A DNA stretch of 49,911 bases from an uncultured Actinomycetes bacterium (GTDB lineage Bacteria; Actinomycetota; Thermoleophilia; Miltoncostaeales; Miltoncostaeaceae): positions 1 through 49,911 of the forward strand of contig CALMXK010000171.1 of assembly GCA_937871165.1 (NCBI GenBank), given 5' to 3'. Positions within the stretch are counted from its first letter, which is position 1, and each line of letters starts with the position of its first letter. Position numbers and translations under genes: made by a program. The notes under the pieces were generated by a model. It ran no database searches. It was not told where the DNA came from and worked only from the letters and a program-made list of their open reading frames with translations. Below, piece after piece: positions 1-49,911 of this stretch.

Positions 1-849
1 CTCGTCGAGCATGGCGTCGAACCCGATGACGTCGAGCACCACGTCGGCGCCCGACACCAGCTGCGCCCCGAGCATCGCGTGCATCCCTCCGGCCGCTCCG
101 CCGGCCGCGCCCGCCCGCGGCAGATCGGTCACGTCGACGCCTGCGATGGTCGCCATGATTCGGGCAAGGTGCGCCAGTCCGGCGTCGAGACGGGCGACTG
201 CGTCCGGGCTCGCCCCCTTCTGCGGTCCGAAGACCGCCGCCGCGCCATTTGGTCCGCACAGCGGGTTTCGCACGTCGCAGGCCACACGGATGGTGACGTC
301 GCCAAGGCGCGGATCCAGTCCCGCCAAATCGATGCTGCGCACGCGACCGGCGTCGGCGCCGATACCGGTGAGCTCATGCCCCGAGGCGTCCAGGAAGCGT
401 CCACCGAGCGCCCGCACCAGGCCCATGGCGCCATCGGTGGTGGCGCTGCCGCCGACGCCCACCACGATCATGCTCGGGTTGAAGTCGAGCGCGGCCCGGA
501 TCAGCTGCCCGGTGCCGTACGTGCTGGTGGCCTCGGGGTCGCGCTCGTCGTCAGCCAGACGCTCGTACCCCGAGGCGCTCGCCAATTCGACCACCGCGAC
601 ATGGCCGGGAAGCAGACCGACGCCGGCGTCGATGGCACGACCCAACGGGTCAAGTGCCGGAAACGCACGCAGTTGCCCCTCGCGACATGCGACGAGCGCG
701 TCGCGTGTGCCCTCGCCTCCGTCGGCGACGGGAAGCTCCACTGTCGCGACACCGTGCGCACCGTGGCGCACTCCGGCCGCGATCGCCCGCGCCGCCTGCG
801 GCCCGGTGCACGCGCCCTTGAACGGCGCCGGTGCGACGAGCACCCTCAT
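1..849 (-). CDS. Glycerate kinase, 3' end missing at the window edge
   Basis: Phosphorylates D-glycerate with ATP; members of this family make 2- or 3-phosphoglycerate. The frame is open from ATG at 849 to the left edge, giving 283 residues of a family usually near 380. The N-terminus reads MRVLVAPAPFKG, the family's typical opening, followed by VADGGEGT near residue 43 and VGVGGSATTDGAMG near residues 126-139, both hallmarks of the GlxK/GarK fold. The start overlaps the stop of the dehydrogenase gene by ATGA, so it is probably translated from the same transcript. The truncation is only the edge of the window. The exact product isomer cannot be told. Confidence 0.9.
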   Translation of the reverse strand, partial: MRVLVAPAPFKGACTGPQAARAIAAGVRHGAHGVATVELPVADGGEGTRDALVACREGQLRAFPALDPLGRAIDAGVGLLPGHVAVVELASASGYERLADDERDPEATSTYGTGQLIRAALDFNPSMIVVGVGGSATTDGAMGLVRALGGRFLDASGHELTGIGADAGRVRSIDLAGLDPRLGDVTIRVACDVRNPLCGPNGAAAVFGPQKGASPDAVARLDAGLAHLARIMATIAGVDVTDLPRAGAAGGAAGGMHAMLGAQLVSGADVVLDVIGFDAMLDE

Positions 850-1652
850 CGGTCGTCAAATCCCAGGAACGCCCGCATCCCCGGCTCGTCGAGGGTCGCG
901 AGGTGGATCGCATCCTCACCGACGAGCACGGCCGGTGCCGGGTCCGGGTCGTCGAGCAGCGCGAGCACCTGGTCCGACACCTCGGACGGCGGGATGCTCA
1001 CCCAGTCGCGCCACTTGCGAAGACCGCCCATGAATGCCGCGCTCATGTCGGCGTACGGACTGTCGGGGTCGGTCAGGCTCGGTGCACGACGCGTCGACAT
1101 GGAGAAGTCAGTGGCCACCATGCCCGGCTCGACGGTCGACACGCGGATGCCGAACTCGCGAACCTCGACCGCCATGGTTCCGGCGAACGCGTTGAGGGCC
1201 GCCTTGCTTGCCCGGTACGCGGAGAAGTACGGCGTGTAGAGGTGGACCCCCACCGTCGAGACGAAGATGATCCGGCCGGCACGGGCGCGGCGCATCTCCC
1301 CGAGTGCAGCCTGAACCACGGCGACCGCGCCGAACGTGTTGACCTCGAACATCTCGCGCACCTGATGCATGTCGAGATCCTCGAACGGGGAGATCATGGC
1401 GTGACCCGCATTGCTGATGACGGCGTCGAGTGCGCCACCGGCGATGGCCTGCGCCGTCCCGACCGCCGAGCGGATGCTCTCCTCATCGGTGACGTCGAGG
1501 TGCACCACCGTGACGTTCGGATCGTCGATCGAACACTCGTCGACGTTGCGCACGCCGGCGATCACCTGCCATCCGCGTGCGGCGAGGGCCGCCGTCACGT
1601 CACGGCCGATGCCGCGCGCCGCACCGGTCACAAGCGCCGTCTGTTGTTTCAC
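846..1652 (-). CDS. Short-chain dehydrogenase/reductase (SDR family)
   Basis: NAD(P)-dependent oxidoreductase of the classical SDR type, 268 residues, substrate unknown. Visible motifs are the dinucleotide-binding TGAARGIG near residue 9, LDVTD near residue 53, the structural SNAG near residue 85, and the catalytic YRASK with the family's Ser-Tyr-Lys arrangement. It overlaps the histidine kinase stop by ATGA at 1649-1652, and its own stop overlaps the glycerate kinase start in the same way, so it sits mid-operon. The first motif lies seven residues after the start, normal for the family. Co-transcription with a two-component system is unusual and may only reflect read-through. Confidence 0.93.
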   Translation of the reverse strand: MKQQTALVTGAARGIGRDVTAALAARGWQVIAGVRNVDECSIDDPNVTVVHLDVTDEESIRSAVGTAQAIAGGALDAVISNAGHAMISPFEDLDMHQVREMFEVNTFGAVAVVQAALGEMRRARAGRIIFVSTVGVHLYTPYFSAYRASKAALNAFAGTMAVEVREFGIRVSTVEPGMVATDFSMSTRRAPSLTDPDSPYADMSAAFMGGLRKWRDWVSIPPSEVSDQVLALLDDPDPAPAVLVGEDAIHLATLDEPGMRAFLGFDDR

Positions 1653-3445
1653 GAGTGGATCCCCACCTTCGACGGTGCGCCCGCCCGCAGTGGCAGACGC
1701 ACGATGAACACACTTCCCACCCCCATCGCGGAGCGTACGTCGACGGACCCGCCGTGCGCCTCGGCGAGCCCTCGTGCGATTGCGAGTCCGAGTCCCAGGC
1801 CCGGCCCCTCGCGTGACTGATCGGCCTGGTAGAAACGGTCGAAGATGAACGGCTGCGCTTCGGGCGCGATCCCCGCACCAGTGTCGCGCACCGTCAAGGT
1901 TGCCGCGTCCCGCTCGACGCCGACGCCGACGGTGATCTTGCCGCCGTGTGGCGTGTGTTTGATCGCATTGTCGAGCAGGATGAGCAGGATCTGTTCCACC
2001 CGTGCAGGGTCGACATCGGCGATCACGGGCGACGGGGGAATCGAGGCGACCAGCTCGGCGCCGCCGAGGTCGGCCAGATGGCGACGCGACGCCGCGACGT
2101 CCTCGGCGATCGCCGCAAGATCGTGCGGACCGCGATCCAGCGGCAGCGCTCCGGCGTCGATCCGCGCGAGCTCGAGCTGCTCGGCGATGAGCCGCTCCAA
2201 CCGGCGAACCTCGAGCTCCATCAGTCCGACGAACTCCTTGCGCCGAGCCGGGTCCATCTGGTCGTCCTCGATCAACTCCAGGAATCCCTTGACCGCCGTG
2301 AGCGGTGTCTTGAGCTCGTGCGAGACGTTGGCGATCAGGTCACGCCGTGCACGATTCAGGCGTCGTTCTTCGGTGATGTCGCGGATGGTGATGACGACAC
2401 CGGCCTCCCGACTCACCTGAACCGCCTGCAACAACAGTGAGACCCCGCCGGGCAGGCTGGCCTCGACGACGCTCGTGCGTTCAAGCCCGTCGCGCGCTTC
2501 CTCCCAGACCTGACGCACCGACTCCGGCAGCGTCTGCAGATCCATGGCCGTCACGTCGGGCCCGACCCCGAGCAAGCGCCGCGCGGCCGTGTTGGCCACC
2601 GTGACCTCCCCCCGATCGCTTACCGCCAGCACCCCTTCGGCAAGCGATGCGACGAGTCCCTCGGCCCGGTCCCGGTCGCTCACCGTCTCGTCGACAAGGC
2701 CCTCGAGCCGGGCCGCCATGGTGTTCAGACTGCCGGCGAGGGAGGTGATCTCGGCAGGCGACTGGATCCGCGCACGTGCGGACAGGTCGCCCTGGGCGAG
2801 CGTGGCGGCCGTCGATGCGAGCCGGCGAATGCGGACGCCGAGCAGGCGGGACACCGCGAATCCGGAGATGAGTGCGAGCCCAAGCACCAGCGAGATCGCA
2901 AGCAGCACCCGTCGTCGAATGCCGGCGAGCCGTTCGGCCGTACCGAGCACGGGGATGGCCACCTCGACGATGGCCGGGGTGTAGACGGTCGAACCGTCCT
3001 CGTGGTCGTAGTTCAGTTTGACGGCGGCCCTGACGACGTCGGAACCGCCGATCCGGCTGACCTCCGCAACCGTCTCGGCGATGTGCAGCGAGCCTGCCCG
3101 GATCCCGACGCTCGACTCGGTCGGCCCCAGATACCCGTGGCTTCGGCGACTGATGATCTCCTTCAGCCCCTCCTCGGTCATCATCGCGATGCGCACGTCA
3201 GCGCCACGTTGATCGACGATGGATCCGGCGGATTCGACAAGCGCCAGACGCGAACGCGGCTGATTGGCGAGGGCGCCCAACATCACCCGCGCGCTGTCTT
3301 CCACCTTCGTCCCCTCGTCCTTGCGGATGGGGCCCTCCAGATTGGGGAGCACCACGCCGAGGGCGATCATGCTGGCCACCGCACCGAGCACGACGAATGC
3401 TGCGCCCAACCAGGCCTGCAGGCCCAGGCGCCGCACAGTGTTCAC
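1649..3445 (-). CDS. Membrane sensor histidine kinase (PhoR/WalK-like)
   Basis: Sensor of a two-component system, 598 residues. Order: membrane segment at about 10-34, extracytoplasmic domain of about 140 residues, second membrane segment at 179-199, HAMP at about 200-252, PAS-like domain at about 258-360, HisKA with NVSHELKTPL and phospho-acceptor His376, then an ATPase domain with N-box LLDNAIKHTP (Asn493), DTGAGI, FDRFYQ and a GLGLGLAIA lid. All catalytic residues are present. The start overlaps the response regulator stop by ATGA. The layout matches PhoR/WalK/ResE kinases, but no phoU or pst gene lies nearby, so the signal is unknown. Confidence 0.95.
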   Translation of the reverse strand: MNTVRRLGLQAWLGAAFVVLGAVASMIALGVVLPNLEGPIRKDEGTKVEDSARVMLGALANQPRSRLALVESAGSIVDQRGADVRIAMMTEEGLKEIISRRSHGYLGPTESSVGIRAGSLHIAETVAEVSRIGGSDVVRAAVKLNYDHEDGSTVYTPAIVEVAIPVLGTAERLAGIRRRVLLAISLVLGLALISGFAVSRLLGVRIRRLASTAATLAQGDLSARARIQSPAEITSLAGSLNTMAARLEGLVDETVSDRDRAEGLVASLAEGVLAVSDRGEVTVANTAARRLLGVGPDVTAMDLQTLPESVRQVWEEARDGLERTSVVEASLPGGVSLLLQAVQVSREAGVVITIRDITEERRLNRARRDLIANVSHELKTPLTAVKGFLELIEDDQMDPARRKEFVGLMELEVRRLERLIAEQLELARIDAGALPLDRGPHDLAAIAEDVAASRRHLADLGGAELVASIPPSPVIADVDPARVEQILLILLDNAIKHTPHGGKITVGVGVERDAATLTVRDTGAGIAPEAQPFIFDRFYQADQSREGPGLGLGLAIARGLAEAHGGSVDVRSAMGVGSVFIVRLPLRAGAPSKVGIHS

Positions 3446-4140
3446 GGCGTGGATCCGTCCTCTGCGCCGAATGCGTAGCCCACGCCACGGACGGTCCGGA
3501 TCAGCGTCGGATTGGATGGATCGTGCTCCACCTTCTGGCGCAGATGTCGAACGTGGACGTCCACGCTGCGCAGATCACCGTAGAAGTTGCCCTTCCACAG
3601 GTGGTCCATCAGTTCCTGACGTGTGAAGACTCGGCGGGGCGACTTCGCGAGCTTGTGAAGAATCTCGAACTCCGAAAGCGTCAAGGTCAGCTCCTCGCCG
3701 CCGCGCCGCACCGACCGCGCGGCCGGATCGATCACGAGCTCACCGATCTGTAGCGAATCCTCCTGGTCCGACTCGACACGCCCGCGGCGGAGGTTGGCCT
3801 TCACCCGCGAGACGAGCTCACGCGGCGAGAACGGTTTGGTGACGTAGTCGTCGGCCCCGAGCTCCAAGCCGAGGACCTTGTCGAGCTCCTCCCCGCGTGC
3901 GGACAGCATGATGATCGGCACGTTGCGCTCGGCGCGGATCTTCTGGCAGACCTCGAGCCCGTCCATGCCCGGCAGCATGACGTCCAGCACGACCAGGTCG
4001 ATCGCCTCCCGCTCCACCACCTGCACTGCATCGTCGCCGCGACCGACCGTGATGACGTCGAAGCCTGCGTCCTTCAGGGCGTATTCGACGATCGTGCGGA
4101 TCGATTGCTCATCGTCGACCACGAGGATGCGTTGGGCCAT
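3442..4140 (-). CDS. OmpR/PhoB-family response regulator
   Basis: DNA-binding partner of the following kinase, 232 residues. The receiver begins MAQRILVVDDE, with acidic residues Asp9 and Asp10 and phospho-acceptor Asp53 in LVVLDVMLPGMDG. A winged-helix domain follows, with the conserved RxLRxKVEHDPSNP and a RTVRGVGYAF ending. I chose ATG at 4140 because the receiver starts there and a TACAAT box ends six bases upstream, which suggests a leaderless mRNA. A longer frame to 4527 exists but encodes no recognisable sequence. It is the first gene of the operon running down to the left edge. Confidence 0.95.
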   Translation of the reverse strand: MAQRILVVDDEQSIRTIVEYALKDAGFDVITVGRGDDAVQVVEREAIDLVVLDVMLPGMDGLEVCQKIRAERNVPIIMLSARGEELDKVLGLELGADDYVTKPFSPRELVSRVKANLRRGRVESDQEDSLQIGELVIDPAARSVRRGGEELTLTLSEFEILHKLAKSPRRVFTRQELMDHLWKGNFYGDLRSVDVHVRHLRQKVEHDPSNPTLIRTVRGVGYAFGAEDGSTP

Positions 4141-4146
4141 GTGGGG

Positions 4147-4152
4147 ATTGTA
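4147..4152 (-). promoter_or_regulatory. -10 box, probably leaderless, for the response regulator operon
   Basis: TACAAT on the minus strand, six bases before ATG at 4140. Transcription would start at or next to the start codon. No good -35 box or ribosome site is visible. Confidence 0.5.
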
Positions 4153-4254
4153 GTCCTGCCACCGCACCCGACGGTGTCGGACCCGTGCCGCCGACACACG
4201 GACGCATGCCCCGTGGCCGGAGGAATTACGGACGCCGGGTCGCCAGGACGGCGG

Positions 4255-4260
4255 TAGAAT
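4255..4260 (+). promoter_or_regulatory. Putative -10 box for the small membrane protein gene
   Basis: TAGAAT lies 30 bases before GTG at 4291. The gene also has a clear AAGGAG ribosome site at 4278-4283. No convincing -35 is seen. Confidence 0.4.
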
Positions 4261-4290
4261 CGTGGGCACCAGTTCGTAAGGAGAACACCA

Positions 4291-4515
4291 GTGTCTGACA
4301 ACAAAACCGGCGTCAAGGGCGACCCGCTCGCAAATGCCTACGTGGGCCTCGCACTCGGAGCGCCGTTCCTCGGCATGCTCATTTTGGCGGTCGGCATGTT
4401 CTTCGGCAAGGGCCATGGCGGCGCAGTCGCCTGGTGGACGACACTCGTCGCCTTCCCCGTGCTGATCCTCGCACTGTTGCTCATCGTGCCCCTGACCAAC
4501 AGCGACCGCAGCTGA
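4291..4515 (+). CDS. Small two-helix membrane protein, unknown function
   Basis: 74 residues. The GTG start is fixed by AAGGAG seven bases upstream. Two hydrophobic segments (about 17-38 and 47-67) are joined by a short Gly/His-rich loop, with a hydrophilic N-terminus and a Ser/Asp/Arg tail. I do not recognise the family. It is divergent from the two-component operon and separated from htrA by 167 bases, so it is probably a single-gene unit. The good ribosome site, promoter box and clear helix pattern support it as a real gene. Confidence 0.75.
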   Translation: MSDNKTGVKGDPLANAYVGLALGAPFLGMLILAVGMFFGKGHGGAVAWWTTLVAFPVLILALLLIVPLTNSDRS

Positions 4516-4591
4516 GCTGAGCCGCACGTCGCGGCGCCCGCCCGCCGCATCCGTTTGGACGTGGCGCGGGCACCGGATCGACCAACGACGG

Positions 4592-4642
4592 CTCCCGGTT
4601 GGGAGTCCTCACGTGCACGGTCGCATCGTCACGCCACCGTGC
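4592..4642. other. Intergenic segment with two small inverted repeats
   Basis: Between 4516 and 4682 there is no gene. CTCCC-GGTT-GGGAG lies at 4592-4605, and GCACGGT (4615-4621) pairs with ACCGTGC (4636-4642). Neither is followed by a T-run, so a weak terminator or a regulatory element are both possible. Confidence 0.3.
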
Positions 4643-4669
4643 GTGCTGAGTGACGGGCGCACCGCTCGC

Positions 4670-4675
4670 TAATCT
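4670..4675 (+). promoter_or_regulatory. -10 box, probably leaderless, for htrA
   Basis: TAATCT, seven bases before ATG at 4683. This favours that start over the in-frame GTG at 4650, which lies upstream of the box. Confidence 0.5.
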
Positions 4676-4682
4676 GCGGCCC

Positions 4683-5885
4683 ATGGACCGTCTCCCAAGC
4701 CTGAGCCCCAACGAGGATCCCTCGTCGACGACGCCACCACCACCCCGGCGGCGCCGTCCCGGGATCGTCGGTGCCGCGCTGATCCCCGCAATCGTCGGAG
4801 GCGCGGTCGCGTTCGGCGTCGTCAAGATGACCGACGACCCGGTCATCACGACGGTGACCGTCGCGGCGACCACGGGCGCGACCGGGCCGACGCCCACTGC
4901 GACGGTGCCGGCTGCATCGAGCGACGGCGCCATCGACATCCCGGCCATCGTGCGCGCGACGCAGGACGGCGTGGTGCTCGTGGAGACGGGAAGCGGACTC
5001 GGGACCGGGTTCCTGATCGACCAGAAGGGCCACATCCTCACCAACGCGCACGTGGTCGACGCCGCAAAGACCGTGGACGTGACGTTCAACGACGGGACGA
5101 TCAAACAAGCGAAGGTGCTGGCCGCCGACACGACGATCGACCTCGCCGTCATCGCGGTCGCGTCGACCCCGTCGAGCGCCAAGGTGCTGCCGCTCGGCAC
5201 GAGCAAGTCGCTGCGCGTCGGCGAGCCGCTCGTCGCCATCGGCAACCCGCTCGGCCAGGACAGCTCGGTGACGAGCGGCATCGTGTCGGCCACCAAACGA
5301 ACGATCTGCTCGCCCACGCAGGACTTCATCGGCAACGCCATCCAGACGGATGCGGCCATCAACCCGGGCAACTCCGGCGGACCGTTGCTCAACGCGGCCG
5401 GCCAGGTGGTCGGCATCAACTCGCAGATCCTCAGTCAGGGCGGCGGCAACGAGGGAATCGGATTCGCGGTCGCCATCGACATCATCAAGCCGGTGGCGAA
5501 CGGCATCATCGCCGGTGGCAAACCGCGCCACGCCTGGATCGGCGTGGAAGGCACCCCGCTGGATCCCCAGACCTCGAACGAACTCGGCATGGCCGGCACC
5601 ACCGGTGTGGTGCTGCGTTCGGTCAACCCCAACGGCCCGGCGAAAGCCGCCGGTCTCATCGGATCTCCGGCTGCGGACAACGCCCCACCGAAGGGCGGCG
5701 ACGTGATCGTGGCGATCAACGACCAGCCGATCGCGGACTTCGCGGATCTCACCCAAGAGGTGTCGAGCAGGACGGTCGGCGACGTGATCGACATGACGGT
5801 CCTTCGTGACGGCAAACGGATCACGGTCAAGGTGACGCTCGCCGATCGCCCGGCCAATCTCGGCGGCGGTCGGTGCCGCGGGTGA
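4683..5885 (+). CDS. HtrA/DegP-like serine protease with PDZ domain
   Basis: Envelope quality-control protease, 400 residues. A short Pro/Arg-rich cytoplasmic start is followed by one membrane anchor (about 26-47) and a Thr/Ala-rich linker. The trypsin-like domain then carries the triad: His in TNAHVV, Asp in TTIDLAVI and Ser in NPGNSGGPL. A C-terminal PDZ domain contains GVVLRSVNPNGPA and GDVIVAINDQPI. The protease faces outside the cytoplasm. The start at 4683 is supported by the TAATCT box seven bases upstream. The stop overlaps the next gene's GTG (GTGA), so it heads a four-gene operon. Confidence 0.95.
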   Translation: MDRLPSLSPNEDPSSTTPPPPRRRRPGIVGAALIPAIVGGAVAFGVVKMTDDPVITTVTVAATTGATGPTPTATVPAASSDGAIDIPAIVRATQDGVVLVETGSGLGTGFLIDQKGHILTNAHVVDAAKTVDVTFNDGTIKQAKVLAADTTIDLAVIAVASTPSSAKVLPLGTSKSLRVGEPLVAIGNPLGQDSSVTSGIVSATKRTICSPTQDFIGNAIQTDAAINPGNSGGPLLNAAGQVVGINSQILSQGGGNEGIGFAVAIDIIKPVANGIIAGGKPRHAWIGVEGTPLDPQTSNELGMAGTTGVVLRSVNPNGPAKAAGLIGSPAADNAPPKGGDVIVAINDQPIADFADLTQEVSSRTVGDVIDMTVLRDGKRITVKVTLADRPANLGGGRCRG

Positions 5886-6385
5886 GCGACCTGCAGATCC
5901 GCCGTGCCGACGAGAACGATGCGGGTGCCATCGGCGCCATCTACGACGAGGCGATCGGCCAGGGGATGGCGACGTTCGCCACCGGTCCGCACACCGAGGA
6001 TGAGCGGCGCGGCTGGCTGCACGGACGCGCCGCCACGGCGCCGGTGTTCGTGGCCGTCGTCGACGGCCGCGTCCTCGGCTGGTCGGCCATCGCACCCTTC
6101 AGCCATCGGTCCTGGTACTCCGGCGTGGGCGAGTACACGGTCTACGTGGCCACCGACGCACGGTCGAAAGGGATCGGCGGCATGCTGCTCGATCACCTGA
6201 TCGTGGAGGCGCCGACCTTCGGGTACTGGAAGCTCGTTGGAATGATCTTCCCCGAGAATGCCGCCGGGCTGGCGCTTGCACACGGCCGCGGGTTTGCCGG
6301 CGTCGGCGTCTTTCGATCGCACGGGCGCCTGCAGGGCGACTGGCGGGACATCAGTCTGGTGGAGCGACATCTCGAGGTGACCTGA
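5882..6385 (+). CDS. GNAT N-acetyltransferase (phosphinothricin acetyltransferase-like)
   Basis: Transfers acetyl from acetyl-CoA to an amine; substrate unknown. 167 residues, typical for the Pat/Bar group. It opens LQIRRADENDAGAIGAIYDEAI and has the acetyl-CoA pyrophosphate loop RSKGIGGMLLDHLI, preceded by EYTVYVATD. I chose GTG at 5882, which overlaps the protease stop as GTGA; GTG at 5873 would add three residues. Its stop overlaps a probable CTG start of the next gene. Confidence 0.9.
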   Translation: MSDLQIRRADENDAGAIGAIYDEAIGQGMATFATGPHTEDERRGWLHGRAATAPVFVAVVDGRVLGWSAIAPFSHRSWYSGVGEYTVYVATDARSKGIGGMLLDHLIVEAPTFGYWKLVGMIFPENAAGLALAHGRGFAGVGVFRSHGRLQGDWRDISLVERHLEVT

Positions 6386-7641
6386 TCCGCGCCGCGGCGT
6401 TCGGGGCGCCCGCCCTTGCCGCGGCGCTCGTCTGCGGGTGCGGTGGCACCGTCGCGTCGCGATGCACCCCGTGGACGGCCTCCCCGCAACGGTTGAGTGA
6501 CAGCCATCGCACGAACCCGGTGGTTGGCGCCAATGCCGGCGACACCGTCGCTGCGGCGTGGGAATCCACCGACGGCGGACCGATCCAGATCAGGGTTCGT
6601 CGCATCGACGATGAGCACGACAGCTGGGGCCCGCCCGTGGACCTTGGCGGAAGGGGCGGTCGATCGCCGTCGCTCGCCGTGTCCCCCGACGGCGTCGTGT
6701 GGCTCGTATGGACCGAGGACACCCGGGACGGACCGACCATCCGCGTGGCGCACTCATCCCCCGACGGGTGGATCGTCGGGTCCGACTGGCCGCGCGACCC
6801 GACCGACGGAGCGCGTGTCGCCGTCGACGGCGCGGGACGTCCCACAACCGTCGCGCGCCAACGCCGCTCCCATGATCGCGCCGACATCGTGGCCAGGGAC
6901 CCCGCGGGCGACCGGTCGTTCACGAGCGATGTGACCGACGTCGACGAGCCGCGACTGTCGGTCGCCCCGGACGGCACCGCCGCCGTCGCATGGCGGCGCC
7001 GCGAGCCGCAGCCGGCCGTGGTCGCAACCGTCCGTGACCCTGACGGCAAGTGGCACACGGCCACGGTGATTGCGGTGACCGCCACGGCCGACGTGGCGGT
7101 CACCGCACGGTCCGGCGGGCTTGCCACGGTCGTCTGGGTGGGCCGGTCAGGGGACGCATCCGATCTGGTCGCCCGCGACTTCGACGGCACACGGTGGGCC
7201 ACGCCCACCGGCCTGGACCGCACGTCGGCCGAGGCCCAAACCGGTCCGCCCGACGAACGATCGATCGTCATCGAACCGCTGCCGGATGGACTCGCCGCGG
7301 TGTGGCCGCTGCACACGGCCGGTGGACTCGTCCTTCGCAGCGCCACCCGTCAGGCAAACGGCGCATGGTCGCAGCCGACCACGCTCGCCGGGCCAAGCTC
7401 CAGCATCCGCAGCCCGTCACTCGTCATGCGCCCGGGCGCCGTCCCCACCGTCGGATGGGACGAGGTCGACCACGGTCTGCAGCGCGTACGGATTGCGCCA
7501 CTTGACGGCGGACTCAGCTGCCGGGACCTCTCCCCGCCGAACACGGAGGCGTCACACGTGCGCATGGTGGGCGGCGGTGCGGCGACGGCGGTCTACGCAG
7601 ACGGCCGTCGCGGCGAGATCATGGCGGTCGACCTGCGATGA
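6382..7641 (+). CDS. Secreted beta-propeller-like lipoprotein with probable CTG start
   Basis: The body (from about 6493) is a string of repeats such as DGVVWLVWTEDTRDGPTIRV and GTAAVAWRRRE, resembling BNR/sialidase-type propeller blades. The first in-frame ATG/GTG/TTG is TTG at 6493, which would give a protein with no export signal. Extending to CTG at 6382 adds a basic-hydrophobic leader ending ALAAALVCGCGG, a plausible lipoprotein signal with Cys18 or Cys20 as the lipid site. That CTG overlaps the acetyltransferase stop (CTGA) and follows GAGGTGA at 6374-6380. The stop overlaps the next gene by ATGA. Function unknown; 419 residues with this start. Confidence 0.75.
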   Translation: MIRAAAFGAPALAAALVCGCGGTVASRCTPWTASPQRLSDSHRTNPVVGANAGDTVAAAWESTDGGPIQIRVRRIDDEHDSWGPPVDLGGRGGRSPSLAVSPDGVVWLVWTEDTRDGPTIRVAHSSPDGWIVGSDWPRDPTDGARVAVDGAGRPTTVARQRRSHDRADIVARDPAGDRSFTSDVTDVDEPRLSVAPDGTAAVAWRRREPQPAVVATVRDPDGKWHTATVIAVTATADVAVTARSGGLATVVWVGRSGDASDLVARDFDGTRWATPTGLDRTSAEAQTGPPDERSIVIEPLPDGLAAVWPLHTAGGLVLRSATRQANGAWSQPTTLAGPSSSIRSPSLVMRPGAVPTVGWDEVDHGLQRVRIAPLDGGLSCRDLSPPNTEASHVRMVGGGAATAVYADGRRGEIMAVDLR

Positions 7642-8819
7642 GGATTCGCCGGCAGTCAACCATGGCCGCAGCAGTCGCGGTTGTCGCATGGCTCGTGGCG
7701 CGGCACCTCATCCCGACCCACGCCGGGGACGCGGTGGAGTCCCGCCACGTCGCACGACTGATCGGCGCCGGACTGATCCCGTACCGGGACTTCGATGTCC
7801 ACCTGCCACCACTCGCCACCGCCGTGTCGTGGCTGATCGCGTCGATCCCGGGGCCTGCGGGCACCGTGGACACCGTTGCGACGGCGATCGCGCTTGGCGT
7901 CGGCGCAGCCGCAACGTGGGCGGTCGCCCACCACCTGACGTTGAGCCCCTGGCGCCGTCTGCTCGCACTCGCTCTGGTGACGAGTGTGCCGCTCATCGTC
8001 AGCTCGTCCGACGCAGTGGTTGGTGGTGTGCTGCTGACGGCGGTGCTCGCATGCAGCCTTCTTGCCGCCCTCCAAGGACGGTTCATTTGGATGTGGGGCT
8101 CGCTGGCGGTGGCCGCGGGCATCGGGGTGGCACCGCTCCTTGTGTTCCCGGTGGCCGCGGTGTGGCACGGCGCGCGCACCGATCGTGCCCACGCGATCCG
8201 CGCTCTTGTGGTGGCGCTTGGCGCGGTCGTCGCGACCTTCGTGCCGTTCATCGTGGTCGCTCCGGCGGGTATGTGGCACCTGGCCCAGGTGCAGCTCACC
8301 CGTCCGCTTCCCGTGGAGAGCATCGGCGCCGAGCTCATCCGTGTCGCACACTTGCCATTTCGGCCGGTCGTTCGCACCGGCGGGGCGGGCATGGAGGGAA
8401 CGATCCCGACCCTCATCGGCGTCGCATCCACCGGCGCGCTGCTGCTTGCGATCCTCGCGATCGTGGCGCTCACCGTGCGGATGCGTCCATCCGACCACGG
8501 GATGGTCGGTGCCGTCGGCGCAACTCTCCTCGCCATCGCCGTGTTCGGCGCCGTCGTCACTGCCGGGAACGCCCTTTGGCTGATCCCGGCCGCCGCGCTG
8601 ATCCCGGGTCGGCTCGGCGCGGTCTGTGCCATCGCCGTCGCGGTCGCCATGCCCGTGGCCCGAGTGATGCCCACCGACGTCATGGAGCAGTCGGCGTCAC
8701 ACCCGGCCCTCGCATTCGGCGGGCGTACGATCGCGCTGCTTCTCGCCATGGCGGCCGCCGCCGCCGTCGTGCTGACGAAAGCCCCTTCCCGAAGTGCAAA
8801 ACCTCCGTACCGCGCCTGA
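7638..8819 (+). CDS. Multi-pass membrane glycosyltransferase (GT-C/GT39-like)
   Basis: 393 residues, about ten membrane helices. The first outside loop holds RLIGAGLIPYRDFDVHLPPL, the GT-C pattern in which an Asp near the first loop serves lipid-linked sugar transfer. Likely uses polyprenyl-phosphate sugar as donor; acceptor unknown. The start overlaps the lipoprotein stop by ATGA and it ends the htrA operon. The C-terminus is a basic tail. The family is inferred from this loop and the topology, so another membrane transferase or ligase is possible. Confidence 0.7.
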   Translation: MRIRRQSTMAAAVAVVAWLVARHLIPTHAGDAVESRHVARLIGAGLIPYRDFDVHLPPLATAVSWLIASIPGPAGTVDTVATAIALGVGAAATWAVAHHLTLSPWRRLLALALVTSVPLIVSSSDAVVGGVLLTAVLACSLLAALQGRFIWMWGSLAVAAGIGVAPLLVFPVAAVWHGARTDRAHAIRALVVALGAVVATFVPFIVVAPAGMWHLAQVQLTRPLPVESIGAELIRVAHLPFRPVVRTGGAGMEGTIPTLIGVASTGALLLAILAIVALTVRMRPSDHGMVGAVGATLLAIAVFGAVVTAGNALWLIPAAALIPGRLGAVCAIAVAVAMPVARVMPTDVMEQSASHPALAFGGRTIALLLAMAAAAAVVLTKAPSRSAKPPYRA

Positions 8820-8858
8820 AAGCCTGTACTTTCGGCGAGTGCATCCCGCCCGGCGGGT

Positions 8859-8871
8859 CGCTAGATTAGCG
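8859..8871 (+). promoter_or_regulatory. Palindrome over a putative -10 box
   Basis: CGCTA-GAT-TAGCG is a perfect 5-bp inverted repeat that contains TAGATT (8862-8867), 38 bases before GTG at 8906. A repressor bound here would block the promoter. Just upstream is the self-complementary CCCGCCCGGCGGG. Confidence 0.35.
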
Positions 8872-8905
8872 CGGAGATGTCCGAGTTCGGGTGCAAGGAG
8901 GCAAC

Positions 8906-9700
8906 GTGGACGGACCGATTTTGACGCAGGACCGAAATCCCTATGCGTATGACGCGCGACTGGCGGGGTATGGCCCAATGCGCCGTGCAGATGCACGGAT
9001 TCTCCGACGCGTCGCAAAAGCAGTTGGTGGAGCCGCCTCAGTGCTCAACATCGGAGCGGGGACCGGCGGCTACGAGCCGCCCGACCGTCGTGTGGTGACC
9101 ATCGAGGCCAGTGAGGCCGTCATCAAACGGCGGGCGAAGACGAGCGCACCCGTGGTGAAGGGCGAGGTCGAGCGACTTCCGTTCAAGGACCGCTCGTTCG
9201 CGGCATCGATGTCGATCCTCACCGTCCAGCACTTCGGCGATCCCGTCGCGGGGCTGCGTGAAATGGCGCGGGTGTCGTCGCGCCGCGCTGTCGTCTTCAC
9301 ATTGGACCCCGAGGTGTTCGGGGGCTTTTGGCTGTACCGCTACTTCAGCGACGCGGCGTTCCTCGAGTCGATGCGCTACCCGAAGATCTCGGCGATCACC
9401 GCCGCGCTCGGTGGTGACGTGCGTGTTGAAACCGTGCCGATCCCGCACGACTGCCGAGACGGCTTCATCGGCGCGTACTGGCGTCGCCCCTCGCTGTATC
9501 TGGAGCAGCGCATTCGCCGCACCATCGCGACGTTGCAGGAGATCGGCGACGACAACCTGCTCGACGGACTTCGCCGCCTGTCGGAGGATCTGGCGAGCGG
9601 GGCGTGGGAGAGCGTCAACGGCTGGTTGCTCCAGCGCGAAGAGATCGACCTCGGGTACCGGCTGATCGTCGCGGAGTACCCGCCGAACACCGACCAGTGA
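8906..9700 (+). CDS. Class I SAM-dependent methyltransferase
   Basis: 264 residues. Motif I is VLNIGAGTGGYEPPDRRVVTIEAS (about 46-69; glycine loop and acidic ribose ligand). VERLPFKDRSFAASMSILTVQHF is the motif IV region of methyltransferase type 11. Substrate unknown. GTG at 8906 follows AAGGAGG at 8895-8901; the GTG at 8891 lies upstream of that ribosome site and is disfavoured. It probably forms its own unit, since lipB downstream has its own promoter box. Confidence 0.85.
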   Translation: MDGPILTQDRNPYAYDARLAGYGPMRRADARILRRVAKAVGGAASVLNIGAGTGGYEPPDRRVVTIEASEAVIKRRAKTSAPVVKGEVERLPFKDRSFAASMSILTVQHFGDPVAGLREMARVSSRRAVVFTLDPEVFGGFWLYRYFSDAAFLESMRYPKISAITAALGGDVRVETVPIPHDCRDGFIGAYWRRPSLYLEQRIRRTIATLQEIGDDNLLDGLRRLSEDLASGAWESVNGWLLQREEIDLGYRLIVAEYPPNTDQ

Positions 9701-9734
9701 CCGGATCCGGTGGGCGGTTCGCCGCCCACCGGAC

Positions 9735-9740
9735 TACCAT
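9735..9740 (+). promoter_or_regulatory. -10 box, probably leaderless, for lipB
   Basis: TACCAT, seven bases before ATG at 9748. No ribosome site is visible before the start, consistent with leaderless translation. Confidence 0.45.
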
Positions 9741-9747
9741 CGCCCCG

Positions 9748-10407
9748 ATGGCATTCGTGGTCGCAACACAGCGGATGGGGTATGACGAGGCCTGGCAGAT
9801 CCAGCGTGCCCTGGCCGAGGCCCGGCGCGCCGGCCGGATCCCGGACGTGCTGTGGCTGCTTGAGCATCCGCCCGTCTACACATTCGGCCGTCACGGCAAG
9901 CGCGAGGATCTGTGGGTCGACGACGCGACACTTGCCGCACTCGGTGCAAGCTGCGTGCACTCCGACCGCGGCGGCCTGATGACCTGGCACGGCCCCGGAC
10001 AGACCACCGGCTACGTCATCGCCGATGTGCGTGACCATGGCGGTGTACGCCGGTTCGTCCACGGCCTGGTGCAGGCCATGGCCACCGCCAGCGGCCTTGA
10101 CGGCGTCGAGGTCGACGACGAGCGCATGGGTGCGTACATCGATGGGCGCAAGCTCGGAAGTGTGGGGATTCGAGTCAGCGCCGGGATCACCACGCACGGA
10201 GTCGCGCTCAACCGCGATCCGGACCTCATCTGGTACGAACGGATGAGCGCATGCGGGGCGCCGGACGTGGCCGCCACATCGATCGCCGCCGAAGGCGGCC
10301 GGGCGATGCGCGCGGTGGTGGAGGGCGCCTTCGCCCATGCGCTCGGCGACATTTTCAACCTGGTGTTCGACCCCATCGAGCTGGACGAACTGTGCTCGCG
10401 TGCGTGA
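9748..10407 (+). CDS. lipB: Octanoyl-[acyl-carrier-protein]:protein N-octanoyltransferase LipB
   Basis: Moves octanoyl from acyl carrier protein to lipoyl domains, the first step of lipoate assembly in the cytoplasm. 219 residues, the usual length. It has the signature RGGLMTWHGPGQTTGYVI near residue 74, GRKLGSVGIRV with catalytic Lys135, and MSACGAPD with acyl-carrying Cys169, both at the same numbers as in E. coli LipB. The frame is open to 9604, but the conserved protein starts at 9748, just after a TACCAT box. lipA is not next to it, which is unusual. Confidence 0.95.
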   Translation: MAFVVATQRMGYDEAWQIQRALAEARRAGRIPDVLWLLEHPPVYTFGRHGKREDLWVDDATLAALGASCVHSDRGGLMTWHGPGQTTGYVIADVRDHGGVRRFVHGLVQAMATASGLDGVEVDDERMGAYIDGRKLGSVGIRVSAGITTHGVALNRDPDLIWYERMSACGAPDVAATSIAAEGGRAMRAVVEGAFAHALGDIFNLVFDPIELDELCSRA

Positions 10408-10421
10408 CCGGTCACCCGCGC

Positions 10422-10592
10422 TCAGACCATCAACCGCTCCCAGGCGACGATCGCCGCTGACACGAGGTCGTCGTCCGACGTGTCGACGCCGAGCCGTTCC
10501 AACCACAGGTCCATGATGAGCGGCTCCACCTCGGTGGGTTCGGCATCCGGGTGGGCCTCACGCAGGAGCTCTGCCAACTCGTCCGGTGTCAC
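10422..10592 (-). CDS. Small acidic protein of 56 residues, unknown function
   Basis: The predicted protein opens MTPDELAELLREAHP and ends AAIVAWERLMV. It is Glu/Asp/Leu-rich and likely helical, with no membrane segment. The GTG start overlaps the stop of the upstream membrane protein gene (GTGA at 10589-10592), the standard coupling in this window. The frame runs further upstream, but that part is antisense-like sequence of the membrane gene. The coupling and the orderly helix pattern support it. Convergent with lipB, 14 bases apart. Confidence 0.6.
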   Translation of the reverse strand: MTPDELAELLREAHPDAEPTEVEPLIMDLWLERLGVDTSDDDLVSAAIVAWERLMV

Positions 10593-10795
10593 TTCAAGTT
10601 GACGGCTGCAGCGGCTGCGAGCACCGCCACCAGGATTGCGTAGGTGTGGTACCCCTGCCAGAGGATCAATCCGGCGAGCCCAAGCAGCAAAATGGCCATT
10701 GCGGCCCAGAACCCCTTGGGCAACCCGCCCGCACCGAGGGTCCATCCACGTTCCGGCGGCGCAACGCGCCGCACGCGCTTTTCTCCCGTTCCCAT
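10589..10795 (-). CDS. Small membrane protein of 68 residues, unknown function
   Basis: Basic N-terminus (MGTGEKRVRRVAPPERGW), then two hydrophobic segments at about 29-45 and 50-66. Its ATG at 10795 lies seven bases after TACTCT on the same strand, so the mRNA is probably leaderless. It shares a promoter region with the divergent peroxiredoxin gene and is coupled to the small acidic protein downstream. Family not recognised. Confidence 0.65.
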   Translation of the reverse strand: MGTGEKRVRRVAPPERGWTLGAGGLPKGFWAAMAILLLGLAGLILWQGYHTYAILVAVLAAAAAVNLK

Positions 10796-10802
10796 CGCTC
10801 AA

Positions 10803-10808
10803 AGAGTA
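10803..10808 (-). promoter_or_regulatory. -10 box, probably leaderless, for the 68-residue membrane protein
   Basis: TACTCT on the minus strand, seven bases before ATG at 10795. The divergent peroxiredoxin promoter must lie in the same 50-base region; TACCGT at 10807-10812 is a candidate -10 on the plus strand. Confidence 0.4.
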
Positions 10809-10845
10809 CCGTTCGGGAGCAACAATCCCTGCGTGAGGAGTAACG

Positions 10846-11319
10846 ATGGCGATTTCGGTCGGAGATGAAGCGCCCGACTTTGCGTTGAAGGGCCCGGACG
10901 GGGAGCTCGTGAAGCTCTCCGACTACCGTGGGAAGAAGAACGTCGTCATCGTCTTCTTTCCCCTGGCGTTCAGTGGGATCTGCACCATGCAGCTGACCGA
11001 CATCGGCAGCCACGAGGCCCAGTACGCCGGATCCGATGCCCAGGTGCTCGGCATCTCCGTCGACAGCCATCACACCCAGGCCGCGTTCGCGAAGTCCCTC
11101 GGGCTGCGAAACACGCTGCTCCTGGCCGATTTCCATCCTCGCGGCGAAGTCGCGCAGCGCTACGGCGTCTACATGGATGAGTTCGGCATCTCGATGCGCG
11201 CATCCTTCGTCGTGGATCGCAACGGCATCATCCGCCACGCCGACGTGCGGGTGCCCAAGGAGGTTCCCGACGAGGCCGCCTACTTCACCACGCTTGCCGC
11301 CTGCAACATCGAAAGCTGA
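10846..11319 (+). CDS. AhpE-type one-cysteine peroxiredoxin
   Basis: Reduces peroxides in the cytoplasm, 157 residues. The AhpC/TSA fold begins [17 protein letters not shown]. The peroxidatic site is [14 protein letters not shown] with Cys46, very close to the mycobacterial AhpE pattern. There is no second Cys in the usual resolving position; the only other Cys is in ACNIES at the end. The ATG follows GAGGAG at 10835-10840. Six bases after its stop comes the metallothionein-like gene, probably on the same transcript, which links peroxide defence and metal or thiol handling. Confidence 0.92.
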
Positions 11320-11325
11320 GGACCC

Positions 11326-11469
11326 ATGGCCATCCAGTGCGCACAAGCCGTTTGCACCTGTCCGCCCGCCGAGGGAAGCGACTACTGCTCAGAGTTCTGC
11401 GAGACCTACCCTGAGCATGGGGAATGCCACTGCCACCACGCGAGCTGCACCGCCCCGCACCACCACTAG
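11326..11469 (+). CDS. Cys/His-rich 47-residue metallothionein-like protein
   Basis: A short ORF starting six bases after the peroxiredoxin stop. It encodes 47 residues with eight Cys (5, 10, 12, 21, 25, 34, 36, 41) and seven His (31, 35, 37, 38, 45-47). The arrangement CxC, YCSEFC, and CHCHHASC matches the bacterial metallothionein (BmtA/SmtA) pattern of CxC, YCSxxC, then CxCxHxxC, so it probably binds Zn, Cd or Cu ions in the cytoplasm. No strong ribosome site other than GAGGAC at 11318-11323, so it is likely coupled to the upstream gene. Confidence 0.8.
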   Translation: MAIQCAQAVCTCPPAEGSDYCSEFCETYPEHGECHCHHASCTAPHHH

Positions 11470-11489
11470 TGTCGCGCGGAGACTGCCGG

Positions 11490-12500
11490 TCAGTCGGCGG
11501 TCTTGAGTGCCAACTGACCGCACGCGGCGTCGATGTCGGCGCCGCGTGAGCGGCGCACCGACGGTGTCACGCCCGCCCGTTCCAAGGCGATGATGAAGCG
11601 CTCGCGCCGCTCGGATCCCGACGCGCGGAAGTCGCCGTCGGTCGGGTTGTACTCGATCAGGTTGATGTGGAAGTTGCCGTCGCGCACCAGGTCGGCAAGG
11701 CGTTCCGCATCACGCAACGAGTCGTTGACACCGTCGAGCAGCAGGTACTCGATGAACACGCGCCGGCCGGTGGTGTCGCTGTAGCGTCGGCACGCGGCCA
11801 TCAGGTTCGCGATCGGCCAGCGGTTGTTGATGGGCATCAACTGTGAGCGCGTCGCGTCGTCGGAGGCGTGCAACGAAATCGCCAGGCGCACCTGCAGCTG
11901 TTGCTCGGCAAGCGAGGCGATGCCCGGCACCCATCCCGCCGTGGAGATCGCGATCTTGCGCGCGGAGATGCCAACCTGGTCGGGGTCGCAGATGTAGCGG
12001 CACGCTGCGATCACGTTGTCGAAGTTCTGCATCGGCTCGCCCATGCCCATGAACACGACGTTGGTCACGCGAGCGTCGTTGCGCTCCGCCATCACTCCGG
12101 CGAACTCGACCTGGTCGATGATCTCCTCGGTGGTGAGGTTGCGGCCGGCGCCAAGTCGGCCCGTCGCGCAGAACTTGCAGCCGAGGGCGCAGCCGACCTG
12201 GCTTGAGACGCACACGGTGCGCCGACCCTTGGCATGGGCGATGGAGACGGCCTCGATGCGGGCGCCGTCGTGGGCGTGGAACGCCCACTTCATGGTTCCG
12301 TCGCGCGATGTCGCTTCCGCGTCCGGTGTGACTGCCCACAAGGGCAACACGGACTCCATCTGGTCGCGCAGCGCCTGCGGCCAGGAGGTGATGTCCTGCC
12401 ACGACAGCGCACCGCTGCGCCGCGCCTCAAGCGCTTGGCGCACCCGGTACTTCGGTTGGCTGTGCGCGGCGAGAGCCGCCTTCAGATGGTCGGTATTCAT
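11490..12500 (-). CDS. rlmN: Dual-specificity 23S rRNA/tRNA adenine-C2 methyltransferase RlmN
   Basis: Radical-SAM enzyme that methylates A2503 of 23S rRNA and A37 of some tRNAs. 336 residues. The iron-sulfur cluster motif CxxxCxxC is C104-ALG-C108-KF-C111. GMGEPMQNFDNV and the C-terminal AACGQL with Cys327, the methyl-carrying cysteine, are present. It starts at 12500 with ATGA overlap onto the glycosidase-like gene, and is the last gene of a minus-strand operon with two exporters, an odd setting for a housekeeping gene. Confidence 0.96.
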   Translation of the reverse strand: MNTDHLKAALAAHSQPKYRVRQALEARRSGALSWQDITSWPQALRDQMESVLPLWAVTPDAEATSRDGTMKWAFHAHDGARIEAVSIAHAKGRRTVCVSSQVGCALGCKFCATGRLGAGRNLTTEEIIDQVEFAGVMAERNDARVTNVVFMGMGEPMQNFDNVIAACRYICDPDQVGISARKIAISTAGWVPGIASLAEQQLQVRLAISLHASDDATRSQLMPINNRWPIANLMAACRRYSDTTGRRVFIEYLLLDGVNDSLRDAERLADLVRDGNFHINLIEYNPTDGDFRASGSERRERFIIALERAGVTPSVRRSRGADIDAACGQLALKTAD

Positions 12501-13666
12501 GGGGTCTGCCCCGATCGGTACGTCTTTGGTGTGTCAAGAAACGCCTTCCAGGCGGGCTTCTCGCTGCCGTCGATCCGCACGAGCCCGGAGGGACGCTCAA
12601 GGGTGTCTTGCATGGAGTACCACACCGCCAGGCGCACGCGCGGATCCGCGGCCAGTGATGCCATCGTCGTGGCGATACTTCCGGCCTGGCTCGCCTCGGA
12701 CATGCCGCCGGGTGGCGTTGTGTACCCGACCGCGGTCACGAGGACGGCGGCGTTGGGAGCGACCGTGTCGATCAGATCGACGTATTTCGCGATCGCGGCC
12801 ACCGACGGAATCCGCGTTGTCGCGGCGGTTGGCGCCTCCACCGGACTCAAGTGCTGGGAGACCAGGGTCATCGACGGTGCCGATCCGGCGAGTGCACGGA
12901 CGAAGTCGGCCACGCCGACCCCGCCCACGCCGGCGGTGCTCACCTCGATGTCGGCGAGCGCAAGCCCGGCGACGGCGGCCGACGGCGACGCTGCTGCGAT
13001 CTCGGTGCGCGCACGCTCGAAGAGCTTCGCGTACGCGGCGGGCGAGACCGGCGTCGCTGCAGAGCCCGCACCGGCCCACTGGGGCATGAGCATCGCGGCG
13101 TTGTTCGGCTCGCTCCACGGTTCGTAGATCGCCACGGCCCCATGGTCGGTGCCGGAGTAGCGGGTGGCGAACGCGCGGACGAACGCACCGTAGTCGTCGG
13201 TGCTGCCGATCCACTCCGGGGTCTTGTTGCCGTTGGACCACCCCGGGGTCTGACTGAAGCTCACGATGACGCTGATGTCCCGGTCCCGCAGCCCGTCGAT
13301 GATCGCGTCGGTGCGTCCCCACTGGTATGCGGAGTCGGCGGGATCATCCGGTTTCGCCGGCTTGGACGGCGCGATCTGCGCCCACAGCACGTCGACCCGA
13401 GTGACCGTGGCCCCACTCACCTTGAGCCGGTCAAGGCGTGCCGGCAGCTCACCGACCGGGGCGGTCGGAAGCCGCTCGTCTTGGAGCCCGACCGTGAGCT
13501 TGGCCGCGGGCAGCACGTCCGTCCCGGTCGCCACGCTCTCATCCATTCGAAGTACGAAGACCAGCATCGCCGCCACCGCGACGAGCGCTCCGATGCCTGA
13601 CAGCAGCGTCAGGATCCTGCCCGCGCCGCGCTGTCGGTCATGTTCTTCGGGTTCCACCATCGTCAT
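12497..13666 (-). CDS. Glycosidase-like (clan A barrel) membrane-anchored protein, probably inactive
   Basis: 389 residues. Cytoplasmic start, one membrane segment (about 18-39), then a TIM-barrel domain like GH5/GH39 proteins. YEPWSEPNN (182-189) corresponds to the acid/base strand, with Glu186 present. The nucleophile strand, usually TEFGW followed by a QA helix, reads VTAVGYTTPPGG here with Ala312 in the Glu position. It may bind sugars without hydrolysing them. I chose ATG at 13666 because GAGG lies five bases upstream; longer starts would overlap the exporter gene. Confidence 0.75.
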   Translation of the reverse strand: MTMVEPEEHDRQRGAGRILTLLSGIGALVAVAAMLVFVLRMDESVATGTDVLPAAKLTVGLQDERLPTAPVGELPARLDRLKVSGATVTRVDVLWAQIAPSKPAKPDDPADSAYQWGRTDAIIDGLRDRDISVIVSFSQTPGWSNGNKTPEWIGSTDDYGAFVRAFATRYSGTDHGAVAIYEPWSEPNNAAMLMPQWAGAGSAATPVSPAAYAKLFERARTEIAAASPSAAVAGLALADIEVSTAGVGGVGVADFVRALAGSAPSMTLVSQHLSPVEAPTAATTRIPSVAAIAKYVDLIDTVAPNAAVLVTAVGYTTPPGGMSEASQAGSIATTMASLAADPRVRLAVWYSMQDTLERPSGLVRIDGSEKPAWKAFLDTPKTYRSGQTP

Positions 13667-13673
13667 ATCCGCC

Positions 13674-14867
13674 TCATGATGCCGCATCACCACCAGCACG
13701 ATAGGGCACAACCACGCGAAGGTTGCGTCGACCGACGGTCATCACGAATGTCGCGATCGTGGCGGCGAGGGCCGAAAAGACCGCCATCGTGGCCGTCAAC
13801 CCGATGCCACGCGACAAATAGCCGAGGGCGACACTCGGCACGGTTCCCGAGTAGGCGCACATGTAGAGCGCCGACACGAGCTTTCCGCGCTCCTCGATCG
13901 GCACCACGATGCCGGCGATGGACGTGGCGCCCTGCAGGATCAGTCCGTTCGTGAATCCGATGACCGCGGCCGCGACGATCACCAACACCGCCGTGTCGAA
14001 CGCCGATGCCGCCACGATGAGCAGCGAGAACACCGTCGAGGCGCACACACCGGCCATCACGGCGCGACGCGGCTCGAGGGTGCGAAAGACGAGCGGCGTG
14101 AACCCCCCGGCGGCGAGCACCAGAAAGCCGACCAGTCCGAACAGCGCAATGTTGCGCACGTGGAGCGTGTCGGCCATATAGAGCGGGGCGAGCGACAACA
14201 GGGTGGCGTCCAGGAAGCTCATGAGAAACGCCGCCGGCGCAAGGAACGTGGCGAAGCCGCGAAACTGCCCCTCCGGCACGCCGACGCGAATCTGGAGCTT
14301 GGCGCCCCGGCGACGCTTCAGCGTCTCGGGTGCGGCGAGGATCGCGGCGATCCCGATGATCATCAGCAACGCATGGCCTTTGTACGGCCGGTGCAGCGGA
14401 TCGCTCATGTACTGCGCCATCAGTCCGGCGAGCCCCGGTCCCAGGCCGAATCCCAGGCGAAATCCCAGCCCCGCGAGCTGCGCCGCCTTGGCACGCTGGT
14501 CCGGCTTCGCATGATCGACCACGAATGCGGTGCCGACGCCGAGGAACATCCCGATGGCAAGTCCTTGCAGCACGCGGCCGACAAACAGCATGGGCAGCGA
14601 CGTCGTGAACGCAAACACGAGCGATGCGGCGGTGATGGTCGCCATCCCCGGCAGGATCAGACGCTTGCGCCCGAGCACGTCGCTCAGGTTGCCCGCGATG
14701 AGCATCGTCGGAACCACCGTGACGGTGTAGGTGGCAAACAGCAGCGTGATGGTTCCGTTCGACAGGTCGAACGTCTGCTTGTACAGCGGGAAGAGCGGCG
14801 TGACGATGCTCGTTCCCATGGTGAAGATCACCATGCCGACAAAGGCGAGCCAGGAATTGCGGGTCAT
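13674..14867 (-). CDS. Major facilitator superfamily exporter, 12-helix (DHA1) type
   Basis: 397 residues starting MTRNSWLAFVGMVIFTMGTSIVTPLFPLY, with TYTVTVVPTMLIAGNLSDVLGRKRLILPG carrying the family motif A (GxLsDrxGRkr) between helices 2 and 3. Twelve hydrophobic segments. Drug or metabolite:proton antiport is likely; substrate unknown. Its ATG at 14867 overlaps the stop of the upstream exporter by ATGA. A longer frame upstream is antisense-like to that gene and was not used. Confidence 0.9.
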   Translation of the reverse strand: MTRNSWLAFVGMVIFTMGTSIVTPLFPLYKQTFDLSNGTITLLFATYTVTVVPTMLIAGNLSDVLGRKRLILPGMATITAASLVFAFTTSLPMLFVGRVLQGLAIGMFLGVGTAFVVDHAKPDQRAKAAQLAGLGFRLGFGLGPGLAGLMAQYMSDPLHRPYKGHALLMIIGIAAILAAPETLKRRRGAKLQIRVGVPEGQFRGFATFLAPAAFLMSFLDATLLSLAPLYMADTLHVRNIALFGLVGFLVLAAGGFTPLVFRTLEPRRAVMAGVCASTVFSLLIVAASAFDTAVLVIVAAAVIGFTNGLILQGATSIAGIVVPIEERGKLVSALYMCAYSGTVPSVALGYLSRGIGLTATMAVFSALAATIATFVMTVGRRNLRVVVPYRAGGDAAS

Positions 14868-16306
14868 GTGACGCCTTGCGTCGTTGGGCGACGTTGGATG
14901 GGCACGTTGGGCATCCGTTTGGTGATGATGGCGGCCACCAGCAGGAACGCGGCGGCGATAAAGGCGGCGGACCGAAAACCGTTCGCGACCCCGCCTGCGA
15001 GATCGACGGCGGGCATCGGCGACGCCGTGTCGGCCCCGGGCGGGAGTGCCGCGTGCATGATCACACCGAGCAACGCCGTCCCGAAGGCACCTCCAGCGTA
15101 GCGGCTGATGTTCGGAATCGAAGCGGCCACGCCCATCCGCTCGGCCGGCACCTCGCTGATGGCCGTCGTCGCGATCGGTGACTGCGCCGTCGCAAGACCA
15201 CCCGCGAACATGACGAGGCCGGGCAGCAGCCACAGGTAGCTCTCCCGGGGCGCGGCCAGACCCATCACGATCGCGCCGATCGCCGCCACCAGGTAGCCGA
15301 CGCCAGCAAGGCGCGGTGCGGCGACGCGTGCCATGAGCCGACCACCCAATGGCCCCAAGATCAGGAATGACCCGGCGATCGGGGTCATGGCGGCGGCAAC
15401 GGTCACGGGACCGAATCCCAGCGCACGCACCATGTAGAACGGCAGCAGGACCATCAGACCGAAGAGCGCGGCCGCGCCGGCAGCAGCCGCCGCATTCGCG
15501 GTCACCAACGAGCGCAGGCGAAGCAGTGCCGGGGGGATCAGGGGATCGGACACGTGGGCTTCGCGCATCAGAAATCCGACGAGTGCGACCACGCCGAGTC
15601 CGACCGCCCCGACCACCCGAGACGAGGTGAATCCCCAGACCTCACCCTTCGAGAGCCCGATCAGGATGCCGAACAGCCCACCCGCCGCGAGCATCGCGCC
15701 CGGGATGTCGAATGGTTTGCGCGCTCCCTCATGTGGCAGCTCGGGCAGCACCAACAACGCGCCTGCAATCACGAACACGCCGATCACCGGACTGAACCAG
15801 AACACCGCCCGCCAGCCGAAGCCCGCCATCAGCACACCCGCCAGGTTCAGCGCCACCACCGGGGCGAACCCGATGGCGCCGGTCAACACACCCATCGCGT
15901 GCCCACGCTCGTGCGGTGGAAAGACGATCCCCACGTAGCTGTACGCCGTGGGTGACATCACACACGCACCGACCGCCTGAAGGATGCGAAATGCGATCAG
16001 TGACGGTGCGCTCCACGCGAGCGCGCACAGGACGGAGGCGATCACCAAGATCACCGCACCCGTGACGAACACACGGCGCCGGCCGAACAGGTCGCCTGCA
16101 CGTCCGGCGACCGGCAGCAGTGTCGCCTGAACGACGAGGAACCCGGTCACGACCCAGCCGACGGACGTGAGGTCGACATGCATGTCGCGTGCGATGTCCG
16201 GCAACGCGATGTTGACGATGGTCACGTTGAGCACCGACAGCCACATGCCGGCGGCAACGATCCCGAGCGCAAACCATCGACGCCGAGGGTGGTCGGCGAT
16301 CCTCAC
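14864..16306 (-). CDS. Major facilitator superfamily exporter, 14-helix (DHA2, EmrB/QacA) type
   Basis: 480 residues with GTG start. Motifs include LNVTIVNIALPDIARDM in helix 1 (the DHA2 motif D1), GRAGDLFGRRRVFVTG (motif A) and helix 5 AIGFAPVVALNLAG. About fourteen membrane segments. Probably a multidrug or export pump, substrate unknown. First gene of the operon with the second exporter, the glycosidase-like protein and rlmN. TACTCT at 16343-16348 (minus strand) could be its -10 box, 36 bases upstream; no ribosome site is clear. Confidence 0.92.
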   Translation of the reverse strand: MRIADHPRRRWFALGIVAAGMWLSVLNVTIVNIALPDIARDMHVDLTSVGWVVTGFLVVQATLLPVAGRAGDLFGRRRVFVTGAVILVIASVLCALAWSAPSLIAFRILQAVGACVMSPTAYSYVGIVFPPHERGHAMGVLTGAIGFAPVVALNLAGVLMAGFGWRAVFWFSPVIGVFVIAGALLVLPELPHEGARKPFDIPGAMLAAGGLFGILIGLSKGEVWGFTSSRVVGAVGLGVVALVGFLMREAHVSDPLIPPALLRLRSLVTANAAAAAGAAALFGLMVLLPFYMVRALGFGPVTVAAAMTPIAGSFLILGPLGGRLMARVAAPRLAGVGYLVAAIGAIVMGLAAPRESYLWLLPGLVMFAGGLATAQSPIATTAISEVPAERMGVAASIPNISRYAGGAFGTALLGVIMHAALPPGADTASPMPAVDLAGGVANGFRSAAFIAAAFLLVAAIITKRMPNVPIQRRPTTQGVT

Positions 16307-16447
16307 CAGGTCGCGGCAGGCAGGGGGAACATCGGCTCGGGGAGAGTAGCCCCCAGCTTGCGTGCCAGGTCCCCGGCGTGCCGGGGCCGAACCGCGAACC
16401 CCGCGCGGGCACGATCCGCACTACGGCCGAACGCGACCGTCGACAGC

Positions 16448-16453
16448 TACGCT
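16448..16453 (+). promoter_or_regulatory. Putative -10 box for the membrane protein gene at 16464
   Basis: TACGCT, ten bases before ATG at 16464, leaving room for at most a few leader bases. Confidence 0.3.
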
Positions 16454-16463
16454 TTCTCCCGAT

Positions 16464-17048
16464 ATGGCATCGGCACCCTCACTTGAGAAACTTTGGCGAT
16501 ACACCTCGCTCGTGAAAGCGATCGCATGGGCGCTCATCAGCGTCGGCATGTTGATGCTGCCGATGAGTCTGGTGGCGCAGCTCGGTGACGGGCTCACCGT
16601 CAAGTACACCGGCACGCTGCTTGGCATCAGCGGTATCACGGGCGTCCTGTTCTACCCGCTGATGCACATGTGGTTTCGCAAGTCGCGTCCCTCCGCCTAT
16701 CTCGTGCGAGCCAAGAAGTTGAGTGGACCGCGCCGTATGCCGGCGGCGCAACGCGACATCGTGCGCTGGGGCGTCACGGTCGGCATCTTCCTGTTCATCG
16801 GCACGGTGTTCATGGTCGGTTTCCTCGTCCCCGTGCTCAAAGACTCCGGACCGTCCGGTATCGCCGAAGGTGTCGTTGTCGGCGTGATGGCGGCATGGGG
16901 CGTCTTCAACCTGGACGACGTGCGCAAGATTCAGGTGGCCGAACGCGAACAGGGTCGCACCTACTTCACCGTCGGGCATCGCCCCACGGCTGCCGGCAAC
17001 CGGCTGTTTTGGACCGGCGCGGACGCGGAGCCCGGCGAGATCGCCTGA
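16464..17048 (+). CDS. Membrane protein of unknown function
   Basis: 194 residues. Hydrophobic segments at about 18-40, 52-68, 105-125 and 137-150, with hydrophilic loops between and a soluble tail ending GADAEPGEIA. No known motif. I chose ATG at 16464 since the upstream part of the frame is low-complexity. Only 59 bases separate it from trxB, which has its own promoter, so co-transcription with trxB is uncertain. Confidence 0.7.
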   Translation: MASAPSLEKLWRYTSLVKAIAWALISVGMLMLPMSLVAQLGDGLTVKYTGTLLGISGITGVLFYPLMHMWFRKSRPSAYLVRAKKLSGPRRMPAAQRDIVRWGVTVGIFLFIGTVFMVGFLVPVLKDSGPSGIAEGVVVGVMAAWGVFNLDDVRKIQVAEREQGRTYFTVGHRPTAAGNRLFWTGADAEPGEIA

Positions 17049-17062
17049 ACCGACCCCCGTGC

Positions 17063-17082
17063 TAGGATACCCCTCCGGGTAT
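17063..17082 (+). promoter_or_regulatory. -10 box overlapped by a CsoR/CstR-type operator upstream of trxB
   Basis: TAGGAT (17063-17068) runs into the perfect palindrome ATACCC-CTCC-GGGTAT (17067-17082). A TACCC...GGGTA dyad is the known operator shape of CsoR/CstR-family repressors, and such a repressor is encoded as the fourth gene downstream. The dyad covers the expected transcription start, so repression is the simplest reading. Confidence 0.65.
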
Positions 17083-17107
17083 TTCACCAGTACGAGAGAC
17101 GGGATAC

Positions 17108-18028
17108 ATGGCAGAGGCTCGCAAAGTCATCATCATCGGCAGCGGTCCGGCCGGACTGACAGCCGCCATCTACGCGGCGCGGGCGAACCTGAGCCCCTTG
17201 ATGTTCGAGGGCTGGGGCGCCGGCGGCCAGTTGATGCTGACGACGGACGTCGAGAACTTCCCCGGGTTCGCCCAGGGTGTGCAAGGCCCCGAGTTGATGG
17301 TCGCCATGCGCGACCAGGCTGAGCGCTTCGGCACAGAGATCGTGACCGCAGACGTGACCAAGGTCGACTTCTCCTCGCGCCCGTTCGGGGTGTGGGTGAA
17401 CGACACCGAGTACCGGGCGGACTCCATCATCATCTCCACCGGCGCCTCGGCCCGCTGGCTCGGGCTCGACAGTGAAGAGCGGCTGCGCGGCCACGGCGTC
17501 TCGTCGTGCGCCACCTGCGACGGCTTCTTCTTCAAGGACCAGCCCATGGTCGTCGTCGGCGGTGGCGACTCCGCCGCCGAAGAGGCGCTGTACCTGGCGC
17601 GCATCGGCTCCAAAGTCACCCTCGTGCATCGCCGTGACGAGTTGCGCGCCTCCAAGGTCATGGTCGACCGCGTGCTCGCCAGCGACACCATCGACGTCGT
17701 GTGGAACAGCGCGGTGGACGAGGTCGTCGGCGACGGCATGGTGGAAGCGGTCCGCGTGCGCAACCTCGAGACCGGCGAGCTGACCGACATTCCGTCGAAG
17801 GCCATGTTCGTGGCGATCGGCCACACACCGAACACCGAGCTGTTCGTCGGACAGATCGACCTCGACGAGGACGGCTACATCCGTGCGCAGGGAAGCCGCA
17901 CGAACGTGGAAGGCGTCTTCGTGGCAGGCGATGTTCAGGACCGAATCTACCGACAGGCCATCACCGCGGCCGGCAGTGGCTGCATGGCGGCCATCGACGC
18001 GGAGCGCTGGCTCGAAGCCGCGCACTGA
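17108..18028 (+). CDS. trxB: Thioredoxin-disulfide reductase
   Basis: FAD enzyme that uses NADPH to reduce thioredoxin in the cytoplasm, 306 residues. FAD-binding GSGPAGLTAAIYAARA at 12-27, redox-active CATCDG at about residue 136, NADPH-binding GGGDSAAEEALYLARI near residue 154, and the closing FVAGDVQDRIYRQAITAAGSGCMAA. All expected residues are present. It is the first gene of trxB-trxA-FmdB-CsoR/CstR, with a putative repressor site in its promoter. Confidence 0.97.
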   Translation: MAEARKVIIIGSGPAGLTAAIYAARANLSPLMFEGWGAGGQLMLTTDVENFPGFAQGVQGPELMVAMRDQAERFGTEIVTADVTKVDFSSRPFGVWVNDTEYRADSIIISTGASARWLGLDSEERLRGHGVSSCATCDGFFFKDQPMVVVGGGDSAAEEALYLARIGSKVTLVHRRDELRASKVMVDRVLASDTIDVVWNSAVDEVVGDGMVEAVRVRNLETGELTDIPSKAMFVAIGHTPNTELFVGQIDLDEDGYIRAQGSRTNVEGVFVAGDVQDRIYRQAITAAGSGCMAAIDAERWLEAAH

Positions 18029-18061
18029 CACCAATTTTCTTCGAGACGAGAGGAACGCCAA

Positions 18062-18382
18062 ATGGCAAGCGACAAGGTCAAAGAATTCACGAGTGACAAC
18101 TTCCAGAGCGCCGTGCTCGAAAGCGACAAGCCCGTCGTGGTCGACTTCTGGGCCGAGTGGTGCGGTCCGTGCCGCATGATCGCGCCCGTCATCGAGGAGC
18201 TCGCCGACGCCCATCCCGACATCGTCGTCGGCAAGCTCGACATCGAGGCCGCCCGTGACGTGGCACAGCGCTACGGCATCGCAAGCATCCCGTTCGTCGC
18301 CAAGTTCGAAAACGGCGTGATGACCAAGCAGGCCATCGGTGCACAGCCGCGCGCCGCTTTCGAGCAGAAGCTCGGTCTGTAG
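18062..18382 (+). CDS. trxA: Thioredoxin
   Basis: General disulfide (and probably persulfide) reductase, 106 residues. Active site WCGPC with Cys34 and Cys37, and cis-Pro in ASIPFVAKF. The ATG follows AGAGGAA at about 18048-18054. It is 33 bases downstream of trxB, the reductase that recharges it, and six bases upstream of the zinc-ribbon gene. Confidence 0.97.
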   Translation: MASDKVKEFTSDNFQSAVLESDKPVVVDFWAEWCGPCRMIAPVIEELADAHPDIVVGKLDIEAARDVAQRYGIASIPFVAKFENGVMTKQAIGAQPRAAFEQKLGL

Positions 18383-18388
18383 GACACC

Positions 18389-18622
18389 ATGCCGAGCTAC
18401 GACCTGCAGTGCGCATCGTGTGACCACACATTCGAGACCTTCCGTCCCGGATTTCTCCGCGACGAGGATCGCGTGTGCCCACAGTGCGGTACGGCCCATG
18501 CCGCCCAGCTCATGACCGGCGGGTTCATCGCCGTCACGAGCCGCCGTGGCGGTGACTCGCAGCCGGTCGCAGCGGCCGCACGGCCCTCGTGTGGCGGCCA
18601 TTGCGGATGTGGAGGCCACTGA
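18389..18622 (+). CDS. FmdB-family zinc-ribbon protein
   Basis: 77 residues. The N-terminal zinc ribbon starts MPSYDLQCASCDHTFE; Cys8, Cys11, Cys34 and Cys37 form the likely zinc site, as in FmdB/CxxC_CxxC_SSSS proteins. The tail is Gly/Cys/His-rich (CGGHCGCGGH), which could bind another metal. Function of the family is poorly known. It lies between trxA (6 bases) and the CsoR/CstR gene (1 base), which suggests a role in the same thiol or metal response. Confidence 0.85.
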   Translation: MPSYDLQCASCDHTFETFRPGFLRDEDRVCPQCGTAHAAQLMTGGFIAVTSRRGGDSQPVAAAARPSCGGHCGCGGH

Positions 18623-18623
18623 C

Positions 18624-18908
18624 ATGTCCACCCAGAAGACCACCGCAGAACTTCCCGAACAGCTGATCACCCGCCTCAAACGGGCGGAGGGTCAGCTGCG
18701 CGGGGTTCAGCGAATGCTCGACGAAGGCGAGGAGTGCAAACGCATCCTCACCCAGCTCGCCGCCGTCAAGTCGGCGGTGGACCAGGTCGGCCTCTTGCTG
18801 ATCACCGACCGCCTGCGCTCGTGCGTGGCAGGTGGCGGCACCGACTGCGTTGACGCGTTCGACGATGCGGTGGCCACGTTTCTGCGCCACGCGACACTGT
18901 CGCACTGA
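18624..18908 (+). CDS. CsoR/CstR-family (DUF156) transcriptional repressor, CstR-like
   Basis: 94 residues, all-helical family of copper, nickel, formaldehyde or persulfide sensors. Signature LKRAEGQLRGVQRML at 18-32. Sensor positions: Cys38 (in EECKRILTQ) and Cys67 (in DRLRSC) are present, but the His that completes the copper site in CsoR is Arg63. A two-Cys set without that His is the pattern of CstR persulfide sensors. ATG at 18624 follows GGAGG at 18611-18615. It likely autoregulates its operon through the palindrome at 17067-17082. Metal or aldehyde sensing is the alternative. Confidence 0.85.
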   Translation: MSTQKTTAELPEQLITRLKRAEGQLRGVQRMLDEGEECKRILTQLAAVKSAVDQVGLLLITDRLRSCVAGGGTDCVDAFDDAVATFLRHATLSH

Positions 18909-18948
18909 CCCAAACCCGCGTGGGGCGGACGCCTGCCAAAGCAGCGCT

Positions 18949-18954
18949 ATACTC
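18949..18954 (+). promoter_or_regulatory. -10 box for the 18989 operon
   Basis: TATACT, close to consensus, 34 bases before GTG at 18989. A clear -35 is not seen. The ribosome site GGGAGGA is at 18977-18983. Confidence 0.5.
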
Positions 18955-18988
18955 CCCCCGCTTTGCAGGCCTTTATGGGAGGACACGG

Positions 18989-19471
18989 GTGCGTCGATCG
19001 CGCCGGCGAGTACTCGGCATTGTGGCCGTGGTGCTGTCGGTCGTCGCCTTCTGGGCGCCATCGTTCGTCGCCGCGCGCTACACCAATGATGTCGTCCGAT
19101 CCGATGTCGCAGGACATCCGATACGCGGCTGGCAATTCATGGCGGACGCCGTCCGTTCATCGCGCAAGGCAGCCGCCGGCACCGAGGGCAACGCCCGCGG
19201 AATCGCCGCGCGCCACTGGTGGCTGTCGCGTGTGCAGGTCGATTCGCTCGAACTCGTCTACGTGGAGCAGCCGTTCATGACGATCCCGGTCCCCACCGGT
19301 GGACTTCGACGCCCAGTCGATGAACGCACGGTGCACACCAACGCCCGTTTCATCTGGTTCGTGCGCGGACACATCGGCGCCCGGCCGCGACAGATCGTCG
19401 GCCTGATCAACTTCCAGACCGGCCGTGTGGTCTGGGACATTCTTCGTACCCGACCGGCTGGAGCCCGATGA
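18989..19471 (+). CDS. Membrane-anchored or secreted protein, unknown function
   Basis: 160 residues. Basic start MRRSRRRV, one hydrophobic segment (about 8-29) ending SFVAARY, then a soluble domain outside the membrane. The domain has WWLSRVQVDSLELVYVEQP and ends with strands around IVGLINFQTGRVVWDI. No family recognised. GTG at 18989 follows GGGAGGA with five-base spacing. Coupled by ATGA to the penicillin-binding protein gene, so it may assist cell-wall synthesis. Confidence 0.75.
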   Translation: MRRSRRRVLGIVAVVLSVVAFWAPSFVAARYTNDVVRSDVAGHPIRGWQFMADAVRSSRKAAAGTEGNARGIAARHWWLSRVQVDSLELVYVEQPFMTIPVPTGGLRRPVDERTVHTNARFIWFVRGHIGARPRQIVGLINFQTGRVVWDILRTRPAGAR

Positions 19472-21717
19472 GCCTCGTCGCCCGAAACCGCAAGCGCAAG
19501 CGTCACGACATCAGGCGTGTGCTCTACGCGTGTGGCGCCGGCGTGCTCTGCTCGGGCACCATGGTCGCGGCACATTCCTTCGTCCTCGTTCGCGACTCGC
19601 TTCGAACCGAAGAGTGCAACGAGATCAAGCTCGGCGCCAACACCACCGTGTTCGATCCCAACGGCCGTCTGTTGTCGACGATCGCTGCGGAACAAAACCG
19701 CCAGCCGGTGAACTCCGACCAGTTCCCGCAGCACCTGATCGACGCCGTCGTGGCCATCGAGGACAAGCGGTTCTACAAGCACAACGGGATCGACTACAAC
19801 CGCATCGCAGGCGCCGCACTCTCCGATGCACGCAGCGGGGGCACGGGCCGACAGGGCGGCTCGACGATCACGATGCAGCTGATGAAGAACCTGTGCCACC
19901 CGACGGCGCCGCGCAACATCTCGAACAAGCTGTCGGAGGCCTACAGCGCCGCCAACTACGAGAAGACGTACTCCAAAGACTTCATCATGAAGCGCTATCT
20001 GAACAGCGTCTTTCTCGGCCAGTTCGCCGTCGGCGTGCAGGCCGCGTCGAGGACGTACTTCAGCAAGGACGTGAAGGACATCTCGCTGGCCCAGGCCGCG
20101 CTGCTCGCGGGCATCCCGCAGGCCCCGTCGGACTACAACCCGTTCGTCGACCCGAGGGCCGCAAAGGAACGTCGCAACCTAGTGCTGTCGGAGATGGCGA
20201 AGGACGGCTTCATCACCCAGGAGAAGGCCGCGGCCGCCAAGCGGTCCGGCCTTGGGCTCAAGCGCAGCTTCTTCTACGGATCGAAGACCGAGGGCTACAT
20301 CGTCGACTATGTCGAGCAGCAGCTCATCACCATCTACGGCCGGGAGAAGGTGAAGAACAAGAAGGGCAAGGTCGTTGTCAAGATCAACCGCGGCAAGGGT
20401 CGCACCACGGTCCGAAACGGCGGCCTTCGCGTGTACACCACGGTCGATCCGAAACTGCAAAACCACGCGCGCGCCGTCCTGAAGCGCCTTGTGCCGGACA
20501 ATGGACCAACCGGTCCGCAGGCGGCGATCGCCATGCTCGACGTCAAGACCGGCCGGATCCTCGCGAGTGTCTCGACACAGAAGTACACCCAAAAGACCCG
20601 TTTCTACCTGGGTGGCGTCCAGGCGCACCGCCAGACCGGCTCCACGTTCAAGACCTTCGTGCTGACCGCCATGGTGCGGGCGGGCGTCGACCCTGAGACG
20701 ACGCGGTACTACAGCGCGTCACCGGTGAAGATCGACGGCACCAAGTGCAAGGACCCCGGCGTCGGCTCGGGCGAGTTCTCGACGTACAGCAAAAAGAGCG
20801 CGGGCATGATGAACCTCGTCAAGGCCACCCAGCTCTCCGACAACTCGGTCTACGCGCAGATGACCTGCGACATCGGTCCGCAGGCGGTCTTCGACACCGC
20901 CCGCCTGATGGGTGTCAGGTCACTCGTCAACGGCAATGACAACCACAACATCTCGCTCGGCCTCGGTGGGCTCACCACCGGATCGAACGCCATCGAGATG
21001 GCACGTGCCTACGCCCCGCTCGCAAACGGCGGGGACAACGTCAAGCCGATGATCATCTCGCGCATCTGGTCGCCGAACGGCACCACCCGTGTCGTAAAAC
21101 CGATCCGCACCAAGATCTTCTCCGACGGGGTCGCCGCGGAGGTGACGGCGATCCTTCGCAACAACGTGCTCGCCGGAACGGGCACCACCGCCAATCTGCC
21201 GAACGTCCCGGTGGCCGGCAAGACCGGTACGACCTCGGACAACACCGACGCCTGGTTCGTGGGCTACACCCCGCGATATGTCACCGCCGTGTGGTACGGC
21301 TACCCGACGTCGCTCACCTCCACCGGCCAGACCGGTGGGGGGTTGCCCGCGTCCATCTGGCGCGAGTTCATGACTTTCGCGACGAAGGGCCAGTCCAACC
21401 AGGCGTTCCCGGAGCCCAAGCGCCCGGTCACCTGGGTTCCGTTCGAGGGGTACTACGAGAGCCAGTCCGCAGCACTCGCAGCAAAGGCTGCAGCAGCGGC
21501 CAAGGCGAAGGCGGATGCCGCAAAGCCGAAGCCCGACAAGTGCAAGCCGGCCGATGAAACCTGCAAGCCGGACGGTGGCGGCACAGGCGGCGGCACCGGC
21601 GGCGGCACAGGCGGTGGCGGAACCGGCGGCGGTGGCACCGGTGGTGGCACAGGCGGCGGCACAGGCGGCGGCACAGGCGGGGGCACCGGGACCGGCACGA
21701 CGCCTGCACCCGGATAG
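19468..21717 (+). CDS. Class A penicillin-binding protein (bifunctional PBP1a-like)
   Basis: Polymerises and cross-links peptidoglycan outside the membrane, 749 residues. Short basic cytoplasmic start, membrane anchor (about 19-41), then GT51 glycosyltransferase with EDKRFYKHNGID (catalytic Glu98) and GGSTITMQLMKN. The transpeptidase has SxxK at Ser392-Lys395, SDN at 457-459 and KTG at 585-587; all key residues are intact. After about residue 680 come an Ala/Lys-rich helix and a tail of repeated GGGT/GGT units. Start overlaps the previous stop by ATGA. Confidence 0.96.
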   Translation: MSLVARNRKRKRHDIRRVLYACGAGVLCSGTMVAAHSFVLVRDSLRTEECNEIKLGANTTVFDPNGRLLSTIAAEQNRQPVNSDQFPQHLIDAVVAIEDKRFYKHNGIDYNRIAGAALSDARSGGTGRQGGSTITMQLMKNLCHPTAPRNISNKLSEAYSAANYEKTYSKDFIMKRYLNSVFLGQFAVGVQAASRTYFSKDVKDISLAQAALLAGIPQAPSDYNPFVDPRAAKERRNLVLSEMAKDGFITQEKAAAAKRSGLGLKRSFFYGSKTEGYIVDYVEQQLITIYGREKVKNKKGKVVVKINRGKGRTTVRNGGLRVYTTVDPKLQNHARAVLKRLVPDNGPTGPQAAIAMLDVKTGRILASVSTQKYTQKTRFYLGGVQAHRQTGSTFKTFVLTAMVRAGVDPETTRYYSASPVKIDGTKCKDPGVGSGEFSTYSKKSAGMMNLVKATQLSDNSVYAQMTCDIGPQAVFDTARLMGVRSLVNGNDNHNISLGLGGLTTGSNAIEMARAYAPLANGGDNVKPMIISRIWSPNGTTRVVKPIRTKIFSDGVAAEVTAILRNNVLAGTGTTANLPNVPVAGKTGTTSDNTDAWFVGYTPRYVTAVWYGYPTSLTSTGQTGGGLPASIWREFMTFATKGQSNQAFPEPKRPVTWVPFEGYYESQSAALAAKAAAAAKAKADAAKPKPDKCKPADETCKPDGGGTGGGTGGGTGGGGTGGGGTGGGTGGGTGGGTGGGTGTGTTPAPG
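21574..21690 (+). repeat. Low-complexity GGCGGCACA-type repeat coding a Gly/Thr tail
   Basis: Imperfect tandem units of GGCGGCACAGGC and GGCGGCACCGGC at the 3' end of the penicillin-binding protein gene. They encode a glycine/threonine-rich tail of about 38 residues. Such repeats are prone to length change. Confidence 0.85.
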
Positions 21718-21722
21718 GCATC

Positions 21723-23441
21723 GTGGAAACCCCGGCGACCGGTCAGGCGGCAGCTCGCCCTGACGTCTCACCGCTCGCCGCGTGGCTGTGCCGCCCGCGT
21801 AACGCGGCGATCGTCGCGGGACTCATCGCACTTGCATTCATCGCCTTCGCCCCCAAGGGCGAGGATGCGGCGGCGCACCTGTACCAGACCCAGATCTGGC
21901 GCGAACATGGCTGGCGGTTTTGGGACAACAACTGGTACGCCGGCCGGTACAGCCAGATCAACTACAGCCTGCTGTACTACCCGGTGGCCGCCGTCCTCGG
22001 CACGTGGACCGTGGTGACCGCATCCGTCGCGGGCGCCGCCGCAGCCTTCACCCACCTGCTGCACTCGCGGTGGCCGACGCTCGCCACGTGGCCGGCCGTG
22101 ACCTTCGTCTTCCTTGCCCCGTCCCAGGTCCTGATCGGGACCTATCCGTTCCTGTTCGGACTTGCACTCGCCTTGGCAACGCTTGCCGCGCTTCAGGTGA
22201 AGCGCTGGAGAACGGCGATTGCGCTCGGCATCGGAGTTGCGCTTGCGCATCTGCTCGCACTCTTTCTGCTGGACAGCACGCTCGCGGCCCTCGCCATCAG
22301 TCGACGCACGTGGCGCGAGCGCGGACCGGCACGCCTTGTGGCACTCATCTTCATCGCCACGTTCGGTGTGACACTCCTGTCGTGGCGCGCGTTCAGCACC
22401 GAGGGCTCGACGTACCCGTTCAACCTCGGTGATCTGTCGGCCGTCCTCGCGTTCTGCCTGATCGGGCTGTGGCTGTCCCGGGGCCAACCCAACATGGGTG
22501 CGATGCAGGCCATCTTCGGCGTGTACACGCTGATCACCATCGGTGCGTTCGTCGTCACCTCGCCGCTCGGCTCCAACGTGGGTCGGCTCGTGTTGTATCT
22601 GGGTGCGCCGTTGCTGATGATCCCGTTGGCCGCCCGGGGGTTTCGACCGCGGCTGGTGACGGCGGTCGTGATCGCGGCGGCACTCACTTGGCAGATCTTC
22701 CCGGTCGCCACCGGGGTGCGCGCGGCCACCGTCGTGCGTTCCTCCGCAGAGGACTTCTGGTACCCGGTGGAGGCGTTCTTGCAGGAACACGGCGATCCGA
22801 ACCACCGCGTGGAGGTCGTGGCGACCGATCAGCACTGGGAGGCTTTCTACCTGGCTCGACGGGGTGTGCCGTTGACGCGCGGCTGGTACCGGCAGGATGA
22901 CTTTCCCTCGAATGCCGACCTGTACGGCGAGCTGACTGCGGCGACATATCGCACATGGCTCAGCCGCCTGGCCGTCAAGTACGTCTTCCTGCCGAACGAT
23001 CGCCTGGACTACAGCGCCGCGGCGGAGGCGGAACTCCTTCGAAGCGGCATTCTGCCGCGGGTCGCGCGAATGGGAAACTGGACGGTCTACGAGGTCCCGA
23101 ACCCCACACCGCTCGCCACGCCGGCGGCACTCATTCGCGTTGCTGCGATCGACGCGACGACGGTGACACTGGATGCGCAAAAGGCCCGCACGTATCGGCT
23201 GCGGTTGCACTACACGCCGTACTGGAAGGTCGTGAGTGGCTCGGCGTGCGTCAGCCGGACCGAAAACGCCGACACGGCCCTGCGCGTGCTGGCACCCGGA
23301 CGTATCACCCTCCGGTTCACACTCGGCATCGGAACCGTGGTCGACGAGGTCATCGGACGCCCCGCCCGATGCGACGACGCCACGTTCATCGGCCCGCTCG
23401 CCCCCGAACCGGCCGACGGAGGATCAGTGCCGACGCAGTAG
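21723..23441 (+). CDS. Large multi-pass membrane protein (possible PTPS-related/GT-C-like)
   Basis: 572 residues, GTG start five bases after the PBP stop. About ten membrane segments between residues 25 and 330, then a soluble C-terminal domain. An early outside loop, KGEDAAAHLYQTQIWREHGWRFWDNNWYAG, with an acidic pair and a WYAG motif resembles membrane glycosyltransferase-like proteins annotated as 6-pyruvoyl-tetrahydropterin synthase-related. I infer a role with lipid-linked sugars or wall polymers, supported only by topology and by the PBP gene upstream. Confidence 0.65.
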   Translation: METPATGQAAARPDVSPLAAWLCRPRNAAIVAGLIALAFIAFAPKGEDAAAHLYQTQIWREHGWRFWDNNWYAGRYSQINYSLLYYPVAAVLGTWTVVTASVAGAAAAFTHLLHSRWPTLATWPAVTFVFLAPSQVLIGTYPFLFGLALALATLAALQVKRWRTAIALGIGVALAHLLALFLLDSTLAALAISRRTWRERGPARLVALIFIATFGVTLLSWRAFSTEGSTYPFNLGDLSAVLAFCLIGLWLSRGQPNMGAMQAIFGVYTLITIGAFVVTSPLGSNVGRLVLYLGAPLLMIPLAARGFRPRLVTAVVIAAALTWQIFPVATGVRAATVVRSSAEDFWYPVEAFLQEHGDPNHRVEVVATDQHWEAFYLARRGVPLTRGWYRQDDFPSNADLYGELTAATYRTWLSRLAVKYVFLPNDRLDYSAAAEAELLRSGILPRVARMGNWTVYEVPNPTPLATPAALIRVAAIDATTVTLDAQKARTYRLRLHYTPYWKVVSGSACVSRTENADTALRVLAPGRITLRFTLGIGTVVDEVIGRPARCDDATFIGPLAPEPADGGSVPTQ

Positions 23442-23533
23442 GTCGCGCTCCACATCGCCGTCCTGACAGTCGAGGACGCGGTGCCGACGGGTGCGGGCGA
23501 GGACCGTCAGAGAGCGAGCCCCGACGCGCAACA

Positions 23534-24016
23534 CTAGTGCAGACGCTCGCGGCCCGAGCTGTCGGTGCCGTCCTCGATCACGTTGGCCACACCGATCAAC
23601 CAGGAACACAGCAGTGACGCCACACCGGCGAGCGCGCCGGCCGCCACAAACCCGGCAGGCAGGCGGTCCACGGGAACCACCGGCGGATCCGCGATGCCAA
23701 CTGCGCGAACGCTCAGTGCCGGCGCGAGCGTCCCGACCAGGGCGATGGCACACGCCAGTGCGGCGGCGCCGACGGCGAGGACCAGCGAGCGCCACGCCAC
23801 CGACCCGGTCAGCCCTCCTCGGCGCGACGCACGAAGGACGAGGACGACGATGGCGATCGAGAGGGGTGCGATCAACCAGGTCACCGGGGACACCTCCGCT
23901 GCGGAGATCATGACGTCCCGGCCGAGCAGGTCGGCACGAAACCACGGCAGCGCGAGCGAGCCGACGGCGATCGCGCACAACATCGCGGTGAGCGCCGCAG
24001 CCCGACGAACGCTCAT
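23534..24016 (-). CDS. Small membrane protein, unknown function
   Basis: 160 residues with hydrophobic segments at about 6-22, 43-62, 75-100 and 120-146. ATG at 24016 overlaps the stop of the DUF2079 gene (ATGA). It ends the minus-strand operon starting at 28451. The 92 bases to the convergent gene contain GTCCT...AGGAC near 23460 but no T-run. A longer overlapping frame (to 24083) was rejected because it is not coupled and is Arg-rich. Confidence 0.65.
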   Translation of the reverse strand: MSVRRAAALTAMLCAIAVGSLALPWFRADLLGRDVMISAAEVSPVTWLIAPLSIAIVVLVLRASRRGGLTGSVAWRSLVLAVGAAALACAIALVGTLAPALSVRAVGIADPPVVPVDRLPAGFVAAGALAGVASLLCSWLIGVANVIEDGTDSSGRERLH

Positions 24017-25551
24017 CGCCCGAGGTTCCGGCGAATGACGAGCACCCGATCACGATCGAAGACGACGCGTGAGCGCGGGTCAAGCAGCAGTCGGTTGACG
24101 CGCTCGCGATGGCCTTTCACGTCCCGTCCGTCACCCATCGCCGACAGCTTCGTGTCGACGATCACCCACGTCGCGTCGGCGATGACCGGGAAGGTGAGCA
24201 CCCGACGCCGCGCGGACAGGTGGGCGCCGAACCCGTTGCCCACCGAGATGACCGCATCGTTCGGGATCATCCGTACGGCTTGCGACATGACAGCAGCCCG
24301 TGGGTCGGTCTCCGTCAGTTGCGTGGCGCGCTCGCGGTTGACGCCGCCGGTGCGTCCCATCGGCGGTTCGCCCCAAAACGGTAATGGACTCAGGAGCCAC
24401 GAGCAGATGAGCGTCGTGATCGCCAGGGCCGGGATGACCACGCGTGGACGACGCGCCAGCGCGTCATCACCCGATCGATCGGACGTGCGCATCGCACCGA
24501 GTCCCCGAATCGCGGCCGCGATCAGAAACGGCGCCGCGACGGCCCCATAGTGGAACGCGAGCTGCTGCTGTTGCGGGTGATTGGACATCAGGTTGATGAG
24601 CAGATCCGGAACGATCGCTGCTGCCAGCAGCGGCGCACGAAACGGCAGGAACAGCAATGGCACGACGAGCGCCAGGACGAACACGACACGATTCGTGGTG
24701 AGCAACAGGTCCGCCGAATGAATCGGATGCAGGATCAGCGTCTTCATCGCAGCGCCCACCGAGTCGCCGAACGCCCCGTACCGCGATACCAGCATGGCTT
24801 CGGAGGAATCGTTTCGGAAGCGCGGCATCACCGCACCGATGACCACGGCGCTCCACATCAGACCGAACAGCGCGACGACTGCACCAGAGAACCGGCGCCG
24901 AAGTCCGAACGCGATCCAGATGCCGAAGATGAAGATCGACAGGCCGACCTGCTCTTTGGTCATCGCCGCCAGGACGACCATGACGCCGAGCGTGACGTTG
25001 TGCCTGGCGTCCGCCGCCCAGATGGCCCACAGGAGCAGCGGCGTCGCGAGCGTCACGGGATGAAAGTCAAAGAGCGTCTGCGCCTGGATGAACGGATACA
25101 TCAAGGTGACGGCGCAGAACGCCACGGCGATCCGCTCGTCACCGATCCATCGTCGCGCCAACAGATACGCCGGGATGCCTGCCGTCGCCACAAGCGCCGA
25201 CTGGACGACGACGAGCATGACCGGACTCGGCCAGATCCACCAAAGCGGCGCGAACAGCAGGAGGACCGGTTCCACATGTCCGGCGAAGCGCGAGACCTGT
25301 TCACCGAGCAGATCCGTGGACGTCATGAGCATGTCGCCGTGTGCAGCGCTCCACACCGCCTGCACCATGTTCCCCAGATCGAAGCGTCGCGCAAGGAAGT
25401 TGTCGTAGCGATGCATCTGCCACAGCGAGAACTGCGCCGCAAACGCCAGACACATCACCGCGACGCTCGCCACCGCCCATGTCGGCGGCGCGGTGGCGGC
25501 GCGATTTGCACGTGGCGTCGACGACTCGCCGACTCCGGGTCGGGCGCTCAT
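24013..25551 (-). CDS. DUF2079 integral membrane protein
   Basis: 512 residues, about eleven membrane segments. The region YDNFLARRFDLGNMVQAVW followed by GHVEPVLLLFAPLWWIWPSP is typical of DUF2079, a family found mainly in Actinobacteria and Cyanobacteria and thought to be GT-C-like. The early Asp and the FAGHVEP motif would face outside. A short soluble tail contains FPVIADATWVIVDTKL. Function unknown; sugar transfer from a lipid carrier is an inference. ATGA overlap at both ends. Confidence 0.85.
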   Translation of the reverse strand: MSARPGVGESSTPRANRAATAPPTWAVASVAVMCLAFAAQFSLWQMHRYDNFLARRFDLGNMVQAVWSAAHGDMLMTSTDLLGEQVSRFAGHVEPVLLLFAPLWWIWPSPVMLVVVQSALVATAGIPAYLLARRWIGDERIAVAFCAVTLMYPFIQAQTLFDFHPVTLATPLLLWAIWAADARHNVTLGVMVVLAAMTKEQVGLSIFIFGIWIAFGLRRRFSGAVVALFGLMWSAVVIGAVMPRFRNDSSEAMLVSRYGAFGDSVGAAMKTLILHPIHSADLLLTTNRVVFVLALVVPLLFLPFRAPLLAAAIVPDLLINLMSNHPQQQQLAFHYGAVAAPFLIAAAIRGLGAMRTSDRSGDDALARRPRVVIPALAITTLICSWLLSPLPFWGEPPMGRTGGVNRERATQLTETDPRAAVMSQAVRMIPNDAVISVGNGFGAHLSARRRVLTFPVIADATWVIVDTKLSAMGDGRDVKGHRERVNRLLLDPRSRVVFDRDRVLVIRRNLGR

Positions 25552-26540
25552 CTGCGCCGCCCGACGATCGTGGCGACCCCGACGTAGATGAGCTCGATCA
25601 CCACGAGCGCAAACCGCAGACCGACGGCGATGGCAAGTGCCGGCCCGGTACTCCCGCCGCCGAGATTGCGCGCGAACAGCAGCGCCAGGAGCCCGTCGCG
25701 CACACCGAGTCCCGACGGAAAAATGAAGGCGAGGGTTGAGACGGCGAAGGCGAGGAGGAACGCCAATGAGATCTCGAGGGGTCCTCCGATGGCCGGCCCG
25801 GCGGCGCTGCGGACAAGTGCCCAGACACCGAGGCAGATCAGCACTGCGCCACCGGTATACCCACCAAGGAGCGCCATGATCTGTCGCCCGGTGAATGTCT
25901 GTTCAAGCGGCGGGCGACCTGCGATGCGCAGGATGCGGGTGCTCAGTGGTACGAAGATTCGCGGATGGAGCGCGACCAGCCCCACCGGGATGACGATCAG
26001 CAGCCACATCAACTGTTTGTTGCCGGCGCTCCCGTAGATGCCGACATAGGCGACGGTCGCAGCGGCACCAAGCCCGAGGCCGATGAGCTGCTCATAGATC
26101 GTGGCGGCCACAGTCGTCTTCTTCGACACGCCCCACGTGGCGCCCATCATCGCGCGTCCGACGAACATCATGACGCTGCCTGGGATGTACCGGGCGAGCA
26201 ACGAGCGAGCCCAGATGGAGACCGCGACGGGCCGCGGTGGATGGTTCGCGGACAGGAGCTCGATCGAACGCGCGAACGTCATCCCGTTGAGCTGGTACGA
26301 GGCGAGGATCGCCACGATTCCCGCCATCAGCCAGCCGGGTGACAGGTGCCAGTCGTAGGCCGACACCTTCCGCCAGTTCGACAGCAATGCCCAGGCGACC
26401 GCGGCCATCGCCACGACGGCCATGACGATGAGGATCGTCCGTCGCCGACCAGACGAGGCGCGCGCCACGGCACCAACGTCGGATCCCTCACCGTCGGACA
26501 GACCCGACCGGTCGCTCAGACCGTGGCGGCCATCGTCCAT
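25548..26540 (-). CDS. Flippase-like membrane protein (lysylphosphatidylglycerol synthase TM domain family)
   Basis: 330 residues; a cytoplasmic Ser/Asp-rich start of about 30 residues and then about eight helices. Signature segments are RSLLARYIPGSVMMFVGRAMMG and FIFPSGLGVRDGLLALLF, matching the UPF0104/LPG_synthase_TM family (YbhN, AglD and MprF N-terminal-like). It lacks the aminoacyl-transferase domain of MprF, so it does not make lysyl-lipids alone; moving a lipid or lipid-linked sugar is a reasonable inference. Its ATG shares one base with the upstream stop (TGATG). Confidence 0.82.
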   Translation of the reverse strand: MDDGRHGLSDRSGLSDGEGSDVGAVARASSGRRRTILIVMAVVAMAAVAWALLSNWRKVSAYDWHLSPGWLMAGIVAILASYQLNGMTFARSIELLSANHPPRPVAVSIWARSLLARYIPGSVMMFVGRAMMGATWGVSKKTTVAATIYEQLIGLGLGAAATVAYVGIYGSAGNKQLMWLLIVIPVGLVALHPRIFVPLSTRILRIAGRPPLEQTFTGRQIMALLGGYTGGAVLICLGVWALVRSAAGPAIGGPLEISLAFLLAFAVSTLAFIFPSGLGVRDGLLALLFARNLGGGSTGPALAIAVGLRFALVVIELIYVGVATIVGRRR

Positions 26541-27415
26541 CAGGTCGGTGAGATCACCCCGTTCGCGACCAGGAACTCACGCGCGACCGTCGGGTACGCC
26601 GTCCGGTCGATCTCAACCGCCCCACGAAGTCTGATGAGTGCCGCCTTGGAGATCTTGCTCGCGATCAGGTCGACCGTCGCCTGCATCTCCGGCACACTCG
26701 TACGTGTCGCGTTCGCGACGACGGTCACGGTGCGACGCGGCGTGCCGGCAAGCCGCCGACGAGTGTCGCTCAACGTCACGAGGCCGAGTCGGGCGGCACG
26801 TGGTTCGGCGACGCTCGACTGCACGCAATCCAGACGCTTCTTCGCAATCAACGCGAACCGCGTGGAGCCGGAACGGACGAGCACTTGCCGGAAGGTCGCT
26901 CGAAGCGCCCAGTAGCCGTCCGCGCGCAGCAGGTGGCTGGGCGTGGCCCCATACGACAGGGACGGCGCAACCCGCGTCAGCGCAGCGATCCCGCTGAAGC
27001 GGTAGGTCATCACGATCCGTTTGCGGCACGCGACAGCCGGCGCATCATCGGCGGGGGACAGCCCGAACGCGGTCGTGCCACGGGCCGCCGACCGTGCGGC
27101 GATGACGGCACGCATCTCCGACTCGCTGCGACGTTGGCCGGCACCGTAGACCTGCTCGACGAGGCGAGCGGTGTCGGCCACGTAGGCGTCGATGGCACCG
27201 TCGGCGAGCTTCGCGGCGGCCTCCGATGCCGTCGGGATGCTCGTGCGGTTGACGGTGTGTCCCTGCCGCGCCAGCGCGATCGCCTCCATGTCGGCGACGA
27301 GTCGGCTCGTCGGCGTTCCGCTGTCGGCCAGATCGATGGTGGCGGCGAGCGACGGGACGCTGCCGAGAAGCGACAGGCACACGGCTGCGGTGAGGCACCT
27401 CCCGGCGCTAAACAA
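26540..27415 (-). CDS. Exported OpuAC-like substrate-binding protein, no transporter nearby
   Basis: 291 residues. A signal peptide (1-25) ends SVPSLAA. The mature part starts TIDLADSGTPTSRLVADMEAIALARQGHTV and continues AKLADGAIDAYVADTARLVEQVYG, the pattern of glycine-betaine/osmoprotectant-binding (OpuAC/ProX) domains, although the usual aromatic cage is not obvious. TTG start overlaps the L,D-transpeptidase gene by eight bases. No ABC permease or ATPase is next to it, so it may bind a wall- or membrane-related ligand instead of feeding a transporter. Family assignment is moderate. Confidence 0.6.
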   Translation of the reverse strand: MFSAGRCLTAAVCLSLLGSVPSLAATIDLADSGTPTSRLVADMEAIALARQGHTVNRTSIPTASEAAAKLADGAIDAYVADTARLVEQVYGAGQRRSESEMRAVIAARSAARGTTAFGLSPADDAPAVACRKRIVMTYRFSGIAALTRVAPSLSYGATPSHLLRADGYWALRATFRQVLVRSGSTRFALIAKKRLDCVQSSVAEPRAARLGLVTLSDTRRRLAGTPRRTVTVVANATRTSVPEMQATVDLIASKISKAALIRLRGAVEIDRTAYPTVAREFLVANGVISPT

Positions 27416-28451
27416 CGCTCACCGGCGTGCCGAAGCTTGCGAAGTCGTAGACACCCTTGGCCTCCGGTGAACTCACGCGGATGCATCCGTGTGAGGCCGG
27501 GTATCCGGGCACGTACGGGTACTGGTGGAATGCGTATCCGGCATGGAAGTAGCTTGCCCACGGCAGCCAGACGCTGAACGGATTGGACCACGACATCCGT
27601 TCCTTGCGAAAGACGCTGAACGTACCGGCCGGTGTCCGACCACCGGCGCCGGTCGACACGTGAACCACGCGTCGAACCTTCTTGTTCTCAATCTCGAGGA
27701 GGACGCCCTTCCACCGGGTCACCTCCATCCGACGTGCGGTCGTACGCCGCCGCGGGGTGGGGATCCGAGCGGTGGTGAGCCGCAGGCGCGTCTCAACCGT
27801 GGGTGTCCCGGTGCGAAGGAGCCCCTCCCACCCTTGGAACGCAAGCAGCGCCTGCGACGTGCGGTAGTCGAGTGAGCCGTTGACCGCGCCAAGCGGCAAG
27901 TACTTCAACTTGGCGAGGCTCTGCTGCACCGCGCGAACACCGACCGGAAGCGGCGGAATGATGTCGAGCTTCGGCACCGACCCGTGATCGAGCAAGGCGG
28001 AGTCGATGGCGTCCGCCGGCGGCATCACCTCGTCGTCAAGAAGCACACGTACCGCGTCGACCTGCTTGTACTGGAGCACGGTGTAGACGAGCTGACCGAA
28101 CCGCACCTTGATCTGCGAGCCGGTGCCGCTTGCGGCGAATGCGGTGCCGACACGAACGTACGCGACCCGGTCACGGACGACCACGGAGTAGAGCTTTGTG
28201 CCCTTGGGGATGCGACTGACGACTCCGTCGTCGCGCTCGGTCTTCGTGGCACCCACGAACAGCGTGCGCACCGAGTACGTCAGCTTGTCGGCCCCTGTCG
28301 GGAGCGTCCGCTCGATCATCTGCAACTTCGCGCCACGGGTCAGATAAATGTTGACTTTGGTGGCGGTGGCCGTCGCGGGGATTGCAGCGAGCAGTCCGGC
28401 GGCGGCAAGCGCGACCATGATCCGGCGCGCGCGCGAAGAGGTGCGGTCCAT
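27408..28451 (-). CDS. L,D-transpeptidase with GerMN and peptidoglycan-binding domains
   Basis: Exported wall cross-linking enzyme, 347 residues. Signal peptide at about 9-31. GerMN-like domain at about 33-150 (VNIYLTRGAKLQMI through SRIPKGTKLYSVVV), peptidoglycan-binding repeat at about 173-225 (VRAVQQSLAKLKYLPLGAVNG), then YkuD domain with HQYPYVPGYP and the catalytic SHGCIRVS, with nucleophile Cys323. All are complete. The combination of a GerMN domain with YkuD is uncommon. First gene of a five-gene operon; ATG lies six bases after TAGGAT (28458-28463). Confidence 0.92.
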   Translation of the reverse strand: MDRTSSRARRIMVALAAAGLLAAIPATATATKVNIYLTRGAKLQMIERTLPTGADKLTYSVRTLFVGATKTERDDGVVSRIPKGTKLYSVVVRDRVAYVRVGTAFAASGTGSQIKVRFGQLVYTVLQYKQVDAVRVLLDDEVMPPADAIDSALLDHGSVPKLDIIPPLPVGVRAVQQSLAKLKYLPLGAVNGSLDYRTSQALLAFQGWEGLLRTGTPTVETRLRLTTARIPTPRRRTTARRMEVTRWKGVLLEIENKKVRRVVHVSTGAGGRTPAGTFSVFRKERMSWSNPFSVWLPWASYFHAGYAFHQYPYVPGYPASHGCIRVSSPEAKGVYDFASFGTPVSVV

Positions 28452-28457
28452 CGGGCA

Positions 28458-28463
28458 ATCCTA
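28458..28463 (-). promoter_or_regulatory. -10 box, probably leaderless, for the L,D-transpeptidase operon
   Basis: TAGGAT on the minus strand, six bases before ATG at 28451. No ribosome site is visible. Confidence 0.5.
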
Positions 28464-28482
28464 CAGCAGGCCGATTGCCGCC

Positions 28483-29451
28483 CTATTGCCGATCGGTCGG
28501 GACGTTCGCCGGGTTGATGACGCGGGCGATCCGCGCGTCGACCTCGTCGATGTCGCGCCGCATGTGGTTGCGCTGAATCTGCTCACTCACCAGTCCGACC
28601 GTGAACAGCTGCACTCCGACGACGATCAGCAACACCCCGAGCAGCAACAACGGCCGCCCGCCAATCGGGTGCCCGAAGAGCTTGTCGACGACAAGATAGG
28701 CGGAGATCAGGAAGCCGACGACCGTGAACGTCAGCCCCATGCCACCGAGCAGATGCATGGGCCGCCAGCGGAAGCGACCGATGAACATGATGGTCAGCAG
28801 GTCGAGGAAGCCGCGGACGTACCGTTCGATGCCAAACTTGGAGCGCCCGAACTTCCGTTCCCGATGGTTGACCGCCCGCTCGCGGATGGTGAAGCCGTCC
28901 GCTGCCGCCATCACGGGGATGTAGCGGTACAGCTCGCCTGAAATCGAGAGGTTGCGCACCACCTCGGACCGGTAGCCCTTCAGCCCGCAGTTCTGATCGT
29001 GCAGCTCGACGCCGGACATCTTCGCCGTGACCGCGTTGAACAGCTTGGACGGGAGGCGTTTGGAGAGCGGGTCCTTCCGGGTCGCCTTCCAGCCGCTGAC
29101 CAGATCAACCTCCTCGAGGTCCGCAAGGATGCCCGGGATCTCCGCGGGATCGTCCTGCAGGTCGGCGTCCATCGTGATCACCGCGTCGCCGGTCGCGTGG
29201 CGAAAACCCGCCATGAGCGCAGCGCCCTTGCCGAAGTTGCGTCGCTGCTGAATGACGCGGACGCGGGGATCGGCGGCGAGCTCGGCGAGCACTTCGCGGC
29301 TGCCGTCGGTGCTGCCGTCGTCGACGAACACGACGTCGGAGGGGATCGCAAGGCCGTCGAGCACCGTCCCCAGCTCGTCCATCAACGGACGAAGCGACTC
29401 GTGCTCGTTGTAGACCGGAATGACGACGGTGAGTGAGGCGGGCGAGGGCAT
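28483..29451 (-). CDS. GT2 glycosyltransferase (dolichyl-phosphate mannose synthase-like) with two C-terminal helices
   Basis: 322 residues. The catalytic domain starts TVVIPVYNEHESL, has FVDDGSTDGS, DADLQDDP (the DXD-type metal site) and the HRERKFGRSKFG acceptor loop. Two membrane helices follow at about 227-250 and 268-290. It probably transfers a sugar from a nucleotide donor to polyprenyl phosphate, supplying the GT-C-type enzymes nearby. I chose ATG at 29451 because TACCAT ends six bases upstream; ATG at 29469 would precede that box. Gtr/PgaC-like roles cannot be excluded. Confidence 0.9.
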   Translation of the reverse strand: MPSPASLTVVIPVYNEHESLRPLMDELGTVLDGLAIPSDVVFVDDGSTDGSREVLAELAADPRVRVIQQRRNFGKGAALMAGFRHATGDAVITMDADLQDDPAEIPGILADLEEVDLVSGWKATRKDPLSKRLPSKLFNAVTAKMSGVELHDQNCGLKGYRSEVVRNLSISGELYRYIPVMAAADGFTIRERAVNHRERKFGRSKFGIERYVRGFLDLLTIMFIGRFRWRPMHLLGGMGLTFTVVGFLISAYLVVDKLFGHPIGGRPLLLLGVLLIVVGVQLFTVGLVSEQIQRNHMRRDIDEVDARIARVINPANVPTDRQ

Positions 29452-29457
29452 CGCGGG

Positions 29458-29463
29458 ATGGTA
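29458..29463 (-). promoter_or_regulatory. -10 box, probably leaderless, for the GT2 gene
   Basis: TACCAT on the minus strand, six bases before ATG at 29451. It sits between the two possible starts and supports the shorter one. Confidence 0.45.
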
Positions 29464-29484
29464 ACCCATCGCCGGTGGGCGAAA

Positions 29485-30333
29485 CTACAGGCCTTTGTCC
29501 TTCTTCTTCTTCTTTTTCTTCTTCTTCTTGTCGCCCACGACCACCTCGGTGACAAATCGCGCGACCGGGTCGGACCGCTCGTCGAGGGTGGTGACACCCG
29601 ATTCCGTCGACCCGTTCACCGCGGGCTCCTCGACCTGCTCGACCACCTCCGCCACGGCCGGAGTGGGTGTGTTCGCCGGTGGCGCAGCGGGGGGCGCCGG
29701 CGGCTCCTCCAGCACCGGCGGCGGCGCGTGCGACGGTTCGGGAAGGGGCATCACCGGCGTCTCGGGCAGCGCCTCGGCCACGGCCACGATGTGTGCGCTC
29801 CACGCGGCGGCGAAGCCCGGAGCCGTGGCGTCCACGCCGAGGGCCGTCGCCGCTTCCGGATGCGACACGGGATACCAGGCAAGGGTGGCGATCGTCAGCG
29901 CAAGCGGACCGCGCTCGTCGCCGAGACCCGAAAGCGCGTCGTTGATGGCGTCGACGTGCGGGCTTCCGACCGTTTGCCCGCCATCGCGATCAAGCAACCG
30001 GACCACCTCGCGTCGCGCGACGAGCAGCCCGACGAACGACTCGATGGTCTCGCGCAGGACTGTCTGCCGGTTGCGCGCCCCGACGGCGTCGCGCAGGCGA
30101 AGGGTCTCACCAAGCATCCGGAAGGTGGCGGCGGCCCGCTCGAGTACCACCCGATACAGCTGCTCCTTCTGCCCGAAGAAGTAGCCCGGGGTTCCGCGCG
30201 AGAGACCGGCGGCCGCCCCGATCTCGGCCATCGTCACCGAATCGAACCCTTCCGCGGCGAACAGTCGCTCGGCGGCATCGAGGATGTCCGCCCGTGAGCG
30301 ATCGGCGTCACGTCTTCTCGGCGCTGTCTCCAT
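29485..30333 (-). CDS. TetR-family regulator with proline-rich linker and ten-lysine tail
   Basis: 282 residues. N-terminal DNA-binding domain: RADILDAAERLFAAEGFDSVTMAEIGAAAGL (about 15-45), then the recognition helix and GYFFGQKEQLYRVV. A helical ligand domain runs to about residue 200. It is followed by a Pro/Ala/Glu-rich stretch and a tail with ten consecutive lysines, then DKGL. Such a tail is not part of the TetR family. ATG at 30333 has GGGAG six bases upstream and lies 26 bases inside the 3' end of the M28-like gene, so the two are co-transcribed. Confidence 0.88.
   Translation of the reverse strand: METAPRRRDADRSRADILDAAERLFAAEGFDSVTMAEIGAAAGLSRGTPGYFFGQKEQLYRVVLERAAATFRMLGETLRLRDAVGARNRQTVLRETIESFVGLLVARREVVRLLDRDGGQTVGSPHVDAINDALSGLGDERGPLALTIATLAWYPVSHPEAATALGVDATAPGFAAAWSAHIVAVAEALPETPVMPLPEPSHAPPPVLEEPPAPPAAPPANTPTPAVAEVVEQVEEPAVNGSTESGVTTLDERSDPVARFVTEVVVGDKKKKKKKKKKDKGL
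29500..29529 (-). repeat. AAG/AAA lysine-codon tract
   Basis: Ten consecutive lysine codons (nine AAG, one AAA on the minus strand) at the 3' end of the TetR gene. It is a 30-base purine tract and may slip in replication. Confidence 0.9.
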
Positions 30334-32260
30334 CAGTGGCTCCCAAGGGTCGCTTGCGCGCCGACAAGTTCGACGTGAGCCAACCGATCCCCTTCCGCAG
30401 GTCACCTGCCTGTACAAGCCCGTCGCGAATGCGTCGAACAATGGCGATGCACAGCGTGCCGAGGGCGACGACGACGATCGCGCCGATCACCGGCCCGGCA
30501 AGCCCACGAGCACCGCTCAGCGTGGTCTCGGTGATGTACCACAGCGCGTACAGGGGACTGCGGTCGATCACGCCGGCGATGCGCAACACGAGTGCCAACG
30601 GCACGAGCACCGCCGAGAGCGCAAGAAGTCCGATCTGCCACAGCCGCGGGGCCAGCGAGGCGGCGACGATCGCGTGCGCGACCGGCAGGATGAGCACGAG
30701 GGAGAACGGGACGTACCACCACGCGAGAATCACCCCGACACTCAGCCATGCGAGCGCACCCGCCGTCTCGGCCGCCGTCGCCACGCGCGCGTCGCCCAGA
30801 TGCGCCCGGACACCCATGCCGAGCGCGAGCGCGCTGAGGACGATCAGCAGCAGCGCGAGCGCCGCCCGTCCGTCGAACGGCAGGTCGGCCGGTGATGGAG
30901 GCCTGCCGACCTCAGGTGAGTGAAGCACCCCCCAGAGGGTGAGCAGCCACCCGAGCATCAGGGAGCTGAAGATCGGGACCATTCTCCACGCCACCGCTTT
31001 CAGCCCGGAGCTGAGGCGAACGCGGGAGCGGCGGATCCGCCCGGCGGCGTCGAGGGCCATCACAAACAGCGGGAGGGCGAGGAAGAGCAACGCCAGCCGG
31101 GCAACCGACGGTCGGAGGATGCGACCCGCATACGCGAGCGCCCGGTCGGGGACCTTGGCCCGTTCCCGGTCGTCCAGCAAGCCGATCAGCGCGAGCGTTG
31201 CGGTCCCGGCCGCCCGCACGCGGGCCCGGGAGATCTCCGGCAGGTCGACCGGCAGCTGCGAGTCCCGCCGTGCAGACAGCGTGACCGCCGGGATTCCCCG
31301 GTCGATCGCTGCACGTTGTGCTCCCCGCGTCTCGGTGAACGACAGGCCGAGCAACTGCCGGCGAAGCGACGGCAACGGACTCGGGCTGTAGCCGGCGGCG
31401 GTCACCGCCTTCTCCGCGAGTTGGCGCATGTCGAGGGATTGGCGTCCGCTGCCCGACGACCACAGGTACATCGTGTTGGCGTCCGGGGCCGGGCGGGTCA
31501 TCGGCTGCTTGGAGTTCGGGTCGATCGCCTGGCGCCCGGTCTCGGGGTCGATGACCGGAATCTGGTCACGCCCCTCGCCCGGTGCGTCGAGCACGATCAC
31601 ACCCGCGTACCGGGACGCCGTTTCCTTCGAAAGGAACCACCGCAGCCCGGCATTGCCGAACGTGTCGCCGTCCACGGACATGAACACGATCGGGTGGTGG
31701 TACTTCTGCTGCACCGAAAGGCGCGCAAGCTCCACCAGGATCGCCGTGCCGGACGTCCCCCAACTGACCTGACGAGGAGCGTCCCGTGGTGCCACCACCA
31801 AAATGCGCCGCTGCACCTTGTTCTTGGCCTGCGCAGGGAGGATCAGCATCACGTTCGTGATCGGGACGTCCTGGCCGTTTCGCCGGATGACCGCTTTCTG
31901 CGACTGGACCGTGTGGTTGTCACCCGGGATGGCGTTGAACTGGTCCCGGATCCACTTTTCGCCGGCATCGGCCCCGATCGTCCCGGGGACGCGAAGCGGT
32001 GCCGCGTCATGGAAGCGAATGGCCAGATCCGTGGTGGCCGACCCGGCGAACTGTGCCGGCTGGGTCGTGGACGGGGTGGGTTCGGGCGCGCGCAGCGTCA
32101 GGAACGCGACCAGGATCGCGAGGGTCGCGACGAACCATGCTTGGAGATAGAGACGTCCGTTGAGCAAATGCAAGGGGTGCGCGATGCGCGGTGGGTCCAG
32201 TGTGAGCGCCTTCGTATCACAGCGGTGCGCGACGGATCGGTCCAAATGGGTCGTGCTCAA
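30308..32260 (-). CDS. M28-peptidase-like membrane protein with lost metal ligands
   Basis: 650 residues. One N-terminal helix (about 41-58), an outside domain of about 300 residues, then about eight helices. The outside domain follows the M28 aminopeptidase plan, but key positions differ: the first ligand motif (AHxDS in active members) reads VAPRDAPRQ, the GADDNGSG ligand motif reads SWGTSGTAIL, and the EE pair reads DGDTFGNAGL. It is likely a non-catalytic fold. TTG at 32260 is the longest start and is uncertain; other TTG codons lie downstream. It overlaps tetR by 26 bases. Confidence 0.75.
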   Translation of the reverse strand: MSTTHLDRSVAHRCDTKALTLDPPRIAHPLHLLNGRLYLQAWFVATLAILVAFLTLRAPEPTPSTTQPAQFAGSATTDLAIRFHDAAPLRVPGTIGADAGEKWIRDQFNAIPGDNHTVQSQKAVIRRNGQDVPITNVMLILPAQAKNKVQRRILVVAPRDAPRQVSWGTSGTAILVELARLSVQQKYHHPIVFMSVDGDTFGNAGLRWFLSKETASRYAGVIVLDAPGEGRDQIPVIDPETGRQAIDPNSKQPMTRPAPDANTMYLWSSGSGRQSLDMRQLAEKAVTAAGYSPSPLPSLRRQLLGLSFTETRGAQRAAIDRGIPAVTLSARRDSQLPVDLPEISRARVRAAGTATLALIGLLDDRERAKVPDRALAYAGRILRPSVARLALLFLALPLFVMALDAAGRIRRSRVRLSSGLKAVAWRMVPIFSSLMLGWLLTLWGVLHSPEVGRPPSPADLPFDGRAALALLLIVLSALALGMGVRAHLGDARVATAAETAGALAWLSVGVILAWWYVPFSLVLILPVAHAIVAASLAPRLWQIGLLALSAVLVPLALVLRIAGVIDRSPLYALWYITETTLSGARGLAGPVIGAIVVVALGTLCIAIVRRIRDGLVQAGDLRKGIGWLTSNLSARKRPLGATDGDSAEKT

Positions 32261-32351
32261 CTCGTCGCACCAAACCGCCAGGTCCGGCGTGCGTCGGAAC
32301 GCTACCGCGATCCTTCACCAGAAACTCACTGTTTTCGCAACGATGCCGATC

Positions 32352-32357
32352 TACCAT
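32352..32357 (+). promoter_or_regulatory. Putative -10 box for the LppX-like lipoprotein gene
   Basis: TACCAT, 37 bases before GTG at 32395, in the 134-base divergent region. A strong ribosome site GAAGGAGA is at 32382-32389. Confidence 0.4.
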
Positions 32358-32394
32358 AGAAACCTGCAGATTTATTCGACTGAAGGAGACCCAC

Positions 32395-33327
32395 GTGCGT
32401 CGACGCACAACTTTGATGTTTCTCACGCCCCTCGCCGCCCTCAGCCTCATCGGGGCCGGATGCGGTGGCGGAACAAAGTCCGGCGAGAGCACTGGCGACA
32501 CCTCAGCCTCATCGAACGACCCGGCGGCGATCCTTGGAGCCGTCAAGCCCGGCGACCAGGCGAAGCCGGCCAAGATGTCCATCGACCTCGGCGTCACGCT
32601 CGCCGGTCAGCTGACCAACCCGCAGGTCGCGGCGTTCCTCGGATCCGGCCCAATCAACCTGAAACTGTCGGGACCGGTCGATCCGACCGCCAAGTCAATG
32701 GACATGGTGTTCGACATCAAGGCCGGCAAGATCGCACTGCCCGGCAAGATGCGCATCATCGACGGCACAACCGCATTCGTGGGACTTCAGGACAAGTGGT
32801 ACTCGATCCCGGAAAGCTCGCTGAAGAGCAACACGACCCAGCTCGCAACGGACCCCGCGGAGACGCTTGCGGCACTCGGCAACCCCGCCGACCTGCTCGA
32901 CAACGAGACGGTCGTGGGCGGCGAGACCATCGAAGGCATCGCCACCGATCACGTCGCCGGCGACCTCAACCTGGACAAGCTGGCCGAGGCCATGCAGCGC
33001 CTCTCGAAGTCATCGCCGAGCGCCACCCAGGCCGAGGATCTCGCAAAGCTCAAGGAGGCCGTCCAGAACGGCAAGGTCGACGTCTGGATTGGACAGGAGG
33101 ACAAGCAGGTCCACCGTCTCAAGTTCGGCATGGACGTGACCGTCCCGGAGGAGTCGAAGGATTCCGCCATGGGCGTCACAGGTGCGAAGGTGTCATTCAC
33201 TGTGCAAAGCACCCCGCTCAGTTCGGTCAGCGTCACGGCACCGACAGGTGCGCTGACCATGGAACAGTTCCAGAATGACCTCCTCACGGTCATCATGGGC
33301 AATCTCGGGACGACCACGACCCCGTAA
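32395..33327 (+). CDS. LppX/LprG-like lipoprotein
   Basis: 310 residues. Signal peptide with lipobox LIGAGC, lipidated Cys near residue 23, then a Gly/Ser-rich linker. The body has long amphipathic strands (GPINLKLSGPVDPTAKSMDMVFDIKAGKI is typical), as in the LppX_LprAFG family and related DUF6612-type proteins, whose beta-half-barrel holds lipids or lipoglycans. GTG start with GAAGGAGA five bases upstream. Monocistronic, ended by a strong hairpin at 33347. A lipid-carrier role is inferred from the fold only. Confidence 0.78.
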   Translation: MRRRTTLMFLTPLAALSLIGAGCGGGTKSGESTGDTSASSNDPAAILGAVKPGDQAKPAKMSIDLGVTLAGQLTNPQVAAFLGSGPINLKLSGPVDPTAKSMDMVFDIKAGKIALPGKMRIIDGTTAFVGLQDKWYSIPESSLKSNTTQLATDPAETLAALGNPADLLDNETVVGGETIEGIATDHVAGDLNLDKLAEAMQRLSKSSPSATQAEDLAKLKEAVQNGKVDVWIGQEDKQVHRLKFGMDVTVPEESKDSAMGVTGAKVSFTVQSTPLSSVSVTAPTGALTMEQFQNDLLTVIMGNLGTTTTP

Positions 33328-33346
33328 CTCCCCGTGTGTTGACGTC

Positions 33347-33390
33347 CTGTGGGGTCCGGATCACAACGATCCGGACCCCACAGCGCATTT
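33347..33390 (+). terminator. Rho-independent terminator with 16-bp perfect stem
   Basis: Arms 33347-33362 and 33368-33383 are perfectly complementary, with a five-base loop (ACAAC). TTTT at 33387-33390 follows. It lies 20 bases after the lipoprotein stop and 60 bases before the next ATG. Confidence 0.85.
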
Positions 33391-33449
33391 TGGTGTCGAG
33401 CCGGACCACGAGCGTTATCGTGACCACACCCCACGCTGAGGAGCCGTTC

Positions 33450-34610
33450 ATGTCGTCGTCGCGTCCAGAGATCGAGCTGTCGGCGATGGGCGCGGTTCGC
33501 CCACCGATGGCGAACGTGCTCGCCGCCGCAACACAGCGTGAGCAACAGGGGTTCAACGCGATCTGGTGGGCGGACCATCTGCTGCACTGGTTTCCCTCAT
33601 CGATCTGGTCGCCTGAACTCGTTCCACAGGCCGCGAAACAGGCGACACCCCACGTTTGGTTCGATCCGTTTCCCATCATCGCCGCCGCTGCCGGTGCCAC
33701 CCGTCGGGTGAAGCTCGGAGTCGGTGTCACCGATGTGGTCCGCCGCCATCCCGTGCAGCTTGCGCAGACCGCACTGACGTTGGACCACGTGACCGATGGG
33801 CGGTTCATCCTGGGCGTCGGCACCGGCGAGTCGCTCAACATCACCCCGATCGGGCTCACCAACGATCACCCCGTCCGACGGTTGGAGGAGGCCCTCACCG
33901 TCGTTCGCCGGCTGTTCGACAGCGCCGATCCCGTGAGCTTCGACGGCGAGTTCTTCACGCTCCGCGACATGTCGTTGGGTGTGCGGCCCGTGGCCGGATC
34001 GCCACCGCCCATCTGGCTGGCCGCCCATCGTCCGCAGGGCCTCGCCCTGGCCGGGGCGACTGCGAACGGGTGGATGCCGATCGCCACCGACCCCGCCGAC
34101 TACGCGCGAATGCACGCGCAGGTGGTGGCCGCCGCACAGGCCGCCGGGCGCGCCGCGGACGCCGTCACCCCCGCGCTGTACGCGCGCATCGTCGTCACCG
34201 ACACGGCCGAGGCGGCAGCGCGGGCGATCGAGGACTCGCTGCTGCTGCGGTTCATTGCGCTGACACGTCCCGCCGAGGCGTACATCCGCCACGGTGGCGA
34301 CCACCCTCTTGGTGCGGGAGCGTTCGGGCTCACATCCCTGCTTCCGACCGACTACGGCCGCACCCGGGCGCTCGAGCTCGCCCGCGCGGTGCCGCAGCAG
34401 GTTGTGCGCGAGACGGTGATTCACGGAACGCCTGCCGACATCGCCCGCCAGATCGAGGCGTTCATCGCCGTCGGCGTCCGACACGTCCAGGTCACGAACA
34501 TGACGCCGCTGGTCGATCCCCACCTCGGACCTGACAGCGAAGGACTGCTGTCCGAGGTCGTCCAGACCATCCGTTCCGGGCCCGTTGGTAACCCGTCCTC
34601 GGGCCGCTGA
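33450..34610 (+). CDS. LLM-class (luciferase-like) F420-dependent oxidoreductase
   Basis: 386 residues with a TIM-barrel of the bacterial luciferase family. Segments: GFNAIWWADHLLHWF, KLGVGVTDVVRRHPVQLAQTALTLDHVTDGRFILGVGTGE (the coenzyme-binding core) and PPIWLAAHRPQGLALAGATANGW. These resemble F420-dependent glucose-6-phosphate dehydrogenase and methylene-H4MPT reductase-type enzymes rather than FMN monooxygenases, but the cofactor is not proved by sequence alone. ATG at 33450 follows GAGGAG (33438-33443), so the longer frame from 33336 is not used. TATCGT at 33416 may be its -10 box. Confidence 0.88.
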   Translation: MSSSRPEIELSAMGAVRPPMANVLAAATQREQQGFNAIWWADHLLHWFPSSIWSPELVPQAAKQATPHVWFDPFPIIAAAAGATRRVKLGVGVTDVVRRHPVQLAQTALTLDHVTDGRFILGVGTGESLNITPIGLTNDHPVRRLEEALTVVRRLFDSADPVSFDGEFFTLRDMSLGVRPVAGSPPPIWLAAHRPQGLALAGATANGWMPIATDPADYARMHAQVVAAAQAAGRAADAVTPALYARIVVTDTAEAAARAIEDSLLLRFIALTRPAEAYIRHGGDHPLGAGAFGLTSLLPTDYGRTRALELARAVPQQVVRETVIHGTPADIARQIEAFIAVGVRHVQVTNMTPLVDPHLGPDSEGLLSEVVQTIRSGPVGNPSSGR

Positions 34611-34654
34611 CGCAACAACCGGGCAGGATGACCAGGGTGGTGCGCGAAAGCCAA

Positions 34655-34690
34655 CAGGTGCGGAATGATTCCAGCCCGAATGCGCACCTG
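34655..34690. repeat. Inverted repeat in the gap before the polysaccharide locus
   Basis: CAGGTGCG (34655-34662) pairs with CGCACCTG (34683-34690) across a 20-base loop. The loop region contains GGAAT-G-ATTCC (34662-34672). No T-run follows, so it may be a weak terminator or a regulator site. Confidence 0.4.
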
Positions 34691-34722
34691 GACGCGGAGA
34701 CCCCGAACACACATGTCACCCA

Positions 34723-35847
34723 TTGACTGACGCACCCGACGCCACACCGGACGGCGCGGCCACCCCGACCGGGGTTGTGACGAGTGCCGCCGCGCCCGAC
34801 CGGCCGCGGCCGCGACGCATCGTGGTCGTCTTGACGGCGTTTCTCACGCTCGTAGGGCTCGGCGTGTTCGTCGCACCGTTCGCGTTCCCCATCCATCCAC
34901 CGGTCGTCCAGGGCATCCGCTCCACCGTCGCGTTCAGTCCCGACGGCGCAGCCGGTGGTCGCGACATCGCCCGGATCTCGCTTCGAATGAATGAGCCGGG
35001 TTCGCTCACCGTCTCGGTCGTCGATCCCTCCGACCGCGGCGGCGCAGTCCGCAAGGTTGTGAGCGACGGGCACGCCGGAACCGGCAAGCGCGCCATCCAG
35101 TGGGACGGCACGGACACGAACGGCAAGTTCGTCGGCGACGGCCGCTACATCGTCAACATCAAGGCGCGCGCGGACAAGAAGTCCTGGAGCGGCAACCAGC
35201 GCTCATGGAACAGCAACCGCTCCATCATCGTCGACACCACGCCTCCGAAGGTGGCGCGTGTGGCGGTTCAGTCGTCCATCGCCCTCGGCGGCAAGGGCGC
35301 CTGCCAGGTCCAGGCGACCACGGCCGAGGCCGGCACACTGACCATCGACGCGATTGCCGCTCCCGGCACCGGCACGCCGGTCGCGACGCGCAGTCCGGCA
35401 CCCGCCGGAAAGAACGCGACGGTGAAGTGGAGCTGGGACGGAACGGCCAAGGGCACCCCGGTGCCCGCCGGCCTGTACGTCATTCACGCCTCGCTCGCCG
35501 ATCGCCTGGGCAACGCCATGCAAACAACATCCACATGCTGGGTCGCTCACGGCGGCGGAGCGGTGGTGCCGGCCGCACCCAAGCGGGGTGAGACCGTCCG
35601 CGTCAGACTCACCGGAACCGACGGCAAACCGCTTCCGGCAACGACACCGGTCACCCTGTCCCTCGCAGAGCGAAACGGCGCGCTCGGAGGAAGCACACTC
35701 GACGTGGTGGGCGAGTCGATCGGCGGTGTCGCTCGCGGTCCACTCGGACAGGTCAAGCTCGTCATGCCGCGCAAGCGCGGCCTCGACGGGCTCTGGCTGG
35801 TTGCAACAACGTCCACTCAGCGGGTCATCATCCCGCTTCGCCCATGA
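34723..35847 (+). CDS. Membrane-anchored protein with FlgD-Ig-like domains
   Basis: 374 residues. Cytoplasmic Pro/Ala-rich start, one membrane segment (about 33-56), then Ig-like repeats outside. GKRAIQWDGTDTNGKFVGDGRYIVNIKA and ATVKWSWDGTAKGTPVPAGLYVIHA are two copies of the FlgD_ig motif (WDG...VpaGxYxi). No flagellar genes are nearby, so this is a generic surface module. The TTG start is the only reasonable one in frame, since ATG at 34713 is out of frame; it is uncertain. The stop overlaps the O-antigen ligase start by ATGA. Confidence 0.75.
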   Translation: MTDAPDATPDGAATPTGVVTSAAAPDRPRPRRIVVVLTAFLTLVGLGVFVAPFAFPIHPPVVQGIRSTVAFSPDGAAGGRDIARISLRMNEPGSLTVSVVDPSDRGGAVRKVVSDGHAGTGKRAIQWDGTDTNGKFVGDGRYIVNIKARADKKSWSGNQRSWNSNRSIIVDTTPPKVARVAVQSSIALGGKGACQVQATTAEAGTLTIDAIAAPGTGTPVATRSPAPAGKNATVKWSWDGTAKGTPVPAGLYVIHASLADRLGNAMQTTSTCWVAHGGGAVVPAAPKRGETVRVRLTGTDGKPLPATTPVTLSLAERNGALGGSTLDVVGESIGGVARGPLGQVKLVMPRKRGLDGLWLVATTSTQRVIIPLRP

Positions 35848-37379
35848 GCACCCTCGAAACCTTTCGCCTGATCGCCGCCGGCGCCGCCGCGCTGGCCGTC
35901 CTGGCGCTCATGTTCCCCGACGCGAACCCCAATTCGCCACGTCGCAGCGCCCTGATCGGACTGCTGACCGGCGCATGGGCGCTGCTCACCGCAAGCCTGA
36001 TCCCGCAAGGCGACGTCGATCGCATCACGGATCGCCTCACCGGCGTGGGGATCCTGGTCGCGGTGCTGGCGCTCGCAGCCGCCATCGCCGTCGTCCTTGT
36101 GAACCGATTCCCCACGCTCTGGTTCGTCCTCCTGGCGATCGCCCTGCCGATCAGACTTCCGCTGAACATCGGCTCACAGAGCGCGAACCTGCTCCTCCCC
36201 CTGTACTGCGTCATCATCGTCGGCGTCGTCGCGCTGATCGTCCGGTCCCGTCGCGGGACTGCCGCCGCCTCGCCGCGCTCGGCCTGGATCGCCGTTCCAC
36301 TCGGCGCCTTCGTGATCGTGACGCTCGTGTCGCTCACCTGGACCAGTGACTGGACCGAAGCCACGGCCAAGGTCGTGTTCTTCTATCTGCCCTTCATCCT
36401 GCTGTTTCACCTGGTGGGTGCGTGGTGGCCCCTCGCCCAGCAGCCGCTTCGCCCCATCGCCGCGACGACCGTGACGATCGCCGTCGCCACTGCCCTCATC
36501 GCCCTCCTGCAGTTCGCGACGCGCTCGATCTGGTGGAACACCACCCTGAAACAGGGCAACACCTACAACCGGTTCTTTCGCACCAACGGCATCTTCTTCG
36601 ACCCGAACATCCTCGGGCGATTCCTGGCGCTCGCCATCATCGTCGCCCTGGCGTACCTTGTCGTCACGGATGACCGGGTGCAGACCTGGATCGTCGCCAC
36701 CGCCATCGTGGTGATCGCCGCCGGTCTCGTCGTCACGTTCTCGCGCTCAAGCGCGCTCATGCTGCTCGTCGGACTGGTGATCATCGGCATCCGGGCCTTC
36801 GGCGCCGTCAAGACCATCACGGTCACGATTGCGGCCGTCGTCTTGACCGCGGGGCCGGCGCTCGCACTCAGCGAGAACATCCGTGACAAGACAACGTCCA
36901 TGGTCGGCATCGCGAAGGCGAGCGAAGGCCGTGCCCGCCTGGTGAAAGGTGGCGTCGAGCTGTGGCGGCACGAGCCGGTGCGTGGTGTCGGCATCGGGTC
37001 GTTCGCCCAGCGCTACGCCGAGACGCTGCCGGCACGGGAGCGCCGTCGCACCCGGGTCGTCATCTCCCATACCGCGCCCATCACCGTGCTCGCGGAACTC
37101 GGTCTCGTCGGCGTCGGCTTCTTCGCAGCCCTCATCCTCGGAACCTTCATCGGCCTTGTGCGCGGCATTCGCCGGGGACCGGCCCGCGCCATGTCCCTGA
37201 TCACGATCCTCGCCGCCCTCGGGGGCATCTTGGTGCACAGCGTGTTGTACTCGGCGTTCTTTGAAGACCCGTACGTCTGGGTGCTGCTCGCTGCGGGCGC
37301 CGCGCTGTGCGTCTCCGCGACCGGACGATCCGAGATCGGCGACGGCGTCGCCAAGGAGCTGCCGGCGCAGGTCGGATGA
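35844..37379 (+). CDS. O-antigen ligase/polymerase family membrane protein (Wzy_C)
   Basis: 511 residues with about twelve helices. Central loop GNTYNRFFRTNGIFFDPNILGRFLALAI and the large outside loop with RARLVKGGVELWRHEPVRGVGIGSFAQRY match the Wzy_C (O-antigen ligase, WaaL-like) family, including the conserved RG-G-GxxF region and a His in SHTAPITVLAELG. It would ligate or polymerise lipid-linked repeats outside the membrane. Coupled to the FlgD-like gene; 15 bases separate it from the next. Confidence 0.88.
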   Translation: MSTLETFRLIAAGAAALAVLALMFPDANPNSPRRSALIGLLTGAWALLTASLIPQGDVDRITDRLTGVGILVAVLALAAAIAVVLVNRFPTLWFVLLAIALPIRLPLNIGSQSANLLLPLYCVIIVGVVALIVRSRRGTAAASPRSAWIAVPLGAFVIVTLVSLTWTSDWTEATAKVVFFYLPFILLFHLVGAWWPLAQQPLRPIAATTVTIAVATALIALLQFATRSIWWNTTLKQGNTYNRFFRTNGIFFDPNILGRFLALAIIVALAYLVVTDDRVQTWIVATAIVVIAAGLVVTFSRSSALMLLVGLVIIGIRAFGAVKTITVTIAAVVLTAGPALALSENIRDKTTSMVGIAKASEGRARLVKGGVELWRHEPVRGVGIGSFAQRYAETLPARERRRTRVVISHTAPITVLAELGLVGVGFFAALILGTFIGLVRGIRRGPARAMSLITILAALGGILVHSVLYSAFFEDPYVWVLLAAGAALCVSATGRSEIGDGVAKELPAQVG

Positions 37380-37383
37380 CGGT

Positions 37384-37392
37384 GGGGTGATC
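37384..37392 (+). promoter_or_regulatory. Ribosome binding site that argues for an ATC start at 37395
   Basis: GGGGTGATC matches GAGGTGATC in eight of nine positions and has its core seven bases before ATC at 37395. The first in-frame ATG is at 37419, 31 bases from the core. Confidence 0.55.
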
Positions 37393-37394
37393 GC

Positions 37395-38507
37395 ATCAGA
37401 ATCCTCTGCCTGAGCAACATGTACCCGGGTCCGTCGGAGCCGGACTACGGTGCGTTCATCGCCACGATGTGCGCCGCGATGGAGCGCCAGGGGCATGAGG
37501 TGGACCGGGTCGTGATCGACTCCCGGGCAAGCGGCGCACTCTCCACGCCCCGCAAGTACGTGAACCTCGCACGACGTGCCGTCCCGGCCGCCAAACGGGC
37601 GGATGTCATCTACGGGCACTACCTGTTCCCGACCGGGGCGATCGCCGCCGCGGCCGGACGAATTGCCAAGCGCCCCTGGGTGCTCACGGCCCACGGCGGC
37701 GATGTGCGAAACCTGTCGAGCCCAACCATCGCCCGCCTGTCCACCCCTGGGATCACGGGCGCATCGGCGATCATCGCGGTGAGCCGCTACCTGGCCACGG
37801 AGCTGCGGGAGTCGGCGCGCGCCCTGCCACCGGTGCACGTCATCGACATGGGCGTCGACATGGACCGCTTCCGGCCGAGCGATCGAGGCGCCGCGCGCCG
37901 CGCGCACGGGCTGCCGGACGACGTTCCGGTGATCCTCGCGGTCGGTGGCCTCAACGAGCGGAAGAATCCGCTGCGACTGCTCCAGGCGTTTCGGCTGCTT
38001 CAGTCACGCCACCCCCGCGCCCGACTGGTGTTCGTCGGAGCCGGCCCCCAGGAGGCCGCGCTGCGTGCCGGCGTGCGCTTGGAGGGTCTCGGCGACGCGG
38101 TCATCCTGACGGGCGCGTTGCCCGCCGCGGGCGTGGCCGAGTGGATGGCCGCCTGCGACCTGTTGGCGTTGCCGAGCCGTGTCGAGCCGCTCGGCGTCGT
38201 GGCGCTCGAAGCGCTCGCGAGCGGACGCCCCGTCGTCGCGACCCGAATTGGCGGAACTGCGGAGGTGGTCGGACGAGCCGGGGTGCTCGTCGATCCCTAC
38301 GACCCGCGCTCCATCGCCGACGGCATCACCCGGGTGCTTGCGCGTCCGCCCTCGGTCGCCCAGTGCCGGACGACTGCGGAAGGGCATGACGTCAACCGCC
38401 AGGCGCGGCGCGTGCTCGACATCCTTGAACGTGCGGCACGGGACCACACTGGCGGGACGGTCCCGGGCGCTACTGCGTCGACGACTGGGAGGCCGTACGA
38501 CTCGTGA
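37395..38507 (+). CDS. GT4 glycosyltransferase, probable ATC start
   Basis: 370 residues with the extended start. GT-B fold: the N-terminal domain holds YGHYLFPTGAIAAA and LTAHGGDVRN, the C-terminal domain has GLNERKNPLRLLQAF and RVEPLGVVALEALASGRPVVAT with the conserved Glu pair. Starting at ATG 37419 would remove the first strand RILCLSNMYPG, standard in this family, and no ATG, GTG or TTG lies between the upstream stop and 37419. ATC at 37395 restores it and has a good ribosome site. It overlaps the convergent cyclic-di-GMP gene by 38 bases. Confidence 0.85.
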   Translation: MRILCLSNMYPGPSEPDYGAFIATMCAAMERQGHEVDRVVIDSRASGALSTPRKYVNLARRAVPAAKRADVIYGHYLFPTGAIAAAAGRIAKRPWVLTAHGGDVRNLSSPTIARLSTPGITGASAIIAVSRYLATELRESARALPPVHVIDMGVDMDRFRPSDRGAARRAHGLPDDVPVILAVGGLNERKNPLRLLQAFRLLQSRHPRARLVFVGAGPQEAALRAGVRLEGLGDAVILTGALPAAGVAEWMAACDLLALPSRVEPLGVVALEALASGRPVVATRIGGTAEVVGRAGVLVDPYDPRSIADGITRVLARPPSVAQCRTTAEGHDVNRQARRVLDILERAARDHTGGTVPGATASTTGRPYDS

Positions 38508-41121
38508 TCGGGTCGTCCTCCAGCATCCCCTCGTTCCAGAGATCGATCATCGCGGCGGCCGCAAGCGGACAGAACTGCCGGCCGCTTTCCGCCGCGATCT
38601 CGCCGGCGGCCTCGGAGCCCTCACGTGTGCGGCCGTAGGTGCGAACGCTGGTCATCGCGTCCCAGGCGTCGGCCACCGAAATGATGCGTGCGCCGGCGGC
38701 GAGGTTCTCGCCGCTGATGCGATCCGGATAGCCGAGCCCGTCCCACCGCTCGTGGTGGCCCCGAACCCAGGTCACCTGCTCCGGCGTCAACACGTCGGAC
38801 ACGATCTCGGCACCGAGCGCAGCGTGCGCCTCCACCTGTTGCTTCTCGGCGCCGGTGAGTCGGTCGGGTTTGAACAGCAGGCTGTCCGGGACGCCGATCT
38901 TGCCGACGTCGTGGAGCAGCGCGGCCTCCCGCAGAAGCTCCAGACGATCGGGCTCCCAGCCGAGTCGACGTCCGATCCGCACGGCGACATTGGCGACACG
39001 CTCGGCATGTCGCGCCGTGGAGGGATCCTTTGCGTCGACGGCGCGCGCAAGTGCTCGAAGCGCCGTGACCGCCTGGGTTTTCGCCAGACGTTCGGCGCGT
39101 TCGGACGCCGAGAGTTCACGCACGACGTCGGGCGAGTACCGGAACGTCGCATCCCTGCCACTCGCCTTGGCCCAGTAGAGGGCACCGTCGGCGAGGCGCA
39201 TCAGGGTGGCGGCGTCACTTGCCTGGTGCAGGTCCGCGACACCGGCCGACGCGGTGATGCTGCCGACACCGTCCGCAAACGGGGCCTCGGCGACCGCCTG
39301 CCGAGCCCGCTCGGCGGCACGCCAGGCGTTCAAGCCATCGCTGCCGGGCAGGATCCATGCAAACTCCTCGCCACCGACACGGGCGACGATCTCACCGAAG
39401 CGCGCCTCACCGGCAAGGCGTCGCGCCGCTTCCGAAAGCACCGCGTCACCCGCGTGGTGGCCGAAGGTGTCGTTCACCTCTTTGAAGTTGTCGAGGTCGA
39501 TCATGACGAGCGCCAGATCGGTCTGGTCGTGGCGGGCCCGCGCAACCTCCGCCTCGAGCCGTTCATGGAAGCTGCGGTGATTGGCGAGACCGGTCAACGG
39601 ATCGGTGGCCGCCTGGCTGGCCAGGCGGGCGCGGGCGTCGGCGTTTGCCACCGTCAGGCCCACGAGCTCGGCAAAGCGTGCCAGACGATCCTCCACACCA
39701 GGGGCGAAGGCCTTGCGGTCGTGGCCGAGCACGGCCACAGCGCCCCAGCGCACACTGCCGACCTGCACGGGCGCAGCGGCCCCGCAGCGATAGCCGCGCT
39801 CGATCAGCAGGTCCCCGCTGATGGCGTCGACCGCGGAGAAGTCGTCCACGCGTGCGGGCCGGCCGGTCTGGAACACGAGCGCCGTGGGCGAGCCGCCGTC
39901 GAGCGGTACCCGCGACGGTGGACGCTCCGCGGGACGACCCGGATCCACCCACACGCCCACGTCGATCGTCCGGTCGGTCTGCAGTTCGAACCGAGTGACG
40001 ACCGCCGCATCGGCGCCGAGGAGGGTCGCCGTCTCGCACGCCACCAGATCGAACACCGCCGAGGGCTCGGCGCCACCCGCGACGAACGTCGCCACGCGGC
40101 GCAACACCTCGCGCTCCACGGACAGGTTGTGCAACTCGGCTTCGGCGGCGCGGCGCGAGGTGACGTCCTTCAAGACATGCAGGACACCACGTCCATGAGC
40201 GAGTGGCGACGCGCTGAGCAGCAGGTGCCGCGATCCGCCGTCGGACGCGGCGAACGTGATGTCCGCCTCGCCTTGGAACCGTTCGGGCACCTCGTTGATC
40301 CACGGAGCCGGGCTGCCCTCAAGCTCCCGCGCCGACAGTCCGGTGAGCTCGGTCAACCGCTCGTTGGTCTGCACCACGACCCCGTCCTCGTCGAGCACGG
40401 CAAGGCCGTCCTGCACCGATGCCATGACCGCGTCGTTCGCGTCGCGCTCCGCCTGGACTTCCGCGATCGCCGCGCGACGCTTGCGATCGATCGTCACGAA
40501 CATCGCGGTCGCCACGCTCACAAGCAGCGTGATCAGGACGCCGAGGCCGACCAGGATCTTGGAGATGAGGCGGTCGGCCTGCTCCCCCTCACGAAGGAGC
40601 TTTGCGTTGAGGATCCCGGCCCATCGCGTCAACCCTCGGTCAAGTTCGGTGACGTTCGCCCGTGCCCGTTGAACCGCGGCGTCCTGCTTGCGTTGGTTGT
40701 CGGTCTGATTGAGCACACCCGACAGGACGACGGTGGTGATCGTTCCGAGCGACGCCTGCACCTCGTCGATGACCGCCCGTTCGTCGGGATAGTGCTGGCG
40801 CTCCCTGACCAGTTGCCCGAACGTCGTGATCTCGCGCATGAACATCTGCTGAACCGCGGGCGTGATGCCCGGGGATGCGCTGTCGAGCACGCGCCGCGCC
40901 CAGTAGTCGGCCTGCATCTCCTGAATCGTGTGGCGGCTTTCGACAAGCGAACGATTGGCGTTTTGGAGTTCCCGACGCCCGTCGCCCGCGTTCGCGACAC
41001 TTCTGCCCATGAGGATCGAGGCCACAAGGATCGCCACGGTCGGGACGACGACGGCCACCAGCTGCAGGCGTTGCAGACGGCGCTGCCGTGCGGTTGACTG
41101 GTCTTTCGAGCCGACCTTCAC
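38470..41121 (-). CDS. Membrane PAS-GAF-GGDEF-HD-GYP protein (cyclic-di-GMP synthesis and breakdown)
   Basis: 883 residues. Membrane helices at about 21-38 and 188-210 flank a helical outside domain. Then PAS (about 225-320), GAF (about 350-495), GGDEF with GGEEF at 583-587 (active type), and HD-GYP with His737-Asp738, HHERWDGLGYPD at 789-800. Both catalytic sites are intact. The inhibitory RxxD site before GGEEF reads RFGE, so product inhibition may be weak. GTG at 41121 follows GAGGA closely and overlaps a short upstream frame (GTGA). It is antisense to its polysaccharide neighbours and likely controls their output. Confidence 0.92.
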   Translation of the reverse strand: MKVGSKDQSTARQRRLQRLQLVAVVVPTVAILVASILMGRSVANAGDGRRELQNANRSLVESRHTIQEMQADYWARRVLDSASPGITPAVQQMFMREITTFGQLVRERQHYPDERAVIDEVQASLGTITTVVLSGVLNQTDNQRKQDAAVQRARANVTELDRGLTRWAGILNAKLLREGEQADRLISKILVGLGVLITLLVSVATAMFVTIDRKRRAAIAEVQAERDANDAVMASVQDGLAVLDEDGVVVQTNERLTELTGLSARELEGSPAPWINEVPERFQGEADITFAASDGGSRHLLLSASPLAHGRGVLHVLKDVTSRRAAEAELHNLSVEREVLRRVATFVAGGAEPSAVFDLVACETATLLGADAAVVTRFELQTDRTIDVGVWVDPGRPAERPPSRVPLDGGSPTALVFQTGRPARVDDFSAVDAISGDLLIERGYRCGAAAPVQVGSVRWGAVAVLGHDRKAFAPGVEDRLARFAELVGLTVANADARARLASQAATDPLTGLANHRSFHERLEAEVARARHDQTDLALVMIDLDNFKEVNDTFGHHAGDAVLSEAARRLAGEARFGEIVARVGGEEFAWILPGSDGLNAWRAAERARQAVAEAPFADGVGSITASAGVADLHQASDAATLMRLADGALYWAKASGRDATFRYSPDVVRELSASERAERLAKTQAVTALRALARAVDAKDPSTARHAERVANVAVRIGRRLGWEPDRLELLREAALLHDVGKIGVPDSLLFKPDRLTGAEKQQVEAHAALGAEIVSDVLTPEQVTWVRGHHERWDGLGYPDRISGENLAAGARIISVADAWDAMTSVRTYGRTREGSEAAGEIAAESGRQFCPLAAAAMIDLWNEGMLEDDPITSRTASQSSTQ

Positions 41122-41198
41122 GTTCCTCGCATCAGCATTCGTTCGGTCGACCACGCACGGGCGGGTGCCTGGTCGAGTGCAGCTTGTGCCTGCACCAC
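41118..41198 (-). CDS. Possible 26-residue leader peptide upstream of the cyclic-di-GMP gene
   Basis: A frame from GTG at 41198 (or GTG at 41195) to TGA at 41118 lies five to eight bases after TAAAAT and ends exactly on the next gene's start (GTGA). It would encode a peptide ending RMLMRGT. This is the same coupling used elsewhere in the window, but a short frame in high-GC DNA can arise by chance. Confidence 0.3.
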   Translation of the reverse strand: MVQAQAALDQAPARAWSTERMLMRGT

Positions 41199-41203
41199 TC
41201 CGG

Positions 41204-41209
41204 ATTTTA
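41204..41209 (-). promoter_or_regulatory. -10 box for the cyclic-di-GMP gene
   Basis: TAAAAT on the minus strand, 82 bases before GTG at 41121. It is one of few A/T-rich hexamers in the gap. Confidence 0.45.
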
Positions 41210-41507
41210 CCCGGTCTGCGGCAAATGACCGAATCGGGATTCGAAGCGGCGCTGCTAGTGTCCAAACCGAGAATCCGCTGACGGTTTTTCGTGAGTGAGA
41301 CCGGTCCGACCAGGCCGCAGGGTCTGGTGCGTACCTCCGGGGGGCGCGTCCAACAACACGCAAACGACGTTGCCGGCAGGACGACGCGCCTGACGGCGTG
41401 CGGCGGCGCACGCGGACGACGCGTCACCGTTGGCCGGCGCAACGCCCGGTACGGTCTTTCCCGACATCCGTCCGCCTTGCCCGACACATGGAGAGACACC
41501 CGCACCG
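41210..41507. other. Divergent intergenic region between the cyclic-di-GMP gene and the half GT4
   Basis: The gap between the divergent starts is 386 bases. Besides the TAAAAT box and the possible leader frame, TAGTGT at 41256-41261 is a possible plus-strand -10 box. AAACCG (41264-41269) pairs with CGGTTT (41282-41287), followed by T's, a weak hairpin. Plus-strand frames here look like random Arg-rich sequence. Nothing else is recognised. Confidence 0.4.
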
Positions 41508-42449
41508 TTGACCGCCACCCGTACCGCCATCTTCGTGCGCGCCGACGACGGGCGGGTCGTGGCACGCCTCCGTGATGTCGCCGAACGGAAGATCGACGTC
41601 ACGGTGTTCGCCGGATCCCAGGATCGTCGCGCGCGCCGTCTTGCCGCCGCGGCCGACGCGGAGCTTGGCGCGATCAGCCCCGACGCCCACCTGCCGGTCG
41701 TGCTGTGCCCGGATGGGCCGCCACGTGGCGGCATCGTCGGCGCGCTGATCCTGGTCGTCCCGACCGCGGATGGCACGGCATGGCAGGTCCTGTATCCGGA
41801 TGGGCGGATCGCGGACGCCATCGACGGGATCGACCCGGAGGCGATCGATGCCGCACGTGCGTCCGGCGCCACACTCGGGCCGGTCGGCACGCCCCCGTCA
41901 CCGACTGCTCCGCGGCTGGACGGCCTGACCGCCATTCACGTTGCGAGCGTCCCGAAGACCATCGACGGCGCACGCCTCCCCGCGACGGTCGCGGTGCTCC
42001 GCTCCGCGGGCGGAACCGTCGACATGCTCACCGTCCCGGACACCGCCACGCGCGCAGGACGGATTCGCGCCGGTTGGCAGCTCGTGCGCCGCGCCGCCAT
42101 CGACGGACCGGACGTGCTGCACGTCCACGATCCCGAGCTGCTGCCCGCGGCGACCTTCGCCGCCGTGCGGGGCCGGTGCGCCGTGATCTACGAGGCCCGC
42201 GGCGATCTTCGAGCGACTGCACGGACCCGGGAGTGGATTCCGCGACTGATCCGTCGCCCGTTCGCACACGTCGCGGGACGGCTCGAGAACATCCTCGCCG
42301 CACGGGTGAGCGCGGTGCTCACCACCGGCAAATCCGCCGCGATCACCTTCGCGTCGCGCGGCGGGGATGCCGTGTGCATCGCCGATCCCGAACAGGAATC
42401 TGCGAAACTCATCGCCCTCTACGGACGGCTCACCGGACGGATCGACTGA
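41508..42449 (+). CDS. Half-length GT4-like protein (N-terminal domain only)
   Basis: 313 residues. The first 120 residues form a compact domain I do not recognise. The rest, from GLTAIHVASVPKTIDGARLPATVAVL through PDVLHVHDPELLPAATFAA and VSAVLTTGKSAAI, is the acceptor-side domain of a GT4 enzyme. The donor-binding C-terminal domain, with its Glu pair, is missing: the protein ends LYGRLTGRID just before the next GT4 gene. TTG at 41508 is a guess; TTG at 41430 is possible. It may be a degenerate enzyme or act with the next protein. Confidence 0.6.
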   Translation: MTATRTAIFVRADDGRVVARLRDVAERKIDVTVFAGSQDRRARRLAAAADAELGAISPDAHLPVVLCPDGPPRGGIVGALILVVPTADGTAWQVLYPDGRIADAIDGIDPEAIDAARASGATLGPVGTPPSPTAPRLDGLTAIHVASVPKTIDGARLPATVAVLRSAGGTVDMLTVPDTATRAGRIRAGWQLVRRAAIDGPDVLHVHDPELLPAATFAAVRGRCAVIYEARGDLRATARTREWIPRLIRRPFAHVAGRLENILAARVSAVLTTGKSAAITFASRGGDAVCIADPEQESAKLIALYGRLTGRID

Positions 42450-42454
42450 CTCGA

Positions 42455-43669
42455 ATGCGCGTGCTCTACGTCTCCCAGTACTTCGTTCGCGGTGACCAGC
42501 CCGGTGGCGTGCGCCACTGGCACCACACGCAGGCCCTGCGCGAGCGCGGCCACGACGTCCACATCGTCACCTCCTATGTGCAGCACAAGGAGCGCACCAT
42601 CCCGGAGCGCTTCCGCGGCAAGAAGGTCGTCCGTGAATCGCAGGACGGCGTGACGATGTGGTTCACCTACTCGACCCCGGGGTACGGCCGTGACATGCGT
42701 TCGCGCCTGTCCAACTACCTGAGCTTCGCCACGTGGTCGGCGCTCGCCGGGTTCCGCGCTCCGCGACCGGACGTCGTGCTGGCATCGTCACCCTCGCTTC
42801 CGTCCGCGGCGGCCACGGCACTTGTGGCGCTCGTCAAGCGGACCCCGTTCGTGTTCGAGGTCCGTGACCTGTGGCCCGAATCGGCCATCGCGATGGGGCT
42901 TGTGCGGCCGGGCAGCGGGTTCGCCCGGGTCGCCGCGCTGCTCGAGCGGTTCTGTTACCGGCGCGCCGCCCATGTCATCGCCCTGACCGACGGCATCCGC
43001 GACGGCGTGATCGCCAAGGGCGTGGCGCCGCAGCACGTCACCTTGGTCACCAACGGCGTCGACCACCTGTCGACCCCCGTCGTGCCCGTCGCGGCGCCAG
43101 TGCCGGACGACGCATTCGTCGCGATGTATGTGGGCGCCCATGGCACCTACAGCTCGCTCGACACGGTGCTCCACGCCGCAGACCTGCTTCGCGACCGCCC
43201 TGACATCCGCTTCATCTTCGTCGGCGGCGGCGATCAGAAGCCGGGACTCATGGAGCGCGCGCGTTTCATGGGCCTCGACACGGTCACGTTCATCGACTCG
43301 GTGCCGAAGTCGCAGGTGCCGGCGTGGCTCGCACGCGCGGACGTCTGTCTGCTGCCCTACCAGGACAAGGCGCTGTTTGCGGGCGCGCTTCCCAACAAGA
43401 CGTTCGACTACATGGGCGCAGGCAAGCCGATCCTCGCCGCCGTTCCGGAAGGCGAGCTGACGACGGTCATCGCGAAGTCCGGGTGCGGGGTGGCGGTGGC
43501 GCCGGAGGACCCTGCCGCGATGGCCGCCGCGATCCGCGCGATGGCCGACGACCGCGCGGGTTGTGCGACCATGGGCGCATCGGGAGCGAGGTACGTCGAG
43601 GAGCACTACGACCGCGCACGTCTGGCCGGTGTGGTCTGCGACATTCTGGAGCGCGTCGCTCGTCGCTGA
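42455..43669 (+). CDS. GT4 glycosyltransferase (WcaI/WbuB-like)
   Basis: 404 residues, full GT-B enzyme. Starts MRVLYVSQYFVRGDQPGGVRHWHHTQALRERGHDV. The mid-domain has PFVFEVRDLWPESAIAMG, typical of WbuB/WcaI. The C-terminal domain has YVGAHGTYSSLDTVL, FVGGGDQKPGL and ALPNKTFDYMGAGKPILA with its catalytic Glu in EGELTTV. It builds the repeat unit of a surface polysaccharide on a lipid carrier; sugar unknown. ATG at 42455 lies five bases after the previous stop. The next gene, a phosphoglycosyl transferase, starts 10 bases downstream. Confidence 0.93.
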   Translation: MRVLYVSQYFVRGDQPGGVRHWHHTQALRERGHDVHIVTSYVQHKERTIPERFRGKKVVRESQDGVTMWFTYSTPGYGRDMRSRLSNYLSFATWSALAGFRAPRPDVVLASSPSLPSAAATALVALVKRTPFVFEVRDLWPESAIAMGLVRPGSGFARVAALLERFCYRRAAHVIALTDGIRDGVIAKGVAPQHVTLVTNGVDHLSTPVVPVAAPVPDDAFVAMYVGAHGTYSSLDTVLHAADLLRDRPDIRFIFVGGGDQKPGLMERARFMGLDTVTFIDSVPKSQVPAWLARADVCLLPYQDKALFAGALPNKTFDYMGAGKPILAAVPEGELTTVIAKSGCGVAVAPEDPAAMAAAIRAMADDRAGCATMGASGARYVEEHYDRARLAGVVCDILERVARR

Positions 43670-43679
43670 GCGCGACGGG

Positions 43680-44372
43680 ATGCATATGCAAAGATTGGAT
43701 GACGTGAGCCCGCACGATTCCTCGCAGCCCGCCGTCGGTGGCCGGGCAAAACGCATCATGGACCTGGCCATCGCCGTTCCGGCGCTCGTCGTCCTGTCGC
43801 CGGTGCTCGTCCTCATCGCCATTCTTGTGCGACGCGACTCTCCCGGGCCCGCGATCTTCAAGCAACGTCGAGCAGGCCTGCATGGGAACGAGTTCGACCT
43901 GTTGAAGTTCCGTTCGATGGTCGACGGCGCCGAGTCGATCGGGTCGGGACTCACGGTGCAGGTGAACGACGACCGGATCACCAAGCTGGGTCGCCTCCTT
44001 CGGCGCACCTCGCTGGACGAGCTGCCGCAACTCATCAATGTGGTGCGAGGTGAGATGAGCATCGTCGGCCCGCGACCGACGATCGCATCGCAGATCAGCC
44101 GGTACACCGACGAGCAGCGACGGCGGCTGGACGCACGTCCCGGAATCACGGGGCTGGCCCAGGTGCGTGGCCGCGCAAGCCTTCCTTGGTCGACCCGCAT
44201 CGCACTTGATCTTGAGTACATCAACGGCTGGAGCCTGCGAAGCGATCTCACGATCCTTGCCCGAACCCTGCTCGTCGTGGTGCGTGGCAGCGACACCTAC
44301 CGGGGCGAGGTCGCACCCTTCGATCTCCCCGAGCGAAGCCCCGCGGAGGAGCAGGATCCCGCCCGTCACTGA
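43680..44372 (+). CDS. Initiating phosphoglycosyl transferase (bacterial sugar transferase, WbaP/PglC-like)
   Basis: Transfers sugar-1-phosphate from a UDP-sugar to undecaprenyl phosphate, the first step of repeat synthesis. 230 residues, a monotopic short form. One reentrant helix at about 26-48, then KRIMDLAIAVPALVVL..., KFRSM near 76, catalytic DE dyad at 113-114 (SLDELPQLINV), RGEMSIVGPRP and RPGITGLAQVRGR. All motifs intact. Starts at 43680, 43686 and GTG 43704 are possible; I chose the first. Sits right after the GT4. Confidence 0.94.
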   Translation: MHMQRLDDVSPHDSSQPAVGGRAKRIMDLAIAVPALVVLSPVLVLIAILVRRDSPGPAIFKQRRAGLHGNEFDLLKFRSMVDGAESIGSGLTVQVNDDRITKLGRLLRRTSLDELPQLINVVRGEMSIVGPRPTIASQISRYTDEQRRRLDARPGITGLAQVRGRASLPWSTRIALDLEYINGWSLRSDLTILARTLLVVVRGSDTYRGEVAPFDLPERSPAEEQDPARH

Positions 44373-44415
44373 CCCAGGCGCACCGTCCCGCCTTCGGCCC
44401 CTCCGACACCGCCGA

Positions 44416-44421
44416 TAGGCT
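44416..44421 (+). promoter_or_regulatory. -10 box, probably leaderless, for the propeller gene
   Basis: TAGGCT, eight bases before GTG at 44430. It makes the TTG at 44421 unlikely as a start. Confidence 0.4.
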
Positions 44422-44429
44422 TGTCGATC

Positions 44430-45701
44430 GTGAATCCACCAGAGCACCCACAGAAGACCTGGGAACCGATGCGTTTCCGGCACAAGCTGCTGTGGGCCGT
44501 CGGGTTCATCGCTTCGACCGTGCTCGGTCTCATCGCGATCAACACGCTGGTCGCACCGGATGAGGCACTCGTCCGCGGAACGACGACCGGCTTCTCCACC
44601 GTGGGGGACGACGCACCCCCCGACGAGGCGCCGCCAAGTGCCGACTCGTGGCCGGAATACGGCTACAACAGCCAAGGGACGCGGTCGAACCCGACGCTGA
44701 GCGACCTTGGCATCCCCGGCGAGAAGCGGTGGCAGGCGAATGCCGGAAGTCTCGTCGAGTTTCCGCCCGTCATCGACGACGGCATCGCCATCGTCGGGAC
44801 CAACCACCGGCGCGTCATGGCCATCGACGTCCGGACCGGCCGGCGCAAGTGGCAGTACTTCACCAAGGGGCGCATCGCCTCCAGCCCGGCCATCGCCAAC
44901 GGGGTCGCGTACCTCACGACGACCGACGGGTACCTGCTGGCCCGACGCATCACCGATGGCGACAAGCTGTGGGAGAAGAAGATCGGGAGCTCCAGCGAGT
45001 CGTCCCCGACGATCGTCGGCGATGCGCTGTTCGTGGCGACGCTCGACGCCGCCGTGCTGCGGTTCGATCTGCGCGGCAACCAGATCTGGCGCGTCAAGGT
45101 GCCCGGACCGGTCAAGTCGGCGGTCGCCGTCTACAAGGACACGATCATCGTCGGTGACTACGCGGGCCACCTCTCGTCGCTGGCACAGGGGGACGGCAAG
45201 CGCATCTGGTCGGTGTCGAGTCCGGGGCGGGCACTTCGCGGCAGTGGGCGGTTCTACGCCGGGCCGTCCGTTCAATACGGACGGGTCTACATCGGCAATG
45301 TCAACGGACGCTTCATGGCGTTCAACGCGCAGACCGGAAAGCTCGCGTGGCTGCGCAGCACCCGTGACTGGGTGTACTCGAGCGCCGCGATCGCCAATCG
45401 GACCGTCTTCGTCGGAAGCTACGACCATCGCCTCTACGCCTTCGACGCGGCAAGCGGCGACGTGCGCTGGACCTTCGACGCCGGCGAACGCATCAGCGGT
45501 TCACCGAGTGTGATCGGACGCACGGTGTACGTGTCCACGCTCGGCCGCACCCGGTCAAGCGGGCGCACATACGGTGTGGACATGGTGACCGGGCGGAAGG
45601 TCTGGACCTTGCCCGACGGCCGCTACAGCCCGGCGATCGCCGTTCGTTCCACGATCCTGATCGTCGGTCGCGAGATGATCTACGGGTTCACACCCAGTTG
45701 A
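44430..45701 (+). CDS. Membrane-anchored PQQ-type beta-propeller protein
   Basis: 423 residues. Cytoplasmic start, membrane segment (about 22-41), Pro/Asp linker, then repeated blades such as GTNHRRVMAIDVRTGRRKWQY, GSYDHRLYAFDAASGDVRWTF and GLDMVTGRKVW-type units. These match PQQ-like WD propeller repeats as in BamB, but catalytic PQQ residues are not evident, so it is likely a scaffold. GTG at 44430 is chosen; TTG 44421 is close upstream. The stop overlaps the MurJ gene's TTG (TTGA). Confidence 0.85.
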   Translation: MNPPEHPQKTWEPMRFRHKLLWAVGFIASTVLGLIAINTLVAPDEALVRGTTTGFSTVGDDAPPDEAPPSADSWPEYGYNSQGTRSNPTLSDLGIPGEKRWQANAGSLVEFPPVIDDGIAIVGTNHRRVMAIDVRTGRRKWQYFTKGRIASSPAIANGVAYLTTTDGYLLARRITDGDKLWEKKIGSSSESSPTIVGDALFVATLDAAVLRFDLRGNQIWRVKVPGPVKSAVAVYKDTIIVGDYAGHLSSLAQGDGKRIWSVSSPGRALRGSGRFYAGPSVQYGRVYIGNVNGRFMAFNAQTGKLAWLRSTRDWVYSSAAIANRTVFVGSYDHRLYAFDAASGDVRWTFDAGERISGSPSVIGRTVYVSTLGRTRSSGRTYGVDMVTGRKVWTLPDGRYSPAIAVRSTILIVGREMIYGFTPS

Positions 45702-47248
45702 ACCGGGGGGCGATCGCACGCGCCGCACTGCTCGTGACGGCGTTCACCCTGATTTCCCGCGTGCTCGGCTTCCTTCGGGAGGCGTACCTGGCGAAGGAGT
45801 TCGGCACCAGCGCCGCCACCGACGCGTTCGCCACGGCCCTGATGCTCGTCAACTCCGTGGCGGCCATTCTGGCCTACACGATGGTTTCGGTGATCATCCC
45901 GGCGATCGAACGGGAGCGCCACGACCACGATGAGCGCTCCAGCTGGCGACTGGTGTGGACGGTCGGGGCCTGGGTCACGATCGGGCTCGTCGGACTGGGC
46001 GCCGTCGTCGGCCTTTGGCCCGACCTGGTCGTCGCCCCGTTCGGTTTTGACGAGGCTCGTGCGCAGCTTCTGCGCGAGCTGGTGCAGATCATGGCGCCCG
46101 CACTCGCCCTGCAAGGCATCACCGGACTGCTGACCGCGGTCTTGCAGGCGCAGCGCAAGTTCCTCGGGCCGGCCGTCGTCGGGATCGCCTTCAACCTCGG
46201 GATCATCGTCGCGCTCGCGTTGTTCGGCGGCATTCGCGCAGCCGCGTGGGGCGTCGTCATCGGCGCCGCTGCCCAGGTGCTCTTCCAACTGCCTCAGCTG
46301 ATCGGCGCGATGCGCGAGGTCGGGGTCTGGCGCCCGCAGCTCACCCACCCGCGCCTGGGTGTCGTGCTCGCAAGCGCCGGACCGATCGCCCTCGCGAGCG
46401 TGCTGCAACAGATCAACGCGTTCTCGGACAAGTACTTCGCGGCGCCGCTCGGGGATGGACACGTGTCGGCGCTGAACTTCGCGCACGCCGCGGGTTCCCT
46501 TCCGCGCACCGCGTTTTTGATGCCACTGCTCGCCCCGCTGTTTCCGGTCATCGCGCGCATGGCCGCCGAACGCCGCCACACGGACACCGCCGGGGCCTTT
46601 CATCGGGCTGCCGGTGTTCTCGCCTTGGTGTCGCTTCCCCTCGGAGCGTTCATGGTGCTGTACGCGAACGAGGTTGCACAGCTGATGTTCGGGCGCGGCA
46701 GGTGCGACATCTCCTGCGTGACGGACATCGCCGGGCCACTGCGCTTTTTGGCCATCGCCACGTGGGCGAGCTTCTTGGGCTATCTGCTCAACCGAACCAT
46801 CAACGCGATGAATGCCTCGCGCGACATCTTCCTGTCGACCGCGATCAGCGTCGTGGTGGTGATCGGCCTCGACATCGTGCTCGTGGGGCCGATGGGGATC
46901 TCCGGGCTGGCGCTTGCGTCGAGCCTCGGCGTCTTCACCTCACTCGTCATCAGTCTGGTCCAGCTCAAGCGGATCCTTCCGCAGGCGGGCCTTCGCCCGC
47001 TTGCCATCCAGCAGGCGCGGATGCTCCTCGCAATCGCACTCGCGTGCGTCGCAGCCTGGGCGAGCAACGGGTATGCGCCGACGCTTGACCGCCCGTGGCG
47101 AGAGATGGCCCTGCCACTGGCGGTCAAGACCCTGATCGGCGGCATGGTCTTCATCTCCGCCATGCGCATTCTGGCGCCCGCGGTGCTGCGCGAGGGTGCG
47201 GAGGCGGCACGCAGCCTCGTCAAACGGCGCTCGAACGAGGCTTCATGA
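45698..47248 (+). CDS. MurJ/MviN-family lipid flippase
   Basis: 516 residues with about fourteen helices. The N-terminus TAFTLISRVLGFLREAYLAKEFGTSAATDAFATA is the family's most conserved segment, and QAQRKFLGPAVVGIAFNLGIIVALALFGG is typical. It moves undecaprenyl-linked precursors outward: lipid II in MurJ. Given the location between polysaccharide genes, an alternative role in surface polymer export is plausible. TTG start coupled to the propeller gene (TTGA) and ATGA-coupled to the next gene. Confidence 0.92.
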   Translation: MNRGAIARAALLVTAFTLISRVLGFLREAYLAKEFGTSAATDAFATALMLVNSVAAILAYTMVSVIIPAIERERHDHDERSSWRLVWTVGAWVTIGLVGLGAVVGLWPDLVVAPFGFDEARAQLLRELVQIMAPALALQGITGLLTAVLQAQRKFLGPAVVGIAFNLGIIVALALFGGIRAAAWGVVIGAAAQVLFQLPQLIGAMREVGVWRPQLTHPRLGVVLASAGPIALASVLQQINAFSDKYFAAPLGDGHVSALNFAHAAGSLPRTAFLMPLLAPLFPVIARMAAERRHTDTAGAFHRAAGVLALVSLPLGAFMVLYANEVAQLMFGRGRCDISCVTDIAGPLRFLAIATWASFLGYLLNRTINAMNASRDIFLSTAISVVVVIGLDIVLVGPMGISGLALASSLGVFTSLVISLVQLKRILPQAGLRPLAIQQARMLLAIALACVAAWASNGYAPTLDRPWREMALPLAVKTLIGGMVFISAMRILAPAVLREGAEAARSLVKRRSNEAS

Positions 47249-48711
47249 AAGCCCGCATCCGGTGGGAGCGGTGGGGTCCGCTCACGCTCATCCTCATGCT
47301 CGGCGTCGCACTTCGGGTGTGGTGTTGGGTCGGTCCGGACATGGCGTGGCTCTCCGACGAGTCGCGCTTCGCCACTGTCGTCAAGAACATGACCAACGGA
47401 TATCTGCCGGACGGTCCCACCGAGTGGTTCGGAACCCGGGCCGTTCTGCTCGCGCCGGCGGCGTTGTTCATGCGGCTGTTCGGGGCAAGCGACGTATCCG
47501 TGTCCATCTGGCCGTTCATCGGCTCCATGGGCGCAGTGCTCATGGCGTATCTCCTCGGCCGCGACCTGGCGAACCGGGGCGTTGGGCTGATGGCGGCGGG
47601 CCTCGTCGCTGCGGCCCCGATCGAAGTGCGCCTGAGCGGCTTCCTTCGTCCCGATGCGATCATGCCCGCGTTCGTCGCCCTCTCGGTGTGGTGTGCGCTC
47701 CGCGCGGCACGCAGTGAGTCCCACGCCACCCGTTGGGCGGTCGGCGGCGGTCTGGCGCTTGGCGCCGGATGGTCTGTCCGCGAGAGCGCGCTGATCATGG
47801 CGCCTGTTGTCATCGCGGCGGCGTGGCCGGTACTTCGGCGAGTGATCGTCCCGGGGATCATCGGCGCTGTCAGCGTGCCGCTTACCACCGCGCTGGTGTG
47901 GGTGCTGCTCGGCGGGTCGGCGATGGCGCCGATCTCGAGCGCGGGCGGTGAGCTCGCCTACCGCAATCCCATCGCCGCATGGAACTGGAGCGAGTCCTAC
48001 ACGTCCCAGCTGCTGCATGGTGCGCTTCGGCCCAACGATCTGCTGTTCTTCGCCGGCCCGGTGGTGGTGGCGACGCTGTCGGTGCACTGGTTTCGCGAAG
48101 AACGTCGCGCGATCCTGCCGATGATCTGGCTCGCCTGGGCGTTCTTCTACCTGGAGTTCGGGACGCTTCTGAACGTCACGAAGCCATACCGATACCTCAC
48201 ACTCTGCGTCATCCCGGCAGCGATCCTCGTGGCGCTTGCGCTCGACGGGTTGGACGTTCGGGTTGCGGTGGTCGCGGCGACGGTGCTCAGTGTGTGGGTA
48301 TTGTCGTCCCTCCCCATCCGCAGATACCGTTCCGATGACGTCGTCCTGCTGTCACGTGTCTCGGCCCAACTTGCGAAACTCCCCGCAGGTCCGATTGCAA
48401 CAGAGAGCTATACCTGGTGGACAAAGCTGCACATCTATCGCGCGACGAGCAGGCTGACGGTGCCCAAGGCGGAGGACCCGGCGTTCTCGACGCCGGCGCG
48501 AATCCGCCAGTTGCGCCAAATGACGCCGCTTCCGCTGGTGACCGACGCCCGGTATCTGGTGACGGGCCCGGTGCATCCGCGCGGCGGGTGGCCGAAGAAC
48601 TGGTCGCAGTACCGGGAGACGGTGCCGTCGACCGAAGGTCTGGAGCTGGTGGCGGACTTGGGACGCGCACAGATCTGGCGCCTGCCAGTGACCAACGCGG
48701 TGGCGCCGTGA
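47245..48711 (+). CDS. GT39/ArnT-like membrane glycosyltransferase
   Basis: 488 residues, about eleven helices and a soluble tail. The first outside loop, WVGPDMAWLSDESRFATVVKNM, has the Asp-Glu (DE) site of GT-C enzymes, here DESRF. It probably uses polyprenyl-phosphate sugars made by a GT2 enzyme. The tail (from about 390) is a soluble domain. Start overlaps the MurJ stop by ATGA. Substrate unknown. Confidence 0.8.
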   Translation: MKARIRWERWGPLTLILMLGVALRVWCWVGPDMAWLSDESRFATVVKNMTNGYLPDGPTEWFGTRAVLLAPAALFMRLFGASDVSVSIWPFIGSMGAVLMAYLLGRDLANRGVGLMAAGLVAAAPIEVRLSGFLRPDAIMPAFVALSVWCALRAARSESHATRWAVGGGLALGAGWSVRESALIMAPVVIAAAWPVLRRVIVPGIIGAVSVPLTTALVWVLLGGSAMAPISSAGGELAYRNPIAAWNWSESYTSQLLHGALRPNDLLFFAGPVVVATLSVHWFREERRAILPMIWLAWAFFYLEFGTLLNVTKPYRYLTLCVIPAAILVALALDGLDVRVAVVAATVLSVWVLSSLPIRRYRSDDVVLLSRVSAQLAKLPAGPIATESYTWWTKLHIYRATSRLTVPKAEDPAFSTPARIRQLRQMTPLPLVTDARYLVTGPVHPRGGWPKNWSQYRETVPSTEGLELVADLGRAQIWRLPVTNAVAP

Positions 48712-49415
48712 CGTCGACCACCTCGACCGTCGCCGTGGTGATCCCGGCGCTGAACGAGGCCAAGACGGTCGGCGGGGTGGTGCGCCGGGTTCGGGAGGTC
48801 CTGCCCGACGCCGCGGTGATCGTGGTCGACGACGGCTCCTCCGACGGCACCGGCGCCGTTGCGCAGGCAGCCGGAGCGCAGGTCGTGACGCACGGCGCGC
48901 CGGGTGGATATTCGACAGCACTCCAGGACGGATTTGCCGCTGCCATCGCCGGCGGGGCCGGTCAGGTCGTGCAGTTGGATGCGGATGGCCAGCACCGCCC
49001 GGAGGACATCCCACTGCTGCTGGCCGAGCTGGGTCATGTCGACATGGTCATCGGATCGCGCTTCACGGGCGCGAGCTACGACATGAGTCCTGCGCGGCGC
49101 GCTGGAATTGCGCTCTGCCAGGTGATGGTCAGGGCATGCGGGTTGCGTGTCAGTGACCCGACGTCGGGACTGCGCGCCATGCGCGCCCCGATTGCCGCGG
49201 AGGTCGCCGAACACGGGTTTCCGGACGGGTTGACCGAGTCGAGCTATCTGATCGGACTGACGCGGCGCGGGGTGTCCATCAGCGAGGTGCCCGTCACAAT
49301 GCACGCCTCGGCCAGTGAGTCGATGCACGACGGCTTTGGCGGGGTGCTGCACTTCGGTCGGATCGTGCGAGCAAGTGCGCGGGCGGCGCTGCGACGAGGC
49401 GGCCACGACAGCTGA
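48708..49415 (+). CDS. GT2 glycosyltransferase (DPM1/polyprenol-phosphate type)
   Basis: 235 residues. VAVVIPALNEAKTVGGVV, IVVDDGSSDGTGAVA, QLDADGQHRPEDIPLL (DXD site) and IGSRFTG are the classic GT2 motifs. No membrane helix, unlike the other GT2 in the window. It likely makes a polyprenyl-phosphate sugar for the GT39-like enzyme encoded just upstream. GTG start overlaps the upstream stop (GTGA). Confidence 0.9.
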   Translation: MTSTTSTVAVVIPALNEAKTVGGVVRRVREVLPDAAVIVVDDGSSDGTGAVAQAAGAQVVTHGAPGGYSTALQDGFAAAIAGGAGQVVQLDADGQHRPEDIPLLLAELGHVDMVIGSRFTGASYDMSPARRAGIALCQVMVRACGLRVSDPTSGLRAMRAPIAAEVAEHGFPDGLTESSYLIGLTRRGVSISEVPVTMHASASESMHDGFGGVLHFGRIVRASARAALRRGGHDS

Positions 49416-49864
49416 GGGCACACTGCCCGCGTCGCCCCCGAGGATCGGTCCGGCAATCGCGGCGGACGGGCTGACGAAGCGGTTTGGCGACCTCGTGGCG
49501 GTCGACGGCATCGCCTTCTCGATCGATCGAGGCGAATGCTTCGGGTTCCTCGGGCCGAACGGCGCCGGAAAGACGACGACCATGCGCATGCTCTCCTGCT
49601 TGGCGCGTCGCGACCACGGGTCACTGCACGTCCTCGACCACGACCCCGACGTCGATCCGCGCGGGCTGAAGGCTCGTCTGGGTGTCGTCGCGCAGGAGAT
49701 CAACCTCGATCTGGAGCTCACCGTCCGGGAGAACTTGCTGGTCTACGCACGTTACTTCGACGTGCCAAAGCAACTTGCCGACGAGAGAGTTGCCGACCTG
49801 CTGGACTTTGTCGAGCTCAAGGAACGGGGCGATTGGCGGGTCGATCGGCTGTCTGGAGGAATGC
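49375..49864 (+). CDS. ABC transporter ATPase, cut by adapter sequence
   Basis: The 163 codons seen encode the N-terminal part of an ATP-binding subunit, DrrA/ABC-2 type. Walker A is GPNGAGKTTT, Q-loop is VVAQE, and the signature LSGGM ends at the junction with the adapter. The base after it (c at 49864) fits the next codon (Q or R). Two starts are possible: GTG 49375, which overlaps the GT2 gene by 41 bases, or CTG 49423, with GAGG five bases upstream. The protein would energise a two-subunit exporter, probably for a lipid or surface polymer. Confidence 0.85.
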
Positions 49865-49911
49865 CTGTCTCTTATACACATCTCCGAGCCCACGAGACTA
49901 AGGCGAATCTC
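49865..49911 (+). other. Nextera sequencing adapter, non-genomic
   Basis: The transposon end CTGTCTCTTATACACATCT (49865-49883) is followed by CCGAGCCCACGAGAC (49884-49898), the eight-base i7 index TAAGGCGA (49899-49906, index N701) and ATCTC (49907-49911). This is the read-through of a library adapter at a contig end and should be trimmed. Confidence 0.98.

Follow-up and report, generated by a model that had tools for sequence, protein, structure and literature searches.

We analyzed a 49,911-nucleotide contig from an uncultured member of the Miltoncostaeaceae (the window; coordinates below are on its plus strand unless stated otherwise) and identified, at positions 11326-11469, a gene of 47 codons plus TAG whose product is probably (at roughly 0.7) a small cytoplasmic metallothionein-like protein, predicted to bind a few d10 ions with the thiolates of its eight Cys and with clustered His residues. 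Judged by its sequence, the gene is a His-rich variant among known metallothionein-like proteins, with a genus-level association with the peroxiredoxin AhpE. The frame is exact, from the ATG at 11326 to the TAG at 11467-11469, and its translation, MAIQCAQAVCTCPPAEGSDYCSEFCETYPEHGECHCHHASCTAPHHH (47 aa), contains eight Cys (positions 5, 10, 12, 21, 25, 34, 36 and 41) and seven His (31, 35, 37, 38 and 45-47). These counts, the number of codons and the six bases that part the gene from ahpE were all exactly as given in the original prediction. The candidate ligands fall into four blocks: an N-terminal C-x4-C-x-C cluster (C5, C10 and C12; 11338-11361), C21-S-x2-C25 (11386-11400), C34-H-C36-H-H38-x2-C41 (11425-11448) and a C-terminal His-His-His tail (11458-11466).

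The gene is very short and spurious open reading frames are numerous in a high-GC genome, which would favor a chance frame or an artefact. The motif C-x4-C-x-C...C-x3-C...C-x-H-x2-C occurred once over the six frames of the window and in none of 100 second-order Markov simulations of it. The composition of at least eight Cys and at least seven His per 47 residues was likewise never reached in these simulated windows; in the real window, however, one unrelated stretch on the minus strand attained it, so that composition is weaker evidence than spacing. Close relatives were found in five other Miltoncostaeaceae (Actinomycetota) genomes at differing loci, with E-values of 4.6e-10 to 4.7e-13 and 53-61% identity, and the frame was intact in each. 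Alignment of the six family members (alignment A1) indicated that all eight Cys, T11, S22, E33, H35, H37, H38, A43 and the HHH tail are invariant, and the ECHCHHxxC block was kept in all five relatives. Both the Cys/His spacing and the open frame, the two features whose loss in relatives would have spoken against the original prediction, were thus retained. NG86 dN/dS values for the 15 pairs were 0.16-0.47 in 13 and 0.77-0.85 in two; with only 43 codons compared, these are supportive rather than precise, and they lend support to putative purifying selection in most pairs. With this conservation and the simulations against it, a chance frame has a negligible probability, and we regard 11326-11469 as evidently a genuine gene and not an artefact.

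The small gene was absent from most members of the Miltoncostaeaceae. A search of genome contigs yielded three true relatives. Among the other candidates, a Rhodothermus match (L038) was rejected since it lay antisense to a 317-codon ORF with only 16 residues matching, and a series of weak genome matches (L007-L027 as far as translated, L032-L034 and L040) was rejected as their translations lacked the motif. Plasmids searched by tblastn with three query proteins gave no match, and no relative was found among viral contigs.

Searches of the Pfam and NCBIfam profiles returned no match of any kind for the 47-aa protein. The original prediction had proposed the Pfam metallothionein profile PF02069 as a check; it matched neither the protein nor anything else in its genome, and the family relatives scored at most 8.6 bits against a gathering score of 33 bits, while SmtA, the positive control with the same library, scored 75.5 bits (3.7e-21). 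Since PF02069 misses the family, the protein is better described as a remote relative than as a member of PF02069. A search of the phylum identified a wider set of short proteins (L077-L083 and L093-L097; ~46-58 aa) with the pattern CxH..CxC..YCSxxC..CxCGHxxC, for example MAEKTCGHEGCDCTVAEGETYCSEYCQRHGTHEGHVAHECGCGHSNCH. Profile-profile comparison of the window family (A1) with this wider actinobacterial set (A2) gave an E-value of 5.8e-12, and comparison of A2 with SmtA and the Pseudomonas metallothioneins (A3) gave 2.5e-7; as a control, columns were shuffled with Cys content kept (200 shuffles per comparison), and none of the 200 did as well in either case. The direct comparison of the window family with the SmtA set was weak (5.6e-4; 1/200 shuffles as good). 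The wider actinobacterial proteins thus apparently connect the 47-aa protein stepwise to SmtA and the Pseudomonas metallothioneins, with a homology that is remote. By this chain of profiles, together with the spacing conserved in five relatives, the metallothionein-like assignment of the original prediction was supported.

In the alignment of the wider set (A5) all eight window Cys positions were invariant; its members differ from the window family in that the last cluster is CGHxxC, the HHH tail is absent and, in many, additional His lies after YCSxxC and ahead of that cluster. With the combined profile at E<=1e-4, members turned up in 14 of the 396 Actinomycetota genomes sampled (~3.5%), a count that includes the window's own genome and a second one from the Miltoncostaeaceae. 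The wider-set members tested had no Pfam or NCBIfam match above significance, we found no family name for the set, and no AhpE homologue was present at its loci within the ~2-3 kb examined at each (9 kb for L046).

The AlphaFold model of the 47-aa protein had a mean pLDDT of 87, from 11 sequences only and with metals omitted. A fold search of the PDB with this model gave three matches, none of them significant, the second being a Pseudomonas metallothionein (E 4.2). CP12 matches in the PDB searches were limited to the residues around CxxNPxAxEC and dismissed as chance. The fold matches also include a yeast Spp1 chain, matched over 22 residues (not significant), and one wider-set member weakly matched PF09889, a 'probable treble clef' (E 0.07). 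Both would suit a single-site zinc-finger protein, treble-clef or ribbon-like, in which one structural Zn sits on C5/C10/C21/C25 and the His-rich tail serves as a contact or a nickel/copper site, the protein as a whole working as binding module or as metallochaperone. Every one of these matches was below significance, however; eight invariant Cys in 47 residues are more than one site would use, and the CxC pairs and CxHxxC are as in metallothioneins, so this reading is rather unlikely. For a metallothionein-like protein, C5, C10, C21 and C25 would constitute a zinc-finger site like that of SmtA, and C12, C34, C36 and C41 with His residues would make up a second cluster; a further site, labile and of lower affinity, may be contributed by the HHH tail. 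The ions bound would be Zn, plus Cd or Cu(I) when present.

The gene upstream (10846-11319) encodes an AhpE-type peroxiredoxin (PF00578, 1.4e-31). Its best solved relatives were M. tuberculosis AhpE (Rv2238c/MT2298), matched over the full length at E ~5e-35, and its peroxidatic motif PLAFSGIC, common to both proteins, agrees with the Pxxx(T/S)xxC described for AhpE peroxiredoxins (PMC8945050). In addition to the peroxidatic Cys46 it has an extra C-terminal Cys153. A second Cys at about residue 150-155 was present in all 30 family AhpE homologues examined (10846-11319; L047-L076) and is absent from the one-Cys M. tuberculosis enzyme, which suggests a two-Cys mechanism in the Miltoncostaeaceae lineage; the C-terminal Cys could be the resolving residue.

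The ahpE stop codon TGA (11317-11319) is followed by the six bases GGACCC and then the ATG of the small gene, so that the two genes share one reading frame in the window, with the stop and a pair of sense codons between them. This arrangement was absent from the original prediction. The purine-rich GAGGA in the junction TGA GGA CCC (11317-11325) overlaps the stop just 5' of the ATG and could plausibly serve ribosomes as their site in coupled translation; the junction may couple translation of the small gene to that of ahpE, in which case both products would appear together. No promoter or terminator pattern was found at the locus. In the congener G001, the one sister species with a sequence, the peroxiredoxin and the small protein form one uninterrupted frame of 208 codons (L045:3326-3952), which in the window is interrupted by the TGA at 11317-11319. 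The junctions of congener and window aligned codon for codon with no indels, the compared stretches including LAAC PISGRVRDLMQC, and the stop and no-stop states therefore differ by substitutions. Since the codon register is identical, an assembly error in the congener is unlikely, though possible with a single metagenome assembly, and on that assembly the frame is a possible peroxiredoxin-metallothionein fusion. A single-sequence model of the fused frame was unusable (pLDDT 40).

The window genome and this congener were the only two of the six carriers with the small gene directly after ahpE. It adjoins clpP in three others (G012, G019 and G025) and lies in another place in G005. Elsewhere in the family, at those loci that extend far enough, a convergent rlmN or another gene comes after ahpE, without the small gene. 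In several other genera of the family, ahpE is directly followed by a gene for a ~95-aa protein (MFLLLGRYLKPVDEVE...) that is YCII-like in appearance (L055, L058-L060, L063, L065-L071, L073 and L075). The AhpE link of the small gene is thus apparently lineage-specific, at the level of the genus. The operon partnership with AhpE put forward in the original prediction was supported for the window's genus only (two genomes, one with the single frame); as a general redox partnership it is unsupported, since in the four other relatives the small gene and ahpE lie apart.

M. tuberculosis AhpE needs mycothiol/mycoredoxin-1 as external thiols for its reduction (PMC4360819), so a thiol donor role for the small protein is conceivable. 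Together with the in-frame adjacency and the 208-codon frame of the congener, this would suit a thiol-rich peptide that is chiefly a redox partner of AhpE, either reducing or protecting the peroxidatic sulfenic acid or releasing zinc on AhpE-relayed oxidation, as a two-part or fused peroxide/zinc switch. We consider this very unlikely, as the pairing is confined to one genus, metal-bound thiols would be poor general reductants and the family AhpEs' own C-terminal Cys might resolve the sulfenic acid. A further reading takes AhpE and the metallothionein of the window's genus as one functional unit, a fusion in one species and a translationally coupled pair in the other. Within it, peroxide sensed by AhpE would oxidise the thiolates and release zinc, or thiols of the metallothionein would recycle AhpE. 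This too is quite unlikely; the literature searched contained no description of a peroxide-to-zinc relay. As a metallothionein-like protein, the small product would rather buffer metal, for example zinc set free when thiols are oxidised, with AhpE disposing of the peroxide.

The role of bacterial metallothioneins in peroxide defence is unsettled. In P. fluorescens, induction of the metallothionein occurs in stationary phase, and neither metal nor oxidative resistance requires it (PMC7387436), so a stress role for the small protein is not to be assumed. The in-frame pairing with AhpE, in one frame in the sister species, would offer a compact natural test of metallothioneins in peroxide defence. 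Current Pfam and NCBIfam profiles appear to overlook a group of short actinobacterial metallothionein-like proteins, of which the Miltoncostaeaceae branch is His-rich.

The 47-aa protein was compared with the SmtA/BmtA metallothioneins (PF02069; Synechococcus SmtA, 1JJD; Pseudomonas, 6GRV, 6GV6 and 6GV7). Both are of ~50 aa and have C-x4-C-x-C, YCSxxC and CxHxxC in common, in the same order. In the joint alignment A4, C5, C10, C12, C21, S22, C25, C36, H38 and C41 were invariant and correspond to SmtA C9, C14, C16, C32, S33, C36, C47, H49 and C52. The spacing of C5/C10/C12, which are invariant in the window family, the wider actinobacterial set, SmtA and the Pseudomonas metallothioneins, is identical to that of SmtA C9/C14/C16, and C21/C25 match, again with the same spacing, C32/C36, the second half of the SmtA zinc-finger site. 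With the SmtA ligands taken as those of 1JJD, eight of 11 ligand positions were matched in all rows of A4: the four zinc-finger ligands C9, C14, C32 and C36 (by C5, C10, C21 and C25) and C16, C47, H49 and C52 (by C12, C36, H38 and C41). C11, H40 and C54 had no counterpart; the position of C11 is Q7 in the window protein and His in all five relatives. The 47-aa protein differs from SmtA/BmtA in its shorter loop ahead of YCS, in its additional C34, H35, H37 and HHH tail relative to SmtA, and in that its gene adjoins ahpE.

Follow-up and report, generated by a model that had tools for sequence, protein, structure and literature searches.

Genes and adapter at the 3′ end of the window

The window, i.e. 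the whole stretch of 49,911 nucleotides analysed here, is contig 171 (C171) of an assembly of 205 contigs (2.64 Mb, 94% complete). Positions 35844–49415 hold a series of genes for surface polysaccharides and lipid carriers, with an O-antigen-ligase-like gene (35844), a glycosyltransferase gene with 4-like and group 1 domains (41705), a PQQ beta-propeller gene (44421), a MurJ-like flippase gene (45698), a PMT-like gene (47095) and a GT2 gene (48417). The window also contains, on the plus strand, the 5′ part (49261–49864) of a gene for an ABC transporter ATPase (Pfam ABC_tran), in a stop-to-stop frame that begins at 49261 and shows homology from near 49447. The final 25 genomic bases (49840–49864, plus strand) are identical, in an overlap search, to the adapter-bearing end of another contig, C65, on the reverse strand.

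The last 47 bases (49865–49911) correspond letter for letter to a Nextera read-through, in four ordered parts with zero bases left over, exactly as the first-pass annotation had described them (transposon end, second-read primer, i7 index and flow-cell start). The 19-base Tn5 mosaic end, or Nextera transposon end (CTGTCTCTTATACACATCT, 49865–49883, minus strand), has a single copy in the window, free of mismatches; among 100 dinucleotide shuffles, none contained it even with 3 mismatches admitted. The remainder of the Nextera read-2 primer site follows, read through as its complement (CCGAGCCCACGAGAC, 49884–49898); the same string stands 5′ of 92 i7 tags across the assembly. Next come the 8-base i7 index (TAAGGCGA, 49899–49906), common to 91 of these 92 tags, and the first five bases, ATCTC, of the P7-side flow-cell sequence (49907–49911), visible in full (ATCTCGTATGCCGTCTTCTGCTTG) with trailing A's at other contig ends. 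The parts carry their customary names, and we take TAAGGCGA to be index N701. At the opposite end, the first 120 bases of the window contain neither adapter nor a clear match to a partner contig.

Translation of the tail yields false peptides on both strands, as the same annotation had stated. A spurious plus-strand open reading frame (49536–49901) ends in the adapter peptide CLLYTSPSPRD, another on the minus strand (49621–49893) begins with MGSEMCIRD, and the ABC frame runs from LSGGM into adapter (LSGGM-PVSYTHLRAHETKANL / LSGGM-PVSYTHLRAHET). A further claim, that such peptides recur in databases, stood for the adapter DNA and was hardly substantiated for proteins. The Nextera adapter string is present in 41 of 50,697 phage records, in 9 of 72,556 plasmid records and in at least 120 stretches of viral contigs, and absent from 20,395 E. 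coli records. Among 396 genomes of the phylum, the one studied here included, 4 carry it, a count of i5 tails alone since the search pattern admits only the i5 form. At the protein level, a literature search with four such adapter peptides gave zero matches, and in one phage record the coding sequence of an annotated hypothetical protein starts within the adapter, in another frame (VYKRQ...).

Continuation of the ABC transporter gene

The terminal genomic bases of the window have one other occurrence in the assembly, at the adapter-bearing end of C65 on the opposite strand. The overlap measures exactly 25 bases, with an i7 tail on the window and an i5 tail on C65. Beyond it, C65 reads AGCGACGTGTTC..., so that genome and adapter diverge at base 49865, and the real boundary between them is exactly 49864/49865. 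In the same frame, C65 supplies 506 more bases of the ABC gene past 49864, stop included. The joined frame aligned across the junction with 24 of the 24 relative loci given to the search, the best at 67% over 304 amino acids. Joining also raised the score against TIGR01188 (DrrA) from 135 bits over 129 positions to 277.1 bits over all 302, and the joined protein scores 310 bits against NF010060.

The joined protein covers both of these models for DrrA/NodI-like ATPases of the ABC-2 type almost from end to end, at scores below the curated cut-offs (277.1 versus 312.45 bits for TIGR01188 and 310 versus 521 bits for NF010060). It is an ABC ATPase, and is not filed in the DrrA subfamily because its 277.1 bits fall short of the TIGR01188 cut-off. 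Neither here nor in the relatives examined was a permease gene seen immediately 3′ of the ATPase gene.

On C65, a chemoreceptor-like gene and a TatC gene, recognized with Pfam, lie beyond the ABC gene on the opposite strand. The chemoreceptor-like gene, which encodes MCP signalling and GAF domains, occupies L310:5821-7719 (C65), between those for the ABC ATPase and TatC. The comparison of TatC neighbourhoods drew on 15 loci, with Pfam applied to two of them (L072 and L153); in both, TatC adjoins the ABC gene on the opposite strand. Sequence similar to TatC was seen by reading alone in L151, L155 and L073, and the longest downstream frame in L157 encodes a protein other than TatC.

Could the joint with C65 be a chance or strain-level match, the true neighbour of the window being another contig? 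Two other adapter-bearing ends, of C139 and C30, overlap nearly but inexactly, which means that the bin may contain related variants. The 25-base overlap between the window and C65 is, however, exact, unique in the assembly, in frame and backed by homology and synteny, which leaves such a mismatch of neighbours very improbable. Even less credit is due to the idea that the adapter is real and the ABC gene nevertheless truly broken in the genome at 49864. The window by itself does show a gene cut at LSGGM, but C65 continues in the same frame after the exact overlap, the joined protein matches relatives all the way to its terminus, and beyond the joined gene there is a TatC gene, as in relatives. 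The truncation at LSGGM is false, because C65 continues the ABC gene past the 25-base overlap; this in-frame continuation bears out the earlier view that the gene ends there artificially.

Adapter tails and Tn5 cuts across the assembly

The window is one case among many. The mosaic end is found in 224 copies in the 205 contigs, 112 on each strand, and the reversed-pattern control gave 0; the count covers the whole assembly, and the places of the first 100 of the 224 copies were listed. If every copy marks a separate contig end, 224 of 410 ends are affected. This abundance agrees with the first-pass suggestion that Nextera libraries had been assembled without full trimming. The distinct adapter ends gathered number 201, namely 95 of the i7 form, 98 of the i5 form and 8 too short to be classed. 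In 132 tails fetched whole, the length ranges from 19 to 77 bases, and many tails extend past the end of the adapter into A's. Reads of very short fragments run in this manner beyond the last base of the adapter.

The index pair is nearly constant. Full i7 tags carry TAAGGCGA in 91 of 92 cases and full i5 tags carry GCGATCTA in 94 of 95, the single exceptions being GGACTCCT in place of TAAGGCGA and ATAGAGAG in place of GCGATCTA. We take GGACTCCT to be N705, and GCGATCTA and ATAGAGAG to be the complements of an N/S501-type index and of N/S502, respectively. These odd tags of the genome (G000) are located on C135 (22672–22701) and C182 (31361–31390), and stem either from a second library that went into the assembly or from index cross-talk.

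The nine bases just inside the 201 ends favour a palindromic sequence, G T n C W G n A C. The shares are 51% for G at −9, 29% for T at −8, 44% for C at −6, 51% for A+T at −5, 44% for G at −4, 32% for A at −2 and 47% for C at −1. At eight of the nine positions χ2 is 18–33, while 40 control positions do not exceed 11.9; position −3 is unbiased in the 201 ends (χ2 1.0), and positions −10, −11 and −14, beyond the 9-base target, are somewhat biased too. The contig ends were made by Tn5. In addition, three pairs of ends have an overlap of exactly 9 bases, as long as the target duplication of Tn5, compared with a mean of 0.30 pairs in column shuffles, where three or more were reached in 1 of 300.

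Insertion into the ABC gene of an authentic mobile-element end (IS50/Tn5) would also account for a 19-mer equal to the Tn5 mosaic end and for the shared 9 bases, but is scarcely conceivable: the mosaic end is followed by primer, index, flow-cell sequence and contig end, it starts at most 77 bases from the contig end in 132 of the 132 tails fetched whole, the index pair is nearly constant, an intact ABC gene is present on C65, and neither a transposase nor an inhibitor gene of IS50/Tn5 was found beside the mosaic end of the window. A native transposon end is rejected precisely because index and flow-cell sequence come next. The 47 bases are instead, with a probability of about 98%, read-through into a Nextera adapter that escaped trimming and that the assembler placed on the contig end.

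As to mechanism, reads longer than their library fragments would have run on into the i7 (or i5) adapter and been left untrimmed. Adapter words shared between reads would then create branches in the assembly graph and contigs would stop where Tn5 had cut, which is probably why most of them stop exactly at the adapter. Facing each other across 25 bases, the two tails (i7 on the window, i5 on C65) may represent the two ends of one 25-base fragment; alternatively, two fragments may have been cut close together. In a partner search of the assembly with 25 adapter ends (from 60 sampled and 201 gathered), 22 were without a partner contig. Hence, the short-fragment account is documented for few ends, and the assembly by itself does not suffice to rejoin most ends.

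The search matched C65 with the window, and C139 with C30 in near-identical, inexact form; C156 gave a weak match to the first 21 bases of C26 (95%, E 0.10). The starts of C30 (L301) and C139 (L255), both adapter-bearing, overlap over ∼80 bases with few mismatches, as strain variants or paralogues would. Three i5/i7 pairs overlap by 25, 31 and 34 bases, each reading through a gene, with a type II secretion F domain and a formyltransferase C-terminal domain spanning the 31- and 34-base joints. Among the 9-base pairs, one joint spans a permease domain (53.9 bits), the C6/C27 joint a weak subtilase domain (18.7 bits, below the Pfam cut-off of 21.8), and the C25/C84 joint no Pfam domain. Overall, six joints were tested, with a clear protein domain across four, a weak one across one and none across one. 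Same-strand and reversed overlap controls gave 0 pairs of 9 bases or more. Matches of 10 and 12 bases were not counted as joints, being self-palindromes. It is tempting to propose that the tails carry usable information (i5/i7 identity, index, and 9-base Tn5 duplication or short shared insert), by which contigs could be rejoined and mixed libraries flagged, a possibility that we regard as rather doubtful.

Significance and relation to published adapter contamination

These observations matter for data quality only. At least 201 contig ends are non-genomic, creating false ends of open reading frames and false peptides, and the tails also split genes. Protein features near these contig ends should not be taken as biology until the ends are trimmed. 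The tail of the window is an ordinary sequencing artefact of a published kind, without biology of its own.

Adapter contamination concentrated at the ends of microbial contigs, with reduced contiguity, is described in the main text of Moeller et al. 2024 (PMC11536531). The contamination resembles the present one: adapter lies at contig ends, within tens of bases, its reverse complement stands at contig beginnings, and fewer contigs are merged. The difference resides in the adapter, since the screen in PMC11536531 used the TruSeq 12-mer AGATCGGAAGAG, whereas the adapter here is Nextera, a word absent from the main text of that article. The assembly contains 0 copies of the TruSeq 12-mer and would therefore pass such a screen. 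The second comparison concerns Tn5 itself. The palindromic tagmentation motif GTNYWRNAC, described in PMC8224930, fits the nine adapter-adjacent bases; in that source it is found at read starts, whereas here it marks the ends of assembled contigs.
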